Assembly (NCBI RefSeq): GCF_000427665.1
Contig: NZ_KE386572.1
Coordinates: forward strand, 2,876,196 to 2,940,195
Direction of reading: 5' to 3'
From: Geminicoccus roseus DSM 18922
Lineage (GTDB): Bacteria > Pseudomonadota > Alphaproteobacteria > Geminicoccales > Geminicoccaceae
Length of the DNA: 64,000 bases
Below, in pieces: positions 1 through 64,000 of this stretch; within the stretch, counting starts at the first letter, position 1, and each line of letters opens with the position of its first letter. Made by a program: the position numbers and the translations under genes. Below the pieces are notes generated by a model that worked only from the letters and a program-made list of their open reading frames with translations, did not search any database and was not told the origin of the DNA.

Positions 1-129
1 GGGGCGGCAGCCCCGGAGATGGCGGAGCAGCGTCAGGCTCTGGTCGAGCTTCGGGATGAATTGCTTGTCCTGGCCGAGTATGCCCAGCAAATCGCGGATC
101 AGGCAAAGCTGTCATTGTCGGAACCCTGA
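1..129 (+). CDS. C-terminal end of an unidentified protein (partial)
   Basis: The frame is open from the first base to TGA at 127-129 and gives 42 residues; the start lies outside the window. The peptide is rich in Ala, Glu, Gln and Leu and looks like an amphipathic, possibly coiled-coil helix. No motif identifies a family. It ends 24 bases before a tRNA gene on the same strand. It is called coding because the frame is open to the edge and has helix-like composition; that is weak evidence. Confidence 0.45.
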   Translation, partial: GAAAPEMAEQRQALVELRDELLVLAEYAQQIADQAKLSLSEP

Positions 130-153
130 TACGGTGCTATCGACCCCTCCGCA

Positions 154-231
154 CGGAGCGTGGCGCAGCCCGGTTAGCGCACCAGTCTGGGGGACTGGGG
201 GTCGGGAGTTCGAATCTCCCCGCTCCGACCA
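154..231 (+). tRNA. tRNA-Pro (anticodon GGG), CCA encoded
   Basis: A full cloverleaf can be drawn. The acceptor stem pairs CGGAGCG (154-160) with CGCTCCG (221-227), followed by A228 and an encoded CCA. The anticodon stem pairs CCAGT with ACTGG around the loop CTGGGGG, giving anticodon GGG. The T arm carries GTTCGAATC. It reads the proline codon CCC, with wobble to CCU. It borders a gene-poor stretch and an arsenic island, a usual kind of site for integrative elements, but I saw no second copy of its 3' end. Confidence 0.95.
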
Positions 232-1313
232 TTCTCCCGAGTGAGGCGGCCCGCTGATGTTCTGGCCCAGGACAGCCGCTAAGCGTACCGATCCGGGCGC
301 TGATGTTCCGCCCCGATATCTGCTCTCCCAAGCCTGCGCAGGACCTTCTGCTGCTGCCTTCCAGCCAGCGACGCCGTCTGGGGCTACGTGAAGCGGTGGT
401 GGCGGTTCATTTCAAAGACAGAACGATCCACGGCCGGTAGAACCTTCAACGATGGCCCTGAGAAGAGCTTCACCGACCTTGCGCGTAACTTCGCAAGAGG
501 TCGCAAGGTCTCGGATCGGCTCGAAGCTGGGTTCAATGCGGATTGAAACGTTGCCGCAGCTCCCGGCGACTCGGCCCCGGATGTTCAATTGCTTGACCAG
601 AAGCCTCTCGCGGATTCGGCTCTTGGTCGTATCGGCCCCAGCATCGTCTCGCCGTGGTAGAGGCGGCTTGGCAGGAGGGGCGTGAGGTCGGGGTTGGCCG
701 CGCTGTGCGGATGCGGAGACCTTCTGCTCGACCCCCAGAGACACCTGTCGGCCTTGACCGGTCGACAAAATATCCATAATGCTGGATGTATCGATATCAA
801 GGGGTCTGCCGAGGCCTTGGCTGCCTTTGCACGGACGATCCGGCTGGAAACCTTCTGCGTGCTCATGAGGCGTGGGCCTGTTGACGCCTTCAATTGCAGA
901 ACTCCTCCTATGTTGCCCATCGAATGGGACAACCTCATGACGGAAGACTTCCCAAGATGCCGCTCCGTGGATCAGCGATGCCGCCCGGCTTCGGGCAGGC
1001 TTGGTCAGAGAACGGAGGAGCTTGGGGCTCGGAACGGGCCAGCCTCGACCACGGTGCCAGCCATGAGCGTCACGGCCACCATCTATGGCCGCGTCGCCGA
1101 TGAGGCTCCTCCAGTCTGGCCGGGGCGCTTGAACGCCATTCATGGCGGTGCCCCGGGTTTGGCAGCCGCCGTCGCACGTCGGATGGCCCAGAAGCCGAAA
1201 TGGCGAGCTCGAGATTTGATCAGCCTGCCGGGACGCTCGCTCCACCGGCTGGGCGCGAGATGTGCGGCGAAGGCGATCGGGCGCCTTCATCCGGATGCGG
1301 AGGATTCAACGTC
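232..1313. other. ~1.1 kb stretch without a supported gene
   Basis: Overlapping frames are open on both strands here (for example 412-1290 minus and 682-1317 plus), but their translations are low-complexity Arg/Pro/Ser-rich strings with no recognisable domain, and no start has a good ribosome binding site. I saw no terminator, repeat or integrase remnant. It may hold the arsenic-operon promoter near its right end and decayed older genes. Confidence 0.5.
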
Positions 1314-2345
1314 ATGAAGGTCGCGATCAACGGGATGGGTCGGATCGGCCGGCTGGCGCTGCGTGCCGCCTTCGGCGGCGTCGGCACGGGCATGCCCAGC
1401 CTGGATATTGTTCATCTCAACGAGATCAAGGGTGGACCGGCCGCCACCGCCCATCTGCTGGAGTTCGACAGCACCCATGGACGCTGGCGCACGGAGATCG
1501 CGGCGGACGATGGTGGGATTGCCATCGCAGGCAAGCAGCTTCGTTTCACGGAAGCGCCGCAGCCTGGAACGCTGAATTGGGGCGACCTCGGCATCGACAT
1601 CGTCCTGGAATGCAGCGGCAAGTTCGTCACGGCGAAGTCGCTGGCTCCCTATTTCGAGCGGGGGGCAAAAGCCGTCATCGTAGCGGCTCCCGTCAAGGAT
1701 GGGGCGCTGAACGTGGTGATGGGCTGCAACGACCATCTCTACAATCCGGCCGAGCATCGGCTGCTGACCGCCGCCTCCTGCACCACCAACTGCCTCGCAC
1801 CGATCGTCAAGGTGATCCATGAGGGCATCGGGATCCGCCATGGCGCCGTCACGACCATCCATGACGTCACCAACACGCAGGTGCTGGTGGATGCGCCGCA
1901 CAAGGACTTGCGGCGGGCTCGCTCCGCGCTGACCTCGCTGATCCCGACCACCACCGGATCGGCCACCGCGATCGGCCTGATCTATCCCGAGCTGCAGGGC
2001 AAGCTAAACGGCCAAGCGATCCGGGTGCCGCTTCTGAACGCGTCCCTGACGGACGCCGTCTTCGAGGTGGCGCGCCCAACCGATGTCGAGGAGGTCAACA
2101 ATCTGCTGCGCATGGCGGCCGATGGCCCGCTTCGAGGCGTTCTTGGTTTCGAACACCGGCCACTCGTCTCGGTCGACTTTCGCAGCGACACCCGCTCGTC
2201 GATCGTCGACGGTCCCTCGACCATGGTCGTCGATAGCACATCCGTGAAGATCTTCGCCTGGTACGACAACGAGATGGGCTACGCGTGCCGGCTGGTCGAT
2301 CTGGCGGCGAAGGTCGCTGGCAGCCTTCGACAGGACCGAGGATGA
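1314..2345 (+). CDS. gap: ArsJ-associated glyceraldehyde-3-phosphate dehydrogenase
   Basis: A 343-residue GAPDH that in this context is expected to join arsenate to glyceraldehyde-3-phosphate, forming unstable 1-arseno-3-phosphoglycerate in the cytoplasm. The N-terminal Rossmann motif INGMGRIGR, the catalytic loop ASCTTNC with Cys156, and the C-terminal [11 protein letters not shown] are all present. The start at 1314 is chosen because GGAGG lies at 1299-1303 and the protein then begins with the usual MKVAING; the frame is open further upstream but that extension has no homology to GAPDH. The stop overlaps the arsJ start (ATGA), so the two are translationally coupled. A housekeeping role is possible, but the pairing with arsJ argues for the resistance paralogue. 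Confidence 0.9.
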
Positions 2346-3634
2346 ACCTGCGCAGCTACGGGATCGTGACGGCCGCCTACTGGGGCGAGACCATCACCGA
2401 CGGCGCGCTGCACATGCTCGTCCTGCTGCATTTCTATACGCTGGGCTTCACGCCCTTCCAGGTCGCGACCCTGTTCGTCCTCTACGAGTTCTGCGGCATC
2501 GTCACCAACCTGATCGGCGGCTGGATCGCGGTGCGGTTCGGGCTGAAGCTCACCCTGTACAGCGGGCTGATCCTGCAGATCCTGGCCTTGCTCGGCCTGA
2601 CGCTGCTCGATCCGGCCTGGCCGGTCTGGCTGTTGGTCCTCTACGCGGTGGCGGTTCAGGGATTGGCGGGGGTCGCCAAGGACCTGACCAAGATGAGCTC
2701 CAAGAGCGCCATCAAGCTGGTCGTGCCGGAGAACAGCGAGAGTGTGCTGTTCAAGTGGGTGGCAATCCTGACCGGCTCCAAGAATGCGATGAAGGGGATC
2801 GGGTTCTTCGTCGGCGGCCTGCTCCTGGCTACGATCGGCTTCATCTCCGGGCTGCTTCTGCTGGCTGCCTGTCTGGCCGTCGTCCTGGTGCTCGTGCTGG
2901 CGGCGCTGCCGCCTGACCTGGGTCGTGTCAAAGGGAAGGCACCCTTCAAGGGGATCTTCGCAAAGTCACTGGAAATCAACCTGCTGTCCGCAGCTCGCTT
3001 CTTCCTGTTTGGCGCCCGGGACATCTGGTTTGCGGTCGGGGTCCCGGTTTTCCTCTATGACGCCGCTGGCTGGAGCTTCACCCAGGTCGCGACCTTCCTG
3101 GCTGTCTGGGTGATCGGCTACGGCATCGTCCAGGCTGCAGCGCCCAAGCTGGTTCGCCAGACCGCCGGAAGCCTCGCGAGCGAGGTGCGGGTGGCTCGTG
3201 TCCTGGCGCTGGTGCTGGCCATGGTCCCGTTCGCCCTGGCCCTGACCCTGGCCGCGACCCTGCCATGGGAGATCGTCACCACCGTCGCCGAGCCGGCGGG
3301 TGACGTCCCGGCGCTGGCGGATCCGGGCCTGATCGTGGCCATCGGCCTGGGTATCTTCGGGATTGTCTTCGCTCTCAACTCCTCGCTGCACTCCTTCCTG
3401 ATCCTGGCCTACTCCAATGCCGAGCGGGTCGCCCTGGACGTCGGCTTTTACTACATGGCGAATGCCGGAGGCCGTCTGGTCGGCTGTCTTCTCTCCGGTC
3501 TGACCTACCAGTTCTATGGGGTGCTCGGTTGCCTCGCCGGATCCTCTTCCTTCCTCCTGGCCAGCTGGCTGATCACCACGGCACTCCCGACGAACCGGGT
3601 ACGTGGCAGTGGTACTCCGGCGCTTCAACGGTGA
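2342..3634 (+). CDS. arsJ: ArsJ, organoarsenical efflux MFS permease
   Basis: A 430-residue membrane protein with about 12 hydrophobic segments. In the characterised ArsJ system the permease exports 1-arseno-3-phosphoglycerate, which then breaks down outside to arsenate, so GAPDH and ArsJ together detoxify pentavalent arsenic without reduction. The N-terminus ([19 protein letters not shown]) and a conserved central loop around [13 protein letters not shown] match the ArsJ family as I know it. The start overlaps the GAPDH stop by 4 bases. The assignment rests on family recognition and on the diagnostic neighbour. Confidence 0.9.
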
Positions 3635-3646
3635 CCCGAGCAGGAT

Positions 3647-3673
3647 GGCGAAGGCATGACGATGGCCTTCGCC
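3647..3673 (+). terminator. Stem-loop after arsJ, probable terminator
   Basis: GGCGAAGGC (3647-3655) pairs perfectly with GCCTTCGCC (3665-3673) around a 9-base loop, starting 12 bases after the arsJ stop. Only a weak T run follows (TCCTTGG), so it may be a processing or stability hairpin instead of a strong intrinsic terminator. Confidence 0.5.
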
Positions 3674-3890
3674 TCCTTGGCTCTCCCTCGGGTAGTCCTT
3701 CAAATCCTGAACTCCTGTGGTCGCCACGACGTTGCCCGAGGGGCGACGATCGCCCTGCGGGCCGAACCGGGCGCAAGCATCCGATGGAAGCAGATAACCG
3801 AGCTTGGTGCGCGCTACCTCCCGCCCCCTTCAGCTTTCGTAACTCAGAAGGACAGCGACCCGGAGACCGGATGGCATCGGGAGTGGAGGC

Positions 3891-3935
3891 ATGAGCAACG
3901 CTCTCATCACAGAGAAGACACCTCTTGATGCATAG
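3891..3935 (+). CDS. Possible 14-codon leader ORF
   Basis: ATG at 3891 follows an excellent Shine-Dalgarno sequence (GGAGTGGAGG, 3880-3889) and encodes MSNALITEKTPLDA, ending TAG at 3933-3935. It is in the same frame as the PadR gene and its 3' end overlaps the candidate operator. It may be a leader peptide, a relic of a longer regulator N-terminus cut by a stop, or chance. Confidence 0.2.
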   Translation: MSNALITEKTPLDA

Positions 3936-3953
3936 ATGGTCGAGGTATATAGT
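3925..3953 (+). promoter_or_regulatory. padR promoter with candidate PadR operator (GATGCATAGAT, 3927-3937)
   Basis: TTGATG (3925-3930) and TATAGT (3948-3953) are separated by 17 bases, a good sigma-70 type promoter. Transcription would start near 3959-3961, at the ATG at 3960, so the mRNA would be leaderless. The 11-mer GATGCATAGAT lies across the -35 and spacer and recurs at 4409-4419 before the next gene. ACCTC (3920-3924) and GAGGT (3942-3946) flank it as an inverted repeat. Binding by the PadR protein is inferred. Confidence 0.5.
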
Positions 3954-3959
3954 TCTCTC

Positions 3960-4376
3960 ATGAGCAAGAGCCAGTCCGTCCGCAGCCTGCCTCGCGAGGT
4001 GCCCGACTACACCAGTCGGACCTACTGGAGCGGCACGATTAAGATGAGCCTGTCGAAGTTCTTTATCCTGCGCGTGCTGCACGATCAGCCGATGCATGGC
4101 TACGACATCGCCCGGGCGGTCGAGCGCGTCACCAATGGCTGCTGTTCGCCGACCGAGGGCACGATCTACCCGGTGCTGCGCGAGTTCGAGGAAGGCGGCT
4201 ACGTCACATCGGAGACGATGGTCGTCTCAGGCCGGCAGCGAAAGACGTACACGCTGACGGAGAAGGGGCGCATCGCGTTTGCCGTGGGCGTGGAGGCCTG
4301 GCTGGAAATCACCCAGGCTCTGGTCGACACCGAGCGACTGCTCGTCTCGACAGGATCCCGGTCCTGCTGTCGCTGA
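3960..4376 (+). CDS. PadR-family transcriptional regulator of the arsenic island
   Basis: A 138-residue regulator with the PadR winged helix at about residues 28-105 (HGYDIARAVE; PTEGTIYPVLREFEEGGYV; GRQRKTYTLTEKG). PadR proteins usually repress and release DNA on ligand binding. Vicinal cysteines at residues 61-62, just before the recognition helix, and at 136-137 near the C-terminus could sense As(III) or Sb(III); this is inference, and canonical arsenic islands use ArsR instead. The ATG at 3960 fits the promoter position; an in-frame ATG at 3936 lies inside the operator and one at 4044 would remove a conserved-looking N-terminal extension. A promoter for the next gene follows after a short gap. 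Confidence 0.85.
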   Translation: MSKSQSVRSLPREVPDYTSRTYWSGTIKMSLSKFFILRVLHDQPMHGYDIARAVERVTNGCCSPTEGTIYPVLREFEEGGYVTSETMVVSGRQRKTYTLTEKGRIAFAVGVEAWLEITQALVDTERLLVSTGSRSCCR

Positions 4377-4408
4377 CAGGCTTCTCTTGGCCAAATACCT
4401 TGATGTTC

Positions 4409-4419
4409 GATGCATAGAT
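4409..4419 (+). promoter_or_regulatory. Second copy of the candidate PadR operator
   Basis: GATGCATAGAT recurs exactly, 17 bases before the start of the oxidoreductase gene. ACCT upstream (4397-4400) and AGGGT downstream (4425-4429) recall the arms around the first copy. The shared 11-mer in two neighbouring promoters suggests one regulator controls both. Confidence 0.45.
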
Positions 4420-4435
4420 CCATGGAGGGTGCGGA

Positions 4436-5899
4436 ATGAAGGAGCATGAGAGGATGGAGCGGGCCAACGGTGTGAGCCACCATCCCGTCCTTCCGGTCGC
4501 AGTCATCGGTGCCGGCCCGGTCGGCCTGGCCGCGGCCGCGCATCTGCTGCGCTACGGCATCGAGCCGGTGATTCTCGAAGCGGGAGAGGCGGTGGGCAGC
4601 GCGGTGCGTGACTGGGGGCATGTACCGATGTTCTCGAACTGGAGCTTCAACCTGGATCGTGCTGCCGTGGACCTGCTCGATCGCCATGGCTGGAGCCCGC
4701 CGCGGGGAGAGGACTTTCCAACCGGCACCGATCTCGTCGCCCAGTATCTGGAACCTCTGGCGGCCCTGCCGGAAATCGCCCGGCACCTCCGGCTGAACAG
4801 CCGGGTCATGGGCATTGGCCGCTCAGGCCTTGGCAAGGTGAAGACGCCGGGACGGGAGAAGCAGGCCTTCGAGATCCAGATCGCGCAGGGCGATGGAAGC
4901 GAAGAGCGGCTTCATGCCCGTGCGGTGCTCGATGCCTCGGGCACTTGGCTGTCGCCCAGTCCGGCGGGCGCCAGTGGTTTGCCGGCGCCGGGGGAGCGGA
5001 CCAATGCAGACCGCATCCGCTATGGGATGCCCGATATCCTTGGTGGCGAGCGCTCCCGCTATGCCGGCAGGCGCGTGCTCGTCCTGGGCGGCGGCGATTC
5101 GGCGATCGGTTGCCTGTTGAGCCTGGCCGAACTGCGCAGGGCGGAGCCGACGACCCGCGTTGTCTGGGCGATCCGGCGGCCAGACCTGGCCCGAAGCTTC
5201 GGCGGCGGGGAGGCTGACCAGCTTCCGCGGCGTGGTGCTCTTGGATCGGCGCTGCGGGGGTTGGTGGAGCAGGGCCTGATCGAGCCAGTCGCACCCTTCG
5301 CGCTCAAGCGGATCGAGCGTCAGGCCGACAACTCCCTGCTCCTGGTCAGTGAAGGGACCAGCGGCGAGCAGCACGCCGTAGTCGACCAGCTGATCGTCGC
5401 CACCGGTCTCCGGCCGGATCTTTCGTTCCTCCGGGAGTTGCGCACCGATCTTGACCCGGCACTGGAGTGCGCGCGCGGCCTCGCGCCGCTGATCGACCCG
5501 AACGAACATTCCTGCGGGACCGTCCCACCCCATGGTGCGGCAGAGCTGGCCCAGCCCGAGCCCGGCCTGTTCATCATTGGCATGAAGTCATACGGCCGCG
5601 CCCCGACCTTCCTGCTCGCAACCGGCTACGAGCAGGCCCGTTCGGTCGCCGCCCATCTGGCCGGGGACGAGGAGGCCGCCCGGCGGGTCGAGCTTGTCCT
5701 GCCGGAGACCGGGGTCTGCAGCGGTCCTTTGGCAGCGGCGGGCTCGTGCTGTGGCGGTCCGGCACCGGCGGGCATCGACGCCTGCTGCGCGCTCGATGCC
5801 GAGGCGAAGCAGGCTGGCGGGAGCGGCTGCGGCTGTGCCGGCCAGACACCAGTGCAGCCCGAGCCCGCGGCAGCCCTGGCTTGCTGCCCTGGCAGCTGA
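4436..5899 (+). CDS. FAD/NAD(P)-dependent oxidoreductase with Cys-rich tail, ArsO-like
   Basis: A 487-residue flavoprotein. The N-terminal FAD motif GAGPVGLAAAAHLL lies near residue 25 and a second nucleotide-binding motif, VLVLGGGDSAIGC, near residue 220; the late motif VATGLRP is also present. The family includes flavin monooxygenase-like ArsO proteins of ars clusters, whose exact reaction is unsettled. The last ~60 residues carry nine cysteines, including three Cys-Cys pairs and a CGC, interspersed with Gly/Ala/Pro, which suggests metalloid binding. The start at 4436 has GGAGG at 4424-4428. The candidate PadR operator lies just upstream and an MFS gene follows 16 bases after the stop. Confidence 0.75.
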   Translation: MKEHERMERANGVSHHPVLPVAVIGAGPVGLAAAAHLLRYGIEPVILEAGEAVGSAVRDWGHVPMFSNWSFNLDRAAVDLLDRHGWSPPRGEDFPTGTDLVAQYLEPLAALPEIARHLRLNSRVMGIGRSGLGKVKTPGREKQAFEIQIAQGDGSEERLHARAVLDASGTWLSPSPAGASGLPAPGERTNADRIRYGMPDILGGERSRYAGRRVLVLGGGDSAIGCLLSLAELRRAEPTTRVVWAIRRPDLARSFGGGEADQLPRRGALGSALRGLVEQGLIEPVAPFALKRIERQADNSLLLVSEGTSGEQHAVVDQLIVATGLRPDLSFLRELRTDLDPALECARGLAPLIDPNEHSCGTVPPHGAAELAQPEPGLFIIGMKSYGRAPTFLLATGYEQARSVAAHLAGDEEAARRVELVLPETGVCSGPLAAAGSCCGGPAPAGIDACCALDAEAKQAGGSGCGCAGQTPVQPEPAAALACCPGS

Positions 5900-5915
5900 G
5901 GCAGCACCTCCGGCC

Positions 5916-7127
5916 ATGCCCAATCCTGCAAGACAGCGGGTCGCGATCATATCGGCGCTGGGCATGACCCAGATCTTCGCCTGGGGCTCCTCCTATTATC
6001 TTCTCGCTGTCCTGGCGCAGCCGATTGCCAGGGATACCGGCTGGCCGCTCACCTGGACTGCCGGCGGGCTGTCGCTTGGCCTGCTCATTGCGGGTCTGGT
6101 CTCACCGATGGTCGGCCGCGCCATCGAGCGCAGCGGCGGCCGGCCGGTCCTGGCAGGCGGCGCCATGCTGCTGGCGCTGGGCTTGGCGGGGCTGGCGCTG
6201 GCGCCGACCCTGCCGATCTATTTCATCGCCTGGGCGATCCTTGGCCTTGGGATGGGCGCTGGCCTCTACGATGCAGCCTTCGCAACCCTTGGGCGCCTCT
6301 ACGGAACATCGGCGCGCCAGGCCATCACCGCGCTTACACTGTTCGGGGGCTTCGCCAGCACGGTGTGCTGGCCCCTCTCAGCCTTCCTGGTGGATTGGCT
6401 GGGCTGGCGGTCGACCTGCCTGACCTATGCCGCCATCCAGCTGTTCCTGGCGTTGCCAGTCTATGCCTTGTTCCTGCCTGGGACAGCGAAGAAGGATGCG
6501 TCGAGCCTGTCCGCTGGTGCCGATCCGGCTCCTGCCATGCCTGCCCGCACTCCTGGCGCAGCCATGCTGGTCATCCTGCTGCTGGCTACGGCCATCACGA
6601 TCGGCTCGGTGATCTCGGCGACGATGTCGGTGTACCTGTTCACCATCCTGCAGGCGTACGGGATCGAACTCGGCGCTGCGGTGGCCCTGGGTGCCCTGAT
6701 CGGCCCGTCCCAGGTGGGTGCGCGTGCGATCGAGATGATGGTCGGCCGATATCATCATCCGATCTGGACAAAGGCAGCCGCGTCCCTGGCGGTGGCCATC
6801 GGCCTTGGGACGCTCTGGGCCGGCTTCCCCATCGTGGCGATCACCTTGATGTTCTATGGCGCCGGGATCGGCCTGGACTCGATCGCCCGCGGCACGCTGC
6901 CGCTCAGCCTTTTCGGTGCCAAGGGCTATGCCGCGTTGATGGGCAGGCTTGCCATGCCGAGCCTGATCGCCCAGGCCGTCACGCCATTCATGGGCGCTGT
7001 CCTGCTGGACGCGCTGGGTGCTCGGCACCTGCTGGGCGTGCTGGTCGGGCTCGCTGTCCTGAACCTGCTCCTGGTTGTCACCCTTTGGCTCTGCGCGATG
7101 CAGCGCAACCGGCCTGCCGTCACCTGA
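5916..7127 (+). CDS. MFS transporter, probable arsenical efflux (ArsK-like candidate)
   Basis: A 403-residue protein with about 12 transmembrane segments and a polar central loop near residue 190-210. Helix 1 begins MTQIFAWGSSYYLLAVLAQP, typical of MFS proteins near the monocarboxylate-porter group. It starts 16 bases after the ArsO-like stop on the same strand and is likely co-transcribed. An arsenite or organoarsenical efflux role, for example ArsK-like, is inferred from position only; the sequence does not reveal the substrate. Confidence 0.65.
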   Translation: MPNPARQRVAIISALGMTQIFAWGSSYYLLAVLAQPIARDTGWPLTWTAGGLSLGLLIAGLVSPMVGRAIERSGGRPVLAGGAMLLALGLAGLALAPTLPIYFIAWAILGLGMGAGLYDAAFATLGRLYGTSARQAITALTLFGGFASTVCWPLSAFLVDWLGWRSTCLTYAAIQLFLALPVYALFLPGTAKKDASSLSAGADPAPAMPARTPGAAMLVILLLATAITIGSVISATMSVYLFTILQAYGIELGAAVALGALIGPSQVGARAIEMMVGRYHHPIWTKAAASLAVAIGLGTLWAGFPIVAITLMFYGAGIGLDSIARGTLPLSLFGAKGYAALMGRLAMPSLIAQAVTPFMGAVLLDALGARHLLGVLVGLAVLNLLLVVTLWLCAMQRNRPAVT

Positions 7128-7207
7128 CGTACAGGTCCTTCGCACGAAAGTAACCGGAGCAACTTGAGCGTTGGATGACCGTCGGACAATTGATCTTGGA
7201 CGGCTGT

Positions 7208-7232
7208 GGAACGAGAGCGGCGCGGTGGGGTT
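7208..7232 (+). promoter_or_regulatory. EcfG-type general stress promoter before glgE
   Basis: GGAAC (7208-7212), 16 bases, then GGTT (7229-7232). This matches the alphaproteobacterial EcfG consensus GGAAC-N16/17-(C/G)GTT. Transcription would begin near 7239, about 93 bases before the GTG start of glgE. Confidence 0.6.
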
Positions 7233-7331
7233 CCTTCCAGGGAACTCTTCTGGTCGGGTGATCGGTGCTCGACGTCAGCTGGCTAGGGAGTCACCATTCA
7301 TCGACCAGGCGGAACAGCGACGGATCTCACC

Positions 7332-10300
7332 GTGTCACCAGAAGACCTTCGCCCAGGTTTCCAGGCGCATCCGATCGGACATGCCGGCCATGCCATGCCC
7401 AGAATCTACTATGTGCACCCGCTGCTGATCGGCGCGCTCGACGCATGGGATCACGTGTTCGACCATGCCGCTGCCCTGGGGTTCGATACGGTCCTGACCG
7501 CTCCCCCCTTCTTCCCGGGGCGTGGCGGCAGCGTCTTCCTTCCGGCCGACATGGCCAGGCTCCATCCAGATCTCGGTCATGAGGATGCGACCGACGGCAT
7601 CGCGCGGCTGACCGAGAAGGCGCGGGCGCGCGGGCTGGATCTGATGCTCGACGTCGTGGTCGATCGGGTTGCGGTGGACAGCGTCATAGCCCGGGAACTC
7701 GGGCTGGACAGCGGAAACGCCGGATGGCTCGATCCGAGACGCGACCCTGCGAATCGGGAAGGGGTGACCATTCCCTTCGATCCTGTAAGGCCGGCGGATC
7801 ATCCCTATCTGTCGATGCTGTCCGCGCGGCTGGGTGAACTCGTGTCCGCGGGCGTCGCGGGCTATCGCTGCCTGCACTGGGATCGGGTTCCGCAGGCGGC
7901 GCTGGGGCATCTGCTCGGGTCGGTGCGCGAACGCGCCCCCGATACCCGCTTCCTGGCATGGACCCCGGGCACCACCTTCGATGCGCGGCACATGCTGCGC
8001 CCGGCCGGCTTCGACGCGACCTTCTCCTCGCTGCGCTGGTGGGACCTGCGGGAGAGCTGGCTGGTCGACGAGCATGAACTGCAGCGCGGCATCGGCGGCC
8101 AGATCACCTTTCCGGAAGCGCCGTTTGCGGAGCGCGTGGCGCACGAGGTGGAGGCACAGGAGGTGCTGGAGCGGCGGGCGCTCCGCGCCCTGAGGCTGGC
8201 TGCAGCCTTGGGCGACGGTCTCCTGGTGCCAATGGGCTTCGAGTATGGCTGCCGCGACAGGCTCGACCCGACGCGAGGCGACGCCGCCGGCTTGGCGGGG
8301 CTGAAGGAGCGCGGGAACCTGGACCTCTCCGCGGCGATGAAGAGCGCCAATGCCATGCTCGCGCAGGACCAGGGGCGCTTTTCCGGCCGGCCGCTCCAAC
8401 TCGTGGTGGATGGCGCGTCGGCGACCGCTGCCTTGCTCAGGATTGACTCCGAGGATGCGCGACGTGCCGGGACGGGACGGCTGATCCTCGTGAATCCCGA
8501 TCTTCGTCATGGCGCCGACATAGCCGGCTCGTTCCTGATCTCGGGCGACAAGGCAGGCTTGGCGCCCTTCCGCGAGATCGATGGAAGCGACGCCGAACTG
8601 TCCCCGGCCACCACGGTGAAACTCCATCCGGGCGAGGTCCGCATCCTAGAAGGTCGGCCGGTCAGGCCGGTCCAGGGAGCAACCACGGTTGCCGGCGTCG
8701 AGGATGCCGTTGCCGCGCCCAGGCTGATCATCGACAACATCACCCCAGCCGTAGATGGCGGCAGGTTCCCGGTGAAGCGGGTCATGGGCCAGCTGATCCA
8801 GGTGGAAGCCGACATCTTCGGCGACGGTCACGACCGCCTTGCCGCTTCGCTGTTCTGGCGGGCCGCCGACGAGACCGAATGGCGGGAGGCTCCCATGAGC
8901 CTCGTGGTCAACGACCGCTGGGCCGGCGAGTTTCCCGCCATCCGCCTGGGCCGCCATGAATTCGCCATCGAGGCCTGGCGCGACCCGTTCGCCATCTTCC
9001 AGTACGAGCTGACCACCAAGTATCGCGCCGGGCTCGACGTCACCCTGGAACTGGAGGAAGGGCGCCTGCTGGTCGAGGCTGCTCTCGCCGACGCGGAGGA
9101 AGAGGTTGCCGGGCGGCTCCGGCCGATCGCGGCGCGGCTTGCCGATGCGGGCTATGACAGCCGGCTCGAGATCCTGCTGGGCGGCGACACGTCCGAGGTG
9201 ATGAAGGCAGCTGACCGGCGGCCTTTCCGGCTGCGGTCCGAGCCGGTCCCGGTGGATGTCGAGCGGACGGGAGCCGAGTTTGCGAGCTGGTACGAGCTGT
9301 TCCCGCGATCGCAGAGCGGCGATCCCGCCCGGCACGGCACCTTCGATGACGTCATCCGCCGGCTGCCCGCCATCCGTGACATGGGCTTCGACGTGCTCTA
9401 CCTGCCGCCGATCCACCCGATCGGCCGGATCCACCGCAAAGGCCGCAACAACAGCCTGACGGCAGGGCCTGAGGATCCGGGCAGTCCCTACGCCATCGGT
9501 TCGGAGGAAGGCGGCCACGACGCCATCCATCCGGAACTGGGGACTTTCGAGGATTTCCGCCGTCTCGTCGCAGCAGCGGCCGATCACGGAATGGAGGTCG
9601 CGCTGGACATCGCGATCCAGGCCGCGCCGGACCATCCATGGCTGAAGGAACATCCGGACTGGTTCGACTGGCGGCCGGACGGGACGATCAAGTATGCCGA
9701 GAACCCGCCCAAGAAGTACGAAGACATCGTCAACGTGGACTTCTACGCCAAGGGCGCGATGCCATCCTTGTGGGTGGAACTGCGCAATGTGATCCTGCTC
9801 TGGATCGAGCAGGGGGTGAAGCTGTTCCGGATCGACAACCCGCACACCAAGCCCTTCCCGTTCTGGGAGTGGCTGATCGCGGATGTGCGGCGCGATCATC
9901 CGGATGCCGTCTTCCTGGCTGAGGCATTCACGCGCCCGAAGGTCATGTACCGGCTCGCGAAGATCGGGTTCTCCCAGTCGTACACCTACTTCACCTGGCG
10001 TAATACCAAGGTGGAGCTGACCGAGTACCTGACCGAGCTGACCCAGACGGCGCCGAAGGATTATTTCCGGCCGCATTTCTTCGTGAACACGCCTGACATC
10101 AATCCCGACTTTCTGCAGGATGCGCCCCGCTCCGCCTATCTGATCCGCGCGGCCCTGGCCACGACCCTGTCCGGCCTCTGGGGGATGTACAACGGCTTCG
10201 AGCTCTGCGAGGGCCGGCCTGACGCGAAGAAGAAGGAGTATGCCGACAGCGAGAAGTACGAGATCCGTGCATGGGACTGGGACCGGCCCGGCAACATCAT

Positions 10301-10649
10301 TACCGAGATCTCGATCCTGAACCGGATCCGGCGCGATAATCCTGCCCTTCACTCGCATCTGGGCGTCACGTTCCTTCACGCCTGGAACGACAACGTCCTG
10401 TTCTTCGAGAAGGCAACTCCTGGCCGGGAGAACGTGCTGCTCGTGGCGGTAGGACTCGATCCATACCATGTCCAGGAAGCTGACGTGGAGATCCCGCTCT
10501 GGAAGTTCGGCCTTCCTGATCATGCTACAGTTGCAGTCGAGGATCTGGTGCGGCGTCAGCAGTTTACCTGGACGGGGAAGTATCAGCGCGTCCGCTGTGA
10601 TCCGGGAGAACTTCCCTTCTCCATCTGGCGTCTCACCTCGAAGGGCTAA
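7332..10649 (+). CDS. glgE: GlgE, alpha-1,4-glucan:maltose-1-phosphate maltosyltransferase with extra N-terminal domain
   Basis: A cytoplasmic enzyme that transfers maltose from maltose-1-phosphate to the end of an alpha-1,4-glucan. The C-terminal ~640 residues are classical GlgE: an N-domain near residues 470-640, then a GH13 barrel with YLPPIHPIGRIHRKGRNN, the nucleophile Asp835 in FRIDNPHTK and the acid Glu864 in LAEAFTRP. The protein has 1105 residues against about 660-700 for actinobacterial GlgE. The extra ~430 N-terminal residues resemble a GH13 barrel but read GYRCLHWDRVP where an active enzyme has RLDA, so that domain is probably non-catalytic. GTG at 7332 or ATG at 7395 could start it; neither has a clear ribosome binding site. 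It heads glgE-treS-glgB. Confidence 0.92.
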   Translation: MSPEDLRPGFQAHPIGHAGHAMPRIYYVHPLLIGALDAWDHVFDHAAALGFDTVLTAPPFFPGRGGSVFLPADMARLHPDLGHEDATDGIARLTEKARARGLDLMLDVVVDRVAVDSVIARELGLDSGNAGWLDPRRDPANREGVTIPFDPVRPADHPYLSMLSARLGELVSAGVAGYRCLHWDRVPQAALGHLLGSVRERAPDTRFLAWTPGTTFDARHMLRPAGFDATFSSLRWWDLRESWLVDEHELQRGIGGQITFPEAPFAERVAHEVEAQEVLERRALRALRLAAALGDGLLVPMGFEYGCRDRLDPTRGDAAGLAGLKERGNLDLSAAMKSANAMLAQDQGRFSGRPLQLVVDGASATAALLRIDSEDARRAGTGRLILVNPDLRHGADIAGSFLISGDKAGLAPFREIDGSDAELSPATTVKLHPGEVRILEGRPVRPVQGATTVAGVEDAVAAPRLIIDNITPAVDGGRFPVKRVMGQLIQVEADIFGDGHDRLAASLFWRAADETEWREAPMSLVVNDRWAGEFPAIRLGRHEFAIEAWRDPFAIFQYELTTKYRAGLDVTLELEEGRLLVEAALADAEEEVAGRLRPIAARLADAGYDSRLEILLGGDTSEVMKAADRRPFRLRSEPVPVDVERTGAEFASWYELFPRSQSGDPARHGTFDDVIRRLPAIRDMGFDVLYLPPIHPIGRIHRKGRNNSLTAGPEDPGSPYAIGSEEGGHDAIHPELGTFEDFRRLVAAAADHGMEVALDIAIQAAPDHPWLKEHPDWFDWRPDGTIKYAENPPKKYEDIVNVDFYAKGAMPSLWVELRNVILLWIEQGVKLFRIDNPHTKPFPFWEWLIADVRRDHPDAVFLAEAFTRPKVMYRLAKIGFSQSYTYFTWRNTKVELTEYLTELTQTAPKDYFRPHFFVNTPDINPDFLQDAPRSAYLIRAALATTLSGLWGMYNGFELCEGRPDAKKKEYADSEKYEIRAWDWDRPGNIITEISILNRIRRDNPALHSHLGVTFLHAWNDNVLFFEKATPGRENVLLVAVGLDPYHVQEADVEIPLWKFGLPDHATVAVEDLVRRQQFTWTGKYQRVRCDPGELPFSIWRLTSKG

Positions 10650-10654
10650 GAAAA

Positions 10655-13989
<3,335 letters not shown>

Positions 13990-13993
<4 letters not shown>

Positions 13994-16206
13994 CCGCCGG
14001 GCACGACCGGCTGCTGGCCGGCCTCGACCCGGCCGCTGTCCAGGCCCTGGTCGACGGACGTCATGGCGATCCGTTCGCGATCCTGGGACAGCATCCGCGG
14101 GACGACGGACAGGTCGTGCGCGTGTTCATGCCGGGTGCCACGGCCGTCGATCTCCTGGCGCGGGAAACGGGCGACCAGCTGGCTTCCATGGAACTGGTCC
14201 ATCCGGGCGGCCTGTTCGCCGCCTCTCTCGACCATTACGCGGCATACCGGCTGCGCATCCACTGGCCTGAAGCGGTGCAGGAGACGGAGGACCCGTACAG
14301 CTTCGGGCTCCTGCTCGGCGATCTCGACCTGCACCTGGTGGGGCAGGGGACCCATTATGAACTCAGCCATGTCCTTGGGGCGCAGGCCATATCGGTCCAT
14401 GGAGTGGCCGGAGTCCGCTTCGCGGTGTGGGCACCCAATGCTCGTCGTGTGTCGGTAGTCGGCGACTTCAATGCCTGGGACGGCCGCCGCCATCCGATGC
14501 GCCTGCGGGGTGCTTCCGGAGTATGGGAGCTGTTCATTCCGCGGCTGGGGCCGGGAGACCACTACAAGTACGAGCTGATCGGGCCGCAGGGACAGCTCTT
14601 GCCGCAAAAGGCCGATCCGGTCGCTCGCACCAGCGAAGCCGCGCCGGGGAGCGCCTCGATCGTGGCGCGCTCGGAGCCCTTTCGCTGGACCGACGCAGAG
14701 TGGATGAACTCCCGCGCCCAGCGCCACACCGACCAGGCGCCGATCTCGATCTACGAGGTCCATGTCGGCTCATGGCTGCGCTTCCCCGAAGAGGGCAACC
14801 GCAGCCTCGACTGGGCCGAACTTGCGGCGCGGATGATCCCGTACGTCGTGGACATGGGGTTCACCCATATCGAGCTCTTGCCGATCATGGAGCACCCGTT
14901 CGGTGGCTCCTGGGGCTACCAGCCGCTGGGTCTGTTCGCGCCGACCGGGCGGTACGGCACGCCGGAGGACTTCGCCGGCTTCGTCGACCGGTGCCATGAG
15001 GCCGGGCTCGGCGTGATCCTGGACTGGGTGCCGGCGCATTTCCCCACCGACGTGTTCGGCCTGGCGCAGTTCGATGGCACCGCCCTCTACGAGCACCAGG
15101 ATCCGCGGGAAGGGTTCCACCAGGACTGGAACACCCTGATCTACAACCTCGGTCGTAACGAGGTGAAGGGCTTCCTGATCGCCAGCGCACTGGAATGGCT
15201 GGAACGCTACCATATCGATGCCCTGCGGGTCGATGCGGTCGCGTCCATGCTCTACCGCGACTACAGCCGCGCGCACGACCAATGGATACCCAACCAGTAT
15301 GGAGGGCGGGAGAACCTCGAAGCCATCGAGTTCTTCAAGCACCTGAACAGCATCGTTCGGGACCGGTGCCCGGGCGCGATCACCATTGCGGAGGAGTCGA
15401 CTGCTTGGCCGGGAGTGACGAAGCCGGCCGAGGAAGGTGGGCTGGGCTTCACCTTCAAATGGAACATGGGGTGGATGCACGACACGCTCCACTACATGGA
15501 GCAGGACCCGATCTATCGGAGCTACAACCACGGCGCGTTCGCGTTCGGCATGGTCTATGCCTACTCGGAACGGTTCATCCTTCCGCTGTCGCATGACGAG
15601 GTCGTGCATGGCAAAGGCTCGCTCCTGCGGAAGATGCCCGGTGACGCCTGGCAGCGCTTCGCCAACCTGCGGGCCTATCTCGGCTTCATGTGGGCGCATC
15701 CCGGCAAGAAGCTCCTCTTCATGGGGATCGAGATCGCCCAGGAGCGGGAGTGGGACCACGATTCCTCCGTGTCCTGGGAACTCCTGGACCAGCCCAGCCA
15801 TGCCGGCGTCCAGAGGCTGGTCCGCGACCTGAACCGGATCTACGGCTCCGAACCTGCTCTGCACGCGACGGATCAGGATCCAGAAGGATTTGCCTGGGCC
15901 GTCGTCGACGATCAGGCGAATTCGGTGTTCGCCATGCTGAGGACCGCCCCCGACCAGAGCACCGTCATCCTCGCCGTCAGCAACATGACCCCCGTGGTCC
16001 GGGCCGACTACCGCGTTGGTGTATCCCATGAAGGCTGGTGGCAGGAGATCCTGAATACCGACGCTGCCGTCTATGGGGGCAGCAACCTTGGCAATGGCGG
16101 AGCGGTCGCCACCGAGGAGATCCGCGCCCACGGACAATCCGCTTCGCTGAAGCTCATCCTGCCCCCGTTCAGCACCGTCCTGTTCCGCTGGCGCCCGCAG
16201 GACTGA
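13990..16206 (+). CDS. glgB: 1,4-alpha-glucan branching enzyme GlgB
   Basis: A 738-residue GH13 branching enzyme that introduces alpha-1,6 branches into the glucan made by GlgE. Two N-terminal beta-sandwich regions come first ([20 protein letters not shown] near residue 143), then the barrel with nucleophile Asp415 ([10 protein letters not shown]), acid Glu468 ([11 protein letters not shown]) and [15 protein letters not shown]. The length matches family members with the extra N-terminal module. The ATGA overlap with treS indicates translational coupling. No glgA or glgC is present in the window, in keeping with the GlgE route of glucan synthesis. Confidence 0.96.
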
Positions 16207-16288
16207 CAACCGGAACGAGCGGCCCTACTCCGCTGAAACCTCTGCGGGACCGGGTCGCTGCTTGTTCGCGGAGGGAGGACGGAACCTG

Positions 16289-17305
16289 CTAGATGGACTG
16301 ACCGGCCACGAGTTGCAGCGGGAGTACGTGCTCCCGCTCGCGGAACTGGCCGGTCTCTAGGCGATCCAGGATGATCTCTCCGCCGATCTGGCCGATCTCG
16401 TAGGCGCGGGACCGGACGGTCGTCAGCGACGGGTTGGCGATATCCATGAACGGGAACGCGTTGAAGCCGGCGACGCCGACATCCTCGGGAATCCGCAGCC
16501 CGCGGCCACGAAGGGCATGGATAGCGGCGATCGCGATCTGGTCGTTCTGCCCGATGATCAGGTCCGGCTTCTTTTCCCGGTCCATGTAGGCGTCGACGGC
16601 TGCCACGATCGCCTCGCTGCGGGTCTCATCGCACTGGATCAGGTCAAGATGGACCTGTTCCGGATCGAGAACCGCGCGGATGCCGCCCATGCGCTCTCCA
16701 ACTGCCGGCCAGTACACATTTGGGATGATCATCAGGGCCCGCTTGGGACGTCGCTTCATCATCTCGCATGCGAGCTTCCGCGCGCCGTCCCGGTCGTCCT
16801 GGCGGATGAAGCAGACGTCGTTCAGGGCCGGATCAGGCCGCTGCTGAAAGATGACGACGGGATGGCCCAGGTTGGCCAGGAGCCGGGTTGCCGTCTGCTG
16901 CTGCTCCTCGGTCCCGGACAAACTCAGGCACAGCGCATCCACCTCGGACTCCCGGACCAGGAACGAGGTCTCGAGCTGGCCAGGCTGGATTCCGTGGAGG
17001 AGCAGGCCGAAGCCGCGTGAATTCAGGTGGTTGGCCAGCCCCGCCACCAGATTGGTCGTAAAGGGATCGGCCAGGAACCGGGGCGATGGATCGACGATTG
17101 CGAGCCCGATCCGGTAGTTGCGCAAGGTCCGCAGGCTTCGGCCGAGGCGGTTTGGACGATACCCCAGTTCCTTGATCACCGCTTCGACCCGCGCCCGCGT
17201 GGCCGCGGATACGCCGGTGGGAATCCGGTTCACCACCTTGGACACGGTAGCGGTCGACACGCCGGCTCGGGCAGCGACGGCATGAATGGTGGGGCGAGGC
17301 GACAT
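16289..17305 (-). CDS. LacI-family transcriptional regulator
   Basis: A 338-residue regulator: helix-turn-helix and hinge at residues 5-60 (TIHAVAARAGVSTATVSKVV, then YRPNRLGRSL), followed by a periplasmic-binding-protein-like sensor domain. It is divergent from the RraA/TRAP operon and a LacI-type operator lies in the intergenic region, so it most likely represses that operon until a sugar acid or related ligand is present, and regulates itself. The ligand cannot be read from the sequence. Confidence 0.92.
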   Translation of the reverse strand: MSPRPTIHAVAARAGVSTATVSKVVNRIPTGVSAATRARVEAVIKELGYRPNRLGRSLRTLRNYRIGLAIVDPSPRFLADPFTTNLVAGLANHLNSRGFGLLLHGIQPGQLETSFLVRESEVDALCLSLSGTEEQQQTATRLLANLGHPVVIFQQRPDPALNDVCFIRQDDRDGARKLACEMMKRRPKRALMIIPNVYWPAVGERMGGIRAVLDPEQVHLDLIQCDETRSEAIVAAVDAYMDREKKPDLIIGQNDQIAIAAIHALRGRGLRIPEDVGVAGFNAFPFMDIANPSLTTVRSRAYEIGQIGGEIILDRLETGQFREREHVLPLQLVAGQSI

Positions 17306-17372
17306 GCGGGCGGATCTCCGCTGCTGCGACTAAGGGCATTGACGATTGTGTGGAAGCATCTTAGCGTTTTGG

Positions 17373-17384
17373 TTAATCGTTTAA
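17373..17384. promoter_or_regulatory. LacI-family operator
   Basis: TTAATCGTTTAA is a near-perfect palindrome (5 of 6 arm positions) centred on CG at 17378/17379 and carries the AA-x-CG-x-TT core typical of LacI-family sites. It lies between the divergent lacI-type gene and the RraA gene, 25 bases before the latter's ATG, in an AT-rich patch unlike the surrounding DNA. Confidence 0.6.
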
Positions 17385-17408
17385 TATAAGTGTTGAGGTC
17401 AGGCGCTC

Positions 17409-18068
17409 ATGGATCTCGATTTCTCGGCCCTGAAGCAGCGGCTCTATTCCGCTGTCTTGTCGGACGTCCTCGATGGCTTCGGACGTAAGGATCAGGCGAT
17501 GCTGCCGTTCGTACGTCCCCTGGACGAGAGCCTCGTGATGTTCGGACGGGTGCGGACCGGCCAGTACATGAACACCTATTCGGTGGCCGAGGGGGAAAAT
17601 CCCTACGAGATCGAGATCGCGCTCATCGACGATCTGAAGTCGGACGAGGTTCCAATCTTTGCCTGCGACGGGCCGACCACCAGGATCGCGCCCTGGGGCG
17701 AGCTGCTCAGCACCGCGGCGCGCCTGCGTGGTGCAGTGGGCTGCGTGACTGATGGCCTTGTGCGCGATGTCCGACAAATCCGGGCCATGGGCTTTCCGGT
17801 GTTCCATGGCGGGATCGGCCCGCTCGATTCGAGAGGCCGGGGCAAGATGATGGCGATGGACGTGCCGGTCATGTGTGGCGGCGTCGCCGCCTCGCCCGGC
17901 GACCTCGTGTTCGGCGACGTCGATGGGGTGGTGGTCATCCCGCAGGACATCGCTGCCGATGTCGTTTCCGCCGCGCTGGCGAAGATCGAGAGCGAGGACA
18001 ACACGCGCCGCGCGCTCGAGGAGGGGCATCTGCTGGGTGAGGTCTACCAAAAATTCGGCGTTCTCTGA
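17409..18068 (+). CDS. RraA-family protein (4-hydroxy-4-methyl-2-oxoglutarate aldolase-like)
   Basis: A 219-residue protein with the RraA fold. The motif GCVTDGLVRDVRQI carries the Arg-Asp pair of class II pyruvate aldolases of this family, followed by GVAASPGDLVFGDVDGVVVIP. Family members cleave 4-hydroxy-4-methyl-2-oxoglutarate or oxaloacetate; others act on related sugar-acid intermediates or regulate RNase E. As first gene of a catabolic TRAP operon, an aldolase or decarboxylase role is more likely than RNase regulation. Confidence 0.85.
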   Translation: MDLDFSALKQRLYSAVLSDVLDGFGRKDQAMLPFVRPLDESLVMFGRVRTGQYMNTYSVAEGENPYEIEIALIDDLKSDEVPIFACDGPTTRIAPWGELLSTAARLRGAVGCVTDGLVRDVRQIRAMGFPVFHGGIGPLDSRGRGKMMAMDVPVMCGGVAASPGDLVFGDVDGVVVIPQDIAADVVSAALAKIESEDNTRRALEEGHLLGEVYQKFGVL

Positions 18069-18117
18069 TCAGCCCGGCGATGAGTTGACCAAACCGCAAC
18101 GCAAACAGGGGACCACG

Positions 18118-19155
18118 ATGAAGGTTCGGGGGATTTTCGGTGTGTGCGCAGGGGCGCTGTTGCTGGCCTCTGCATCCACCACGGCGGTATCGGCCGAGTT
18201 CAACATCCGTGCCAGCCATGGTGAATCAATCGAGAGCCCGCTGCACAAGGGCTGGCAGGTCTTTGAAGCCTATGTCGAGAGCTCCAGCGGCGGTCGGATC
18301 GACGTGACGATTTCGCCGGCCAGCCAGCTTGGCTCGATCAAGGACGCGCTGGAGCAGACCAAGACCGGGTCCATTCAGCTGGCGCATGGTGACGAGCAGA
18401 CGCTGGACAGCTTCTACAAGCCGATGATGATCCTCGCCACGCCCTATCTGTTCGCCAACGACGAGGAGGGCCAGCGCTTCCTCAACTCCGAATTCTTCAT
18501 GGATGTCCGGGAGAAGATGGCGGAAGAATCGGGGCTGCGCCTGCTGGCGGCCGCTTCCTATGGCTTTCGGTGCTTCACCAACAACGTGAAGCCGATCAAG
18601 TCGGCGGCCGACATGGAAGGCATCCGCATGCGGGTGCCGCCGAGCCCGATGTCGCTGGAAATGGTCAAGGCCATGGGCGGGTCGCCGACGCCGGTGCCAT
18701 GGGAGGAACTCTATGGCGCCATGCAGTCCGGCGTGGTCGATGGCCAGGAGAACCCGGTCGGGGTCGTGCTCGATTACTCGTTCTACCAGGTCCAGCAATA
18801 TCTGACCCTGGACAACCACCAGCTCGGCATGAACGCCCTCGTGGTCAACGAGCAGTTCTTCCAGAGCCTGCCGCCCGACCTGCGGGTCGTGCTGGTGACG
18901 GGCGCGCAGATGGCGGCGGCGACCGAATATGGCGAGCGCAACTACCAGGCTCGCGTCAGCGCGGTGGAGCAGCTGCGCGCGGACGGCATGGAAGTGTACG
19001 CTCCCACGCCCGAGGAACTGGACACGTTCCGGACCGCCACGCTGGAGCCGATCCAGGCCTATCTGAAGCAGGAGCTCGATCCTGCCTATGTCGATGCGGT
19101 CTACCAGGAGATCGCCCAGATCCGCGCCGACCTCGCCGCCTCGGTGGCGGACTGA
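18118..19155 (+). CDS. TRAP transporter substrate-binding protein, DctP family
   Basis: A 345-residue periplasmic solute receptor with a Sec signal peptide (about residues 1-26, ending AVSA). DctP hallmarks are present: LGSIKDALEQTKTGSIQLA, the carboxylate-binding Arg region GIRMRVPPSPMSLEMVKAMG and PVPWEELYGAMQSGVVDGQEN. It delivers a carboxylate-type solute, probably a sugar acid or keto acid, to the following DctQ/DctM membrane pair. The ATG at 18118 is chosen because the signal peptide begins there; upstream in-frame sequence belongs to the previous gene in another frame. Confidence 0.93.
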   Translation: MKVRGIFGVCAGALLLASASTTAVSAEFNIRASHGESIESPLHKGWQVFEAYVESSSGGRIDVTISPASQLGSIKDALEQTKTGSIQLAHGDEQTLDSFYKPMMILATPYLFANDEEGQRFLNSEFFMDVREKMAEESGLRLLAAASYGFRCFTNNVKPIKSAADMEGIRMRVPPSPMSLEMVKAMGGSPTPVPWEELYGAMQSGVVDGQENPVGVVLDYSFYQVQQYLTLDNHQLGMNALVVNEQFFQSLPPDLRVVLVTGAQMAAATEYGERNYQARVSAVEQLRADGMEVYAPTPEELDTFRTATLEPIQAYLKQELDPAYVDAVYQEIAQIRADLAASVAD

Positions 19156-19174
19156 CCACCTCTTCCCGTAAGCC

Positions 19175-19702
19175 ATGTCCCGGACCGCAGCGCCGGTCCG
19201 GGACCCGACGGGGAGAACCCGCTTGAAGTCCCTCGTTCACGGGTTGAACCGCATCATCGACATCCTGCTCGTCGGCAGCATGATCGTGATCACCACGGTC
19301 TTGGTGATGCAGGTCGCCTTTCGCTACCTCTTCCGCGCGGCTCTGCCTTGGCCCGAGGAACTGTCGCAGTTCCTGCTGATCGCCATCGCGTTCCTCGGCA
19401 TGTATCGCGCGTTCGGCAAGGACCTGCACATCCGGATCGACTGGCTCCCCAAGCAGATGAAGCTGGTGCGCCTAGTCAAGGCGCTGGGTCTCCTGCTGGT
19501 TGGCGGCTTCCTCGCCTATGTCGGGATCGGCGGCTGGGAACTCGCCATGGGTGCCTGGAACCAGCCATCGACCGCGCTTCGTGTACCGATGGCGATCCCG
19601 TACCTGATCATCCCGCTGGCATGCGTCCTCTCGCTGTTCGCGGTGATCGCGGCGCTGCGCGTGACGCTGGCAGGACCGGGCATGTCGAAGGATCGGTCAT
19701 GA
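19175..19702 (+). CDS. TRAP transporter small permease, DctQ family
   Basis: A 175-residue membrane protein with four hydrophobic segments and the DctQ signature PWPEELSQFLLIAIAFLGMY. It forms the membrane complex with DctM. ATG at 19175 has no ribosome binding site; an in-frame TTG at 19223 follows GGGGAGA (19210-19216) at good spacing and would begin directly with KSLVHGLNRIID, a more typical DctQ N-terminus. The stop overlaps the DctM start by 4 bases. Confidence 0.9.
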   Translation: MSRTAAPVRDPTGRTRLKSLVHGLNRIIDILLVGSMIVITTVLVMQVAFRYLFRAALPWPEELSQFLLIAIAFLGMYRAFGKDLHIRIDWLPKQMKLVRLVKALGLLLVGGFLAYVGIGGWELAMGAWNQPSTALRVPMAIPYLIIPLACVLSLFAVIAALRVTLAGPGMSKDRS

Positions 19703-20985
19703 CGACGGCACTCGTCGTTCTCCTGCTGCTCGTCCTGCTGGCGATCGAGACGCCGATCGCCTTCGGCGTGGGGATTTGCGCGCTGTTCGGCCTGCTGTTC
19801 GCCGACCTTGGCAACGCACCCACGGCGGCGCAGCGCCTGTTCGCCGGAATGAACAGCTATGGCCTCCTGGCGCTGCCCCTGTTCATCCTGGCCGGCAACC
19901 TGCTCGTCGCGGGCGGCATCATCCAGCGGATGGTCGACTTCGCCGACGTTATCGTCGGGCGGATCCGCGGCGGCCTCGCCTACGTGAACGTCGTCTCGAA
20001 CCTGCTGATGGCAGGCGTCTCGGGCTCCGCCACCGCGGATACCGCGGCGCTGGGATCGGTCATGGTCCCGATGATGCGGGCGCGGGGCTATTCGACCGAT
20101 TTCGCGGCGGCCCTGACGATCTCGGGCGCGATCGTGGCGCCGATCATCCCGCCCAGCTTGATCATGGTGATCTACGCGATTCCGACCCGCCTCTCGATCG
20201 GCGCCATGTTCTTCGCCGGGATCCTGCCTGGCCTGCTGATCACCCTCCTGATCGCCGCTTACGTTGCCTATGCCTGCCGCCACCATCCGATCTCGGCGCC
20301 CCGGGACTCGTCGCAGCCGGGCTTCCTCCGCTCGACCCTCCACGCCATCCCGATCCTGATCGCGCCCGTCATCATCGTGGGCGGGGTGAGGGGCGGCATC
20401 TTCACGGCGACCGAGGCAGCGGCGGTCTTGTGCGCCTATGCCTTGTTCCTGACCTGCGTGCTCTACCGCTCGGTCGACCTGGCCGGGCTGTTCACCGTGT
20501 TCCGCGACAGCGCACTGACCACGGCGACCGTGATGATCGTGGTCGCGACCTCCAGCCTGTTCGCATGGTTCCTGGCGATCGAGGACATCCCGACCGCCGT
20601 GCGCGACATGTTCCTGGCGATCACCGAGAACCGCTACGTGTTCCTGTTCATCGTCAATATCTTCCTCCTGGTGGTGGGCAGCTTCCTGGACACCGTTCCG
20701 GCCATCCTGATCTTCGTGCCGATCTTGCAGCCGGCTGCGGTCGAGTTCGGAATCGATCCGATCCATTTCTCGATCGTGGTGATCGTGAACCTGATGATCG
20801 GCCTGAACACGCCGCCGATCGGCACCAACCTGTTCGTGATCTCCTCGGTCAGCGGCCGATCCGTGGCGACCATCACGCGGGCATTGTTGCCTCTCTACGT
20901 GGTCAAGCTCATTGCCCTCACCATCATCACCTATGTCCCCTACCTGTCGCTCTGGCTCCCCAAGCTGGCGGGGCTGATCCGGTGA
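19699..20985 (+). CDS. TRAP transporter large permease, DctM family
   Basis: A 428-residue integral membrane protein with about 12 segments. Signatures include LPLFILAGNLLVAGGI, SGSATADTAALGSVMVPMM and IVAPIIPPSLIMVIYA near the middle, and the late MIGLNTPPIGTNLFV. It is the ion-coupled permease of the TRAP system. The ATG at 19699 overlaps the DctQ stop (ATGA). Confidence 0.95.
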   Translation: MTTALVVLLLLVLLAIETPIAFGVGICALFGLLFADLGNAPTAAQRLFAGMNSYGLLALPLFILAGNLLVAGGIIQRMVDFADVIVGRIRGGLAYVNVVSNLLMAGVSGSATADTAALGSVMVPMMRARGYSTDFAAALTISGAIVAPIIPPSLIMVIYAIPTRLSIGAMFFAGILPGLLITLLIAAYVAYACRHHPISAPRDSSQPGFLRSTLHAIPILIAPVIIVGGVRGGIFTATEAAAVLCAYALFLTCVLYRSVDLAGLFTVFRDSALTTATVMIVVATSSLFAWFLAIEDIPTAVRDMFLAITENRYVFLFIVNIFLLVVGSFLDTVPAILIFVPILQPAAVEFGIDPIHFSIVVIVNLMIGLNTPPIGTNLFVISSVSGRSVATITRALLPLYVVKLIALTIITYVPYLSLWLPKLAGLIR

Positions 20986-21013
20986 ACAGGACCTGTCGAC
21001 GAGATGCAGCTCC

Positions 21014-22075
21014 ATGCCCGACCTGATCCTTCATCCCGATCTCCAGTCCGCTGGCCCGGCCGACATCGAGCGCACGGTGTATGGCCAGGAGTTCGACCTT
21101 TGGACCTCGCGCGCCTGCGATGCGGCCGCCATCCCGGCCGAAGTCTGGTCCCGCGCCGCCGCCCTGGTCTGCTATCACGAGGTGAGGATCGATGCGGCGC
21201 TGCTGGATCGCCTGCCGTCCTGCCGCGTCGTGGTGCGTGCCGGCGTGGGGTTCGACAACATCGACCTTCAGGCAGCCGGCACCCGCGGGATCGCTGTTTG
21301 CAATACCCCGGACTACGGCACCACCGATGTGGCGGACCATGCCATTGCGCTGACCCTGAACATCCTCAGGGGCATCTCGGCCTATGACGGCCACGTCTTT
21401 GCCGACCCGGCCGGGGGATGGGACTTCAGCCTGGTCCCTACGGTCCGCCGCCTGTCGACCCAGACCTTCGGCGTGGTCGGGCTCGGGCGGATCGGGACAG
21501 CCACCGCCCTGCGCGCCAAGGCGATCGGCATGCGGGTCGCCTTCTTCGATCCGTACCGGCCAACCGGCACCGAACTGAGCCTTGGGCTGGAACGGGCAGC
21601 TTCGCTCCACGAACTTCTGGGCATGGCTGATGTCGTCTCGCTGCACACGCCGCTCAGCGACGAGACCCGCCACCTGATCGGACCGCAGGCGATCGCTGCC
21701 ATGAAGGCGGGCAGCGTCATCATCAACACAGCGAGGGGCGGCATCGTCGACCTGGCCGCACTGCTTCAGGCCCTGCTCGACGATCGGATCGCCGCTGCCG
21801 GTCTCGACGTGTGGGAAAGCGAGCCGCCGAATCTGGATCACCCGCTCCTGCAGGCTTGGCGCAAGCCAGGCTCGCCACTGCGCAACAAGCTTGTCCTTAC
21901 CCCCCACGCAGCCTTCTACAGCCCGTCCAGCCTAGTGGACCTGCGCCGTAAGTCAGCGATGACCGCTGCGTCCTACCTCCGACGGGGCTGGTCGCGCGAC
22001 TGCGTCAACAGCCACTGCCTGGATGTCCCCAAGGCCGCTTCGAGAGCGGGCCATGGGCAGGATCAACAGGCCTGA
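21014..22075 (+). CDS. D-2-hydroxyacid dehydrogenase (CtBP/phosphoglycerate dehydrogenase-like)
   Basis: A 353-residue NAD(H)-dependent dehydrogenase. The Rossmann motif is GVVGLGRIGTATALRAKAIG near residue 155, the catalytic Arg lies in NTARGGIVD, Glu in WESEPP and His in LTPHAAFYS. The arrangement fits the C-terminal-binding-protein-like branch. It probably oxidises or reduces a 2-hydroxy acid imported by the TRAP system. It starts 28 bases after DctM and belongs to the same operon. Confidence 0.9.
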   Translation: MPDLILHPDLQSAGPADIERTVYGQEFDLWTSRACDAAAIPAEVWSRAAALVCYHEVRIDAALLDRLPSCRVVVRAGVGFDNIDLQAAGTRGIAVCNTPDYGTTDVADHAIALTLNILRGISAYDGHVFADPAGGWDFSLVPTVRRLSTQTFGVVGLGRIGTATALRAKAIGMRVAFFDPYRPTGTELSLGLERAASLHELLGMADVVSLHTPLSDETRHLIGPQAIAAMKAGSVIINTARGGIVDLAALLQALLDDRIAAAGLDVWESEPPNLDHPLLQAWRKPGSPLRNKLVLTPHAAFYSPSSLVDLRRKSAMTAASYLRRGWSRDCVNSHCLDVPKAASRAGHGQDQQA

Positions 22076-22105
22076 GCCCGCCATTCAAGTGACGGAAGAC
22101 CATCG

Positions 22106-23419
22106 ATGACGCTCTGCTCGTTCGACAAGTCAAAGAATCGTATCGCCGAGGCTAAGCGCTACATGCCGGGCGGGGTCAGCAGCCAGTTCCGATTCGGGGT
22201 CTCGCCTACCCCGCTGGTCTTCGAGCGGGCTGAGGGCGTCTATCTGCACGACATCGATGGTAACCGCCTGATCGACTACTACATGGCGCTGGGCCCGATG
22301 ATCCTGGGTCACAGCCCTGCCGACGTGATCCAGGCGGCGCGCGACCAGTACGAGCGCGGGCTGCTTTATGGCGGGCAGAGCGAACTGGAGTTCCAGGCAG
22401 CCCGCCTGATCTGCGAGATGGTCCCTTGCGCCGAGCGGGTGCGATTCGCCTCCTCCGGTTCCGAGGCGGCGCAACTGGCCCTGAGGCTGGCCCGGGCCAT
22501 GACGGGACGCAGCACCGTCGTGAAGTTCGAGGGCCACTACCATGGCTGGCTCGACAGCGTGCTTTGGAGCGTGGCGCCGCCGGCCGACCTGATGGGGCCC
22601 GAGGCGCAGCCAGTGCCGTTTGCCGGAAGTGCCGGACAGGATCCGCAGGCAGGTGCCCATGTGGAGGTCCTGTCGTGGAACAGGCCGGAACTGGTCGCCG
22701 AAAGGCTGGCCCTGGGGGATGTCGCGGCGGTCATCATGGAGCCGGTGATGTGCAACAGCGGGGGGATCCTGCCGGCACCGGGCTACCTCCAGGCCGTCCG
22801 CGACGCCTGTTCCAGATCCGGCACCGTGCTGATCTTCGACGAAGTCATCACCGGCTTCCGGGCGGCACCTGGCGGCGCGCAGCAGCTTCTGGGCGTGACG
22901 CCGGACCTGGCCATCTTCGCGAAAGCGATCGCCAATGGCTTCTCGGTGGCGGCGGTGGCCGGGAAGGCCGACATCATGGACCGACTGGCCAGCGGCGGCA
23001 TCGTCCATGGGGGGACCTACAATGCCCAGCCGGTCGCGATGGCCGCCACGATCGCCACCCTGCGCCGGCTGTCGGCCCCGGGCACCTACGAGCTCATGGC
23101 CTCCCGTGGACACCGTCTGATGGAGGGGATCCGCGGCGTGCTGGACAGGGCAGGGATAAGGGCGACGGTCACCGGGCTGCCGCAAATCTTTCACGTGGCG
23201 CTGGGCCTGGAGAAGCCGGCGACGAACTATCGCGACCTGCTTGCGGTCGACCGAAAGACCTATGTGCGCCTGACCACCGCCCTGCTCGAGCGCGGCGTGC
23301 GCGCCCTGGAGCGGGGTTCCTGGTTCATGTCCACCGAGCATGACGAGGCCATCATCGACACGACAGTTGCCGCCTTCGAGGATGCCGTTCGGTCGGTTCT
23401 GGTGGAACAGAGAGCCTGA
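22106..23419 (+). CDS. Class III PLP aminotransferase (glutamate-1-semialdehyde aminomutase-like)
   Basis: A 437-residue fold-type I PLP enzyme. FDEVITGFR with the PLP-binding Asp and the lysine in IFAKAIANGFSVAAVAG mark class III; the N-terminal YMPGGVSSQFRF and FASSGSEAAQLALRLARA are characteristic of the HemL-like group. In a catabolic TRAP operon a transaminase for an amino-acid or keto-acid substrate is more likely than haem synthesis. GGAAG precedes the ATG. It is the last gene of the LacI-controlled operon. Confidence 0.88.
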   Translation: MTLCSFDKSKNRIAEAKRYMPGGVSSQFRFGVSPTPLVFERAEGVYLHDIDGNRLIDYYMALGPMILGHSPADVIQAARDQYERGLLYGGQSELEFQAARLICEMVPCAERVRFASSGSEAAQLALRLARAMTGRSTVVKFEGHYHGWLDSVLWSVAPPADLMGPEAQPVPFAGSAGQDPQAGAHVEVLSWNRPELVAERLALGDVAAVIMEPVMCNSGGILPAPGYLQAVRDACSRSGTVLIFDEVITGFRAAPGGAQQLLGVTPDLAIFAKAIANGFSVAAVAGKADIMDRLASGGIVHGGTYNAQPVAMAATIATLRRLSAPGTYELMASRGHRLMEGIRGVLDRAGIRATVTGLPQIFHVALGLEKPATNYRDLLAVDRKTYVRLTTALLERGVRALERGSWFMSTEHDEAIIDTTVAAFEDAVRSVLVEQRA

Positions 23420-23513
23420 AGGCCTCGTACGAACCCCGGTGAGAAAGGCGCTTCCGCCGGATCACGAAGGATGGACCCGGCAGAGGCGCAATCTCTTGGG
23501 GACAGGCAGTGCC

Positions 23514-23981
23514 TCACTGTCCGGATGAATGAAGGGCCGAGTAGTTTCGGACCCGCCGCCGGGCCTTGCCGCCGGTCCCGGCCGTGCCGGCGACCGAGGC
23601 ACCACCCATGCCGGCCACGGCGCCTTCCGCAGCCGGATGGCTGGCCTGGTCGTCCTCGTCCAGGTTGATCGGATCGTGGCTCTCCAGCAGCTGCTCGACC
23701 TCGTGCTCCCGCCCGTCCGGTACCTGGACAGCAACCATGAAGGCGCCGCGACGCATGCCTTCAAGATAGGTCGGATGCTCGCTCTGCGGGATGAAGATCT
23801 CGAACAGGTTCCGCCAGAAGCCCGTCGGGCCGGAACCGGCGGAGGTGTCCGGGGTCTGGCCCTGCTCCTCTGCACTGCGCAACAGGATCTCCTGCTCCGC
23901 GATACCCATGGCACGGAGGCCGCCATGGGCCGCCTCGGCTGCGCCGCGCGTGTCATAGACCGCCGTCATCACCTGGGTCAT
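23514..23981 (-). CDS. General-stress-type protein with YsnF/GSP17M-like N-terminal domain
   Basis: A 155-residue soluble protein. The first ~60 residues (VMTAVYDTRGAAEAAHGGL) resemble the small alpha/beta domain of general stress protein 17M-like proteins, which handle predicted helix-strand switching domains of unknown function. The C-terminal ~50 residues are Ala/Gly-rich and basic. A stress-type promoter lies just upstream at 24024-24048. Function unknown. Confidence 0.65.
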   Translation of the reverse strand: MTQVMTAVYDTRGAAEAAHGGLRAMGIAEQEILLRSAEEQGQTPDTSAGSGPTGFWRNLFEIFIPQSEHPTYLEGMRRGAFMVAVQVPDGREHEVEQLLESHDPINLDEDDQASHPAAEGAVAGMGGASVAGTAGTGGKARRRVRNYSALHSSGQ

Positions 23982-24023
23982 GGCTTGTCGTCCTCCATCA
24001 CATTGGCTGCAGCATACTCCAAG

Positions 24024-24048
24024 AACCCTCCTGCGCCGCGCGAGTTCC
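24024..24048 (-). promoter_or_regulatory. EcfG-type general stress promoter for the 155-residue stress protein
   Basis: On the minus strand GGAAC (24048-24044), 16 bases, GGTT (24027-24024). Predicted transcription starts near 24018, giving a leader of about 37 bases before the ATG at 23981. Confidence 0.6.
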
Positions 24049-24067
24049 TGATCCCGGACGGGCCAAG

Positions 24068-27000
24068 TCAGCCTGGGATCCCGGCGACCTGGCGAGGAGA
24101 ACGGTCAGCGTCCTTCGCCTTCTCGCGCTTTGCCGTCCGGGAGGAGGCGCGCGCCGGAAGCGCCCGTTGTTCGGCTGCTTCTTCCAGCACGCGCACCGTC
24201 AGTGCCAGCCGCTCTTCGGCAGTGGTGGTCTGGCGCTGCCATACCAGGCGCTCGCCGCTCCAGCTCCAGCCGGGAAAGGATGCCTCTGCCGTCTCCTTCC
24301 GCTCCTTTAAGTGGAACGACAGCGCAAGCCCCTGGGGCCCGCCATCCAGCCGGGCAATGCCCAGCTTGCGGCACAGCGCCCTGATTCGCGCCAGGGTGAG
24401 TAGATGGCTCATGCTCGCCGGCACCGGCCCGAACCGGTCCGCCATCTCGGCCGCGAAGGTCGCGGCATCAGCTTCCGTTTCGATCGCGGCCGCACGGGCA
24501 TAGAGATTGATCCGCACGTCCTGCTCGGGAACATAGTCCGAGGGGATTCGCCCGGTGATCCCCAGATGCAGGGCGGGCAGCCACTCCTCCTCGACCGGTT
24601 CGCCGCGCGCGGCCCGCAGCGCCCGATCCAGAAGATGCTGGTAGAGGCTGAGGCCGATCGCGCTGACGTGGCCGGCCTGCTCGTCGCCGATCAGCTCCCC
24701 CGCACCGCGCAGGTCGAGGTCGCGGGCACTGATGGCAAAGCCGGCGCCGAGGCGATCCAGCGCCTCCAGCGTGCGCAGCCGCTTTTCGGTGGCCGGGGGA
24801 AGCCGGTGCTCTGGATCGGTCAGGAGGTAGGCGGTGGCTCGCCGGCTTCCACGGCCGACCCGGCCGCGAAGCTGGTGGAGCTGCGCCAGGCCGAAGCGGT
24901 CAGGGCGCCAGACCAGCATCGTGTTGGCCCGCGGCACATCGAGACCGCTCTCGATGATGTTGGTGGCCAGCAGGAGGTCGCCCTCTCCATCGGCGAACCC
25001 AACCATCACCTCGTCGATCTCGTCGGCCGGCATCCGCCCGTGTGCCACCTGCATCCGGAGCTCGGGCACCAGCGCCCGCAGCCGGACCGCCATCGGTTCG
25101 ATGTCCTCGATCCTGGGACATACGACAAAGCTCTGGCCGCCGCGCCGGTGCTCGCGCAGCAACGCCTCGCGAACCATTCCTTCGTCGAAGGAGGCGAGGA
25201 TCGTGCGGACCGGCTGGCGCAGCACCGGCGGCGTCGCGATCACGCTCAGTTCCTGAAGCCCGATCAGGCTTGCCTGCAGGGTTCGCGGGATCGGCGTGGC
25301 GGTCATGGTCAGCACATGTCCGCGCCCGGCGAGCGCCCGAAGCTTCGCTTTCTGGACCGATCCGAAGCGCTGCTCCTCGTCGATGACGACAAGGCCGAGA
25401 TCGGCGAAGCGGACCGCGCGGGCGGCGAGGGCATGGGTGCCGACCACGACGCGCACCTCGCCGCTGGCGAGCCCGCTCCTCACGCGACGTGCTTCCGCCG
25501 GCTTCACCAGGCGGGAGAGATGGCACACCTCGATCCCGAAGGGGGCGAACCGCCGCTGGAACAGCCGCAGGTGCTGCTGCGCCAGTACGGTCGTCGGCGC
25601 CACGACCGCCACCTGGCGACCGGCGAGAGCAGCGGCCGCCGCGGCGCGCAGCGCCACCTCGGTCTTGCCGAAGCCGACATCGCCGCACACCAGCCGATCC
25701 ATGGGTCGCCCTGCGGCCAGATCCTGCAGGACTGCATCGACGGCCGCTGCCTGATCCTCGGTCAGCACATAGGGAAAGCGGGCGGCGAAACGCTCGTAGT
25801 CCCGCCAGGGCGGCACCAGCTTCGGCGCGGCGGTGCGCCGGCGCTCCGAGACCAGATCCACGAGCCGATGCGCGCAGCCCTGGATTTCCGCCTCCACCTC
25901 CGAGCGCCGCTTCGGCCAGGCTGGGCCATCCAGCCGATCCTTGGAGACCGCAGCGCCATCGCCGCCGTAGCGCCAGATCGCGCTCATCTCGTCCACGGGC
26001 GCCATCAGGGTCTGATCGTTGGCATATTTCAGCCGGAGCACCTCCGACGGCTCTTCGCCATCGATCGTGACCTCTTCCAGGCCTTCCAGCACGCCCATGC
26101 CATGCTCGATGTGGACCACGGCATCGCCGACCCGGAAGTCAGTCTCCGTGCCCTGGATCAGGACGTTTCCGTTTGTCGCCGGCCTGTTTGCACGGCTACC
26201 CAGCAGGTCGGCCGCGGCCACCACGGCCAAGCCCGCCTCATCATCCAGGAAGCCCTCCCGGAGGGGCAGAGCCAGCGCCAGGAGGGAGCCCGGAGGGGAA
26301 GCCAGTACCTCTGACCAATCCACGGCGCGAACTGGCTTCTGTCCGGTTGCCCGCTCGGCGCGATCGGCGATCAGGCGCAGCGGCCGGTTGCCGCCGGCGA
26401 CAAGCGCCACCCGACCATTGCGGAGATGCTCCTCAAGAAAGCTTCTGAATGCGCCCGCCGTATCCTCCATCTCCACGAAACGCGGGACATGGGGATTCCC
26501 TGGCGCGTCGTCGCCCGAGGCAGGCTGCTCGGCATGCTGGAGAAGCTCTTCCCATGCCGCTGCGGTCAGGAACGAGCGATCAGGCGGTGCGACAGCAGGA
26601 TTGCCTCCAGAATGCCGGAATTCGGCCCTGCTTCGATGGGATTCGGCGATCTGGTCCAGGAAGTCGGTGGCGTGCCGCTTGGCAGCAGCATCGATCCGGA
26701 ACGTGGCGTCAGGCGCGTAGTCCAGCAGTGTCTCGAGCTGGTCGTGGAAGAGGTGGAGTTCGTGCTCCTGCCCCTGAGGAAACGCTCCGGCCTCCAGCAT
26801 CCTGGCCCGGCTGAACACGATCTCCGATGCGGGATCGACGATCAGCAGTTCCGTGTCCACGTCGGAGAGCTGCGACACCGGATCGTAGGAGCGGATCTCC
26901 GTGATGCGCCCGTCCTGATGCTCGATGCGACATGGCCGAGGAGCGGCTGCCGGAAACAGATCGACGACCTGGCCACGCAGGGCTGCCTCGCCCGGCTCGT

Positions 27001-27457
27001 CGACCCGCTCGTCGATGATGTAGCCAATCCGCTCGAGATCGAGCCGGACCATGTCGAGATCGATGGCCTCGCCGATCCGGAACTCCAGATGCGCATCCGG
27101 CCAGACGGTTCTCGGCGGAACACGCCGCAGCAGCGCCGGAGCAGTGGTCAGCAGGAGCTGTGGCGGCGCCTCCTCATCAAGCAGCCAGCGCAGGACCCCC
27201 ATGCGATGGCCCATGACCGCACGGGAAGGCGGTGCATGGTCGAAGGGCAGACAGTCCCAGCCGGGAAACATCGCGACCCGGAGGTCAGGCGCGAGGACGT
27301 TCAGGATCGCCGACAGTTCGGACATCTGCCGGCTGCTGGCGCAGACCTGCACGAGCGGACCTCCGGAGCGATCCAGGGCCAGGGAGGCGAGCCTGGCGGC
27401 AAGGAGACCCAGCGGAAGCTCTGTTCCGTGGCTTGGCTGCGACGCTGGATCCGGCAT
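24068..27457 (-). CDS. mfd: Mfd-type transcription-repair coupling factor
   Basis: A 1129-residue ATP-driven DNA translocase. The order is UvrB-like N-terminal domains (FPGWDCLPFDHAPPS near residue 65; a specificity motif around TTAPALLRRVPPR), an RNA-polymerase interaction domain near residue 450-520 (VHIEHGMGVLEGLEEV), then helicase domains with Walker A CGDVGFGKTEVALR (~590), VIDEEQRFG (~690), TATPIPRTLQ and RGRVGRGSRRA, and a C-terminal TRCF domain. Mfd strips stalled RNA polymerase and recruits UvrA. The frame is open to 27502, but a stress promoter's -10 covers that ATG, so ATG 27457 is preferred, with AGGA upstream. It may be a stress-induced paralogue of a housekeeping mfd elsewhere. 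Confidence 0.88.
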   Translation of the reverse strand: MPDPASQPSHGTELPLGLLAARLASLALDRSGGPLVQVCASSRQMSELSAILNVLAPDLRVAMFPGWDCLPFDHAPPSRAVMGHRMGVLRWLLDEEAPPQLLLTTAPALLRRVPPRTVWPDAHLEFRIGEAIDLDMVRLDLERIGYIIDERVDEPGEAALRGQVVDLFPAAAPRPCRIEHQDGRITEIRSYDPVSQLSDVDTELLIVDPASEIVFSRARMLEAGAFPQGQEHELHLFHDQLETLLDYAPDATFRIDAAAKRHATDFLDQIAESHRSRAEFRHSGGNPAVAPPDRSFLTAAAWEELLQHAEQPASGDDAPGNPHVPRFVEMEDTAGAFRSFLEEHLRNGRVALVAGGNRPLRLIADRAERATGQKPVRAVDWSEVLASPPGSLLALALPLREGFLDDEAGLAVVAAADLLGSRANRPATNGNVLIQGTETDFRVGDAVVHIEHGMGVLEGLEEVTIDGEEPSEVLRLKYANDQTLMAPVDEMSAIWRYGGDGAAVSKDRLDGPAWPKRRSEVEAEIQGCAHRLVDLVSERRRTAAPKLVPPWRDYERFAARFPYVLTEDQAAAVDAVLQDLAAGRPMDRLVCGDVGFGKTEVALRAAAAAALAGRQVAVVAPTTVLAQQHLRLFQRRFAPFGIEVCHLSRLVKPAEARRVRSGLASGEVRVVVGTHALAARAVRFADLGLVVIDEEQRFGSVQKAKLRALAGRGHVLTMTATPIPRTLQASLIGLQELSVIATPPVLRQPVRTILASFDEGMVREALLREHRRGGQSFVVCPRIEDIEPMAVRLRALVPELRMQVAHGRMPADEIDEVMVGFADGEGDLLLATNIIESGLDVPRANTMLVWRPDRFGLAQLHQLRGRVGRGSRRATAYLLTDPEHRLPPATEKRLRTLEALDRLGAGFAISARDLDLRGAGELIGDEQAGHVSAIGLSLYQHLLDRALRAARGEPVEEEWLPALHLGITGRIPSDYVPEQDVRINLYARAAAIETEADAATFAAEMADRFGPVPASMSHLLTLARIRALCRKLGIARLDGGPQGLALSFHLKERKETAEASFPGWSWSGERLVWQRQTTTAEERLALTVRVLEEAAEQRALPARASSRTAKREKAKDADRSPRQVAGIPG

Positions 27458-27500
27458 GGACGATCCTGAAGCATGGAGGAACTGGATGGAGACGCTAGCC

Positions 27501-27526
27501 AACCCGGAGGGCGCGATCCCGGTTCC
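27501..27526 (-). promoter_or_regulatory. EcfG-type general stress promoter before mfd
   Basis: On the minus strand GGAAC (27526-27522), 17 bases, GGTT (27504-27501). Transcription would begin near 27495, a 38-base leader before ATG 27457. It sits between mfd and the downstream end of the P450 gene. Confidence 0.55.
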
Positions 27527-27539
27527 TGGCGCCAGGTCT

Positions 27540-28793
27540 TCAGTGGATTGCGGGACGAGCCTGGCGGATGATGAAGCCGGTTTCCGGCAGGGCCGGCATC
27601 CGGTCAGGACGGATGGTCAGGTCCTGGGCCGGCACCTCGTAGCTGGTGTCGTGCGCGAGCTGCCGGATCGCCTCCTTCAGGACGGCGATGGTGAGCCACT
27701 CGCCGGGGCATCGGTGGCCGGTCTCGAAATCGGCCGCCCCTTGAGCGACCAGCGTGTTCGGATCGCCGGGCCACCCGCGGAAGCGCTCCGGCCGGAACGC
27801 ATCGGGCTCCTGCCAAAGGCGCCGATCATGGTTGGTGCCATAGAGATCGAGCAGCACCCAGTCGCCTTCGGCGAAGCCGTGGCCGCGCCAGGCGAACGAC
27901 TCGCGTACCTTGCCGCCGATGACCGGAAAGAACGGATAGTAGCGCCGGATTTCCTGGACGAACGGCTCCAGGTCGTCCTCGCCGCCCGATGCGAAACGGC
28001 TGTGCCAATCGGGATGCTGGTGCAGGGCCAGGGCCGTGAAGGTGATGAAGCGGGCGACCGCCACGATCGGGCGCACCACGTTCAGGAGTTCCACGGCGGC
28101 TATGGCGTCGTCCAGGAGCTGCCCGTGTTCGTCGCGGTGGCCGGTGATGAGACCGGCTGGCGAGCCGGGCTGGACCGCAAGGCTCCCTTCGCGGATCTGC
28201 CGGATGGTTGCCTGCCACCAGCGTTCGGACCGGCGACGCAGATGCTGGGCCCACCAGTTGGCCGGGCCGATGGAGCCGGCCTGCTCGACCATCGCCGCGA
28301 ATTCACGGGTACGGTCGGCAACCACTTCCTCGGCGAGCGGCACCCCGGCCCAGGCGGCGCCAGCCCGCGCCAGGATCTCCAGCATTGCGTCGTGAAGAAC
28401 CACCTCGCGGCCGTCCCATCGCCGGACAGCGGCCTGCCACTCGATCCGGAAGAGGTCGGTCATGCGCGAGAGCGCGTCCGGCGTCATCATCGCCATGAAC
28501 ATCTGCTTGCGATGCCGATGAGGAGCGCCGTCGAGCGTCTGGACGCTGCCCTTGTCCTGCAGCAAATGGAGGACCGACCTTGGCATGGCGCCCACGCGGG
28601 TGAAGCGCCCTTGCCCATAGAACAGGCCTGCCGCCTCGGCGCCGCGCATGCACACGACAGGAGTGAGCATCAGGCGGGTCCGGAAAAGATCGGTCTGGAG
28701 CCGCTCACACCTGCTGGAGATGAAGTCGTAGCCCTCGCGCAGGAAGGCCAGGGACTCGTCGAAGCCACCGGAACGGGGAATGCAGGGCTTCAT
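27540..28793 (-). CDS. Cytochrome P450 of the CYP152 fatty-acid peroxygenase type
   Basis: A 417-residue P450, the same length as the CYP152 enzymes P450-BSbeta and OleT. The haem-ligand Cys362 lies in GHRCPGEW, and the I-helix reads VVRPIVAVARF with the Arg-Pro pair that replaces the usual acid-Thr pair in CYP152. These enzymes use H2O2 to hydroxylate fatty acids at alpha or beta carbon, or decarboxylate them to terminal alkenes; which reaction occurs here cannot be told from sequence alone. No reductase partner is needed or seen nearby. The start at 28793 begins at the family N-terminus MKPCIPR; upstream in-frame codons look non-coding. Confidence 0.88.
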   Translation of the reverse strand: MKPCIPRSGGFDESLAFLREGYDFISSRCERLQTDLFRTRLMLTPVVCMRGAEAAGLFYGQGRFTRVGAMPRSVLHLLQDKGSVQTLDGAPHRHRKQMFMAMMTPDALSRMTDLFRIEWQAAVRRWDGREVVLHDAMLEILARAGAAWAGVPLAEEVVADRTREFAAMVEQAGSIGPANWWAQHLRRRSERWWQATIRQIREGSLAVQPGSPAGLITGHRDEHGQLLDDAIAAVELLNVVRPIVAVARFITFTALALHQHPDWHSRFASGGEDDLEPFVQEIRRYYPFFPVIGGKVRESFAWRGHGFAEGDWVLLDLYGTNHDRRLWQEPDAFRPERFRGWPGDPNTLVAQGAADFETGHRCPGEWLTIAVLKEAIRQLAHDTSYEVPAQDLTIRPDRMPALPETGFIIRQARPAIH

Positions 28794-28863
28794 CAGATCG
28801 CCGCCGCTCTCAGTCCTCTTTCCTCCCCCCGCACATGGTCCTGGTCCATCCCGAACGTGAGAA

Positions 28864-31083
28864 TCATCCGGTAGCGCCCGCCACCGACACGGGCTGCAAC
28901 GCCAGATCCACCGGCTTGAACATGCGGCGGCTGGGCTGCTCTTCCTGCCGCGCATTCGCGAACCAGCTGATCGTCGCTTTCAGGCCGTCGCCGATGGACG
29001 TCCGCGGCGCCCAGTTCAGGAACTTGCGGGCGAAGGTGATATCCGGCCGGCGCAGATGCGGGTCGTCGGCGGGCAGGGGCTCGTAGACGACGGGCGAGGC
29101 CGAGCCGGTGAGCTTGCTGACGAGCTGGGCAAGCTCGTTGATGGTGTACTCGTCCGAGTTGCCGATATTGATCGGGGTGCGCGGGTTGTCCTGGACCTCC
29201 ATCAGCCTTGCCAGACCCTCGATCAGGTCGGTGACGAAGCAGAAGGACCGGGTCTGCTGGCCAGAGCCGTAGATCGTGAGCGGCCGGCCGCTCAACGCCT
29301 GGACGATGAGGTTCGAGACGATCCGCCCGTCATCGGCGCGCATGCGGGGGCCATAGGTGTTGAAGATCCGCGCGACCCGCACATCGACATGGCGGGTGCG
29401 CATGAAGTCGAAGCACAGGGCCTCCGCCGCACGCTTGCCCTCGTCGTAGCAGGCACGGATCCCGACCGGATTGACGTTGCCCCAGTAGCTCTCCCGCTGC
29501 GGGTGCTGGTTGGGATCGCCATAGACCTCGCTGGTGGACGCCTGCAGCAGGCGGGCATGGTTGCTTCGGGCAAGTTCCAGGAGATTGCGCGCCCCGAGCA
29601 CGCTGGTCAGCAGCGTATGGACCGGGTCGGCCTGGTAGTGCCTCGGCGAGGCGGGGCATGCCAGGTTGTAGATCTGGTCCACCTTCATGCTTGCCGGCAA
29701 AGGCTCGCAGACATCCGCCTCGAGGAATGAAAATCGGGGGTCCCGGTTGAGCCCGCGAAGGTTCTCAGGCGTTCCGGTGCGGAAACTATCCAGGCAGATC
29801 ACGCGCTTGCCTTCACCGATCAGGCGCTCGCACAGGAAGCTGCCGAGAAACCCGGCACCCCCGGCAACCAGCACTGTCGTGGCGGGCGGAGAGCGCCGTG
29901 TTTGGAAGGGCATCTTGACCTCCAGAGGATCTTCTCTGAGAGGAGCCGCCGAAGCGCCGACAAGTTCCCGCTGCTGATGATGTTCCCCGCCGCGGCCGCC
30001 TGCCGGGCGACACCGCATCGCTGCAAGGAGATGTTCCAGTTCCGCGGCCCGGGCCAGCCCGGTGTGGGCGCGCAGAATGATGGAACGCGCCTTCTCCCGC
30101 AGCTTCAGCCGGGCCGGCTCGTCGATATCCCGGAGAGCCGCAACCACCTCCTCCGTCCCGTCGGCGATCAGGATGGCCTCGTTCTCGGGCAGGAGATCGC
30201 CCAGGCCGTTCCAGCGGTCGCTGATGATCGGCGTGCCGCAGGCGGCCGCTTCGAACAGCCGGACACTGGGCGACCATCCGGCCGCGATCATGTCGGCGCG
30301 GGTGACGTTGAGGGTGAAGCGTTGGCGGGCGTAGAACGCGGCATGTTCCGAAGGCGGCAGATGCTCGATCCGCTCGACGTTCCTGGGCCAGTCGATGTCG
30401 GATGGATACTGGGGGCCGGCGACGACGAATCGGCGCTCGGGCATCCGGCGGGCCGGCTCGATCAGCAGGCGCTCCAGGGTCGGCTGCCGGTCGGGGCTGT
30501 AGGTGCCGAGATAGCCCAGATCCCAGGTGAGCGACTGCGGCGAGGGCGCATAGCGCGCCTCGTCGACGGCGCAGTAGAAAGCTTCGGCGCGCGGCGCGCC
30601 ATATTGCCGTTTCAGCCGGTCCAGCACCGGCCCGCCAGAAAAGGACAGGTACAGGTCGATGCCGGGAATCTGGCGCGGCGCCAGATAGGCGATGTCACCG
30701 CGCTCCAGCCCCGCCAGCGTCACCGGCGTATCGATGTCGTAGAAGGCGCAGGTCCCGCCGGCCTTTTCGCGGGCAAGGTCGAGTACGGCGATGCCGTCCG
30801 GCACATAGGAACCCACGATGACGGCGTCGGCGCTGGCGATGCGCCCACCAAACCGCTGCTCCAGGTCCACGACGTCTTGGTACAGCTGCAGCTCGCAGAA
30901 GTCCGGATCCGGCAGGTCCCGGTTCGCGGCGTACCAGGGCACGTCCCGTTCCAGGAAGAGCAGCCGGTGGCCGCGGGCTGCCAGACCTCGCAACAGCGCC
31001 CGATAGGTGGTGGCGTGGCCATTGCCCCAGGACGAGGACAAGGACAGCCCGATGAAGACGAGGTCCAGCGCGCGGCTGTTCAT
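28864..31083 (-). CDS. Fusion of a CgeB-like glycosyltransferase and UDP-glucuronate decarboxylase-type SDR
   Basis: A single 739-residue frame. Residues 1-~355 are a CgeB-like glycosyltransferase (FEAAACGTPIISDRW near residue 275). Residues ~391-739 are an SDR of the UDP-xylose synthase type: GGAGFLGSFLCERL, ASTSEVYGD, the YxxxK pair in RACYDEGKRAAEAL and RIFNTYGPRM. The SDR would convert UDP-glucuronate to UDP-xylose, feeding a transferase. The linker is Gly/His/Gln-rich. A perfect ribosome binding site precedes an internal ATG at 29913 (codon 391), so a separate 349-residue decarboxylase may also be made. The start overlaps the next gene upstream (ATGA). Confidence 0.85.
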   Translation of the reverse strand: MNSRALDLVFIGLSLSSSWGNGHATTYRALLRGLAARGHRLLFLERDVPWYAANRDLPDPDFCELQLYQDVVDLEQRFGGRIASADAVIVGSYVPDGIAVLDLAREKAGGTCAFYDIDTPVTLAGLERGDIAYLAPRQIPGIDLYLSFSGGPVLDRLKRQYGAPRAEAFYCAVDEARYAPSPQSLTWDLGYLGTYSPDRQPTLERLLIEPARRMPERRFVVAGPQYPSDIDWPRNVERIEHLPPSEHAAFYARQRFTLNVTRADMIAAGWSPSVRLFEAAACGTPIISDRWNGLGDLLPENEAILIADGTEEVVAALRDIDEPARLKLREKARSIILRAHTGLARAAELEHLLAAMRCRPAGGRGGEHHQQRELVGASAAPLREDPLEVKMPFQTRRSPPATTVLVAGGAGFLGSFLCERLIGEGKRVICLDSFRTGTPENLRGLNRDPRFSFLEADVCEPLPASMKVDQIYNLACPASPRHYQADPVHTLLTSVLGARNLLELARSNHARLLQASTSEVYGDPNQHPQRESYWGNVNPVGIRACYDEGKRAAEALCFDFMRTRHVDVRVARIFNTYGPRMRADDGRIVSNLIVQALSGRPLTIYGSGQQTRSFCFVTDLIEGLARLMEVQDNPRTPINIGNSDEYTINELAQLVSKLTGSASPVVYEPLPADDPHLRRPDITFARKFLNWAPRTSIGDGLKATISWFANARQEEQPSRRMFKPVDLALQPVSVAGATG
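29913..29923 (-). promoter_or_regulatory. Internal ribosome binding site for the UDP-xylose synthase half
   Basis: On the minus strand GGAGGT (29923-29918) is followed by CAAG and ATG at 29913, in frame with the decarboxylase domain. It is a stronger signal than most starts in this cluster and suggests that the second half of the fused frame is also translated separately, or was once a separate gene. Confidence 0.5.
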
Positions 31084-32180
31084 GCGGCAAGCTCCTCGGA
31101 TTTCGTGGCAAGGGCTCTGCCGAGGATCTGGTCCACCTCGATCGCCCGCTGGTCGTAGGTATGTTCCTTCAGGACGCGCCGCAGCGCCGCCTGGCCGATG
31201 GCATGGGCGCGGACCGGGTCCAGCATCCGCAGGGCCTCCGCGACGTCGGTGCCATCCCGAACCACCAGCACCTCTTCACCCGGGGTCAGGAACATCTCGA
31301 TGCCCGTCCAGGCGTCCGTCATTAAACAGGCGCCGGCACCGGCCGCCTCGAACACGCGGGTCGGCGGCGAGAAGCCGGTGGAGGCCATGCTGTCGCGGTT
31401 GATGTTGAGAACCGCGCGCGGGCTGCAGTTGAAGGCGTTGTGTGCCGACGTGGGCACGTGGCCGATCTTGGCGACATTCCGTGGGCAGTCCTTGTCGGCC
31501 CATCCCGACCCACCGAGGATGAAGCGGTGGTCGGGCATCAAGGCGGCCGGCCTGATGAAGAACTCCTCCACCCGCCGTTCCCGGTCCGGAAGACGGTTGC
31601 CGAGAAAGCCGAGCTCGGCCTCGAAGCGCCCGTCCTGCTGGACCGGATGATGCGTGGAGGGGTCCAGCGCATTGTAGACCGGGATGCAGTCGGGCGCGCC
31701 GAGGCTTCGGTAGGCCGCCACGACCGGCGGCCCTCCGCCATAGGTTAGCACCAGGTCCAGGTCCGGCAGGATGCGGCGCAGCACGTGGCCGGCATCCCCG
31801 TCGATCTCGGCAAGGGTGGCCGGCGCGTCGACATCCCACCAGATCCGCACGGCATCACCGCGGGCAGCCGCCATCGTGCCCGCCAAAAGCTCGTCATCGG
31901 CGAATCCAACCCCGCTGGCCTTGACCACCACATCGGCGAGGGCTGCCTTGGGGATTACGCTGCGCAGGCCCTCGGGGGTGGCAGGATAGACCACGACGTT
32001 GCACCAGGGCGGCGGCTCGATGTCCCGATGGCTTTGCCGGTCGAAGGCGTCCGGCTCGTAGAAGGTGATCTCATAGCCATGCGGGGCAAGCGCGCGCAGG
32101 ATGCCGCGATAATAGGTGGCCGCCCCGTTCCAGTAGGACGACAGGAGGCTGGAGCCATAGAACGCGATTTTCTTGGTCAT
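31080..32180 (-). CDS. CgeB-like glycosyltransferase
   Basis: A 366-residue GT-B fold enzyme. The N-terminus reads KIAFYGSSLLSSYWNGAATY, and the C-terminal nucleotide-sugar-binding half carries TRVFEAAGAGACLMTDAW followed by FLTPGEEVLVV, typical of CgeB/Glyco_trans_1_2 proteins. It is about 25-30 % similar by eye in layout to the two neighbouring genes, so the three probably arose by duplication and add different residues to one surface glycan. Both ends overlap the adjacent genes by 4 bases. Confidence 0.82.
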   Translation of the reverse strand: MTKKIAFYGSSLLSSYWNGAATYYRGILRALAPHGYEITFYEPDAFDRQSHRDIEPPPWCNVVVYPATPEGLRSVIPKAALADVVVKASGVGFADDELLAGTMAAARGDAVRIWWDVDAPATLAEIDGDAGHVLRRILPDLDLVLTYGGGPPVVAAYRSLGAPDCIPVYNALDPSTHHPVQQDGRFEAELGFLGNRLPDRERRVEEFFIRPAALMPDHRFILGGSGWADKDCPRNVAKIGHVPTSAHNAFNCSPRAVLNINRDSMASTGFSPPTRVFEAAGAGACLMTDAWTGIEMFLTPGEEVLVVRDGTDVAEALRMLDPVRAHAIGQAALRRVLKEHTYDQRAIEVDQILGRALATKSEELAA

Positions 32181-33307
32181 TCGGCAGCCTCTCTGGCGGC
32201 AAGTCCTTCCTGCACCCGCGCCGTGCCGCGCAAGGCCAGGATGGCCAGCAGTTCGTCGACGCGATGGGCGCAGGTGTGGCGCTGGCGGATTGTTTCCAGT
32301 CCGTTGCGGGCAATTTCGGCGGCGAACGCACGGTCATCCCGCAGTGTCCGCAGCCGTTCGGCCATTTCCGCACCATCGGCTGCGCGCAGATAATCCTGGC
32401 CAGTGCGGAACAGGTTCTCGGCGTCGTCCCAAGGCGCGCTCACCAGCGGGATTCCGCAGGCCAGCGCCTCGAACATCCGGATGGTGGGAATGCCCGGCAG
32501 GGCCTGGACATAGGGGCGGCGCGGGACGTGCATGGTCATCCGGTGTCGGGCGAACACCATTGGGACCAGGGCGTTGGCGATCCAGCCGCGATAGGCGAGG
32601 GGGGAACGGCGCAGGACCTCGAGTGCCTTGTCCGGATAGCGGACGCCATGGACAGCGCCGCTGAGCCCGAGCTTCGAGGCCGGCTCGATCAGGAACTCGG
32701 CCAGTTCCCGCTCGCGCTCGCCATCGCCCCAGTTGCCGATCCAGACTAGATCCTCGCTTGGCTGGATCTCCGGATGCGGCTGGAACAGACGGATATCGGC
32801 CGCCTCATGCCAGGTGAACACCTGCCTGCCCCAGCCGCGACGCTCGTAGCGCTGGCGGAGTGTCTCCCCGAAGGCGAGCACGGCATCGTAGTCCGCCAGG
32901 GCCAGATCGCCGATGGCGCCCTCGTCGGAGACGGCGCGGTGGTGGGTATCGTGGAAGAGGAGGGTGAAGCGGCCGCCACCCCGGCGGAGCGAACCCAGCT
33001 GCGCCACCAGTCCGGGATCGGTCCACTCATGGACGATCACGACCGAGGCATCCTCGACCGCGGCGGCATGGTCGAAGCCCGGGCCATAGGTGCGCACGGT
33101 CAGGTTCGGAAACTGCCGGCCAAACTGCCCGAGCGCTTCCTGCCCCTGATCGGCCAGCAGGTTGGCGCGGCTCCAGCCGTCTTCCGGCTCCAGCGCCACG
33201 GTCTGGTGCCCGCGCGCTTCCAGTTCGACCAGGATGCCGCGCAGAAAGTGCGCGTTGCCGTGGTTCCAGTCGGAGACCAGGGAGTGCGTATAGAGAACGA
33301 ATTTCAT
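32177..33307 (-). CDS. CgeB-like glycosyltransferase
   Basis: A 376-residue GT-B enzyme of the same layout as its neighbour: MKFVLYTHSLVSDWNHGNAHF at the start, IRMFEALACGIPLVSAPW then ENLFRTGQDYL in the donor-binding half. The start at 33307 is chosen because it overlaps the upstream stop (ATGA) and begins the conserved N-terminal strand; the frame is open further but that part is the end of the GT4 gene in another frame. Confidence 0.82.
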   Translation of the reverse strand: MKFVLYTHSLVSDWNHGNAHFLRGILVELEARGHQTVALEPEDGWSRANLLADQGQEALGQFGRQFPNLTVRTYGPGFDHAAAVEDASVVIVHEWTDPGLVAQLGSLRRGGGRFTLLFHDTHHRAVSDEGAIGDLALADYDAVLAFGETLRQRYERRGWGRQVFTWHEAADIRLFQPHPEIQPSEDLVWIGNWGDGERERELAEFLIEPASKLGLSGAVHGVRYPDKALEVLRRSPLAYRGWIANALVPMVFARHRMTMHVPRRPYVQALPGIPTIRMFEALACGIPLVSAPWDDAENLFRTGQDYLRAADGAEMAERLRTLRDDRAFAAEIARNGLETIRQRHTCAHRVDELLAILALRGTARVQEGLAAREAAE

Positions 33308-34428
33308 GATCGATGATCGCCCGTATCGGCAGGAACATGGCGCAGCATGGCGGTGCCGTAGGCCTGCAGGATCCCGTTCAGCTGGCCATGCGCGGTGAAG
33401 CAGCGCGAACGGCAGCGCGCTTCCTCGGCGAGATTCCAACGAAGCGGCGGGTCGCCAGCCAGCTGGCGGATGGCCTCGGCGTAGGCGTTCGGATCGTCCG
33501 GCCGGACGAACAGGGCAACGCCATTCCAGATTTCGCGAAATGTGGGGATGTCCGCCAGCACCAGGGCGGCACCGTTCGCAGCGGCCTCGAGGACCGCAAG
33601 CCCGAACGGCTCATAGCGGGATGGCGCCGCGAAGATGGCCGCCTTTCGCATCAGCGCCTGCATCTCCGACGACGGCAATTCCCCTGGGGCGTGCGCGTGC
33701 CGAAAGGCGATTCGTTCACCGTTCGGACCCTCGAGAGCGCCCGCCATGACCACCGGCCACGCGATCGCCGCGGAGGCTTCATCGAGCACGCGGCCGTTCT
33801 TGCCCTCGTCCCACCATCGGCCCGCCGACAGAACCATCTCGTTCTTGCCGCTGGGCAGGGGGGTGACGGCGGTGGCGTTGTGGACCACGGCCAGCCGCCG
33901 GAGCGGCCCGTAGGCACATTCGAGTGCGGCGCCGTGGCTTCGGCTCGGAGCAAGCACGACCTCGGCGCGGGCGAACCCTGCCCGGTTGAGGCGATGCTGC
34001 CAGCGCCACGCACTCGGCAACTCGCTGCCGCGGACTGCGGCCCACCAGGTGGCCACGCAGGAATGGGATGCGACCACCACCGGCAGATCCGCCCGCAGGC
34101 CCGCAGCCTGAGACGGCAGGTTCAGATGGAGCAGGTCGGCCTGCCACTCCCGCGCGATCCGCTCCAGCGTGGCCGGTACCCGGTCCAGCGCCGCCGCATC
34201 CGCCGCCAGCCAGTCGAGCGGCGCATCCGTCCAGGCCAGCTCGATCCCGGCCCGGGCGCATTCCGCGCGCCGCTTCTGGTCCGGCTCGGGGCCAGCGCCG
34301 ACCAGGAGGGTCCTGATGCTTTCGCTTTCCAGCCCGATGGCGAGGTCCATTGCATAGCGCCAGACGCCGCCCACCGCGTCCAGCGTGATCATGACCCGTC
34401 TCGGCCGCATCAGGAGCCCGACAGACAT
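33304..34428 (-). CDS. Glycosyltransferase family 4
   Basis: A 374-residue GT4-type enzyme. The acceptor-binding half begins RRVMITLDAVGGVWRYAMDL, and the donor-binding half has APSRYEPFGLAVLEAAANGA with the E(x7)E motif that holds the nucleotide sugar. ATG codons at 34428, 34410 and 34392 could all start it; the last would begin directly at the first beta strand. It lies 55 bases from the fusion gene upstream and overlaps the CgeB-like gene downstream. Confidence 0.82.
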   Translation of the reverse strand: MSVGLLMRPRRVMITLDAVGGVWRYAMDLAIGLESESIRTLLVGAGPEPDQKRRAECARAGIELAWTDAPLDWLAADAAALDRVPATLERIAREWQADLLHLNLPSQAAGLRADLPVVVASHSCVATWWAAVRGSELPSAWRWQHRLNRAGFARAEVVLAPSRSHGAALECAYGPLRRLAVVHNATAVTPLPSGKNEMVLSAGRWWDEGKNGRVLDEASAAIAWPVVMAGALEGPNGERIAFRHAHAPGELPSSEMQALMRKAAIFAAPSRYEPFGLAVLEAAANGAALVLADIPTFREIWNGVALFVRPDDPNAYAEAIRQLAGDPPLRWNLAEEARCRSRCFTAHGQLNGILQAYGTAMLRHVPADTGDHRS

Positions 34429-34483
34429 GGCACGCCCGGGCAGAAAGATGCTGAACGCCCACCACCCGCGAGATCGCGCCGCG

Positions 34484-36529
34484 TCATGCGATCATCCTCT
34501 GCGGAGCAGTTCTCTCCGGCACCCGTCCCGGCGCCTTCAGGCCCAGCTCGGCCTGCACCCAGGCAGCCAGGTCCCGCAGCCCATCCCGCCAGCCGATCCG
34601 GGCGCGCCACTGCACTGCCTCGGTCAGCCTGCGCGTGTCGGCCACGAAGTAGAGCTGGTCGCCGGTCCGCCAGGCCTCAGTCGCGTAAGGAACTTCCACC
34701 CCGGTCACGGCGGCGATCTCGGCCAGAACCTCATGCAGGCTCACGGCGTTGGCCGGCCCGCCGCCCAGGTTGAACGCCTTGCCGGCGACCTGGTCGATCC
34801 GGTCCAGCACGCTTCGATAGGCAGCCACGGCGTCCGAAACATGCAGGATGTCGCGCACCTGCCTGCCGTCGCCATAAAGCGTGATCGGCTCGCCCTTCAG
34901 GGCCTTGATCAGGAAGTGGGCGACCCAGCCCTGGTCCTCGGTGCCGAACTGGCGGGGGCCGTAGATGCAGCTCATCCGCAGGACGGCGGTGCGCAGGCCG
35001 AAGCTCTTGCCATAGTCCAGGACATACTGGTCGGCTGCGCCCTTGGAACAGCCATAGGGCGTGCAGAAGTCGAGAGGACGGTCCTCACCGACGCCATGAG
35101 CACGCAGGGCGGGGTCGACCGGCAGGTGCCGTCCACCCCGTTCCGAGACTGGAATGTCCTGGAGCGCGCCGTAGACCTTGTTGGTGCTGGCGAAGATCAC
35201 CGGCGTGGCGGGCGCGTGGTTGCGCACCGCCTCCAGGACAGTGAGCGTCCCCTGGGCATTCACGGCAAAATCGTGGACCGGGTCCACCAGGCTGGACGTG
35301 ACCGCGACCTGGGCTGCCAGATGGAACACCGCCTTGGCGTTTCGGACGACGTCGTTCACCATCGTCGCGTCGCGGATGTCGGCGATGCAGGTGTGCAGGC
35401 GGCTGTTGTTGCTGCGTTGCAGCCAGGTGAGGTTCCGTTCCACGCCGGGCCGGGCGAGGCTGTCGAGCACGACCACCTCCTCGCCCTCGACCAGCAGGTC
35501 GTGCACCAGGTTGGAGCCGATGAAGCCGGCGCCGCCGATCACCACGATCGGGCTCGCCGGACGGGCGACGCTGGGCGCGGAGATCTGGTCCGGCAGCGAT
35601 GGCAGCTGGTTCACGGCTCTGTTCTCCAGCAGTCGCCGCAGCAGTTTCGGCCGTCCTTGCGCATCGTTGATGCCCAGGTGGTAGTGACGGGGATCGAAAT
35701 AGACGCCTTCCTGGACCGGCACTTCGCGAGGGATGTCCTGCCAGCCGTACCAGTAGACCCGGGCAGCCGGTGCGGCGAGAACGTCGCGGAAGCGCTCGAC
35801 CTGCTGGGCCTCGTCATGGCGCCAGGTCGCATAGCCCGCCTCGGTGATCCAGATCTCCGCATCGGGATTGTAGCGGTCGACCACGGCGCGCATCTCGGCC
35901 AGATGGCCATGATAGCCCTGCCAGCTCGCAGCCTCGCTGTCCCAGGTTCCGGGAAAGCCATGAAAGCCGACCGCAGACACCGTCTTGAGCAGGCCGCGCT
36001 GGCCCATCAGGTCCAGCCAGTAGGCATCGAACGGCGAGGGACCGCACAGCACCGCCTTCCAGCCACGCTGCTCGATCCAGTAGGCGGCTGCCCCGGCCAT
36101 CTCGCAGAACAGCAGCCAGTCGTGATCCTCGCGCCAGTCCCAGTCGAGCAGGTTGTTCGGCTCGTTCCAGATCTCGACATGGGTGAAGTGCTCACCGTAG
36201 CGGGTCAGCACGTGGTCGATGAAATCCGCATAGTCGCGCAGCCGTTTTGGCGGCCCGGAGGACTGGCCGGTGCGCGACAGGGAGGGCGGCGTGTAGTGCA
36301 CGCAGGGCAGCAGGTCGAACGCGCGCCCCAGGGTCGGGATCAGCCAGTCGTACCACTCCTGCCCGCCCGGCGCATGGTACTCGGCCCAGGAAAGATGCGT
36401 CCTGAGATAGGTGGCACCGGTTGCCCGCATGCCGGCGATCGCCTCGAGGACGCGGTCGTGCTCACCGATCCGAAACCACTCAACGAAACCGAAGCGCGGG
36501 GAGGTGCCGGGCGGAAGACCTACCCTCAT
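34484..36529 (-). CDS. Fusion of a glycoside-hydrolase TIM barrel and an NAD-dependent sugar-nucleotide epimerase
   Basis: A 681-residue protein. Residues 1-~310 form a clan-A glycoside hydrolase (GH39/xylosidase-like): the acid Glu123 in IWNEPNN and candidate nucleophile Glu230 in IWITEAGY are present. Residues ~327-665 are an extended SDR resembling CDP-paratose 2-epimerase: GGAGFIGSNLV, FASTNKVYG, the YxxxK pair in TPYGCSKGAAD and RMSCIYGPRQFG. No signal peptide is visible, so the hydrolase half would act in the cytoplasm, which is odd for a glycanase and hints at a non-hydrolytic or lipid-linked-sugar role. The start overlaps the upstream stop. Confidence 0.8.
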   Translation of the reverse strand: MRVGLPPGTSPRFGFVEWFRIGEHDRVLEAIAGMRATGATYLRTHLSWAEYHAPGGQEWYDWLIPTLGRAFDLLPCVHYTPPSLSRTGQSSGPPKRLRDYADFIDHVLTRYGEHFTHVEIWNEPNNLLDWDWREDHDWLLFCEMAGAAAYWIEQRGWKAVLCGPSPFDAYWLDLMGQRGLLKTVSAVGFHGFPGTWDSEAASWQGYHGHLAEMRAVVDRYNPDAEIWITEAGYATWRHDEAQQVERFRDVLAAPAARVYWYGWQDIPREVPVQEGVYFDPRHYHLGINDAQGRPKLLRRLLENRAVNQLPSLPDQISAPSVARPASPIVVIGGAGFIGSNLVHDLLVEGEEVVVLDSLARPGVERNLTWLQRSNNSRLHTCIADIRDATMVNDVVRNAKAVFHLAAQVAVTSSLVDPVHDFAVNAQGTLTVLEAVRNHAPATPVIFASTNKVYGALQDIPVSERGGRHLPVDPALRAHGVGEDRPLDFCTPYGCSKGAADQYVLDYGKSFGLRTAVLRMSCIYGPRQFGTEDQGWVAHFLIKALKGEPITLYGDGRQVRDILHVSDAVAAYRSVLDRIDQVAGKAFNLGGGPANAVSLHEVLAEIAAVTGVEVPYATEAWRTGDQLYFVADTRRLTEAVQWRARIGWRDGLRDLAAWVQAELGLKAPGRVPERTAPQRMIA

Positions 36530-37632
36530 GCCACCAGCCCACGGGCTTCAAGCTGACGTCGCGCATCCTCGCCTCGATCCTGGGCGTCCTGGGCATGGAT
36601 CCAGCCGGCCAGCTCATCCAGACAGTCCTCGAGATAGCCGCTGGGGACGAAGCCCAGCAGTTCCCGCGCCTTGGAGATGTCGGCGAAGCAGTGGCGGATG
36701 TCGCCGGCGCGGGCCTTGCCGAGGAGCTGCGGTTTCAGCTCCGGCACGCCCATCGCGTCGGCCAGGATCTCGGCCACATGCGCGATCGTGTAGGCACGCC
36801 CGCTGCCGACATTGATGACGTGGCCGGCCGCGGTGGTGCTCTCCATCGCCAGCCGGAAGGCGCGCGCGACGTCCCGCACATGGACGAAGTCGCGCTTTTG
36901 CTGCCCGTCCTCGAACACCATCGGGGCCTGGCGATGCAGGAGGCGCGCCCCGAAATTGGCAAGCACGCCGGTATAGGGATTGGATAAAGCCTGGCCCGGG
37001 CCGAACACGTTGAACAGGCGAAGCGCCACCGTCTCGATGCCGTAGGCTGTCCCGGTGATCAGGCAGCTCCGCTCCTGCGCATACTTGGTAAGGGCGTAGA
37101 TCGACGCCAGATCTACCTGCTTGGTCTCGTCGGTGGCTAGCGGCGTCAACGGCCGTCCCTCGGCATCCACCGGATCCCAGGTCGTGGACCCTTCCCGCAG
37201 CGTGCGGCGCACGGCACCCGCCCGCTCGCCATCAATCGTCTGGTAGAGGCCTTCGCCGTAGACGCTCATCGAGGAGGCCACCACCAGGCGGCGATGCGGC
37301 TCGTCGATCATGTTCTCCAGGAGCACGGCGGTCGCGAGGTCGTTGCCGCCGACATAGCGGGCGATCTCATACATGCTCTGGCCAACGCCTACCTCGGCGG
37401 CGAGATGGAAGACGCCATCCACGCCGGAGAGAGCCCGGCGGACCAGATCGGCATCACGCACATCGCCTTCCATGAACTCGATGTCGGACGGCAGCAGCGG
37501 CTCGGTGTCGCCATGGACCTGGGGCACCAGACTGTCGAGCACCCGGACACGGTGACCTTGCGCGAGGAGATCCTCGCAAAGATACCGACCGATGAAGCCG
37601 GCCCCTCCAGTAACGAGATAGGAAGCCGCCAT
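36526..37632 (-). CDS. NAD-dependent epimerase/dehydratase (extended SDR)
   Basis: A 368-residue extended SDR, first gene of the glycan operon. GGAGFIGRYLCEDL binds NAD; SSMSVYGEG and the YxxxK in IYALTKYAQE form the active site; RLFNVFGPGQ follows. It probably epimerises or dehydrates a nucleotide sugar for the transferases downstream. ATG 37632 is chosen over ATG 37677 because GGAGA precedes it and because the predicted stress promoter places the transcript start near 37670. Confidence 0.85.
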   Translation of the reverse strand: MAASYLVTGGAGFIGRYLCEDLLAQGHRVRVLDSLVPQVHGDTEPLLPSDIEFMEGDVRDADLVRRALSGVDGVFHLAAEVGVGQSMYEIARYVGGNDLATAVLLENMIDEPHRRLVVASSMSVYGEGLYQTIDGERAGAVRRTLREGSTTWDPVDAEGRPLTPLATDETKQVDLASIYALTKYAQERSCLITGTAYGIETVALRLFNVFGPGQALSNPYTGVLANFGARLLHRQAPMVFEDGQQKRDFVHVRDVARAFRLAMESTTAAGHVINVGSGRAYTIAHVAEILADAMGVPELKPQLLGKARAGDIRHCFADISKARELLGFVPSGYLEDCLDELAGWIHAQDAQDRGEDARRQLEARGLVA

Positions 37633-37675
37633 GCGTATCGTCTCCGCTGTTGCCGACGGGAAGGTCCAGTCATTC

Positions 37676-37700
37676 AACTGCTAGCCGACGGCATTGTTCC
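37676..37700 (-). promoter_or_regulatory. EcfG-type promoter for the glycan operon
   Basis: On the minus strand GGAAC (37700-37696), 16 bases, AGTT (37679-37676). The A in place of C/G before GTT makes it slightly weaker than the others. Predicted leader length before ATG 37632 is about 38 bases. Confidence 0.45.
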
Positions 37701-37764
37701 TCGGTGGAAGATGACAAAGATGCTGCTGTTGCGGACGCCCGCCGTTGCCTCCACGGAACAAAGA

Positions 37765-37803
37765 AAGCCGCCGGACGGTTTCTCGACACCGAACCGGCGG
37801 CTT
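37765..37803 (-). terminator. Intrinsic terminator of the DUF3618 operon
   Basis: A 10-bp perfect stem, AAGCCGCCGG (37765-37774) with CCGGCGGCTT (37794-37803); the loop can add a CGGT/ACCG pair. On the minus strand the stem is followed by TCTTTGTT, a T-rich tail. It lies 31 bases past the end of the 447-residue gene. Confidence 0.75.
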
Positions 37804-37833
37804 CCCGTGGCCGCAGACGAGGATCCGACGCGA

Positions 37834-39177
37834 TCAGTTGCGGTCGAGGTCACCCAGCGCCGGCTTGGTGCCGGGCGACGTCGACGTGGTGCCCGGGTTG
37901 TTGCCGGACGAAGCGCCGGTCCAGGCGGTCCCGGTGGAGGAACCGGTGCCGCTGCCGGTGGAAGTTCCGGCGGTGCCCGTCGATGAGCCGGCAGTGCCGG
38001 TCGTCGAAGAGGTGCCCGTGCTGGAGGTCGACGCGGAGCGGCCGGTCTCGTCCACCTTCGCCTTGGCCTGATCGGCCTTCTCGTCGATCGTCTGACGCGC
38101 CTTGTCGGAAGCCGACCGGGCAGTGTCACGGGCCTTGTCGGCAGCCGAGGTGATCGCATCGGTCACCTTCTCGGTGACGCCGCTCTCGCGCACGGAATCC
38201 GATACGTCTTTGTAGGTGTCCGCCGCGACCTTGGAGGCATGCTCGTACTGCTCGGACGCAGTCTCGGCGATGCTGTCCTTGAAGTGGTCGGAGGTCTCGC
38301 CGATCAGCTCGTTCTCCATCCGGGTGCGCGGCAGCGATGCGCCGAGCAGCGCTCCAATGGCGAGGCCGATGCCGCCCAGCACCAGAGGCTGCTCCTCGAT
38401 CATCCGGCTCCAGCGGTCCTGCGCGTAACCGGAGGCACGCGAGGTGGCATAGCGCATGTTGCCTCCCATCTCGGCTGCACGGTGCGCCGCATCGCCCGCT
38501 GCATCGCTGAAGGCTTGGCCGGCTTCGCTGGCGCGGCGACGGGCACTTTCATAGGTGCTGGATGCCGCTTCGGACGCCTGTCCATAGGCGCTGGAGACCG
38601 CACCGCTGGTCTTGCCATAGGCCGAGGACACGCCGCCGGTCACCCGGTCGGTGGCGCCGCGAACCGCACCCGCCGCTGAGTTGCCCGCGTCCCTCACCGA
38701 GTGTGACGCAGCACTTGCCCGGTCGGACATGGACGGGCCGCTGGAGGACGAGGTGGAGGAAGCGGTGCTGCCCGTGGTGTGGACAGTCGTGGTCCCGACC
38801 GCCGGACGCGGGGCGACCCCGGTACCATATGCGCCGACCGGCGCCCCCAGAGGACCGCCATTGGGGGTGGCATGCCCGTGCCCGTAAGGGTCGTGGCTGC
38901 CGAGTTGACGACGGGCAGCCGGCTGGCCCCCCATCATCAGCCAGCCGATGCCAGCACCCACCAGGAGCAGCGGAAGCGGGTTGTCGCGGACCTGCCGGCC
39001 CAGATTGTGGGCGAACTCGTTGCCGCCCGAGTTCTTCATATAGTCGAATGCCTGGTCGACCAGTTGGCCGGGCGACATGCGGTCGCTCAGCGCCCGCAGC
39101 GTGTCCTGGACATTGGCGCGGCTGGCCTCGACTTCGCGTTCGATCTCGTCGCTGGTCTTCTCGTGGTGGCTGTTCAT
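37834..39177 (-). CDS. DUF3618 membrane-associated stress protein
   Basis: A 447-residue protein. Residues ~5-90 match DUF3618 (SDEIEREVEASRANVQDTLRAL, then a hydrophobic patch PLPLLLVGAGIGWLMM). The middle contains Ser/Ala repeats such as SSAYGKTSGAVSSAYGQASE that predict long amphipathic helices, a second hydrophobic stretch near residue 275 (VLGGIGLAIGALLGASLP), then a highly charged helical region and a final ~60 residues of almost pure Ser/Thr/Gly. DUF3618 proteins accompany holin-like PF07332 proteins in many alphaproteobacteria and are linked to stress or starvation. The start overlaps the upstream stop (ATGA). Confidence 0.8.
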   Translation of the reverse strand: MNSHHEKTSDEIEREVEASRANVQDTLRALSDRMSPGQLVDQAFDYMKNSGGNEFAHNLGRQVRDNPLPLLLVGAGIGWLMMGGQPAARRQLGSHDPYGHGHATPNGGPLGAPVGAYGTGVAPRPAVGTTTVHTTGSTASSTSSSSGPSMSDRASAASHSVRDAGNSAAGAVRGATDRVTGGVSSAYGKTSGAVSSAYGQASEAASSTYESARRRASEAGQAFSDAAGDAAHRAAEMGGNMRYATSRASGYAQDRWSRMIEEQPLVLGGIGLAIGALLGASLPRTRMENELIGETSDHFKDSIAETASEQYEHASKVAADTYKDVSDSVRESGVTEKVTDAITSAADKARDTARSASDKARQTIDEKADQAKAKVDETGRSASTSSTGTSSTTGTAGSSTGTAGTSTGSGTGSSTGTAWTGASSGNNPGTTSTSPGTKPALGDLDRN

Positions 39178-39560
39178 CGCACCTGCTCCTTGGCGACAGC
39201 CGCGTCACGCTGCAGCTGCTCGACGGTTCGACTCGGCATCAGCTGGGCTGCCTTGAGGTTGCTGATGCCCTTCTGGAGGGCGACGTAGCCGATGATCGCT
39301 ACGACCACGCCCACGATCAGGAAGCCCCAGTGGGGCGGGATGCCGGCCACGGCGAGCCATGCGACCACGGCGTGCAGCAGGAAGATCAGCGCGGCGAGCA
39401 GCACGACGCCGCCGATACCGACCGATGCCGAGGCCGTGCCGACCTGGCTGGCCTTCTCGGACAGCTCGGTCTTGGCGAGCTGCACTTCCTTGCGGAACAG
39501 CGTAGTGACGTTCTCGATCAGGTCCGAGAACAGCGCGGGTACGGAACGGTCCTGCATCAT
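39174..39560 (-). CDS. Phage-holin-family (PF07332/DUF1469) membrane protein
   Basis: A 128-residue protein with two transmembrane helices in the middle (IGGVVLLAALIFLLHAVVAW and HWGFLIVGVVVAIIGYVAL) flanked by charged amphipathic helices (FRKEVQLAKTELSEKA). It belongs to the chromosomal holin-like family that occurs with DUF3618 proteins and is not evidence for a prophage. Both ends overlap neighbouring genes by 4 bases. Confidence 0.85.
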   Translation of the reverse strand: MMQDRSVPALFSDLIENVTTLFRKEVQLAKTELSEKASQVGTASASVGIGGVVLLAALIFLLHAVVAWLAVAGIPPHWGFLIVGVVVAIIGYVALQKGISNLKAAQLMPSRTVEQLQRDAAVAKEQVR

Positions 39561-40411
39561 CCGTTGGGCCCTCCGACCTTGGTCGAGCTGGTGGCCGGGG
39601 CGCCCGGCTTGGTGGCGGGGTTGCCGGCCGACGAGCCGAGCTGGCTGGAAGACGTGGTGCTCGTCGAGGATGCGCTCGACGAACCATGCATCGGATCGGT
39701 CGTGCCGGTACGGCCGGTCGGATACTCCATGGGCGTGGAGTGGGTCGAGGCGACCGGCGTCGTGCGGTCGGCCGATCCGCCATAGCTCGACCAGCGGGCA
39801 TCAGTGCCGTGGCCGCCGCCGTAGCTGCCATAGCCGCGGCGGGAGTCATAGCTGGCGCCCTGGCGTTCCGCCGAACTCTTCAGGAAGCGCGAAAGCGCAA
39901 AGCCGGCAGCCACCGTGATCCCGAAGAACACGACCGGCTCGCGGCGAGCATAGTTGGTCACGTCGTCGAGGATCTCGCCGAGGTTCCGGTTGCGCAGCGA
40001 CCCAGCGAATTCGTCGGCGGCGGAAGCCGCGTCCCGGACATAGCCGGCAAGGAGGGGCGAGGTGTCCTGCAGTTCCTCGGCCGCCTTGTTGGCCGCACGG
40101 GCGATGCCGCCGATCTGGTCGGCGCCAGCCGTCTTCTGCTCATCGGCGAAGCCCTCGGCACGCTCACGTGCGACACCGGCCAGCTCTTCGCCCTGCCTCT
40201 TCAGGTCGTGTCCCAGGCCCTCTGCTTCCGCCCTGGCGGTATGCCCCAGGTTCGATGCCTCGGCCTTGGCAGTGTCCAACGTGTTCCTGGCCGCATGAGC
40301 CGCCTTGTCCCGGTTCTCGTCGGTGGTCGAGCGGGGACCTGCACCAGGAGAATTGGCCGAGGTCGAGGACAGGGTGGGATTCGATCGGTAGTCCGTCGAG
40401 CCCGTCGTCAT
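39557..40411 (-). CDS. Helical membrane-associated stress protein with low-complexity tail
   Basis: A 284-residue protein, first of the three-gene operon. Residues ~30-130 are Ala/Glu/Lys-rich amphipathic helix of the LEA/apolipoprotein type (AEAEGLGHDLKRQGEEL). One transmembrane helix lies near residue 165-180 (PVVFFGITVAAGFALSRFL). The last ~100 residues are Gly/Ser/Thr/Tyr-rich and disordered. The start at 40411 has GAGGTG at good spacing. Probably an envelope- or desiccation-stress protein; exact role unknown. Confidence 0.72.
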   Translation of the reverse strand: MTTGSTDYRSNPTLSSTSANSPGAGPRSTTDENRDKAAHAARNTLDTAKAEASNLGHTARAEAEGLGHDLKRQGEELAGVARERAEGFADEQKTAGADQIGGIARAANKAAEELQDTSPLLAGYVRDAASAADEFAGSLRNRNLGEILDDVTNYARREPVVFFGITVAAGFALSRFLKSSAERQGASYDSRRGYGSYGGGHGTDARWSSYGGSADRTTPVASTHSTPMEYPTGRTGTTDPMHGSSSASSTSTTSSSQLGSSAGNPATKPGAPATSSTKVGGPNG

Positions 40412-40615
40412 GGCATCACCTCTGTGGTTGCCGCATTCTGGAGGGCTTTCTGATCCGTCCGAGGAGGTCACCGCGCATGATCGGCAGGATGTGAGGGTTC
40501 GTTGACGCGACATGGGCCGCTAGAAACCTGGTTCACTCCGAATACCAACCAGCGCAGAAATCTTATGAACGGAACACGCCGCCTCGAGACTGCGTGTTCA
40601 AGCCTGTGCCACCTC

Positions 40616-40641
40616 AACGAGATGACCTGCACCAAAGTTCC
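40616..40641 (-). promoter_or_regulatory. EcfG-type promoter for the DUF3618/holin operon (exact consensus)
   Basis: On the minus strand GGAAC (40641-40637), 17 bases, CGTT (40619-40616): an exact match to GGAAC-N17-CGTT. The leader before ATG 40411 would be about 200 bases, longer than for the other sites. Confidence 0.6.
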
Positions 40642-40702
40642 AACGTGATCTGGCAAGCGCCCAGAAGTTATCCGAACGGCAGGTAGGGGCCCGCTGAGCG
40701 TC

Positions 40703-40727
40703 GGAACCGCGCAGGGGACGGAGGGTT
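40703..40727 (+). promoter_or_regulatory. EcfG-type promoter for the 77-residue hydrophilic protein
   Basis: GGAAC (40703-40707), 16 bases, GGTT (40724-40727). Predicted leader of about 28 bases before ATG 40762. It is back to back with the site at 40616-40641, so both promoters of this divergent region are of the same class. The remaining ~300 bases of the region (40412-40740) show no gene. Confidence 0.6.
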
Positions 40728-40761
40728 GAACTGTTCATCCATGACGACGAGGAAGCCCAAG

Positions 40762-40995
40762 ATGGCGAACCGCATCGATCAGACCGCCGATGATGGCACC
40801 TCCAAGGGAGGCGGAAGCGGGAACCGGCCGGACAGCGGTCTTCAGCATTCCGTCGACAAAGCCGTTCCTGCCAGCGAGAAGCTTCCGGACAGGGCCGGGG
40901 AGAATCCTCTCAGCCAGCAGGTGAAGGACTCGGCCGATCGACGTGATCCAAAGCCGGGCTCCTCCACCCTGCAGGGTGGTGATGAGGTTCAGTGA
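40762..40995 (+). CDS. Small hydrophilic stress protein (unknown family)
   Basis: A 77-residue, highly charged protein rich in Asp, Gly, Ser and Lys without hydrophobic segments (MANRIDQTADDGTSKGGG), as expected for a disordered desiccation- or osmotic-stress protein. ATG 40762 is chosen because AGGA precedes it; an in-frame ATG at 40741 also exists. A stress-type promoter lies immediately upstream and a terminator follows 45 bases after the stop, so the gene is a self-contained unit. Confidence 0.6.
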   Translation: MANRIDQTADDGTSKGGGSGNRPDSGLQHSVDKAVPASEKLPDRAGENPLSQQVKDSADRRDPKPGSSTLQGGDEVQ

Positions 40996-41040
40996 TCTGG
41001 CGCAGCCGGATAGGCTAGCTGGCAAGTCCACCAGCCTGAC

Positions 41041-41077
41041 AAGGACCGTCCGTGTGCGATGCATGCGGGCGGTCCTT
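41041..41077 (+). terminator. Terminator after the small hydrophilic gene
   Basis: AAGGACCG (41041-41048) pairs with CGGTCCTT (41070-41077), with further pairing inside (TCCG with CGGG, one mismatch). TCTCGTTTCT follows. Because the stem is A-led and T-tailed it may work in both directions. Confidence 0.65.
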
Positions 41078-41158
41078 CTCGTTTCTGGACCTTGCTGTCC
41101 TGGACGCGTCTGGTGGCTGGAGGGCTCCGTCTGATCGCCACGATCATCGGCTCTCTCC

Positions 41159-41183
41159 GGAACCCGCGGTTCCACGCCAAGTT
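41159..41183 (+). promoter_or_regulatory. EcfG-type promoter for the SDR-SPW-VKOR operon
   Basis: GGAAC (41159-41163), 16 bases, AGTT (41180-41183). Predicted leader about 27 bases before ATG 41217. The -35 is the left arm of a perfect inverted repeat, GGAACC-CGC-GGTTCC (41159-41173), which could also be a protein-binding site. Confidence 0.45.
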
Positions 41184-41216
41184 TGCGATAAACTGAACTA
41201 GATCGGTCGTGGACGG

Positions 41217-43757
41217 ATGATGGCGGAAGCACGTGAGACGGTGCTCATCACGGGGAGCAACGGCTTCCTCGGGCAGGCTCTCGCCCGGCGCCTGAGCAAG
41301 AGCTACCGGGTGATCGGCCTGGACCTCAGCGTGCCCGAGCAAGCCGCGGAGGGGATGGAGACGCTGGAGTTCGACCTCACGTCGGACGAAAGCGTGCGCG
41401 ATGCGATCGCCCGGGCGCGCCAGATGAGCGGCGGCCCGATCGCCTCGGTGGTGCATCTGGCCGCCTATTACGACATCAGCGGCGACGACCACCCGCTTTA
41501 CCAGAAGGTGACCGTCGAGGGGACGCGGCGGCTGGTCCGGGCGCTCCGCGACGGCCCGACCGGGCAGTTCGTGTTCGCCAGCACCCTGCTGGTCCATGCG
41601 CCCGCCGAACCGGGCACCAAGATCGACGAGCAGCACCCCGTCGATCCGGCCTGGGCCTATCCCCAGTCGAAAGCCGAGACCGAGAAGGTTCTGGCTGAAG
41701 AGCGAGACGACATGCCGACCGTCGTGCTGCGACCGGCCGGCGTCTATGACGACGACTGCAGCGCCGCATTCGTGGCCCAGCAGATTGCGCGGATCTACGA
41801 GCGGCTGCCCACCGCTTACCTCTTTGCCGGCGACCTGGATCGCGGCCAGCCCTACCTGCATGTGGACGACTTCGTCGAGGCCGTCTGGCGGATCGTGGAG
41901 CGCCGGAAGGAGCTGCCGGACGAGACCGCTTTCCTGCTGGGGGAGGAGACAACCCCAACCTACCGGGAGATGCAGCGCCGGCTGGGCAAGCTGATCCACG
42001 GCGAGGACTGGAAGACCTTCTCCATTCCCAAGCCCCTGGCCCAGGCCGGCACCTGGGTGCAGACCGACGTCCTGGACGAGGACAGCTACATCAAGCCGTG
42101 GATGGTCTCGATGTCCGAGGACCACTACGAGCTCGACATCTCGCGGGCCAAGCGGCTGCTCGGCTGGCGCCCCCAGCGCGACCTGCTGGAGACGCTTCCG
42201 GAGATGGTGGCGCGGCTGAAGGCGGACCCGCCCGGCTGGTACGAGCGCAACAAGCTGGATCCTTCCACGGTCGCCGCGGCCGATCAGGTCATCGAGGAGG
42301 CCGTCGAGGAACTGGACGACCTGTCGGAGGCCAAGCTGCAGGCAGCCTGGGACGCGCGGGAGGACCGGCGCCAGTCCAGGAACTGGTGCCATCTGGTCAA
42401 CATGGCGCTGGGGCTCTGGCTGGCCGTTTCGCCCTTCCTGCACGGCCTGTTCGATCAGGTGGGCGCCATCGCGCCGCCGCCGGCGCTCGGCCACGAGATC
42501 GCGGATGCCACCCTGCGCAACAGCTGGCTCGGCATCAGCGAGATCCTGAGCGGCCTGGCGATCATGCTGTTCGCCGCCATCGCCATGAGGCGGGGAAAGG
42601 GCTGGGCAGCCTGGGTGCTGGCCGCGATCGGCTGCTGGCTGCTGTTCGCGCCGCTGCTGTTCTGGACGACCAGTGCCGCGGCCTACACGATCGACACCAT
42701 GGTGGGCATGCTGGTGATCACCCTGTCGGTGATCCTGGCGCCCCCGCCGGGGATCGGGCGCGAGGCGCTGGCGACCGAGGGCGACCGGCCACTCGGCTGG
42801 TCCTACTCGCCGTCCAGCTACACCCAGCGCGCGCCGATCGTGGCGCTGGCCTTCATTGGCTTCTTCGTTTCCCGCTATCTGGCCGCCTACCAGCTTGGCC
42901 ACATCGACAGCGTCTGGGACCCGATCTTCGGTCCCGGCCCAAGCGACACGGCCAATGGCACGGCAGCCGTGATCACCTCCTCGGTCTCCAAAGCCTTCTT
43001 CATTCCCGATGCCGGCTTCGGGGCGGTGGCCTACATCCTCGACATCGTCACCGGATCGTCCGGAGACCGTCGCCGCTGGCGGACCATGCCGTGGCTCGTG
43101 CTCCTGTTCGGCTTGCTGATCATCCCGCTGGGCGCGGTGAGCCTGACCTTCATCATCCTGCAGCCGACCGTGATCGGCGCCCTGTGCACGCTCTGCCTGA
43201 TGCAGGCAGTGGTCACGGTGATCCTGATCCCCTATTCGGTCGACGAGGTCCTGGCGAGCACGCAGTTCCTGATCCGCAGCAAGCGGGCTGGGCGACCGTT
43301 TTGGCAGACCCTGCTGCACGGCGGCCCGGCGCTCGCCGACGACCGGGACACGACCCCGGCCATCAACCAGCCGTTCAGCCGGCTGGTCGGCGATTTTGTG
43401 ACCGGCGGGGTGAACTATCCCTGGGCCCTGGCCGCCTCGGTGGCCGTGTCGGTGGCGCTGATGGCGACGCCGCTGATCCTCGGCACGGAGGGCGCGCTCT
43501 ACTACAGCCACCACATCGCCGGCTGCCTCGCCTTCACCATCGCGATCACCGCCATGGCCGAGATTGCCCGTGCCCTTCGCTTCGCCAACGTGGCGATCGG
43601 TGCCTGGGTCGCGGCGTCGCCCTTCCTGCTCGGCAGTGCCGGCCTGGTGGACCAGGTGGGCGCGGTCGTGCTGGGCGTCCTGCTGATCGGGCTGAGCCTG
43701 CCCCGTGGCAAGCGCAGCGAAGAGGAGTATGGCGGCTGGAACCACTTCATCGTGTGA
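41217..43757 (+). CDS. SDR / SPW-repeat / VKOR-like multidomain membrane protein
   Basis: An 846-residue protein of four modules. Residues ~5-340 are an extended SDR (ITGSNGFLGQALARRL; YxxxK in WAYPQSKAETE). A charged linker follows. An SPW-repeat pair lies at ~390-505 (LWLAVSPFLHGL). A VKOR-type four-helix domain lies at ~535-690 with the redox motif CTLC near residue 657, and a second SPW pair at ~720-835 (WVAASPFLLG). VKOR enzymes make disulfides or reduce quinones; here the extra loop cysteines of classical VKOR are absent. Ten or more transmembrane segments are visible. ATG 41217 or 41220 starts it. Substrate unknown. Confidence 0.75.
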   Translation: MMAEARETVLITGSNGFLGQALARRLSKSYRVIGLDLSVPEQAAEGMETLEFDLTSDESVRDAIARARQMSGGPIASVVHLAAYYDISGDDHPLYQKVTVEGTRRLVRALRDGPTGQFVFASTLLVHAPAEPGTKIDEQHPVDPAWAYPQSKAETEKVLAEERDDMPTVVLRPAGVYDDDCSAAFVAQQIARIYERLPTAYLFAGDLDRGQPYLHVDDFVEAVWRIVERRKELPDETAFLLGEETTPTYREMQRRLGKLIHGEDWKTFSIPKPLAQAGTWVQTDVLDEDSYIKPWMVSMSEDHYELDISRAKRLLGWRPQRDLLETLPEMVARLKADPPGWYERNKLDPSTVAAADQVIEEAVEELDDLSEAKLQAAWDAREDRRQSRNWCHLVNMALGLWLAVSPFLHGLFDQVGAIAPPPALGHEIADATLRNSWLGISEILSGLAIMLFAAIAMRRGKGWAAWVLAAIGCWLLFAPLLFWTTSAAAYTIDTMVGMLVITLSVILAPPPGIGREALATEGDRPLGWSYSPSSYTQRAPIVALAFIGFFVSRYLAAYQLGHIDSVWDPIFGPGPSDTANGTAAVITSSVSKAFFIPDAGFGAVAYILDIVTGSSGDRRRWRTMPWLVLLFGLLIIPLGAVSLTFIILQPTVIGALCTLCLMQAVVTVILIPYSVDEVLASTQFLIRSKRAGRPFWQTLLHGGPALADDRDTTPAINQPFSRLVGDFVTGGVNYPWALAASVAVSVALMATPLILGTEGALYYSHHIAGCLAFTIAITAMAEIARALRFANVAIGAWVAASPFLLGSAGLVDQVGAVVLGVLLIGLSLPRGKRSEEEYGGWNHFIV

Positions 43758-43783
43758 GCGGAAAACAAGCGGTGAGAACGGCA

Positions 43784-44704
43784 ATGCAGGCGACCCGGCG
43801 CCGGATCCTGGGGACGCTCGGCGGCGTCGCCGCCGGCTGCCTCGGTCTGCCGGTCCTCGGGCGGGCGCAGCAAGCGCCGGCATCGACTAGGGCGATCCCT
43901 TCTTCCGGCGAACAGGTCCCGGCGGTGGGGCTTGGCAGCTGGATCACCTTCAATGTCGGCGAGGACCCGGTGCTGCGCGACGAGTGCGCCGAGGTGATGG
44001 AGGCGTTCTTCCAGGCTGGCGGCCGGATGATCGACTCGTCGCCGATGTACGGCTCCTCGCAGGCAGTGATCGGGTACGGGCTGGAGAAGCTCGGCCGGAC
44101 CAGCGACGTGTTCGCCGCCGACAAGGTCTGGATCTCCTCAGGGGAGGACGGTCCCCCGCAGATCGAGGAGTCGCGGCAGCACTGGCGCGTGGAAGGGTTC
44201 GACCTGATGCAGGTCCACAACCTGCGCAACTGGCAGGACCATCTGGAGACCCTCCAGGCGATGAAGGCGGACGGCCGGCTGCGCTATGTCGGCATCACCA
44301 CCTCCGAGGGGCGGCGCCATGACGAGTTCGTCCGGGTGATGCAGACCGAGCCGCTCGACTTCGTCCAGGTCACTTACAACGTCCTGGACCGCGAGGTGGA
44401 GGAGACCATCCTGCCTTTGGCGCAGGAGCGCGGCATCGCCGTGATCGTGAACCGGCCGTTCCGCCAGGGCGTGCTGATCCGGTCGATCCAGGACCAGCCG
44501 CTGCCGGACTGGGCGGGCGAGATCGACTGCGCCAACTGGGCCCAGATCCTGCTCAAGTTCATCGTCTCGCACCCGGCGGTGACCTGCGCCATCCCTGCCA
44601 CCACTCGGGTCGACCATGTGCTGGAGAACATGGGCGCCGCCCGGGGACGGCTGCCGGACGCGGACCTGCGCCGGCGGATGGTGGCGCATGTCGAGGCAAT
44701 GTGA
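43784..44704 (+). CDS. Aldo/keto reductase with twin-arginine signal
   Basis: A 306-residue aldo/keto reductase. The N-terminus has a Tat-type signal (TRRRILGTLGGVAAG, cleavage probably near residue 29 after GRAQ). The catalytic tetrad can be traced: Asp and Tyr in MIDSSPMYGSS, Lys in ADKVW, His in LMQVHNLRNW. Export would place an NADPH enzyme in the periplasm folded with its cofactor. It starts 26 bases after the SDR-SPW-VKOR gene and its stop overlaps the next start. A GTG at 43772 is an alternative start. Confidence 0.85.
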   Translation: MQATRRRILGTLGGVAAGCLGLPVLGRAQQAPASTRAIPSSGEQVPAVGLGSWITFNVGEDPVLRDECAEVMEAFFQAGGRMIDSSPMYGSSQAVIGYGLEKLGRTSDVFAADKVWISSGEDGPPQIEESRQHWRVEGFDLMQVHNLRNWQDHLETLQAMKADGRLRYVGITTSEGRRHDEFVRVMQTEPLDFVQVTYNVLDREVEETILPLAQERGIAVIVNRPFRQGVLIRSIQDQPLPDWAGEIDCANWAQILLKFIVSHPAVTCAIPATTRVDHVLENMGAARGRLPDADLRRRMVAHVEAM

Positions 44705-45399
44705 TGGAAGGTGGGGCCTCCTACCGCCTGGAAGACTTCCTGCTGTTCTCGTCGCGGACCTACTTCCGCCTGGTGACGATCCATCACGAGGCGATCTGGC
44801 CGGCGCAGGTCCTGGCGGTGCTGGCCGGAGCCGTGATCGTCGCCCTGATGTGGCGGTGGCGCTGGCCCTGGGCGGTGCCGGTGCTGCTGGCGATCGCCTG
44901 GGCATGGGTGGCATGGAGCTGGTTTCACCTTCGCTATGCGACCATCAACTGGGCCGCCGACCATGGCGCGCTGGCGTTCGGTGCGGAGGCGCTGCTGCTC
45001 CTGGTGCTGGCAGCCACGGGCAGCTGGAGCGGAGCGGCGGGATGGCCACGCCGGGCCGGGATCGGCCTGGTGCTGGCCGCGCTGCTGGCGGCGCCGCTGG
45101 CAGCACCGCTGGCCGGCCGCGACTGGGCGCAGATCGATCTGTTCGGGGCGACGCCGGATGCGACGGCGATGGTGACCCTTGGAACTCTCGTCGCCGCGCG
45201 GGGGCGCTGGCGCTGGCTCGCCATGCCGATCCCTCTCCTGTGGTGCGCCGCCGCGGGGGCGACGCTGGCAGCCATGGAAGCGCCCGATGCCTGGGTGGCG
45301 CCGGGATTCGCTATGTTGGCGCTGCTTCTTGCCATCGCCGCAGCATGGCGGACCGAGCCGGCCGGCGCCGCGCTGCGGCACCTGGGTGTGGGGGACTGA
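44704..45399 (+). CDS. Multi-pass membrane protein, DUF6064-like
   Basis: A 231-residue protein with about seven hydrophobic segments and an N-terminal signature YRLEDFLLFSSRTYFRLV that recalls DUF6064 proteins. Function unknown. The ATG at 44704 overlaps the stop of the aldo/keto reductase (TGATG), so it is translationally coupled; a GTG directly before it is possible. Third gene of the operon beginning at 41217. Confidence 0.7.
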   Translation: MEGGASYRLEDFLLFSSRTYFRLVTIHHEAIWPAQVLAVLAGAVIVALMWRWRWPWAVPVLLAIAWAWVAWSWFHLRYATINWAADHGALAFGAEALLLLVLAATGSWSGAAGWPRRAGIGLVLAALLAAPLAAPLAGRDWAQIDLFGATPDATAMVTLGTLVAARGRWRWLAMPIPLLWCAAAGATLAAMEAPDAWVAPGFAMLALLLAIAAAWRTEPAGAALRHLGVGD

Positions 45400-45472
45400 T
45401 GGGTTTGGTCCCCGGCGGATGCGTATCCTGCTATGAACCCTGGCGTTGGTCTCTGGGATGTCGAGGATGGTG

Positions 45473-46966
45473 ATGACCGAGGAAGCCGAGCGGCCGGCAG
45501 TGGCCGAAGCCCGCAATGAGCCGGCTGCCGGCATCCTGAAGCCGGGGCGCAATTGCTGGCGCATCGCGAAGGCGTCCAGAGCTTCCCTGCTGCCGGATGC
45601 CGCGACCTATTTCGCCAGGCTCGAGCAGGCGTTCCGGCAGGCGGAGCGGTCGATCCTGATCATCGGCTGGGACTTCGACGGCCGGATCCATCTCTGCCCG
45701 GAGGATCGGGTCTGCCTGCCGCTCGGGCCGATGCTGCGCGAGCTGGTCGAGACGCGGCCGGACCTGCATGTCCGGATCCTGGTCTGGAGCCTGGCAGTGG
45801 TCCACGGGCCCAGCGCCACCACCGAGCTCCTGATCAACCCGGACTGGCAGGAACATCCCCGCATCACGGTGCGGCTGGACCACGAGCATCCGATCTACGC
45901 CGCGCACCACCAGAAGATCGTGTGCGTGGACGACCAGGTCGCGTTCGTGGGCGGCATCGACCTGACGGTGAAGCGCTGGGACACCTGGCGGCACAAGGCG
46001 GGCGACCACCGGCGCATCGACCCGGACGGCCACGACTACGAGCCGGTTCACGACATGCAGATGATCGTGGAGGGCGACGCGGCGCGGGCGGTGGCGGAGG
46101 TGGCGAAGACGCGCTGGAAGCGCGCGCTGGACGAGGAACTGCCGCCGGTGGCGGCTGCGGGCACGCGCTGGCCGGACGGCCTGGTGCCCCATTTCGTCGA
46201 CACCGACGTCGCGGTTGCCCGGACCCTGCCGGTCTGGCGGACCCACCCGCCCGTCCACGAGATCGGCACGCTGACCCTGGATGCGATCTCGGCCGCCAAG
46301 CGCTGCATCTATATCGAGGCGCAGTACTTCGCCAATTTCGAGGTGGCCGAGCGGCTGGCGGAGAGCCTCCAGCGGCCGGACGGGCCGGAGGTGGTCGTCC
46401 TGATGAGCCGGGTGCTGCCGGGCAAGTTCGAGCAGTTCATCATGGGCCGCAATCGCGACCGGGTGCTGCGCCGGCTGATGCAGGCCGACCGGTACAAGCG
46501 CTTTGGCGGCTACCATACGGTCAGCCCGTCCCCGAAGGGCGACGTGGAGATCCTGATCCACGCCAAGCTGCTGATCGTCGACGACCAGTTCCTCCGGGTG
46601 GGCTCGGCCAATCTCAACAACCGCTCGGTCGGGCTCGACACCGAGTGCGACCTGGCGATCGAGGCCTCCACCGACCAGCAGCGCGAGGTCATCGCCCGGC
46701 TGCGGCGCGAGTTGCTGGCCGGCCACCTGCATGTCAGCCCGGACGAACTGGCCGAGACCACCAGGCGCCTGGGCTCCACCATCGCGGCGATCCGGGCCCT
46801 AGGCAAAGGCGGCACTGGCCTGCACGACTTCACCACGGTGAAGCCCAAGGGGCCGACCGGGCCGGTGTTCGGCACCGGGCTGCTCGACCCGAAGGAGCCG
46901 CTGAGCGAGCGGTGGTGGTGGGGCGGCAGGAAGAAGGGCCAGCCGCCGAAGCTGGCGCCCTCCTGA
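45473..46966 (+). CDS. Phospholipase D / cardiolipin-synthase-like protein
   Basis: A 497-residue PLD-superfamily enzyme. Two HKD motifs are visible: HHQKIVCVDDQVAFVGGIDL near residue 146 and HAKLLIVDDQFLRVGSANLN near residue 363. Together they form one active site with a phosphatidyl-histidine intermediate. In E. coli the similar ClsB (YbhO) is a cardiolipin/phosphatidylglycerol synthase encoded beside ybhP and ybhN homologues, as here. No N-terminal transmembrane helix is seen, as in ClsB. ATG 45473 is chosen because GAGG precedes it; in-frame starts at 45458 and 45467 exist. It converges on the YbhN-like gene. Confidence 0.87.
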   Translation: MTEEAERPAVAEARNEPAAGILKPGRNCWRIAKASRASLLPDAATYFARLEQAFRQAERSILIIGWDFDGRIHLCPEDRVCLPLGPMLRELVETRPDLHVRILVWSLAVVHGPSATTELLINPDWQEHPRITVRLDHEHPIYAAHHQKIVCVDDQVAFVGGIDLTVKRWDTWRHKAGDHRRIDPDGHDYEPVHDMQMIVEGDAARAVAEVAKTRWKRALDEELPPVAAAGTRWPDGLVPHFVDTDVAVARTLPVWRTHPPVHEIGTLTLDAISAAKRCIYIEAQYFANFEVAERLAESLQRPDGPEVVVLMSRVLPGKFEQFIMGRNRDRVLRRLMQADRYKRFGGYHTVSPSPKGDVEILIHAKLLIVDDQFLRVGSANLNNRSVGLDTECDLAIEASTDQQREVIARLRRELLAGHLHVSPDELAETTRRLGSTIAAIRALGKGGTGLHDFTTVKPKGPTGPVFGTGLLDPKEPLSERWWWGGRKKGQPPKLAPS

Positions 46967-46981
46967 ACCGGGGGAAGAGCC

Positions 46982-47980
46982 TCAGGCCGTGCGGCGGCGG
47001 GACGGGTGGCCCCGGGCGCGCAGGGCGATCTCGGTCAGCGCGAACGAGACCCCGCCGATCGCCAGGGGAATGAAGAAATAGATGCAGCGGAACGCGATCA
47101 GGCCGCCGATGACCCCGTCGCCGGGCATCAGGTAGAGCACGACGCTCTCGATCACGCCCAGGCCGCCCGGGACATGCGAGATCATCGTGGTGATGTTGGC
47201 GATCACGAAGATGGCCGCCACGCCCAGATAGGGCATGTCGCTGACCGCCGAGAGCGCCTGGTGCAGGCAGGCGGCGACCAGGGTGAAGTTCAGGGTGCCG
47301 ATCACCACCTGGCCGATCGCCAGGCGGAAGCTCGGCATCTGGAACGACCATCTCCACAGATGCAGCGGCCGGCGCACATAGGCGGCGAGCGCCAGGTAGC
47401 CGGCGGCCGCGACCAGGCAGGCCGCTCCCAGCGCCATCATCCAGGTCTGGCTGAAGCCGGTGATCCGCTCGCCCAGGTCCGGGCGGACCAGGAGGCCGGC
47501 GCCGCCCAGGGTGATCATGCCGATGCCGACCGTGACGCCGCAGAACAGGACGACCTTGGCGACCTCCTCGGTGCTCAGGCCCCAGCGGGAATAGAAGCGG
47601 TAGCGGATCATGCCGCTGCTGAAGGCGGCCATGCCGACGGTGTGGCCGATGGAGAGGGCGAGGAACGAGGTCAGCGCCACCTTGCGATAGGGCAGCCGGT
47701 GGCCGGCATAGCGGACCGCCATCCAGTCGAAGCCGGTGAGGCAGACATAGCTGGCCGCCGCCGCGGCCGCCGCCCAGAGCAGGTGGGTAGTGGGCACCTC
47801 GGCGACCGAGGAGACCAGCTCGTCCCAGGTGAACTTGGAGAAGGTCCGGTAGAGCAGGAAGGACGCCAGGCTCAGCGCCGCGACGGTGACGCCGGCGGTG
47901 ATCCACCGCTTCCTGGAACTGGTGCCCTGACGGTCGGGCGGGGCCTCCCGGTCGTCCAGCGTGGCTGTCGAAGACTGCAT
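46982..47980 (-). CDS. YbhN-like membrane protein (lysylphosphatidylglycerol synthase TM family)
   Basis: A 332-residue integral membrane protein with about eight helices, matching UPF0104/LPG_synthase_TM (VVGMAAFSS-type helix SIGHTVGMAAFSSGMIRYRF and ISHVPGGLGVIESVVLYL). These flippase-like proteins are implicated in phospholipid transfer or flipping; E. coli YbhN is encoded beside ClsB. ATG 47980 is used; 47992 is possible. The C-terminus is Arg-rich. It runs convergent to the PLD gene with a 15-base gap. Confidence 0.82.
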   Translation of the reverse strand: MQSSTATLDDREAPPDRQGTSSRKRWITAGVTVAALSLASFLLYRTFSKFTWDELVSSVAEVPTTHLLWAAAAAAASYVCLTGFDWMAVRYAGHRLPYRKVALTSFLALSIGHTVGMAAFSSGMIRYRFYSRWGLSTEEVAKVVLFCGVTVGIGMITLGGAGLLVRPDLGERITGFSQTWMMALGAACLVAAAGYLALAAYVRRPLHLWRWSFQMPSFRLAIGQVVIGTLNFTLVAACLHQALSAVSDMPYLGVAAIFVIANITTMISHVPGGLGVIESVVLYLMPGDGVIGGLIAFRCIYFFIPLAIGGVSFALTEIALRARGHPSRRRTA

Positions 47981-48047
47981 CGGCGCGCCCATCCACCGTA
48001 AAGCCGGTCGCACAACGGCCACCGTGCCGTCACGGTCGCCTGTTCCA

Positions 48048-48836
48048 TCAACGGGACAGGGCGTCGATGGCTCCAAGGGCATGTGCGTCCCGCGGCAGGG
48101 CGGGGGCGGCGGTGATGCGGAAGTCGACGGCCAGGGGCAGATGGTCGGAAGCGATCCTGGCCAGGGGCGTGCGGATCGTCCGGGCCCGGTCGATGGCGAT
48201 CGGGCCGGCGTGGAAGACATGGTCCAGGCAGAGCAGGGGGAAGCGGCCGGGGAAGGTCGCCTGGCGGCGGCCCGGCTGCCCGTTCTGCGCCTCGCCCAGG
48301 CGCGCGCGCAGCCGCCGGTAGGCGGCGGTCGGCGGCGGGGCGTTGAAGTCGCCGGTCAGGATCACCGGCTCGCGGCAGTCCGGATGGCCCAGCCAGTCCG
48401 GGCCCAGCAGGGCGTCGACCTGGGCGACGCGCTCCCGGCCGATCAGGCCCAGATGGGTGTTGAGCACCTGGAGCCGGTGGCCCTCCAGGTCGACCTCCAC
48501 CCAGAGCGCGCCGCGCGGTTCCAGCAGCGGGCGCGCGGTCAGGCCGGGCAGCGGGCCGGCCTTGACCAGGCGCACCGGCAAGGCGGTCAGGATCGCGTCG
48601 CCGTAATGCTCCTCCAGCACCGACACGGCCGGGTGGAAATGCATCTTCATGCCGAGCCGCTGGGCGATCGCATGGGCCTGGTCGATCCCGCCGCTGCGCA
48701 TCCGGCCGACATCCAGCTCCTGCAGCGCCACGATGTCTGGCTCCAGCGCCGCCAGGACGTCGGCGATCCGCTCCGGCGAGAGCTTGCGGTCGACGCCCAG
48801 GCAGCCATGGACGTTGTAGGTGACGATGGACGGCAA
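48048..48836 (-). CDS. Endonuclease/exonuclease/phosphatase-family protein (YbhP-like)
   Basis: A 262-residue EEP-fold hydrolase: SIVTYNVHGCLG at the N-terminus, VALQELD with the metal-binding Glu near residue 40, LNTHLGL, ILTGDFNAPP and the final SDHLPLAVDF with the catalytic His. Members cleave phosphodiesters of nucleic acids, inositides or sphingolipids; the link to PLD and YbhN-like genes favours a phospholipid substrate. It lies upstream of the YbhN-like gene on the same strand, 67 bases apart. Confidence 0.85.
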   Translation of the reverse strand: MPSIVTYNVHGCLGVDRKLSPERIADVLAALEPDIVALQELDVGRMRSGGIDQAHAIAQRLGMKMHFHPAVSVLEEHYGDAILTALPVRLVKAGPLPGLTARPLLEPRGALWVEVDLEGHRLQVLNTHLGLIGRERVAQVDALLGPDWLGHPDCREPVILTGDFNAPPPTAAYRRLRARLGEAQNGQPGRRQATFPGRFPLLCLDHVFHAGPIAIDRARTIRTPLARIASDHLPLAVDFRITAAPALPRDAHALGAIDALSR

Positions 48837-48875
48837 GAATTCTGCTCCGCTGCGAAAAGATCCGAGCCCGGCCGG

Positions 48876-49751
48876 TCAGCTTCCCTTCACCTCGATCCCG
48901 GCCAACTGTTCGTAGACCTTCACCACCGCGGAATCGTCCTCGCCGCCGAGACCCGCGGCGGCGGCCGCCAGGAACTGCTGGTGCGCCGAGGCGGCGATCG
49001 GGAGCGGAAAGCGCAGGTCGCGGCCGGTGTCCAAAACCAGGCCCAGATCCTTGACGAAGATCTCGACCGCGGAATGCGGGGTGAAGTCGCGCTCCAGCAT
49101 GTGCGGCACGCGGTTCTCGAACATCCAGGAGCGCCCGGCGGCGTTGCTGATCACCTCGAACAGCTCGCGCGCATCGGCGCCGGCGCGCACGCCCAGCGCC
49201 ATCGCCTCGGCGGCAGCGGCGATGTGCACCCCAGCCAGGAGCTGGTGCACGGTCTTGACCGTGGAGCCGGTGCCGATCTTGGGGCCCAGGCGGAACACTT
49301 TCGCGGCGCAGGCGTCCAGCATCGGCTGGGCCTTGGCGAACGCCGCGTCGCTCCCTGACGCCATGAAGGTCAGCTCGCCGGTGCCGGCCCGGGCGGAGCC
49401 CCCGGAGACCGGCGCGTCCAGGTAGAGATGGCCGCCCTGCTCGACCCGCGTGCCAACCCGCTCGGCATCGGCGGTGGGGATGGTGGCGCTGGACACCACC
49501 ACGGCGCCCTTCGGCAGGGCGGACAGGGCGCCGTTCGTTCCGAACAGCGCGTCCTCCAGCTGCTTCGCGTTCACCACCATGACCAGCAGGATGTCGGCGG
49601 CTTCGGCGGCCTCGGCCGGGGAGCCGGCGGCGGTCACGCCGTCGAGGGCGGTGGGGCGGACATCGTAGCCGCGCACCGACAGTCCTGCCTTCGCCGCGGA
49701 GCGGGCCATGCCGCCGCCCATGGATCCGAGGCCGATCACGCCTAGCTGCAC
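48876..49751 (-). CDS. NAD-dependent 3-hydroxyisobutyrate-dehydrogenase-family enzyme (L-threonate dehydrogenase-like)
   Basis: A 291-residue beta-hydroxyacid dehydrogenase: GVIGLGSMGGGMARS binds NAD, DAPVSGGSARAGTG binds substrate, and the catalytic Lys lies in GSTVKTVHQLL. The substrate-loop and overall look fit the L-threonate dehydrogenase subgroup, but 3-hydroxyisobutyrate or related acids are possible. GTG 49751 is chosen because GGAGAA precedes it at good spacing and the protein then begins at the first beta strand; an upstream ATG at 49796 would add 15 atypical residues. Divergent from an aldo/keto reductase. Confidence 0.85.
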   Translation of the reverse strand: MQLGVIGLGSMGGGMARSAAKAGLSVRGYDVRPTALDGVTAAGSPAEAAEAADILLVMVVNAKQLEDALFGTNGALSALPKGAVVVSSATIPTADAERVGTRVEQGGHLYLDAPVSGGSARAGTGELTFMASGSDAAFAKAQPMLDACAAKVFRLGPKIGTGSTVKTVHQLLAGVHIAAAAEAMALGVRAGADARELFEVISNAAGRSWMFENRVPHMLERDFTPHSAVEIFVKDLGLVLDTGRDLRFPLPIAASAHQQFLAAAAAGLGGEDDSAVVKVYEQLAGIEVKGS

Positions 49752-49915
49752 CGGTGGTTCTCCCTGTGGTCTGCCCCATACCTGCGCCGCGGGCATGGGC
49801 GAGACAAGACGGTTGCGCTGTTTGCGCGGCCGGCCCGCCAGGGGCGGGGCGGCGGGCGGTGCTTACGCTTCGCCGAACGCCGCTCTAGGATCGCCGCCCG
49901 CTCAACAGGGAGACG

Positions 49916-50941
49916 ATGATGACGGCACTCGCCACGCGCGAGATCGGGACCACCGGCCTGCAGGTGCCGGTGCTTGGGTTCGGGTCCGCACCGCTCGGGG
50001 ACATCTACGAGAAGATCCCCGAGGACCGGGCGCTGGCCACGGTGCAGGCCGCCTACGACACGGGCTGCCGGCTGATCGACACTGCCCCCCTGTACGGCTA
50101 CGGCCTGTCCGAGCATCGGGTCGGCCACGTGCTGCGCCAGCAGCCGCGCGACAGCTACGTGCTGTCCACCAAGGTCGGCCGCTGGCTGAAGCCGACCCCG
50201 CCCGAGCAGATCGACCGGGGCCAGTGGGTCGGCGGGCTGAACATGCAGCCGGTCTACGACTATTCCTATGACGGCACCTTCCGCGAGGTCGAGCACAGCC
50301 TGCAGCGCCTGGGCGTGGAGCGGATCGACATCCTGTTCATCCACGACGTCGACATCTGGACCCATGGCAGCCGGGAAGCCTACGAGGAGCGCTACCGCCA
50401 GGCGCTGGAAGGCTCCTACAAGGCGCTGGCCGAGCTGCGCGCGCAGGGCGTGGTCAAGGCGATCGGCATGGGCGTCAACGAGATCGAGCCGTGCCGGCGG
50501 CTGGCGACCGACGCCGACCCGGACGTGTTCCTGCTGGCCGGGCGCTACACGCTGCTGGAGCAGGACGGGCTGGACGACCTGATGCCGCTGGCCCGGCAGA
50601 AGAAGTTCAGCTTCCTGCTGGGCGGCCCGTTCAATTCCGGCATCCTCGCCACCGGCCCGGTGCCGGGGGCCAAGTACAACTACAAGCCGGCGCCCCCGGA
50701 GATCCTGGAGCGGGTGCGGAAGATTGAGACGATCTGCCAGCGCCACGACGTTCCGCTGGCGGCGGCCGCGATCCAGTTCCCGCTGGGCCTGAAGGAGGTC
50801 GCCTCGATCATCCCGGGTGCGGTGAAGCCGGAGGAGGTCCAGGCCAACACCCGGCTGATGACCCAGCAGATCCCGGCGGCGCTGTGGGACGAGCTGCGCC
50901 ACGAGGGCCTGCTGCGCGAGGGCTGCCCGGTCCCCGGCTGA
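49916..50941 (+). CDS. Aldo/keto reductase (D-threo-aldose/pyridoxal dehydrogenase-like)
   Basis: A 341-residue cytoplasmic aldo/keto reductase. The tetrad is Asp and Tyr in LIDTAPLYGYG, Lys in LSTKVGRWL and His in FIHDVD. The N-terminus TREIGTTGLQVPVLGFGSAP and length match the subgroup of L-fucose/D-threo-aldose 1-dehydrogenases and pyridoxal 4-dehydrogenase. Two adjacent ATG codons (49916, 49919) follow GGGAG. A role with the divergent hydroxyacid dehydrogenase in sugar-acid catabolism is inferred. A tandem repeat array begins right after its stop. Confidence 0.88.
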   Translation: MMTALATREIGTTGLQVPVLGFGSAPLGDIYEKIPEDRALATVQAAYDTGCRLIDTAPLYGYGLSEHRVGHVLRQQPRDSYVLSTKVGRWLKPTPPEQIDRGQWVGGLNMQPVYDYSYDGTFREVEHSLQRLGVERIDILFIHDVDIWTHGSREAYEERYRQALEGSYKALAELRAQGVVKAIGMGVNEIEPCRRLATDADPDVFLLAGRYTLLEQDGLDDLMPLARQKKFSFLLGGPFNSGILATGPVPGAKYNYKPAPPEILERVRKIETICQRHDVPLAAAAIQFPLGLKEVASIIPGAVKPEEVQANTRLMTQQIPAALWDELRHEGLLREGCPVPG

Positions 50942-50948
50942 CCCGCCC

Positions 50949-51657
50949 GGGTTCGTTCGTGCAAAAAGCCGGTGCGGGGCGTGCCGAGCATCGCCTCGTC
51001 CGGCCTGCGGCGGCCGCCTTTCCCGCGGGGAGGGGCGGCCGCGCCCGGCTTGGGTTCGTTGGTGCCGCATGGCGATGTCCTGGGGCTGTTTCGGCCGGTG
51101 CGGGCGGGATCGGGCAGGGTAAGGCCCGGCGCTCGGGTTCGTTTCTGCAAAAAGCCAGTTCTGGGTGTTGCGGGGTGCCGTTTTGGCGGAGGCTGGGCGT
51201 GCGGCTGCCTGGAGAGCCGGGGTGATCGCGTCTGGCTCGGGTTCGTTCGTGCAAAACGGTGATGCTTGGGGCTGAGGCGGTCGGACCTGGCCGGATGCAG
51301 ACGGCTTGCGGCAGGTGCTTCCTCGGTGCTCGGGTTCGTTTGTGCAAAAAGCCAGTTCTGGATGTTGCGGGTGCTGTTTCGGCGGAGGCTGGGCGTGCGG
51401 CTGCCTGGAGGGCCGGGTTGATCGCGTTCGGCTCGGGTTCGTCCGTGCAAAACGGTGATGCCTGAGGCTGAAGCGGCCCGTGCAGACCGGGTGCAGATGG
51501 GTTGCGGCCGGGCAATGCCCGGTGCTCGGGTTCGTTTGTGTAAAACGCTGGTTCCCGGCGTTGCGGGTGCAGTTCCGGGGAAACCTCGGAACCGGCTGCC
51601 TGGAGGGCTAGGGCCGTCGCGTCCGGCTCGGGTTCGTTTGTGCAAGAACGGCGTCAT
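50949..51657. repeat. Compound tandem repeat array, eight ~83-104 bp units in four ~196 bp pairs
   Basis: The core GGGTTCGTTTGTGCAAAA, with small changes, starts at 50949, 51052, 51135, 51239, 51332, 51435, 51528 and 51630. Steps are 103, 83, 104, 93, 103, 93 and 102 bases. Odd units (A) continue AGCCAGTTCTGGGTGTTGCG and even units (B) continue CGGTGATGC, so two different units alternate and the real period is about 196 bases. The first pair is the most diverged and the last B unit is cut short. Frames open through the array read out the repeat and are not genes. Function unknown. Confidence 0.85.
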
Positions 51658-51987
51658 GCAGGATCGGGTGTGCCGGGCAGGGGGCATGCGGCCGGGCTGG
51701 TTCGGGCGGTGGCGCGGTGGCGGTTCGGGCGTCGGCGCTGCGGCGCGGGTGGTGGCATCCCGTGCTTCCAGGCCAACCGGAACGGGCATGCCAACCGGCA
51801 TGGGCAAGTGAACCAGCATGGGGAGAAGGCGTCATGGGGCGGGTCCTCGTCGGGCACCCCTAGCAGATCACGGGCTCATATTCCTATATCGACGTGGAAC
51901 TCCGCCGTCCGACATGCTTGTTCCATCATTGTCCTGCCGCGATGATGCGGGCATGTGGCCGGGCGATCCCTTTTCCGGAGCCCGTCC
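51658..51987. other. 330-base stretch without a supported gene
   Basis: It follows the repeat array. It has a GC-rich part and a short run of CATGCCAACCGG-like repeats near 51770-51820, then an AT-richer patch near 51880-51895. I saw no start with a binding site, no terminator and no RNA gene. Confidence 0.4.
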
Positions 51988-52113
51988 ATGCGCCCAGCCG
52001 TCGTCCTGGCGATCCTGATCCTGTTCCTGGCCCCGGCGCTGGTGCGCCTGGTCCTGGGGCCGCCGGTCCCCGACCATCCGCTGGAGCCGGCGGTCGCGGC
52101 CTCCCATCGCTGA
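51988..52113 (+). CDS. Possible 41-residue membrane peptide
   Basis: ATG 51988 follows GGAG (51977-51980) at good spacing and encodes MRPAVVLAILILFLAPALVR, a transmembrane or signal-anchor helix, followed by a short Pro-rich tail and TGA at 52111-52113. It converges on zwf with a 24-base gap. No family recognised; called on binding site and composition only. Confidence 0.4.
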   Translation: MRPAVVLAILILFLAPALVRLVLGPPVPDHPLEPAVAASHR

Positions 52114-52137
52114 GACGGCCACCCGAACCCGGGGCTC

Positions 52138-53688
52138 TCACAGGCGGTCGCGGCCGATCGGCAGCCAGGAGAAGCCGTCCCGGCCGATCAGCTCGTCGGC
52201 GGCGGTGGGGCCGTCGGTGCCGGCGAAGTAATGGTGGATCTCCTGCCGGCCGGACGTCCAGGCGTCCAGCACCGGCTGCACCGCCGCCCAGCCCGCCTCG
52301 ATGTTGTCGGCGCGCTGAAACAGGGTCGCGTCGCCGACCAGGCAGTCATAGATCAGCGTCTCGTAGCCGGTGGACGGCTCGGCCCGGAAATAATCGCTGT
52401 AGCGGAAATCCATGCGCACCTCGGACAGGCGCACCCTGCGGCCGGGCACCTTGGCGGCGAAGCGCATCGAGATGCCCTCGTCCGGCTGGACATGGATCAC
52501 CAGCATGTTGGGGTCGAGCCCGTCGGTCAGGCTGCGGAACAGGCTGCCCGGCGCCTTCTTGAACTGGATCGCGATCTCGGTCCGCCTGGCCGCCAGCGCC
52601 TTGCCGGTGCGGACAAAGAAGGGCACCCCGGACCAGCGCCAGTTGTCGATCGTGTAGCGCAGCGCGACATAGCTCTCGGTGCGGCTGTCGGGCGCCACGT
52701 CCGCCTCCTGGCGGTAGGCTGGCACCGAGCGGCCCTGGATCTGGCCGGGCGCATACTGGGCGCGCACCGCCATGGCGGCGGCCAGGTGCGGGTCGGGGCG
52801 CTCGATCGCCTCGATCACCTTGGCCTTCTCGCTGCGCACCGGATCGGCGCCGAACGAGTTGGGCGGCTCCATGGCGACCATCGCCAGGAGCTGGAACATG
52901 TGGTTCGGCACCATGTCGCGGAGCGCACCGGTGGCGTCGTAGAAATGGCCGCGCGTCTCGACCGTCACCGTCTCCGCCGCGGTGATCTGGACATGATCGA
53001 TGAACTCGCGGTTCCAGATCGGCTCGAAGATGCCGTTGCCGAAGCGCAGCGCCATGACGTTCTGGACGGTCTCCTTGCCCAGGAAATGGTCGATCCGGAA
53101 CATCTGGCGCTCCTCCAGCACCTTGAGGATCCGGGCGTTCAGCGCCTTGGCCGAGGCTAGGTCGGAGCCGAACGGCTTCTCCACCACCAGCCGGCGGAAC
53201 GAGCGCTCGCCCTCGGCCAGGAGACCGGCCGTCCCCAGCTGCTCGGCGATCGGGCCGAAGAAGCGTGCCGCCACGGCCAGGTAGAACACGGCGTTGGACT
53301 GGCCATGCGCCTTCTCCCGCTCGGCCAGCAGGGCGCCGACCCGCTCGAACGTGGCCGGATCGGCGAAGTCGCCGGACAGATAGCCGATCCGCCCGCACAG
53401 CCAGTTCCAGCTGTCCTGGTCCAGGGGCGCGCCGCCCGCCTCCGCGATCTCGCCGGCGGCCTTGGTCAGGTGCTCGCGGAACCCCGGCTCGTCCGCCTCC
53501 ACCCGGTCGACCCCGAGAATGGCGAAATCATCGGGGAGCAGGCCCTCGCGGGCCAGGTTGTGCAGGGCCGGCATCAGCAGGCGCTTGGTCAGGTCGCCAT
53601 AGGCACCGAAGATCACCACGGTCGAGGCCGGGGCCGGTCCCGCATCCGCCGGCATGGTGGTCCGGCTTCCTGGTGCTGCCTTGGTCAT
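52138..53688 (-). CDS. zwf: Glucose-6-phosphate 1-dehydrogenase
   Basis: A 516-residue enzyme catalysing oxidation of glucose-6-phosphate to 6-phosphogluconolactone, first step of the oxidative pentose-phosphate and Entner-Doudoroff routes. The coenzyme motif is GAYGDLTKR (Tyr replaces the usual Ser), the active site is FRIDHFLGKE with the catalytic His, and EKPFGSDL precedes it. Start 53688 is chosen because the family N-terminus begins soon after and a G-rich binding site precedes it; upstream in-frame residues are low complexity. pgl and edd are not adjacent. Divergent from a glucoamylase, which could supply glucose. Confidence 0.95.
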   Translation of the reverse strand: MTKAAPGSRTTMPADAGPAPASTVVIFGAYGDLTKRLLMPALHNLAREGLLPDDFAILGVDRVEADEPGFREHLTKAAGEIAEAGGAPLDQDSWNWLCGRIGYLSGDFADPATFERVGALLAEREKAHGQSNAVFYLAVAARFFGPIAEQLGTAGLLAEGERSFRRLVVEKPFGSDLASAKALNARILKVLEERQMFRIDHFLGKETVQNVMALRFGNGIFEPIWNREFIDHVQITAAETVTVETRGHFYDATGALRDMVPNHMFQLLAMVAMEPPNSFGADPVRSEKAKVIEAIERPDPHLAAAMAVRAQYAPGQIQGRSVPAYRQEADVAPDSRTESYVALRYTIDNWRWSGVPFFVRTGKALAARRTEIAIQFKKAPGSLFRSLTDGLDPNMLVIHVQPDEGISMRFAAKVPGRRVRLSEVRMDFRYSDYFRAEPSTGYETLIYDCLVGDATLFQRADNIEAGWAAVQPVLDAWTSGRQEIHHYFAGTDGPTAADELIGRDGFSWLPIGRDRL

Positions 53689-53897
53689 CGGAAAAGCCCC
53701 CTGCTGTCCAACGGTCGGTGATCGCCCGGGCGCGACCAGGCCGGTCCCGCCCAAACCCGCGCATCCGGTTCTTGCCTGGACATGGAAATGCGGCAGATCA
53801 TCGGTGGCCTTTTGCCAGCGTGGCGCGCATGGCGACAAGGGGCGGGCAGGGGGCGGCACGATCCCCCGGCGGTCCCGACGGGGAGGAAAAGACCAAG

Positions 53898-56342
53898 ATG
53901 ACCGATGCCAGCACCATCCTGCCGCCGGGCGCGCCGGGCCTGCCGGCCCGCTGGACCTCCAGCGCGAAGAGCGGGGTCGGCACCGCCATGACCGCCGCCA
54001 GCCGGATCTGGTTCACCCTCAGCCACGGCATCCTCAACGAGATCTATTATCCGCGCGTCGACAGCGCCTGCACCCGCGACTTCGGCCTGATCGTCACCGG
54101 CCGGGACGGCTATTTCTCCGAGGAGAAGCGCGACGCCGACCATGCGGTCGGCATGATCGAGCAGGGCATCCCCGCCTTCCGCCTGGTCAACACCGCGCTG
54201 GACGGCCGCTACCGGATCACCAAGGAGGTGCTGACCGATCCCAGGCGCGAGGCGCTGTTGCAGGAGGTCCGCTTCGAGGCGCTGGAGGGCGGGCCCGGCG
54301 ACTACCGGCTGTTTGCGCTGCTGGCGCCGCACCTGGTCAATGCCGGGGCCAGCAACAGCGCCTGGACCGGCGCCTACAAGGGCACGCCGATGCTCTACGC
54401 CCGCGGCCGCTTCGGCGCGTCGCTGGCGCTGGCCTGCTCGGCGCCCTGGCTGGCCCGCTCGGTGGGCTATGTCGGCACGTCGGACGGCTGGCAGCAGCTG
54501 AAGGCGAACGGGCAACTGGACGAGCGCTGGCAGCGCGCCCCGGACGGCAACGTGGCGCTGTGCGGCGAGATCGATCTTGCCGCCACGGGCGGCCGGTTCC
54601 TTTTGTCGCTGGGCTTCGGCATCCGCCCGCAGGAGGCCGGCCACCGCGCCCTGGCCAGCCTGCAGGACGGCTTTGCCGCCGCGCGCCGCACCTATGTGCA
54701 GGGCTGGCGCGCCTGGCAGGACCGGCTGCTGCCGCTGGACCGCCCGGCCGGGCCCGCCAACCTCAACAGCTACCGGATCAGCACCGCCGTCCTCGCCACC
54801 CATCAGCCGATGTCCTTTCCCGGCGCGGTGATCGCCAGCCTGTCGATTCCCTGGGGCTTCAACAAGGGCGACGAGGACCTGGGCGGCTACCACCTGGTCT
54901 GGCCGCGCGACCTGGTGGAGATCGCCGGCGGCTTTCTGGCGGCGGGTGCGGTGGACGAGGCCAGGTCGGTGCTTTCCTACCTGATGGCGATCCAGGAGGA
55001 GGAGGGCCACTGGTCGCAGAATGTCTGGCTAGACGGCCAGCCCTACTGGACCGGCGTGCAGATGGACGAGTGTGCCTTCCCGATCCTTCTTGCCGACATG
55101 CTGCGCCGGGAAGGCTGCCTGGATCACGACGACCTTGCCCGGTTCCTGCCGATGATCGAGCGCGCCGCGGGCTTCGTCGCCCGGCACGGCCCGGTCACCG
55201 GCCAGGACCGCTGGGAGGAGGATGGCGGCTATTCGCCCTTCACCCTGGCGGTGGAGATCGCAGCCCTCCTGGCCGCGGCCGACATGATCGAGGCGGCCGG
55301 CAAAATGGAGGCCGCTGCCTATCTGCGCGAGACCGCGGATGGCTGGAACGACGAGATCGAGCGCTGGACCTATGCGGCCGGCACCGGGCTGGCCCAAGAG
55401 CTTGGCATCGACGGCTATTACGTGCGGATCGCACCAGCCGAGACCGCGGACGCGGCCTCGCCTTTGGACGGGTTCGTGCCGATCAAGAACCGGCCGCCCG
55501 GCGACAGCGACCGCCCGGCCAGCCAGATCATCAGCCCGGACGCCCTGGCCCTGGTCCGCTTCGGCCTGCGCGCGCCGGATGACCCGCGCATCCTGTCGAC
55601 GATCCGGGCGATCGACGCGGTGCTGCAGGCCGACCTGCCCCAGGGCCGGCTCTGGTACCGCTACACCGACGACGGCTATGGCGAGCAGGCGGACGGCGGG
55701 CCGTTCGACGGCACCGGGGTGGGGCGGCCCTGGCCGCTCCTGGCCGGGGAGCGCGCCCATTACGAGCTGGCCGCCGGCCGGCCGGAGGTCGCCCGCGAGC
55801 TGTTGGCCACGGTCGAGGCCTCGGCCAGCGCCGGCGGGCTCCTGCCCGAGCAGGTCTGGGACGGTCCTGACCTGCCGGAGCGCGAACTGTTCCGCGGCCG
55901 GCCGTCGGGCAGCGCCATGCCGCTGGTCTGGGCCCATGCCGAGCACATCAAGCTGCTGCGCTCCTTGCGCGACGGCGCCGTGTTCGACATGCCGCCGCAG
56001 ACGGTGCAGCGCTACCAGCGCGACAAGGTCCGCGCGGCGATGCGGTCCTGGCGCTTCGAGCACAAGCTGCGCAGCCTGCCGGTGGGCAAGATCCTGCGCA
56101 TCGAGCTGGCCGCCCCGGCTTTGGTCCGCTGGAGCGACGACGACTGGGCGACCGTGCAGGAGGACCCGACCCGGCCGAACCCGTTCGGCATCCACCTGCT
56201 CGACCTGCCGCCCATGCCGGGCGGCCACGGCACCCGGATCCGCTTCACCTTCTTCTGGACGGAGGCCCAGCGCTGGGAGGGGCAGGACTTCCTGGTGGAG
56301 CTGGACGGCGACGAACTGCTGACCGGCGTGATGGTGGGGTGA
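53898..56342 (+). CDS. Glucoamylase, glycoside hydrolase family 15
   Basis: An 814-residue enzyme expected to release glucose from alpha-glucan ends. An N-terminal beta-sandwich domain (residues ~10-290; HGILNEIYYPRVDSACTRDF) is followed by the (alpha/alpha)6 barrel with GYHLVWPRDLVEIAGG, TGVQMDECAFPILLADM with a likely catalytic Glu, and a late SAMPLVWAHAEHIKLL with the likely base Glu. No signal peptide is visible, so it would act on intracellular glucan, plausibly that made by the GlgE operon in this window. ATG 53898 follows AGGA. Divergent from zwf. Confidence 0.92.
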   Translation: MTDASTILPPGAPGLPARWTSSAKSGVGTAMTAASRIWFTLSHGILNEIYYPRVDSACTRDFGLIVTGRDGYFSEEKRDADHAVGMIEQGIPAFRLVNTALDGRYRITKEVLTDPRREALLQEVRFEALEGGPGDYRLFALLAPHLVNAGASNSAWTGAYKGTPMLYARGRFGASLALACSAPWLARSVGYVGTSDGWQQLKANGQLDERWQRAPDGNVALCGEIDLAATGGRFLLSLGFGIRPQEAGHRALASLQDGFAAARRTYVQGWRAWQDRLLPLDRPAGPANLNSYRISTAVLATHQPMSFPGAVIASLSIPWGFNKGDEDLGGYHLVWPRDLVEIAGGFLAAGAVDEARSVLSYLMAIQEEEGHWSQNVWLDGQPYWTGVQMDECAFPILLADMLRREGCLDHDDLARFLPMIERAAGFVARHGPVTGQDRWEEDGGYSPFTLAVEIAALLAAADMIEAAGKMEAAAYLRETADGWNDEIERWTYAAGTGLAQELGIDGYYVRIAPAETADAASPLDGFVPIKNRPPGDSDRPASQIISPDALALVRFGLRAPDDPRILSTIRAIDAVLQADLPQGRLWYRYTDDGYGEQADGGPFDGTGVGRPWPLLAGERAHYELAAGRPEVARELLATVEASASAGGLLPEQVWDGPDLPERELFRGRPSGSAMPLVWAHAEHIKLLRSLRDGAVFDMPPQTVQRYQRDKVRAAMRSWRFEHKLRSLPVGKILRIELAAPALVRWSDDDWATVQEDPTRPNPFGIHLLDLPPMPGGHGTRIRFTFFWTEAQRWEGQDFLVELDGDELLTGVMVG

Positions 56343-56465
56343 GCGGGCCGGGACGGCGGGCGTCGCGGTCGGGGCTCCGGCTCCGACGGCCGGGTCGTTC
56401 GCGCAGCTGTCAAACGGTCGCGGACCCTCCGCATGCGTGGTTGCAGGCCGGGAACGAGGCCGGGG

Positions 56466-57536
56466 TCAGGCCGCCTCGGCCGCCTTCAGGCCGGCCAGGT
56501 GGCGCGTCAGCCCGGCCGCGGTGGCGATCCGGCTCAGCGCCACGGCCTGGCCGGCCCAGAGATTGGTGAAGTCGGCCGAGCCGCGTTGCTCCGCCCATTG
56601 CCGCAGCGGGAGAAGGGCCGCTCCGGCGGTCGGGAAGGCGGGGGCGAGGCCGGACATCGGCCCAAGCTCGCGCATCAGCCGGTTGGTGATGCCGCGCGCC
56701 GGCCGGCCGGTGAACAGGTTGGTGAGCGCGGTCTCGTCGCCCGCCGCCGCCAGCAGCGCTTCCCGGTAGAGCGGCGAGACACTGGCCTCGCGGGTGAAGA
56801 GATAGGCGGTGCCGACCTGCACCGCGGCGGCGCCCAGGGCCATGGCGGCCGCGACACCGCGCGGATCGGCGATGCCGCCGGCCGCGATCACCGGCACCTT
56901 CACCGCATCCACGATCTGCGGCACCAGCGCGATGGTGCCGACCTGCCCGGACATGTCCCCGGTCAGGAAATTGCCGCGGTGGCCGCCCGCCTCGGCCCCC
57001 ATGGCGATCACGGCGTCGACGCCGCGCCCGGCCAGCCACAGCGCCTCGCCGACCGTGGTGGCGGACGACAGGATCCGGGCGCCGGTGCGCCGCACCCGGT
57101 CCAGCAGCCGGGGTTCCGGAAGCCCGAAATGGAAGCTGACCACCGGCGGGCGGAACGCCTCCACCACCTCGCAGAACGCGTCGTCGAACGGCGCGCGTCC
57201 CGCTCCCCCTGGCGGCGCCACATCGTCGAGGCCGGCCTCGCGGTAGTAGGGGGCCAGAAGCTCGCGCCAGCGCGCCTGGGCTGCCGGGTCCTCGCCGGGC
57301 GGGCGGTGGCAGAAGAAGTTGACGTTGATCGGCCGTGCCGTGCGCTGGCGGATCCCGGCCAGCGCCTCGCTGAGCTGCGCCGGCGCATATTGCGCGCTCG
57401 GCAGCGAGCCCAGGCCGCCGGCCTCGCTCACCGCCACCACCATGTCGGGGGTGGTCGCCCCGGCCATCGGCGCCTGGATGACCGGCAGCTCGATGCCGAA
57501 CAGGTCGAGGATGCGGCGGTCCTGGTCGGGGGTCAT
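56466..57536 (-). CDS. Nitronate monooxygenase (2-nitropropane dioxygenase family)
   Basis: A 356-residue FMN enzyme of the TIM-barrel class. PVIQAPMAGATTPDMVVAVS begins the barrel, and GAEAGGHRGNF carries the His conserved at the flavin; VPVIAAGGIADPRGVAAA completes the phosphate site. It oxidises nitronates such as propionate-3-nitronate. It stands alone: 123 bases separate it from the convergent glucoamylase gene and 300 bases from the LysR gene. Confidence 0.9.
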   Translation of the reverse strand: MTPDQDRRILDLFGIELPVIQAPMAGATTPDMVVAVSEAGGLGSLPSAQYAPAQLSEALAGIRQRTARPINVNFFCHRPPGEDPAAQARWRELLAPYYREAGLDDVAPPGGAGRAPFDDAFCEVVEAFRPPVVSFHFGLPEPRLLDRVRRTGARILSSATTVGEALWLAGRGVDAVIAMGAEAGGHRGNFLTGDMSGQVGTIALVPQIVDAVKVPVIAAGGIADPRGVAAAMALGAAAVQVGTAYLFTREASVSPLYREALLAAAGDETALTNLFTGRPARGITNRLMRELGPMSGLAPAFPTAGAALLPLRQWAEQRGSADFTNLWAGQAVALSRIATAAGLTRHLAGLKAAEAA

Positions 57537-57836
57537 GGCGGGGGCCTTTCCTGGTCGTTCGGGGGCGGATGGGGGAGCTCCGGTCCTGTCCTGGACCGCC
57601 CGCGCCGGGCACGGGCGGAAAGCCGCACAACGGGGTGGGGGCCATCACGGGAGTTGGGGCCATCAGGTGCGTCTCGATCATCCCGCTCGTGGCGGAGCCG
57701 CCGAAGGTGCCGCTCTGGAAGATGGCATGGAAGGCGCCGCTGCCCAAGACGGCGCGGGTGCTGCGCCGGGACCCGCGGGATCGAGCGGCATCCCTTCTTG
57801 CGGCGGGCCATGGTCCGCACCGGGAAGGGAAAGGCG
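57537..57836. other. 300-base intergenic stretch, nothing recognised
   Basis: It lies between the nitronate monooxygenase start and the stop of the LysR gene, both on the minus strand. A short direct repeat, GGGGCCATCA, occurs twice near 57635-57665. No convincing coding frame, promoter or terminator was seen, although the promoter of the monooxygenase gene must lie at its left end. Confidence 0.4.
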
Positions 57837-58760
57837 TCAGCGCCCGGCCTGGGATTTCAGCCGGACGAAGGCCTGGCGCAGGCGCGGGGTGGCGAAGTCG
57901 ACGAAGGCGCGCACCTTGGGCGTCGAGAGCCGGCGCTCGGGCGTGATCAGGTGCACCGGCAGGGGCGGCGGCTCGTCGTCCTGCAGCACGATCTCCAGTT
58001 CGCCGGCACGCCTCTTTTCGGCGACCTGATAGCAGAACAGCCGGGTCACCCCGCGCCCTTCCGCCGCCGAGGCGATCGCGGCACGGACGCTGTTCACCAC
58101 CAGACGCGGGGTGAACGACACGGTCCTGGGAAGGGTGGATTCGCCCAGCGGGGGAAAGCTCCAGCTGTCGAGGCCAAAATGGGTCATCGCCACGATCTGC
58201 TGCCGGGCGAGGTCGGGCGGCGTCTCGATCGGGGGATGCGCGGCCAGATAGCCGGGTGCTGCCACCACCACCCGGCGGACCTCGCCCAGGCGCAGGGCGA
58301 CCATCGACGAATCGGGCAGATGCGCGATGCGCAGGGCGACGTCGATGCCTTCGTCGATCAGGTTGACCGGCCGGTCGAGCAGGTGCAGCCGCGCCGACAC
58401 CATCGGGAAGGCAGCCAAAAAATCGTCGACGATCGGGCGCAGCACGTCCTCGCCGCTGACCGTCGGTGCGGTGACCACCAGCGTGCCGCGCGGCGCCGAG
58501 CGCTCGCCGGCGGCGAGCATGTCGGCTTCCTCGAGATCGGTGAGCACCCGCCGGCAGGCGGCGGCATAGCGCTCGCCCGCCTCGCTGAGCTTCAGGGAGC
58601 GGGTGGTGCGGTGCAGGAGCTGCACGCCGACATGGTTCTCCAGGAAGTCCATGGCCCGGCTGACGGCGGCCGGGGAGCGGCCGAGCCGCCGGCCCGCGCC
58701 TGCCAGGCTGCCTTCGTCCAGCGCGGCGACGAACAGCTTCATCGCGTCGATCCGGTCCAT
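57837..58760 (-). CDS. LysR-family transcriptional regulator
   Basis: A 307-residue regulator. The N-terminal winged helix reads MDRIDAMKLFVAALDEGSLA, then RRLGRSPAAVSRAMDFLE, with the typical HRTTRSLKLSEAGERY; an effector domain follows. The subgroup (short LysR with MD-x-F-VxV start) often regulates the divergent gene, here an alpha/beta hydrolase 120 bases away. The ATG at 58760 starts the canonical N-terminus; the frame is open upstream without similarity. Confidence 0.92.
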   Translation of the reverse strand: MDRIDAMKLFVAALDEGSLAGAGRRLGRSPAAVSRAMDFLENHVGVQLLHRTTRSLKLSEAGERYAAACRRVLTDLEEADMLAAGERSAPRGTLVVTAPTVSGEDVLRPIVDDFLAAFPMVSARLHLLDRPVNLIDEGIDVALRIAHLPDSSMVALRLGEVRRVVVAAPGYLAAHPPIETPPDLARQQIVAMTHFGLDSWSFPPLGESTLPRTVSFTPRLVVNSVRAAIASAAEGRGVTRLFCYQVAEKRRAGELEIVLQDDEPPPLPVHLITPERRLSTPKVRAFVDFATPRLRQAFVRLKSQAGR

Positions 58761-58880
58761 GGATTGTTCCGATCCGCGGAAGAGTGAATACCCAGGATCG
58801 CGCATTCCGCCGAAAGCGGCAATGGAGGAGGGTGATTTGCGGGGAACGCACCCAATCACCTTCCCTTCGGGAGAGCATCC

Positions 58881-59753
58881 ATGGCTGCCTCAGCCGCCAT
58901 CGCCCTGCGCCAAGCCTCGGTCGGGCCGGTCAACGTCTTCTACCGCGAGGCCGGCGATCCCAGGAACCCGACGCTGCTGCTGCTGCACGGCTTCCCCAGC
59001 TCGTCGCACATGTTCCGCGACCTGATCCCGCTGCTGGCGGAGCGATACCATCTGGTCGCCCCGGACCTTCCCGGCTTCGGCTTCACCACCGCCCCGCCGC
59101 GCGGCGAATTCACCTACAGCTTCGACCAGCTGGCCAGGGTGATCGAGCAGTTCACCGACGTGATCGGCCTGGAGCGCTACGCCCTCTATGTCTTCGACTA
59201 TGGCGCACCGGTCGGCTTCCGCCTGGCCATGGCGCGGCCCGGGCGGGTGCTGGCGATCATCTCGCAGAACGGCAATGCCTACGAGGAAGGCCTGGGCGAG
59301 GACTGGGCCCCCATCCGCCGCTACTGGCAGGAGCCGACCCGGGAGAACCGCGACGCGATCCGCTTCATCCTGACGCTGGAGGGGACGAAGTGGCAGTATG
59401 TGCACGGCGAGCGGGACGAAAGCCGGGTCGCCCCGGAAGCCTACTGGCTGGACCATGCGCTGCTCAGCCGCCCGGGCAACGACGAGATCCAGCTGGACCT
59501 GTTCGGCGACTACGCGACCAACGTCGCCCTGTATCCCCGCTTCCAGGCCTATTTCGCGGAGCACCAGCCGCCGTTCCTGGCGGTGTGGGGCCGGCACGAC
59601 CCGTTCTTCCTGCCGCCTGGCGCCGAGGCCTACAAGCGCGACAACCCGAACGCGGAGGTCCACCTGCTCGACGCCGGGCATTTCGCCCTGGAGACCCATG
59701 CGGAGGAGATCGCCGTTTTCATCCGGCGCTTTCTGGGCCGCCTGCCCGGCTGA
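58881..59753 (+). CDS. Alpha/beta-fold hydrolase with Asp nucleophile
   Basis: A 290-residue hydrolase resembling haloalkane dehalogenases and epoxide hydrolases. [13 protein letters not shown] forms the oxyanion hole, the nucleophile elbow reads VFDYGAPVG with Asp in place of Ser, and the catalytic His lies in [10 protein letters not shown]. An Asp nucleophile means ester, halide or epoxide chemistry through an alkyl-enzyme intermediate; which one is unknown. Regulated probably by the divergent LysR gene. Starts 12 bases after a GGGAGAG binding site. Confidence 0.87.
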
Positions 59754-59786
59754 CCCGGCCCGTTCGTCCCGCTGCGGCCGGGCAGG

Positions 59787-60716
59787 TCAGGTCCGGCCGG
59801 GGCCCTCGGCGCGGGACAGCTCGTCGCAGCAGCGCTTGAGGATGTCGATCAGGGTCAGGTCGGCCGGGCCCAGCGACATGCCTTCCCGCTTCCACAGCCC
59901 GGCATGGCGCACCGCCGCGGTGCCGGGCGCCATGATCGGCCGGATGAAGTCCGGGCAGTAGGCGCGCAGATGCGCCATGGCGTGGTAGCTCAGATAGTCC
60001 GAGCCGCGCATCAGGTTGAACTTCAGGTGGATGCTCTCGGTCTCGACCGAGGGGACCGGGTCGGACAGGCCCAGCGAGCGGAGCAGAAGGCGCAGCCGGC
60101 CGACCATGTTGCCCTGCTGCGGCGGCAGGATCCACGGATAGTCCAGGAGCTGCGCCGGGGAGATTTCGGCGCAGCGGTGCAGCGGGTGGCCGACATCGGC
60201 GATCACCCGGTACTCGTCGACCATCAGGTTCTCCCAGACCAGACCCGGCTCCGAGCGCAGGGCGGGGGGATGGTCGGCCGAGAGCATGAAGGCCAGCCGG
60301 CGGCTTTTCAGAAGCTCGCGCAGATGGTCGTCCGCGCCGCTCATCACCTTGATCAGCACGTCCGGGCGCAGGCGGCGCATCTCGGCGATGGCGCCGGGCA
60401 GCACCGCGTCCTGCCAGAACGGGCCGGCGGCGATGGTGATCAGGCCGGTGATGCCCCGGCGCAGCGAGCGCATCCGCCCCATGGCGTCGTGGAAGGCCTG
60501 GTCCAGGTCCTGGGCGTCCTTCAGGAACGCGCTGCCATAGGCGTTCAGCCGGACCCCGTAGGCATGGCGGTCGAACAGGCGCACGCCCACCGAATCCTCG
60601 ATCCGGCGGATCGCCTTGGTCAAAGCCGGCTGGGTGATGCCCAGGCGGCGCGCCGCCATCTGCAGGCTGCCATGCTCGGCGACGGCCAGGAAATACTTGA
60701 GATGCCGGAAGTCCAA
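59787..60716 (-). CDS. LysR-family transcriptional regulator
   Basis: A 309-residue regulator: MDFRHLKYFLAVAEHGSLQM and RRLGITQPALTKAIRRIED form the helix-turn-helix, LFDRHAYGVRLNAYG the wing. The sensor domain follows. It is divergent from the ABC transporter genes starting at 60842, with 125 bases between, so it likely controls them. It converges with the hydrolase gene. Confidence 0.92.
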   Translation of the reverse strand: MDFRHLKYFLAVAEHGSLQMAARRLGITQPALTKAIRRIEDSVGVRLFDRHAYGVRLNAYGSAFLKDAQDLDQAFHDAMGRMRSLRRGITGLITIAAGPFWQDAVLPGAIAEMRRLRPDVLIKVMSGADDHLRELLKSRRLAFMLSADHPPALRSEPGLVWENLMVDEYRVIADVGHPLHRCAEISPAQLLDYPWILPPQQGNMVGRLRLLLRSLGLSDPVPSVETESIHLKFNLMRGSDYLSYHAMAHLRAYCPDFIRPIMAPGTAAVRHAGLWKREGMSLGPADLTLIDILKRCCDELSRAEGPGRT

Positions 60717-60841
60717 GGCGCCGCCCTATGCCTGTTGGTTATCACGGTACCCTAGGATTCGTGTTGCAGGGGGACCCGTTTGGGTCAAGCTTCCTGGAGC
60801 AAGACGACCAGAAACAAACAATCAGGGTAGGGAGGTCTGTC

Positions 60842-61909
60842 ATGTCCGAGCTGCATCGGCGCATGTTCCTTGGAGGTGTCGCGGCCGGGACCTTGGCCGC
60901 GGTCACCGCTCCGACATTCTCGGCGCGCGCGCAATCATCGGCGCCCGCGGATGCCAGCGAGATCGACCTGGAGAAGGCCAAGGCCGAGGGGCCGCTGACT
61001 TTCTATACCAGCCTGGACACCAAGATCGTCGACGAGGTCATCAAGACCTTCAAGGAGATGCACGGCATCGACGTCACCTATTTCCGCGGCGGCTCGGCCG
61101 ACGTGACCTCCAAGGTTTTGGCCGAGGCGGATGCCGGACGGCTGCAGGCCGACCTGGTGGACTGCTCCGACCTTGCCGCCGTGCTGGTGATGAAGGATCG
61201 CGGCCTGCTGCGGCCGTTCAAGTCGGAGGCCGCCGACAAGGTGCGCGCCGACCTGCGCGACCCGGACGGCACCTGGATCGCCGACCGGCTGACCCAGGCC
61301 TGCATCCAGTACAACGCGAACGAATTCGGCGACAATCCGCCCAAGACCTGGCAGGCGCTGACCGAGGAGCCCTATGCCAGCCGGCTGACCTTCTTCAGCA
61401 GCGCGAATGGCGACGGCGCGCCCAGGCTCTACACCCTGGCGCAGGCGTTCGGCTGGGAGCTGCTGGAGCAGCTGGCCGCGGCCGACCCGCTGCGGGTGCA
61501 GTCGCCCCAGGTGATCAACCAGCTGATCGAGAGCGGCGAGCGCGGCGTGGCGTTCTGCACCAACGACAACATCGCCTGGCGCTCCAAGATCCAGGGCAAG
61601 CCCACCGACTATGTCTACCCGAGCGAGGGCGTGCCGACCGAGCCGGGCGCGCTCGGTCTGTTCGAGGGCTCGGCCAAGCCGCATGCCGCGGCCCTGTTCT
61701 ACGAGTACTGGATGAGCAAGGAGGGCCAGGAACTGATGGCCCAGGCGGGTGGCAAGTATTCCAGCCGCTCCGACGCCGCCCCGCCCGAGGGCGCGCCGCC
61801 GCTTTCCGACCTCAACCTGCTGACCATCGACTATCGCGACTACGCCAAGCAGCGGCAGGACATCCTGCAGCGCATGGCCGACACGTTCGGCGGCGAGTGG
61901 GGCGTCTGA
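60842..61909 (+). CDS. ABC transporter periplasmic binding protein (Fe3+/type 2 family)
   Basis: A 355-residue solute-binding protein with a Tat-type signal (HRRMFLGGVAAGTLAAV, cleavage probably after ARAQ near residue 31). The mature part begins LEKAKAEGPLTFYTSLDT, the layout of the FbpA/AfuA group that binds ferric ion or small anionic or polyamine solutes. No clear Tyr-Tyr iron-binding pair is obvious, so iron is not certain. GGAGG at 60832-60836 is a very strong binding site. It is followed by two hairpins and then the permease and ATPase genes. Confidence 0.87.
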   Translation: MSELHRRMFLGGVAAGTLAAVTAPTFSARAQSSAPADASEIDLEKAKAEGPLTFYTSLDTKIVDEVIKTFKEMHGIDVTYFRGGSADVTSKVLAEADAGRLQADLVDCSDLAAVLVMKDRGLLRPFKSEAADKVRADLRDPDGTWIADRLTQACIQYNANEFGDNPPKTWQALTEEPYASRLTFFSSANGDGAPRLYTLAQAFGWELLEQLAAADPLRVQSPQVINQLIESGERGVAFCTNDNIAWRSKIQGKPTDYVYPSEGVPTEPGALGLFEGSAKPHAAALFYEYWMSKEGQELMAQAGGKYSSRSDAAPPEGAPPLSDLNLLTIDYRDYAKQRQDILQRMADTFGGEWGV

Positions 61910-61912
61910 ACG

Positions 61913-61945
61913 GCCGGGCCGGCTGCCGCCCGCAGCCGGCCCGGC
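61913..61945 (+). terminator. 14-bp perfect hairpin after the binding-protein gene
   Basis: GCCGGGCCGGCTGC (61913-61926) pairs perfectly with GCAGCCGGCCCGGC (61932-61945) around a 5-base loop. It begins 3 bases after the stop. Such a hairpin inside an ABC operon usually stabilises the upstream mRNA or partly terminates, raising the binding protein over the permease. No T run follows. Confidence 0.7.
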
Positions 61946-61991
61946 GCGTTTCCGGCGCCTGAGGAACACAGCCGAAGCCCGTTGAGGGATT

Positions 61992-62013
61992 GGCGGGCGG
62001 CATGCCGCCCGCC
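61992..62013 (+). other. Second hairpin before the permease gene
   Basis: GGCGGGCGGC (61992-62001) and GCCGCCCGCC (62004-62013) form a near-continuous palindrome with a 2-base centre. It lies about 60 bases before the permease start and may add to the RNA processing or attenuation of the operon. Confidence 0.5.
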
Positions 62014-62072
62014 GGGCCCTGGCCGCGCGCCCGCGCGATCCGGCCCGTCGTCGTCGAGGAACTCCTAAGACC

Positions 62073-63788
62073 ATGGTCGAGCGACCCTTGCCCCTGCGGC
62101 GCGAGCCGCGCCTGAACGCCATGACGGTCGTGCTCGGCCTGGCCGTGGCGGTGCTCCTGGTGATCGTCGTCTATCCGCTGCTCTGGCTCCTGCTGGCGGC
62201 GTTCGGCCTGCCGAACGAGTTCGGCCTCAGCCATTTCGTGCGGGCCTATGCCCGCTCGCAGAACGTGCAGCCGCTGGTCAACACGATCATCCTGGCCATC
62301 GGCGCCGGGTTCTTCAGCGTGGTGCTGGGAGTGCCGCTGGCCTGGGCCACCGCCTGCACCGACATGCCGCTGCGCAAGACGGTGCGGGCCTGCGTGGCGC
62401 TGTCCTACATCACGCCGCCCTATCTCACCGCACTGGCCTTCATCATCCTGATGGGGCCGGACGCCGGCTACCTGAACCGGCTGGTGCGCCTGGTGATCGA
62501 CGTGCCGAGCGGCCCGTTCAACGTGTTCGGCATGACCGGGATCATCCTGGTGATCAGCCTGCACGTGTTCGCCTTCACCTATTTCCTGACCGAGGCCGCG
62601 CTGAAATCGGTGGACGCCTCGCTGGAGGAGGCGGCGCAGATGCTGGGCGCGCGCCGCTGGACCACGGTGGTCCGCATCAACCTGCCGCTGGTCGCACCCG
62701 CCATCACCGGCGGCGCGTTGCTGGCGGCGGTGGAATCGCTGGCGCTGTTCGGGCCGCAATCCTTTCTCGGCACGCCGGCGCAGATCAGCTTCCTGCCGAC
62801 CCGGATCTACGGCGTGATCAGCAGCTACCCGCCGCGCTGGGGCGAGGCGGCCGCCCTGTCGCTGATCCTGATCCTTTTGACCTGCATCGGCTTGCTGATC
62901 CAGCGCAGCTACCTGCAGCGGCGCTCCTACGTCACCATCGGCGGCAAGGGCGGGCGGCAGCGCCCGGCCAGGCTGGGGGCCTGGAAATGGCCGCTGCTGG
63001 GCTTGTGCCTGCTGATCGTGTTCTTCAGCGCGATCGCGCCGGTGGGCGTGCTGGTGCTGGCCTCGTTCAGCGACAGCTGGGTGGCGCCGCTGAGTTCCGC
63101 CAACTTCACGCTCCGCCACTTCCAGTCCGCATTGCTGGAGGACCAGATGGCGGTGCGCGGCATCTGGAACAGCTTCCGGCTGGCCACCGCGGCCGGGCTG
63201 ATCGCGGTCGTGATCGGCGCCGCCATCGCCTATATCGACCTGCGCACCCGGGTCACCGGCCGCAGGCTCCTGGACTACCTGGCCCTGCTGCCGCTGGGCC
63301 TGCCCGGCACGGTGATGGCGATCGGCCTGCTCTTGGCCTTCATCCGCCCGCCTTTGGTGCTCTACGGGACGATCTGGATCCTGCTGGTCGCCTATGTGGC
63401 GAGGTTCATTCCGCTGGCGACCCGCAGCGTCAACAGCTCGCTGCGCCAGCTGGAGCCCTCCCTGGAGGAGGCCGCGCGGATCACCGGCGCCACCTGGATG
63501 CAGTCGATCCGGCTGATCCTCCTGCCGCTGGTCCGCCCAGGCCTGGTGGTGGCGTTCCTGCTGGTGTTCATCCCGGCGTTCGCCGAGCTCAGCGCCACCG
63601 TCCTGCTCTACTCCAGCGGCACCGAGACGATCTCCATCGCGATCTTCCGCCTGAACGATCTCGGCCAGCTCGAGGTGGTGTCGGCCCTGTCGGTGTTCAC
63701 CATCGCGGTCGTGCTGATCGTGAGCCTCGGCCTGAACTGGTACTCCGCGCGGCTGCCCAAGCGCCGCCAGGCGCTGCCCAAGGACTGA
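62073..63788 (+). CDS. ABC transporter permease, two fused domains (FbpB-like)
   Basis: A 571-residue membrane protein with about 12 helices in two halves, each carrying the ATPase-docking EAA loop (EEAAQMLGA near residue 187 and EEAARITGA near residue 468). This fused layout is typical of ferric-ion and 2-aminoethylphosphonate-type transporters. It forms the channel for the binding protein at 60842. The ATG at 62073 has a weak upstream site (AGGAACT). The ATPase gene follows after 9 bases. Confidence 0.92.
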   Translation: MVERPLPLRREPRLNAMTVVLGLAVAVLLVIVVYPLLWLLLAAFGLPNEFGLSHFVRAYARSQNVQPLVNTIILAIGAGFFSVVLGVPLAWATACTDMPLRKTVRACVALSYITPPYLTALAFIILMGPDAGYLNRLVRLVIDVPSGPFNVFGMTGIILVISLHVFAFTYFLTEAALKSVDASLEEAAQMLGARRWTTVVRINLPLVAPAITGGALLAAVESLALFGPQSFLGTPAQISFLPTRIYGVISSYPPRWGEAAALSLILILLTCIGLLIQRSYLQRRSYVTIGGKGGRQRPARLGAWKWPLLGLCLLIVFFSAIAPVGVLVLASFSDSWVAPLSSANFTLRHFQSALLEDQMAVRGIWNSFRLATAAGLIAVVIGAAIAYIDLRTRVTGRRLLDYLALLPLGLPGTVMAIGLLLAFIRPPLVLYGTIWILLVAYVARFIPLATRSVNSSLRQLEPSLEEAARITGATWMQSIRLILLPLVRPGLVVAFLLVFIPAFAELSATVLLYSSGTETISIAIFRLNDLGQLEVVSALSVFTIAVVLIVSLGLNWYSARLPKRRQALPKD

Positions 63789-63797
63789 AACGAAACC

Positions 63798-64000
63798 ATG
63801 GCGTTCATCGAGATCAGCCGCCTCACCAAGCGGTTCGGCGCGTACACCGCGGTCAACGACGTCAGCCTGGCGGTCGAGGAGCAGAAATTCGTGACCCTGC
63901 TGGGCCCGTCCGGCTGCGGCAAGACCACGACGCTGCGCCTGCTTGCCGGTTTCCTGGAGCCGGACGAGGGCACCATCGCGGTGGGCGGCCGGATCCTGTC
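63798..64000 (+). CDS. ABC transporter ATP-binding protein (partial, runs off the window)
   Basis: The first 67 codons of an ATPase: MAFIEISRLTKRFGAYTAVN followed by Walker A GPSGCGKTTTLRLLAGF. The Q loop, signature and Walker B lie beyond the edge. It belongs to the same operon as the binding protein and permease and would power uptake. Confidence 0.93.
   Translation, partial: MAFIEISRLTKRFGAYTAVNDVSLAVEEQKFVTLLGPSGCGKTTTLRLLAGFLEPDEGTIAVGGRIL

Follow-up and report, generated by a model that had tools for sequence, protein, structure and literature searches.

Downstream of an aldo/keto reductase-like gene in Geminicoccus roseus lies a tandem array in which two kinds of unit alternate around a short common core. 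The array raises the question of whether the core is a by-product of local duplication or a DNA word that is kept for a reason of its own. We addressed it in the window, i.e., the whole stretch of 64,000 nucleotides analysed here, in the rest of the genome and in related genomes. The array is one of many sites, spread over the chromosome, of a one-way DNA word that appears to be under constraint at the level of DNA.

Structure of the array

The sequence-only reading of the window had described eight core copies alternating between A and B units with a period of about 196 bases. The alternation is confirmed: the cores all lie on the plus strand at spacings of 103, 83, 104, 93, 103, 93 and 102 bp, and TRF reports a period of 196 with 2.7 copies at 51113-51651. 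The number of copies needs a qualification, as seven cores carry zero to two mismatches while the one at 51052 is degenerate with four (Table 1). The 9-mer GGGTTCGTT occurs seven times in 50941-51660, compared with at most two in 2000 dinucleotide shuffles. A+B pairs 2 and 3 share 86% identity; pair 1 was correctly named the most diverged, although narrowly, with 58-66% identity to the remaining pairs against 58-67% for pair 4. The array indeed starts right behind the reductase stop, 7 nt past the end of the ORF at 50941, and takes up much of a convergent gap of 1,196 bp. The reductase homologue of G. flavidas is 84% identical over 1-1942 of the query, and the 307 bp past its stop contain neither the core nor GGGTTCG. 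The suggestion of a structured-RNA repeat was not borne out: a gathering-score scan of the window against Rfam matched a tRNA at 154-228 and nothing else, and 45 core flanks fold no more strongly than 40 other intergenic pieces.

Table 1. Window array, its flanking genes and related loci (window positions unless an L locus is given; core mismatches scored against GGGTTCGTTTGTGCAAAA)
Feature	Position	Strand	Remark
Upstream convergent gene, aldo/keto reductase-like ORF, 341 aa	49916..50941	+	name read from sequence, not from family search
Whole array, four A+B unit pairs, last B unit fading near 51700	50946..51700	+	~196-bp higher-order period
Core 1 (A unit, 103 bp)	50949..50966	+	1 mismatch
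Core 2 (B unit, 83 bp), degenerate, GGGTTCGTTGGTGCCGCA	51052..51069	+	4 mismatches
Core 3 (A unit, 104 bp)	51135..51152	+	1 mismatch
Core 4 (B unit, 93 bp)	51239..51256	+	1 mismatch
Core 5 (A unit, 103 bp), exact	51332..51349	+	0 mismatches
Core 6 (B unit, 93 bp)	51435..51452	+	2 mismatches
Core 7 (A unit, 102 bp)	51528..51545	+	1 mismatch
Core 8 (B unit, fading)	51630..51647	+	1 mismatch
Downstream convergent gene, glucose-6-phosphate dehydrogenase-like ORF	52138..53655	-	name read from sequence, not from family search
GPxTxxGK-family/NEP ORFs	L263:9455-10834, L267, L272, L238, L282; L124, L106, L182, L200, L205, L228, L229
Y1/HUH transposase gene, 283 aa	L263:11284-12135, C5 near 3.245 Mb	-	weak HTH-like match in tail

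A dispersed family with one strand per array

The search of the genome and its relatives proposed by the sequence-only reading found the core well beyond the array, contrary to the refuting case of a core confined to it and in agreement with the idea of a dispersed intergenic family. At up to three mismatches, the 20-bp core CTCGGGTTCGTTYGTGCAAA has 122 matches (69 plus, 53 minus) in the 5.70-Mb genome of five contigs, and the reversed word has none. The matches fall into about 50 places with locus-specific periods. When Y was allowed at one position, 47 stretches around listed matches together with the window held 138 sites at up to three mismatches. In 60 stretches and the window, amounting to 1.25 Mb with some overlap and with 54 of the 60 picked around sites, we count 97 distinct sites, spread over 47 places, at no more than one mismatch and 136 over 52 places at no more than three. 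The six additional stretches that we chose ourselves (116 kb) contain zero cores at up to three mismatches, and one of them holds the half-word. The consensus reads C-T/C-C-GGGTTCGTT-C/T-GTGCAAA, and a shorter variant retains GGGTTCGTT and then diverges. Strands are mixed at none of the 18 places with several cores (at most one mismatch). Judged by titles and the openings of abstracts, no paper listed in our searches of the open-licence literature describes the word.

Array periods elsewhere are 107, 84/42, 73, 120, 63 and 156 bp, among others. Neighbouring words lie from 21 to at least 156 bp apart and the linkers are themselves repeated, which fails the unique, uniform spacers of a CRISPR. 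Many co-operative operator arrays show helical phasing; the core spacing differs, with no such phasing over 65 distances (Rayleigh below 1.9) and a borderline imbalance modulo 3 (31/18/16). The proposal of a single centromere-like or iteron array found no support: such systems have one array per replicon beside rep/par genes, whereas the core occupies 47 places at up to one mismatch in the chromosomal stretches examined. Around the parS sites (1.485-1.490 Mb), 16 kb of sequence lack any core within three mismatches and include one half-word, at 1493689.

Distribution in other genomes

The full word at up to one mismatch is present in 6 of 31 Geminicoccaceae genomes. Its 5' half, CTCGGGTTCGTTYG, has matches in 17 of 387 alphaproteobacterial genomes, while the reversed control gave 8 hits in all: 110 matches fall in the window's genome, 2 and 3 in two other Geminicoccaceae (G016 and G022), and one each in 14 genomes of other families. 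Since no alphaproteobacterium among the 382 sampled from other families has more than one copy, the 5' half marks the family. Fourteen genomes outside Geminicoccaceae with an exact hit have one to three matches each to a looser word, close to the zero to one of the control, so their exact hits are due to chance or nearly so; in our reading, some of the outside exact hits reflect one conserved coding context in Bacteroidetes-type genomes.

Counts of CTCGGGTTCGTTNG or its YG form are 32 (N) in G. flavidas (G001), 35 in G014, 10 in G025 and 11 or 8 in G030, and G. harenae also has the word. At the loci viewed, the 3' half differs by genome, being GTGCAAA in Geminicoccus, GTCGAA at a spacing of about 21 bp in G030, GTGCCGC in G025 and mixed in G014. 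Beyond the class, GGGTTYGTTYGTGCAAAA matches an Acidobacteriaceae MAG (G031) 23 times with no more than one mismatch, while 11 of 199 others sampled from its family have one or two and the control gave 3 hits in all.

Placement and direction

The sites are mainly intergenic. By the calls of our own simple gene finder, and in stretches chosen around sites, 81 of the 97 sites at no more than one mismatch are noncoding and 16 coding, a 26-fold higher density in noncoding DNA over the 1.25 Mb. Convergent gaps are enriched, making up 12 of 34 gaps with cores versus 66 of 525 others (p 0.001), while divergent gaps account for 5 of 34 versus 122 of 525; many sites lie behind gene ends. In tandem gaps the core runs along the genes in nine cases and against them in eight, and over all places the relation of core direction to gene strand is not significant (rho -0.19, p 0.19), which favours a role as DNA over one as RNA. 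Genic sites at up to three mismatches are antisense at 13 loci and sense at 4 (p 0.049).

The direction of the core follows the local strand asymmetry. It agrees with the coding GC skew measured more than 400 bp away at 38 of 46 places (p 9e-6; 39/47 by the first measure, 36/45 and 34/43 in earlier versions of the test), a relation that emerged after several features had been explored, and 14 control GT-rich words agree in 42-64% of cases. Up to 5 kb away on either side the oriented skew is about 0.02; at 8-10 kb it has fallen to about 0.01. In other genomes, where skew was taken over the whole locus outside ±400 bp, coding or not, and 6 of 64 loci were dropped for a strand tie or too little sequence, agreement is 44 of 58 together: 17/20 in G. 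harenae, 7/9 in G014, 3/4 in G025 and 6/7 in the Acidobacteriaceae MAG, and weak taken singly in G. flavidas (7/11) and G030 (4/7). The bias relative to replichores, with the origin set by the parS sites, is not significant (28/47, p 0.24; earlier 24/43, likewise not significant), so it is local skew that may point to a role in replication. On one reading, the sites would have been placed in leading-strand direction originally and been carried along afterwards as segments were rearranged. Along the G. roseus contig C5 (L232-L291) the GC skew changes sign over tens of kb and matches the parS replichores poorly, which may reflect inversions or scaffold order.

A putative recognition site

We tentatively propose, as a quite possible explanation, that the 20-bp core is a putative one-direction recognition site in DNA for a sequence-specific protein of Geminicoccaceae. 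The sites would persist at inherited places, mainly intergenic gaps and one family of hypothetical genes. Tandem duplication of the core with its local flank would produce arrays in which the linkers drift while selection holds the core, and the array behind the aldo/keto reductase gene would be one such expansion. Because the sites are oriented with the locally G-rich strand, they may arise or act with a replication-linked polarity.

The Y1 transposase and REP-type repeats

The main rival, which we consider less probable but still plausible, is that the core is a REP-like, non-autonomous mobile element that a Y1 (HUH) transposase copies in single-stranded form at replication, with arrays arising by slippage and with the copying setting the direction of the core relative to the fork. 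The agreement of direction with local skew is what targeting of the lagging-strand template would produce, and IS608 and ISDra2 elements, in the part of the source available to us, target that template (PMC6006769). The G. roseus Y1 gene scores 77.8 bits against NF047646 (REP-associated tyrosine transposase; cut-off 80); the distance from its ORF to a core array is about 1.1 kb, or 1.6 kb when counted from the domain match, and to an ORF of the GPxTxxGK family described below 0.45 kb, while the 3.3 kb fetched around the gene contain no core. In G014, one variant copy of the word lies beside the Y1 gene. Among the Geminicoccaceae tested, RAYT-like Y1 ORFs longer than 200 aa are present in three of the five genomes rich in the motif and in none of the twelve poor in it (p 0.015, with the grouping made after the result). 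PF01797 matches were found in 5 of 19 genomes tested (G. roseus, G014, G025, the Acidobacteriaceae MAG and G055); G. flavidas and G030 carry the motif without a Y1 match, which speaks against this mechanism. The G. roseus protein is 283 aa long and has a tail with a weak HTH-like match, and Y1 subclasses with a large C-terminal domain are, in the text available, not tied to REPs (PMC6006769). The cores are also inherited in place and slow to diverge, which likewise counts against mobility.

REP/BIME elements with their RAYTs resemble the core, as far as the available parts of their descriptions go, in being short, present in more than 100 copies, mostly extragenic, clustered, sometimes in frame in genes, and, in the case of G. 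roseus, accompanied by a Y1 gene (PMC2817692, PMC3733652, PMC6006769). The core differs in having no palindrome, no GTAG/CGTC foot and no alternating orientation, each array keeping to one strand. We found neither a hairpin nor a second conserved motif around the cores, the folding of the flanks having mean z of -0.79/-0.53 against -0.91 for the background; the single inverted pair of the window array is confined to the first A unit (51003-51049). Since both the palindromic stem-loop with a GTAG/GGAG-type foot and the alternating orientation (0 of 18 places) were tested for and not found, we do not file the array as REP.

CGTC-tagged palindromic REPs, as partly described in PMC3733652, have a counterpart in the same genus in GTCATCCCC palindromes, a family that is separate from the core and rare in the window's genome: palindromic GTCATCCCC[CG] was counted 16 times over 154 kb of loci from G. 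harenae and 9 times over 1.25 Mb from G. roseus. Palindromes of the form GTCATCCCC...GGGGATGAC are common in G. harenae and G. flavidas loci (e.g., L137, L069 and L105) and rare in G. roseus. Given this rarity, the Y1 gene of G. roseus need not serve either repeat family.

Divergence of cores and linkers

An unlikely explanation, and one already disfavoured, is that the cores are neutral tandem repeats spread by chance and recombination, alike through recent duplication or gene conversion and without function. Copy number does vary among species, and one core lies at an interspecies rearrangement breakpoint. However, the core and linker of one unit are equal in age, and they show a 2.8-fold gap in divergence. 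In nine tandem arrays with aligned units, differences make up 202 of 2020 comparisons (10.0%) in core columns and 1853 of 6690 (27.7%) in linker columns, with 0 and 86 gaps, respectively. The core is less divergent than the linker of the same unit in all nine arrays (two-sided sign test, p 0.004), and the best 20-column window is a core in eight of them, L055 being the exception. The comparison somewhat favours the core, as units were both cut at cores and chosen by them; the fading end units of several arrays were omitted and the degenerate core of the window included. Recombinational homogenisation could also keep cores alike. The single strand per array with its skew alignment, and an exact DNA word retained across codons, are further points against neutrality.

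Expansion by tandem duplication or unequal exchange, suggested in the earlier reading, is supported: core and linker were duplicated together, and in one gap where G. flavidas and G. harenae have just one core, G. roseus has a 63-bp-period array, the flanking genes being 81-86% alike. In several further gaps the cores are present in two or three species while the linkers are unalignable; these gaps come from loci fetched by the word and are not a blind sample. One G. flavidas gap has two GGGTTCGTT words and its G. roseus counterpart none. The breakpoint core of G. harenae (L069:6040-6460) joins genes that lie at 178 kb and 518 kb in G. roseus, where both, 340 kb apart, adjoin arrays of the word; this is a single case.

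The word in NEP-repeat genes

It is improbable, and already disfavoured, that the conserved entity is a peptide (NEP/TNEPE protein linkers) or an RNA (a 3'-UTR element). The word is in frame in 12 ORFs as NEP-type peptides, and many sites lie behind gene ends, which speaks for it. The predominance of noncoding sites, the lack of a significant tie to transcription and the absence of a fold excess stand against it, as does codon use. All 29 NEP tripeptides in the 12 ORFs are encoded by AAC GAA CCC, for which the expected frequency from G. roseus codon use is 0.042 (GAA has a share of 18% and CCC of 27%), and with one per ORF discounted for retrieval the count is still 17 of 17; the loci were fetched by the word, repeats within an ORF may be duplicates, and seven ORFs are from other genomes. 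Elsewhere in the predicted genes of the 1.25 Mb, NEP is AAC GAA CCC in 21 of 42 cases and AAC GAG CCG in 15. Because the 29 NEPs all share the same codons, the constraint appears to act on DNA. This suggests that hypothetical proteins with NEP repeats owe part of their sequence to DNA and not to the function of the protein.

The window array read antisense likewise gives TNEPE/ERTR/RTNP peptides, and an antisense core array lies inside a 459-aa ORF (in L263) whose C-terminal half repeats TNEPE-like peptides. Its N-terminal part, SPAQVEASRRNGRRSHGPVTPEGKARAAINAR..., defines what we call the GPxTxxGK family, with the pattern S..GPVTPEGK...NA..HGL. The 12 members or relatives are distributed as five in G. 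roseus, three in G025 (two of these by similarity only, without the GPxT motif) and one each in G. flavidas, G014, G016 and G022; the motif-poor genomes G016 and G022 have at least one copy of the half-word inside a gene of this family. The proteins matched nothing in Pfam or NCBIfam (two members) or in PHROG or PADLOC (one member), were not found in phage records and gave no close relative in viral contigs. A model built from two sequences (mean pLDDT 69) gave no structural match at E of 0.001 or below, and a PDB sequence search nothing below E 0.25. Distant relatives occur on a Planctomyces plasmid, with NEANPNPSEP, and on a Picosynechococcus plasmid, without NEP.

The remark that peptides read from the array resemble spurious proteins of other genomes proved useful in leading to this uncharacterised family, whose NEP repeats come from the same DNA word. 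A link to KTNPI/NEPN-type proteins, presumably spurious, in planctomycetes was unsupported, as a variant of the word is present in 2 of 198 genomes of the class with the Phycisphaerae hit. A literature search on KTNPI listed nothing apparently related. Single genic sites may be coincidences; the reading through the L033 site is a FCTIEPN stretch, probably of the kind present in YchF GTPases.

If the core is a recognition site, the GPxTxxGK proteins, whose genes bear such sites, are one candidate partner. A bolder version, which we regard as doubtful, is that the GPxTxxGK...NAxxHGL family and its polar site form a two-part co-evolving system, in which the site was seeded chromosome-wide in leading-strand direction and has genus-specific 3' dialects. 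Should this be true, the plasmid relatives and the word of the Acidobacteriaceae MAG would point to a kind of system that crosses phyla.

Chi and KOPS are polar guide motifs that are non-palindromic, G-rich and strand-biased. That the core is a similar guide for a DNA motor or recombination enzyme is very unlikely, for although it is itself non-palindromic, G-rich and aligned with the G-rich strand, its places are arrayed and, at about 50 per 5.7 Mb, far sparser than Chi or KOPS sites, and only 28 of 47 agree with the replichore.

Relation to known repeat families

Short dispersed repeats of bacteria are often palindromic and are explained by transposases. The core differs from the usual kind in being non-palindromic, one-way in each array, retained letter for letter across synonymous positions and aligned with local strand asymmetry. 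Its nearest likeness is with the TAACTGA intergenic direct repeats of Beggiatoaceae, described in the portion of the source available to us as a heptamer found mostly just upstream of start codons (MacGregor 2015, PMC4679880). Both form many sets of short, oriented, intergenic direct repeats with a patchy occurrence in distant lineages, and no established binding protein is named in that portion for TAACTGA (PMC4679880). The core family shows the same oriented sets of a short word, in intergenic DNA and in patchy lineages; it lacks the position upstream of start codons and is enriched in convergent gaps instead. It further differs from TAACTGA, as far as that text describes it, in its length of about 20 bp, its presence inside one gene family, its alignment with GC skew and its long locus-specific linkers. 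We file the core family as a variant among the short intergenic repeat families, not as REP.

If the core is read by a protein, it represents a chromosome-wide site system of Geminicoccaceae with a candidate partner family, undescribed in the open-licence literature searched; should it instead move as single-stranded DNA, it would be a REP-like element that lacks a hairpin. Geminicoccus is cultivable, and both readings can be tested there.

Other repeats near the sites

Within the window, a lone GGGTTCGTT without the 3' half of the core lies at 40495, in a stretch without a predicted gene (40280-41216). In several gaps (L105, L130, L069 and L234) a hairpin-like sequence of the type CATCCTGCGG...GCAGGATAGCATG lies 3' of the core, and AGGATAGCA has one copy in 1.25 Mb of G. 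roseus. In the Acidobacteriaceae MAG (L077, L166, L176, L179 and L180), seven of the 14 distinct cores viewed have within the next 150 bp a CGAAACAGAGCC-type word, an imperfect inverted partner of the core not seen in Geminicoccus. The G030 loci L159, L183, L186, L189, L192, L198 and L201 hold arrays of units of about 21 bp of the GGGTTCGTTCGTCGAA type, several of which are then followed by TGTCGCG..ATA..CGCGACA-type palindromes.
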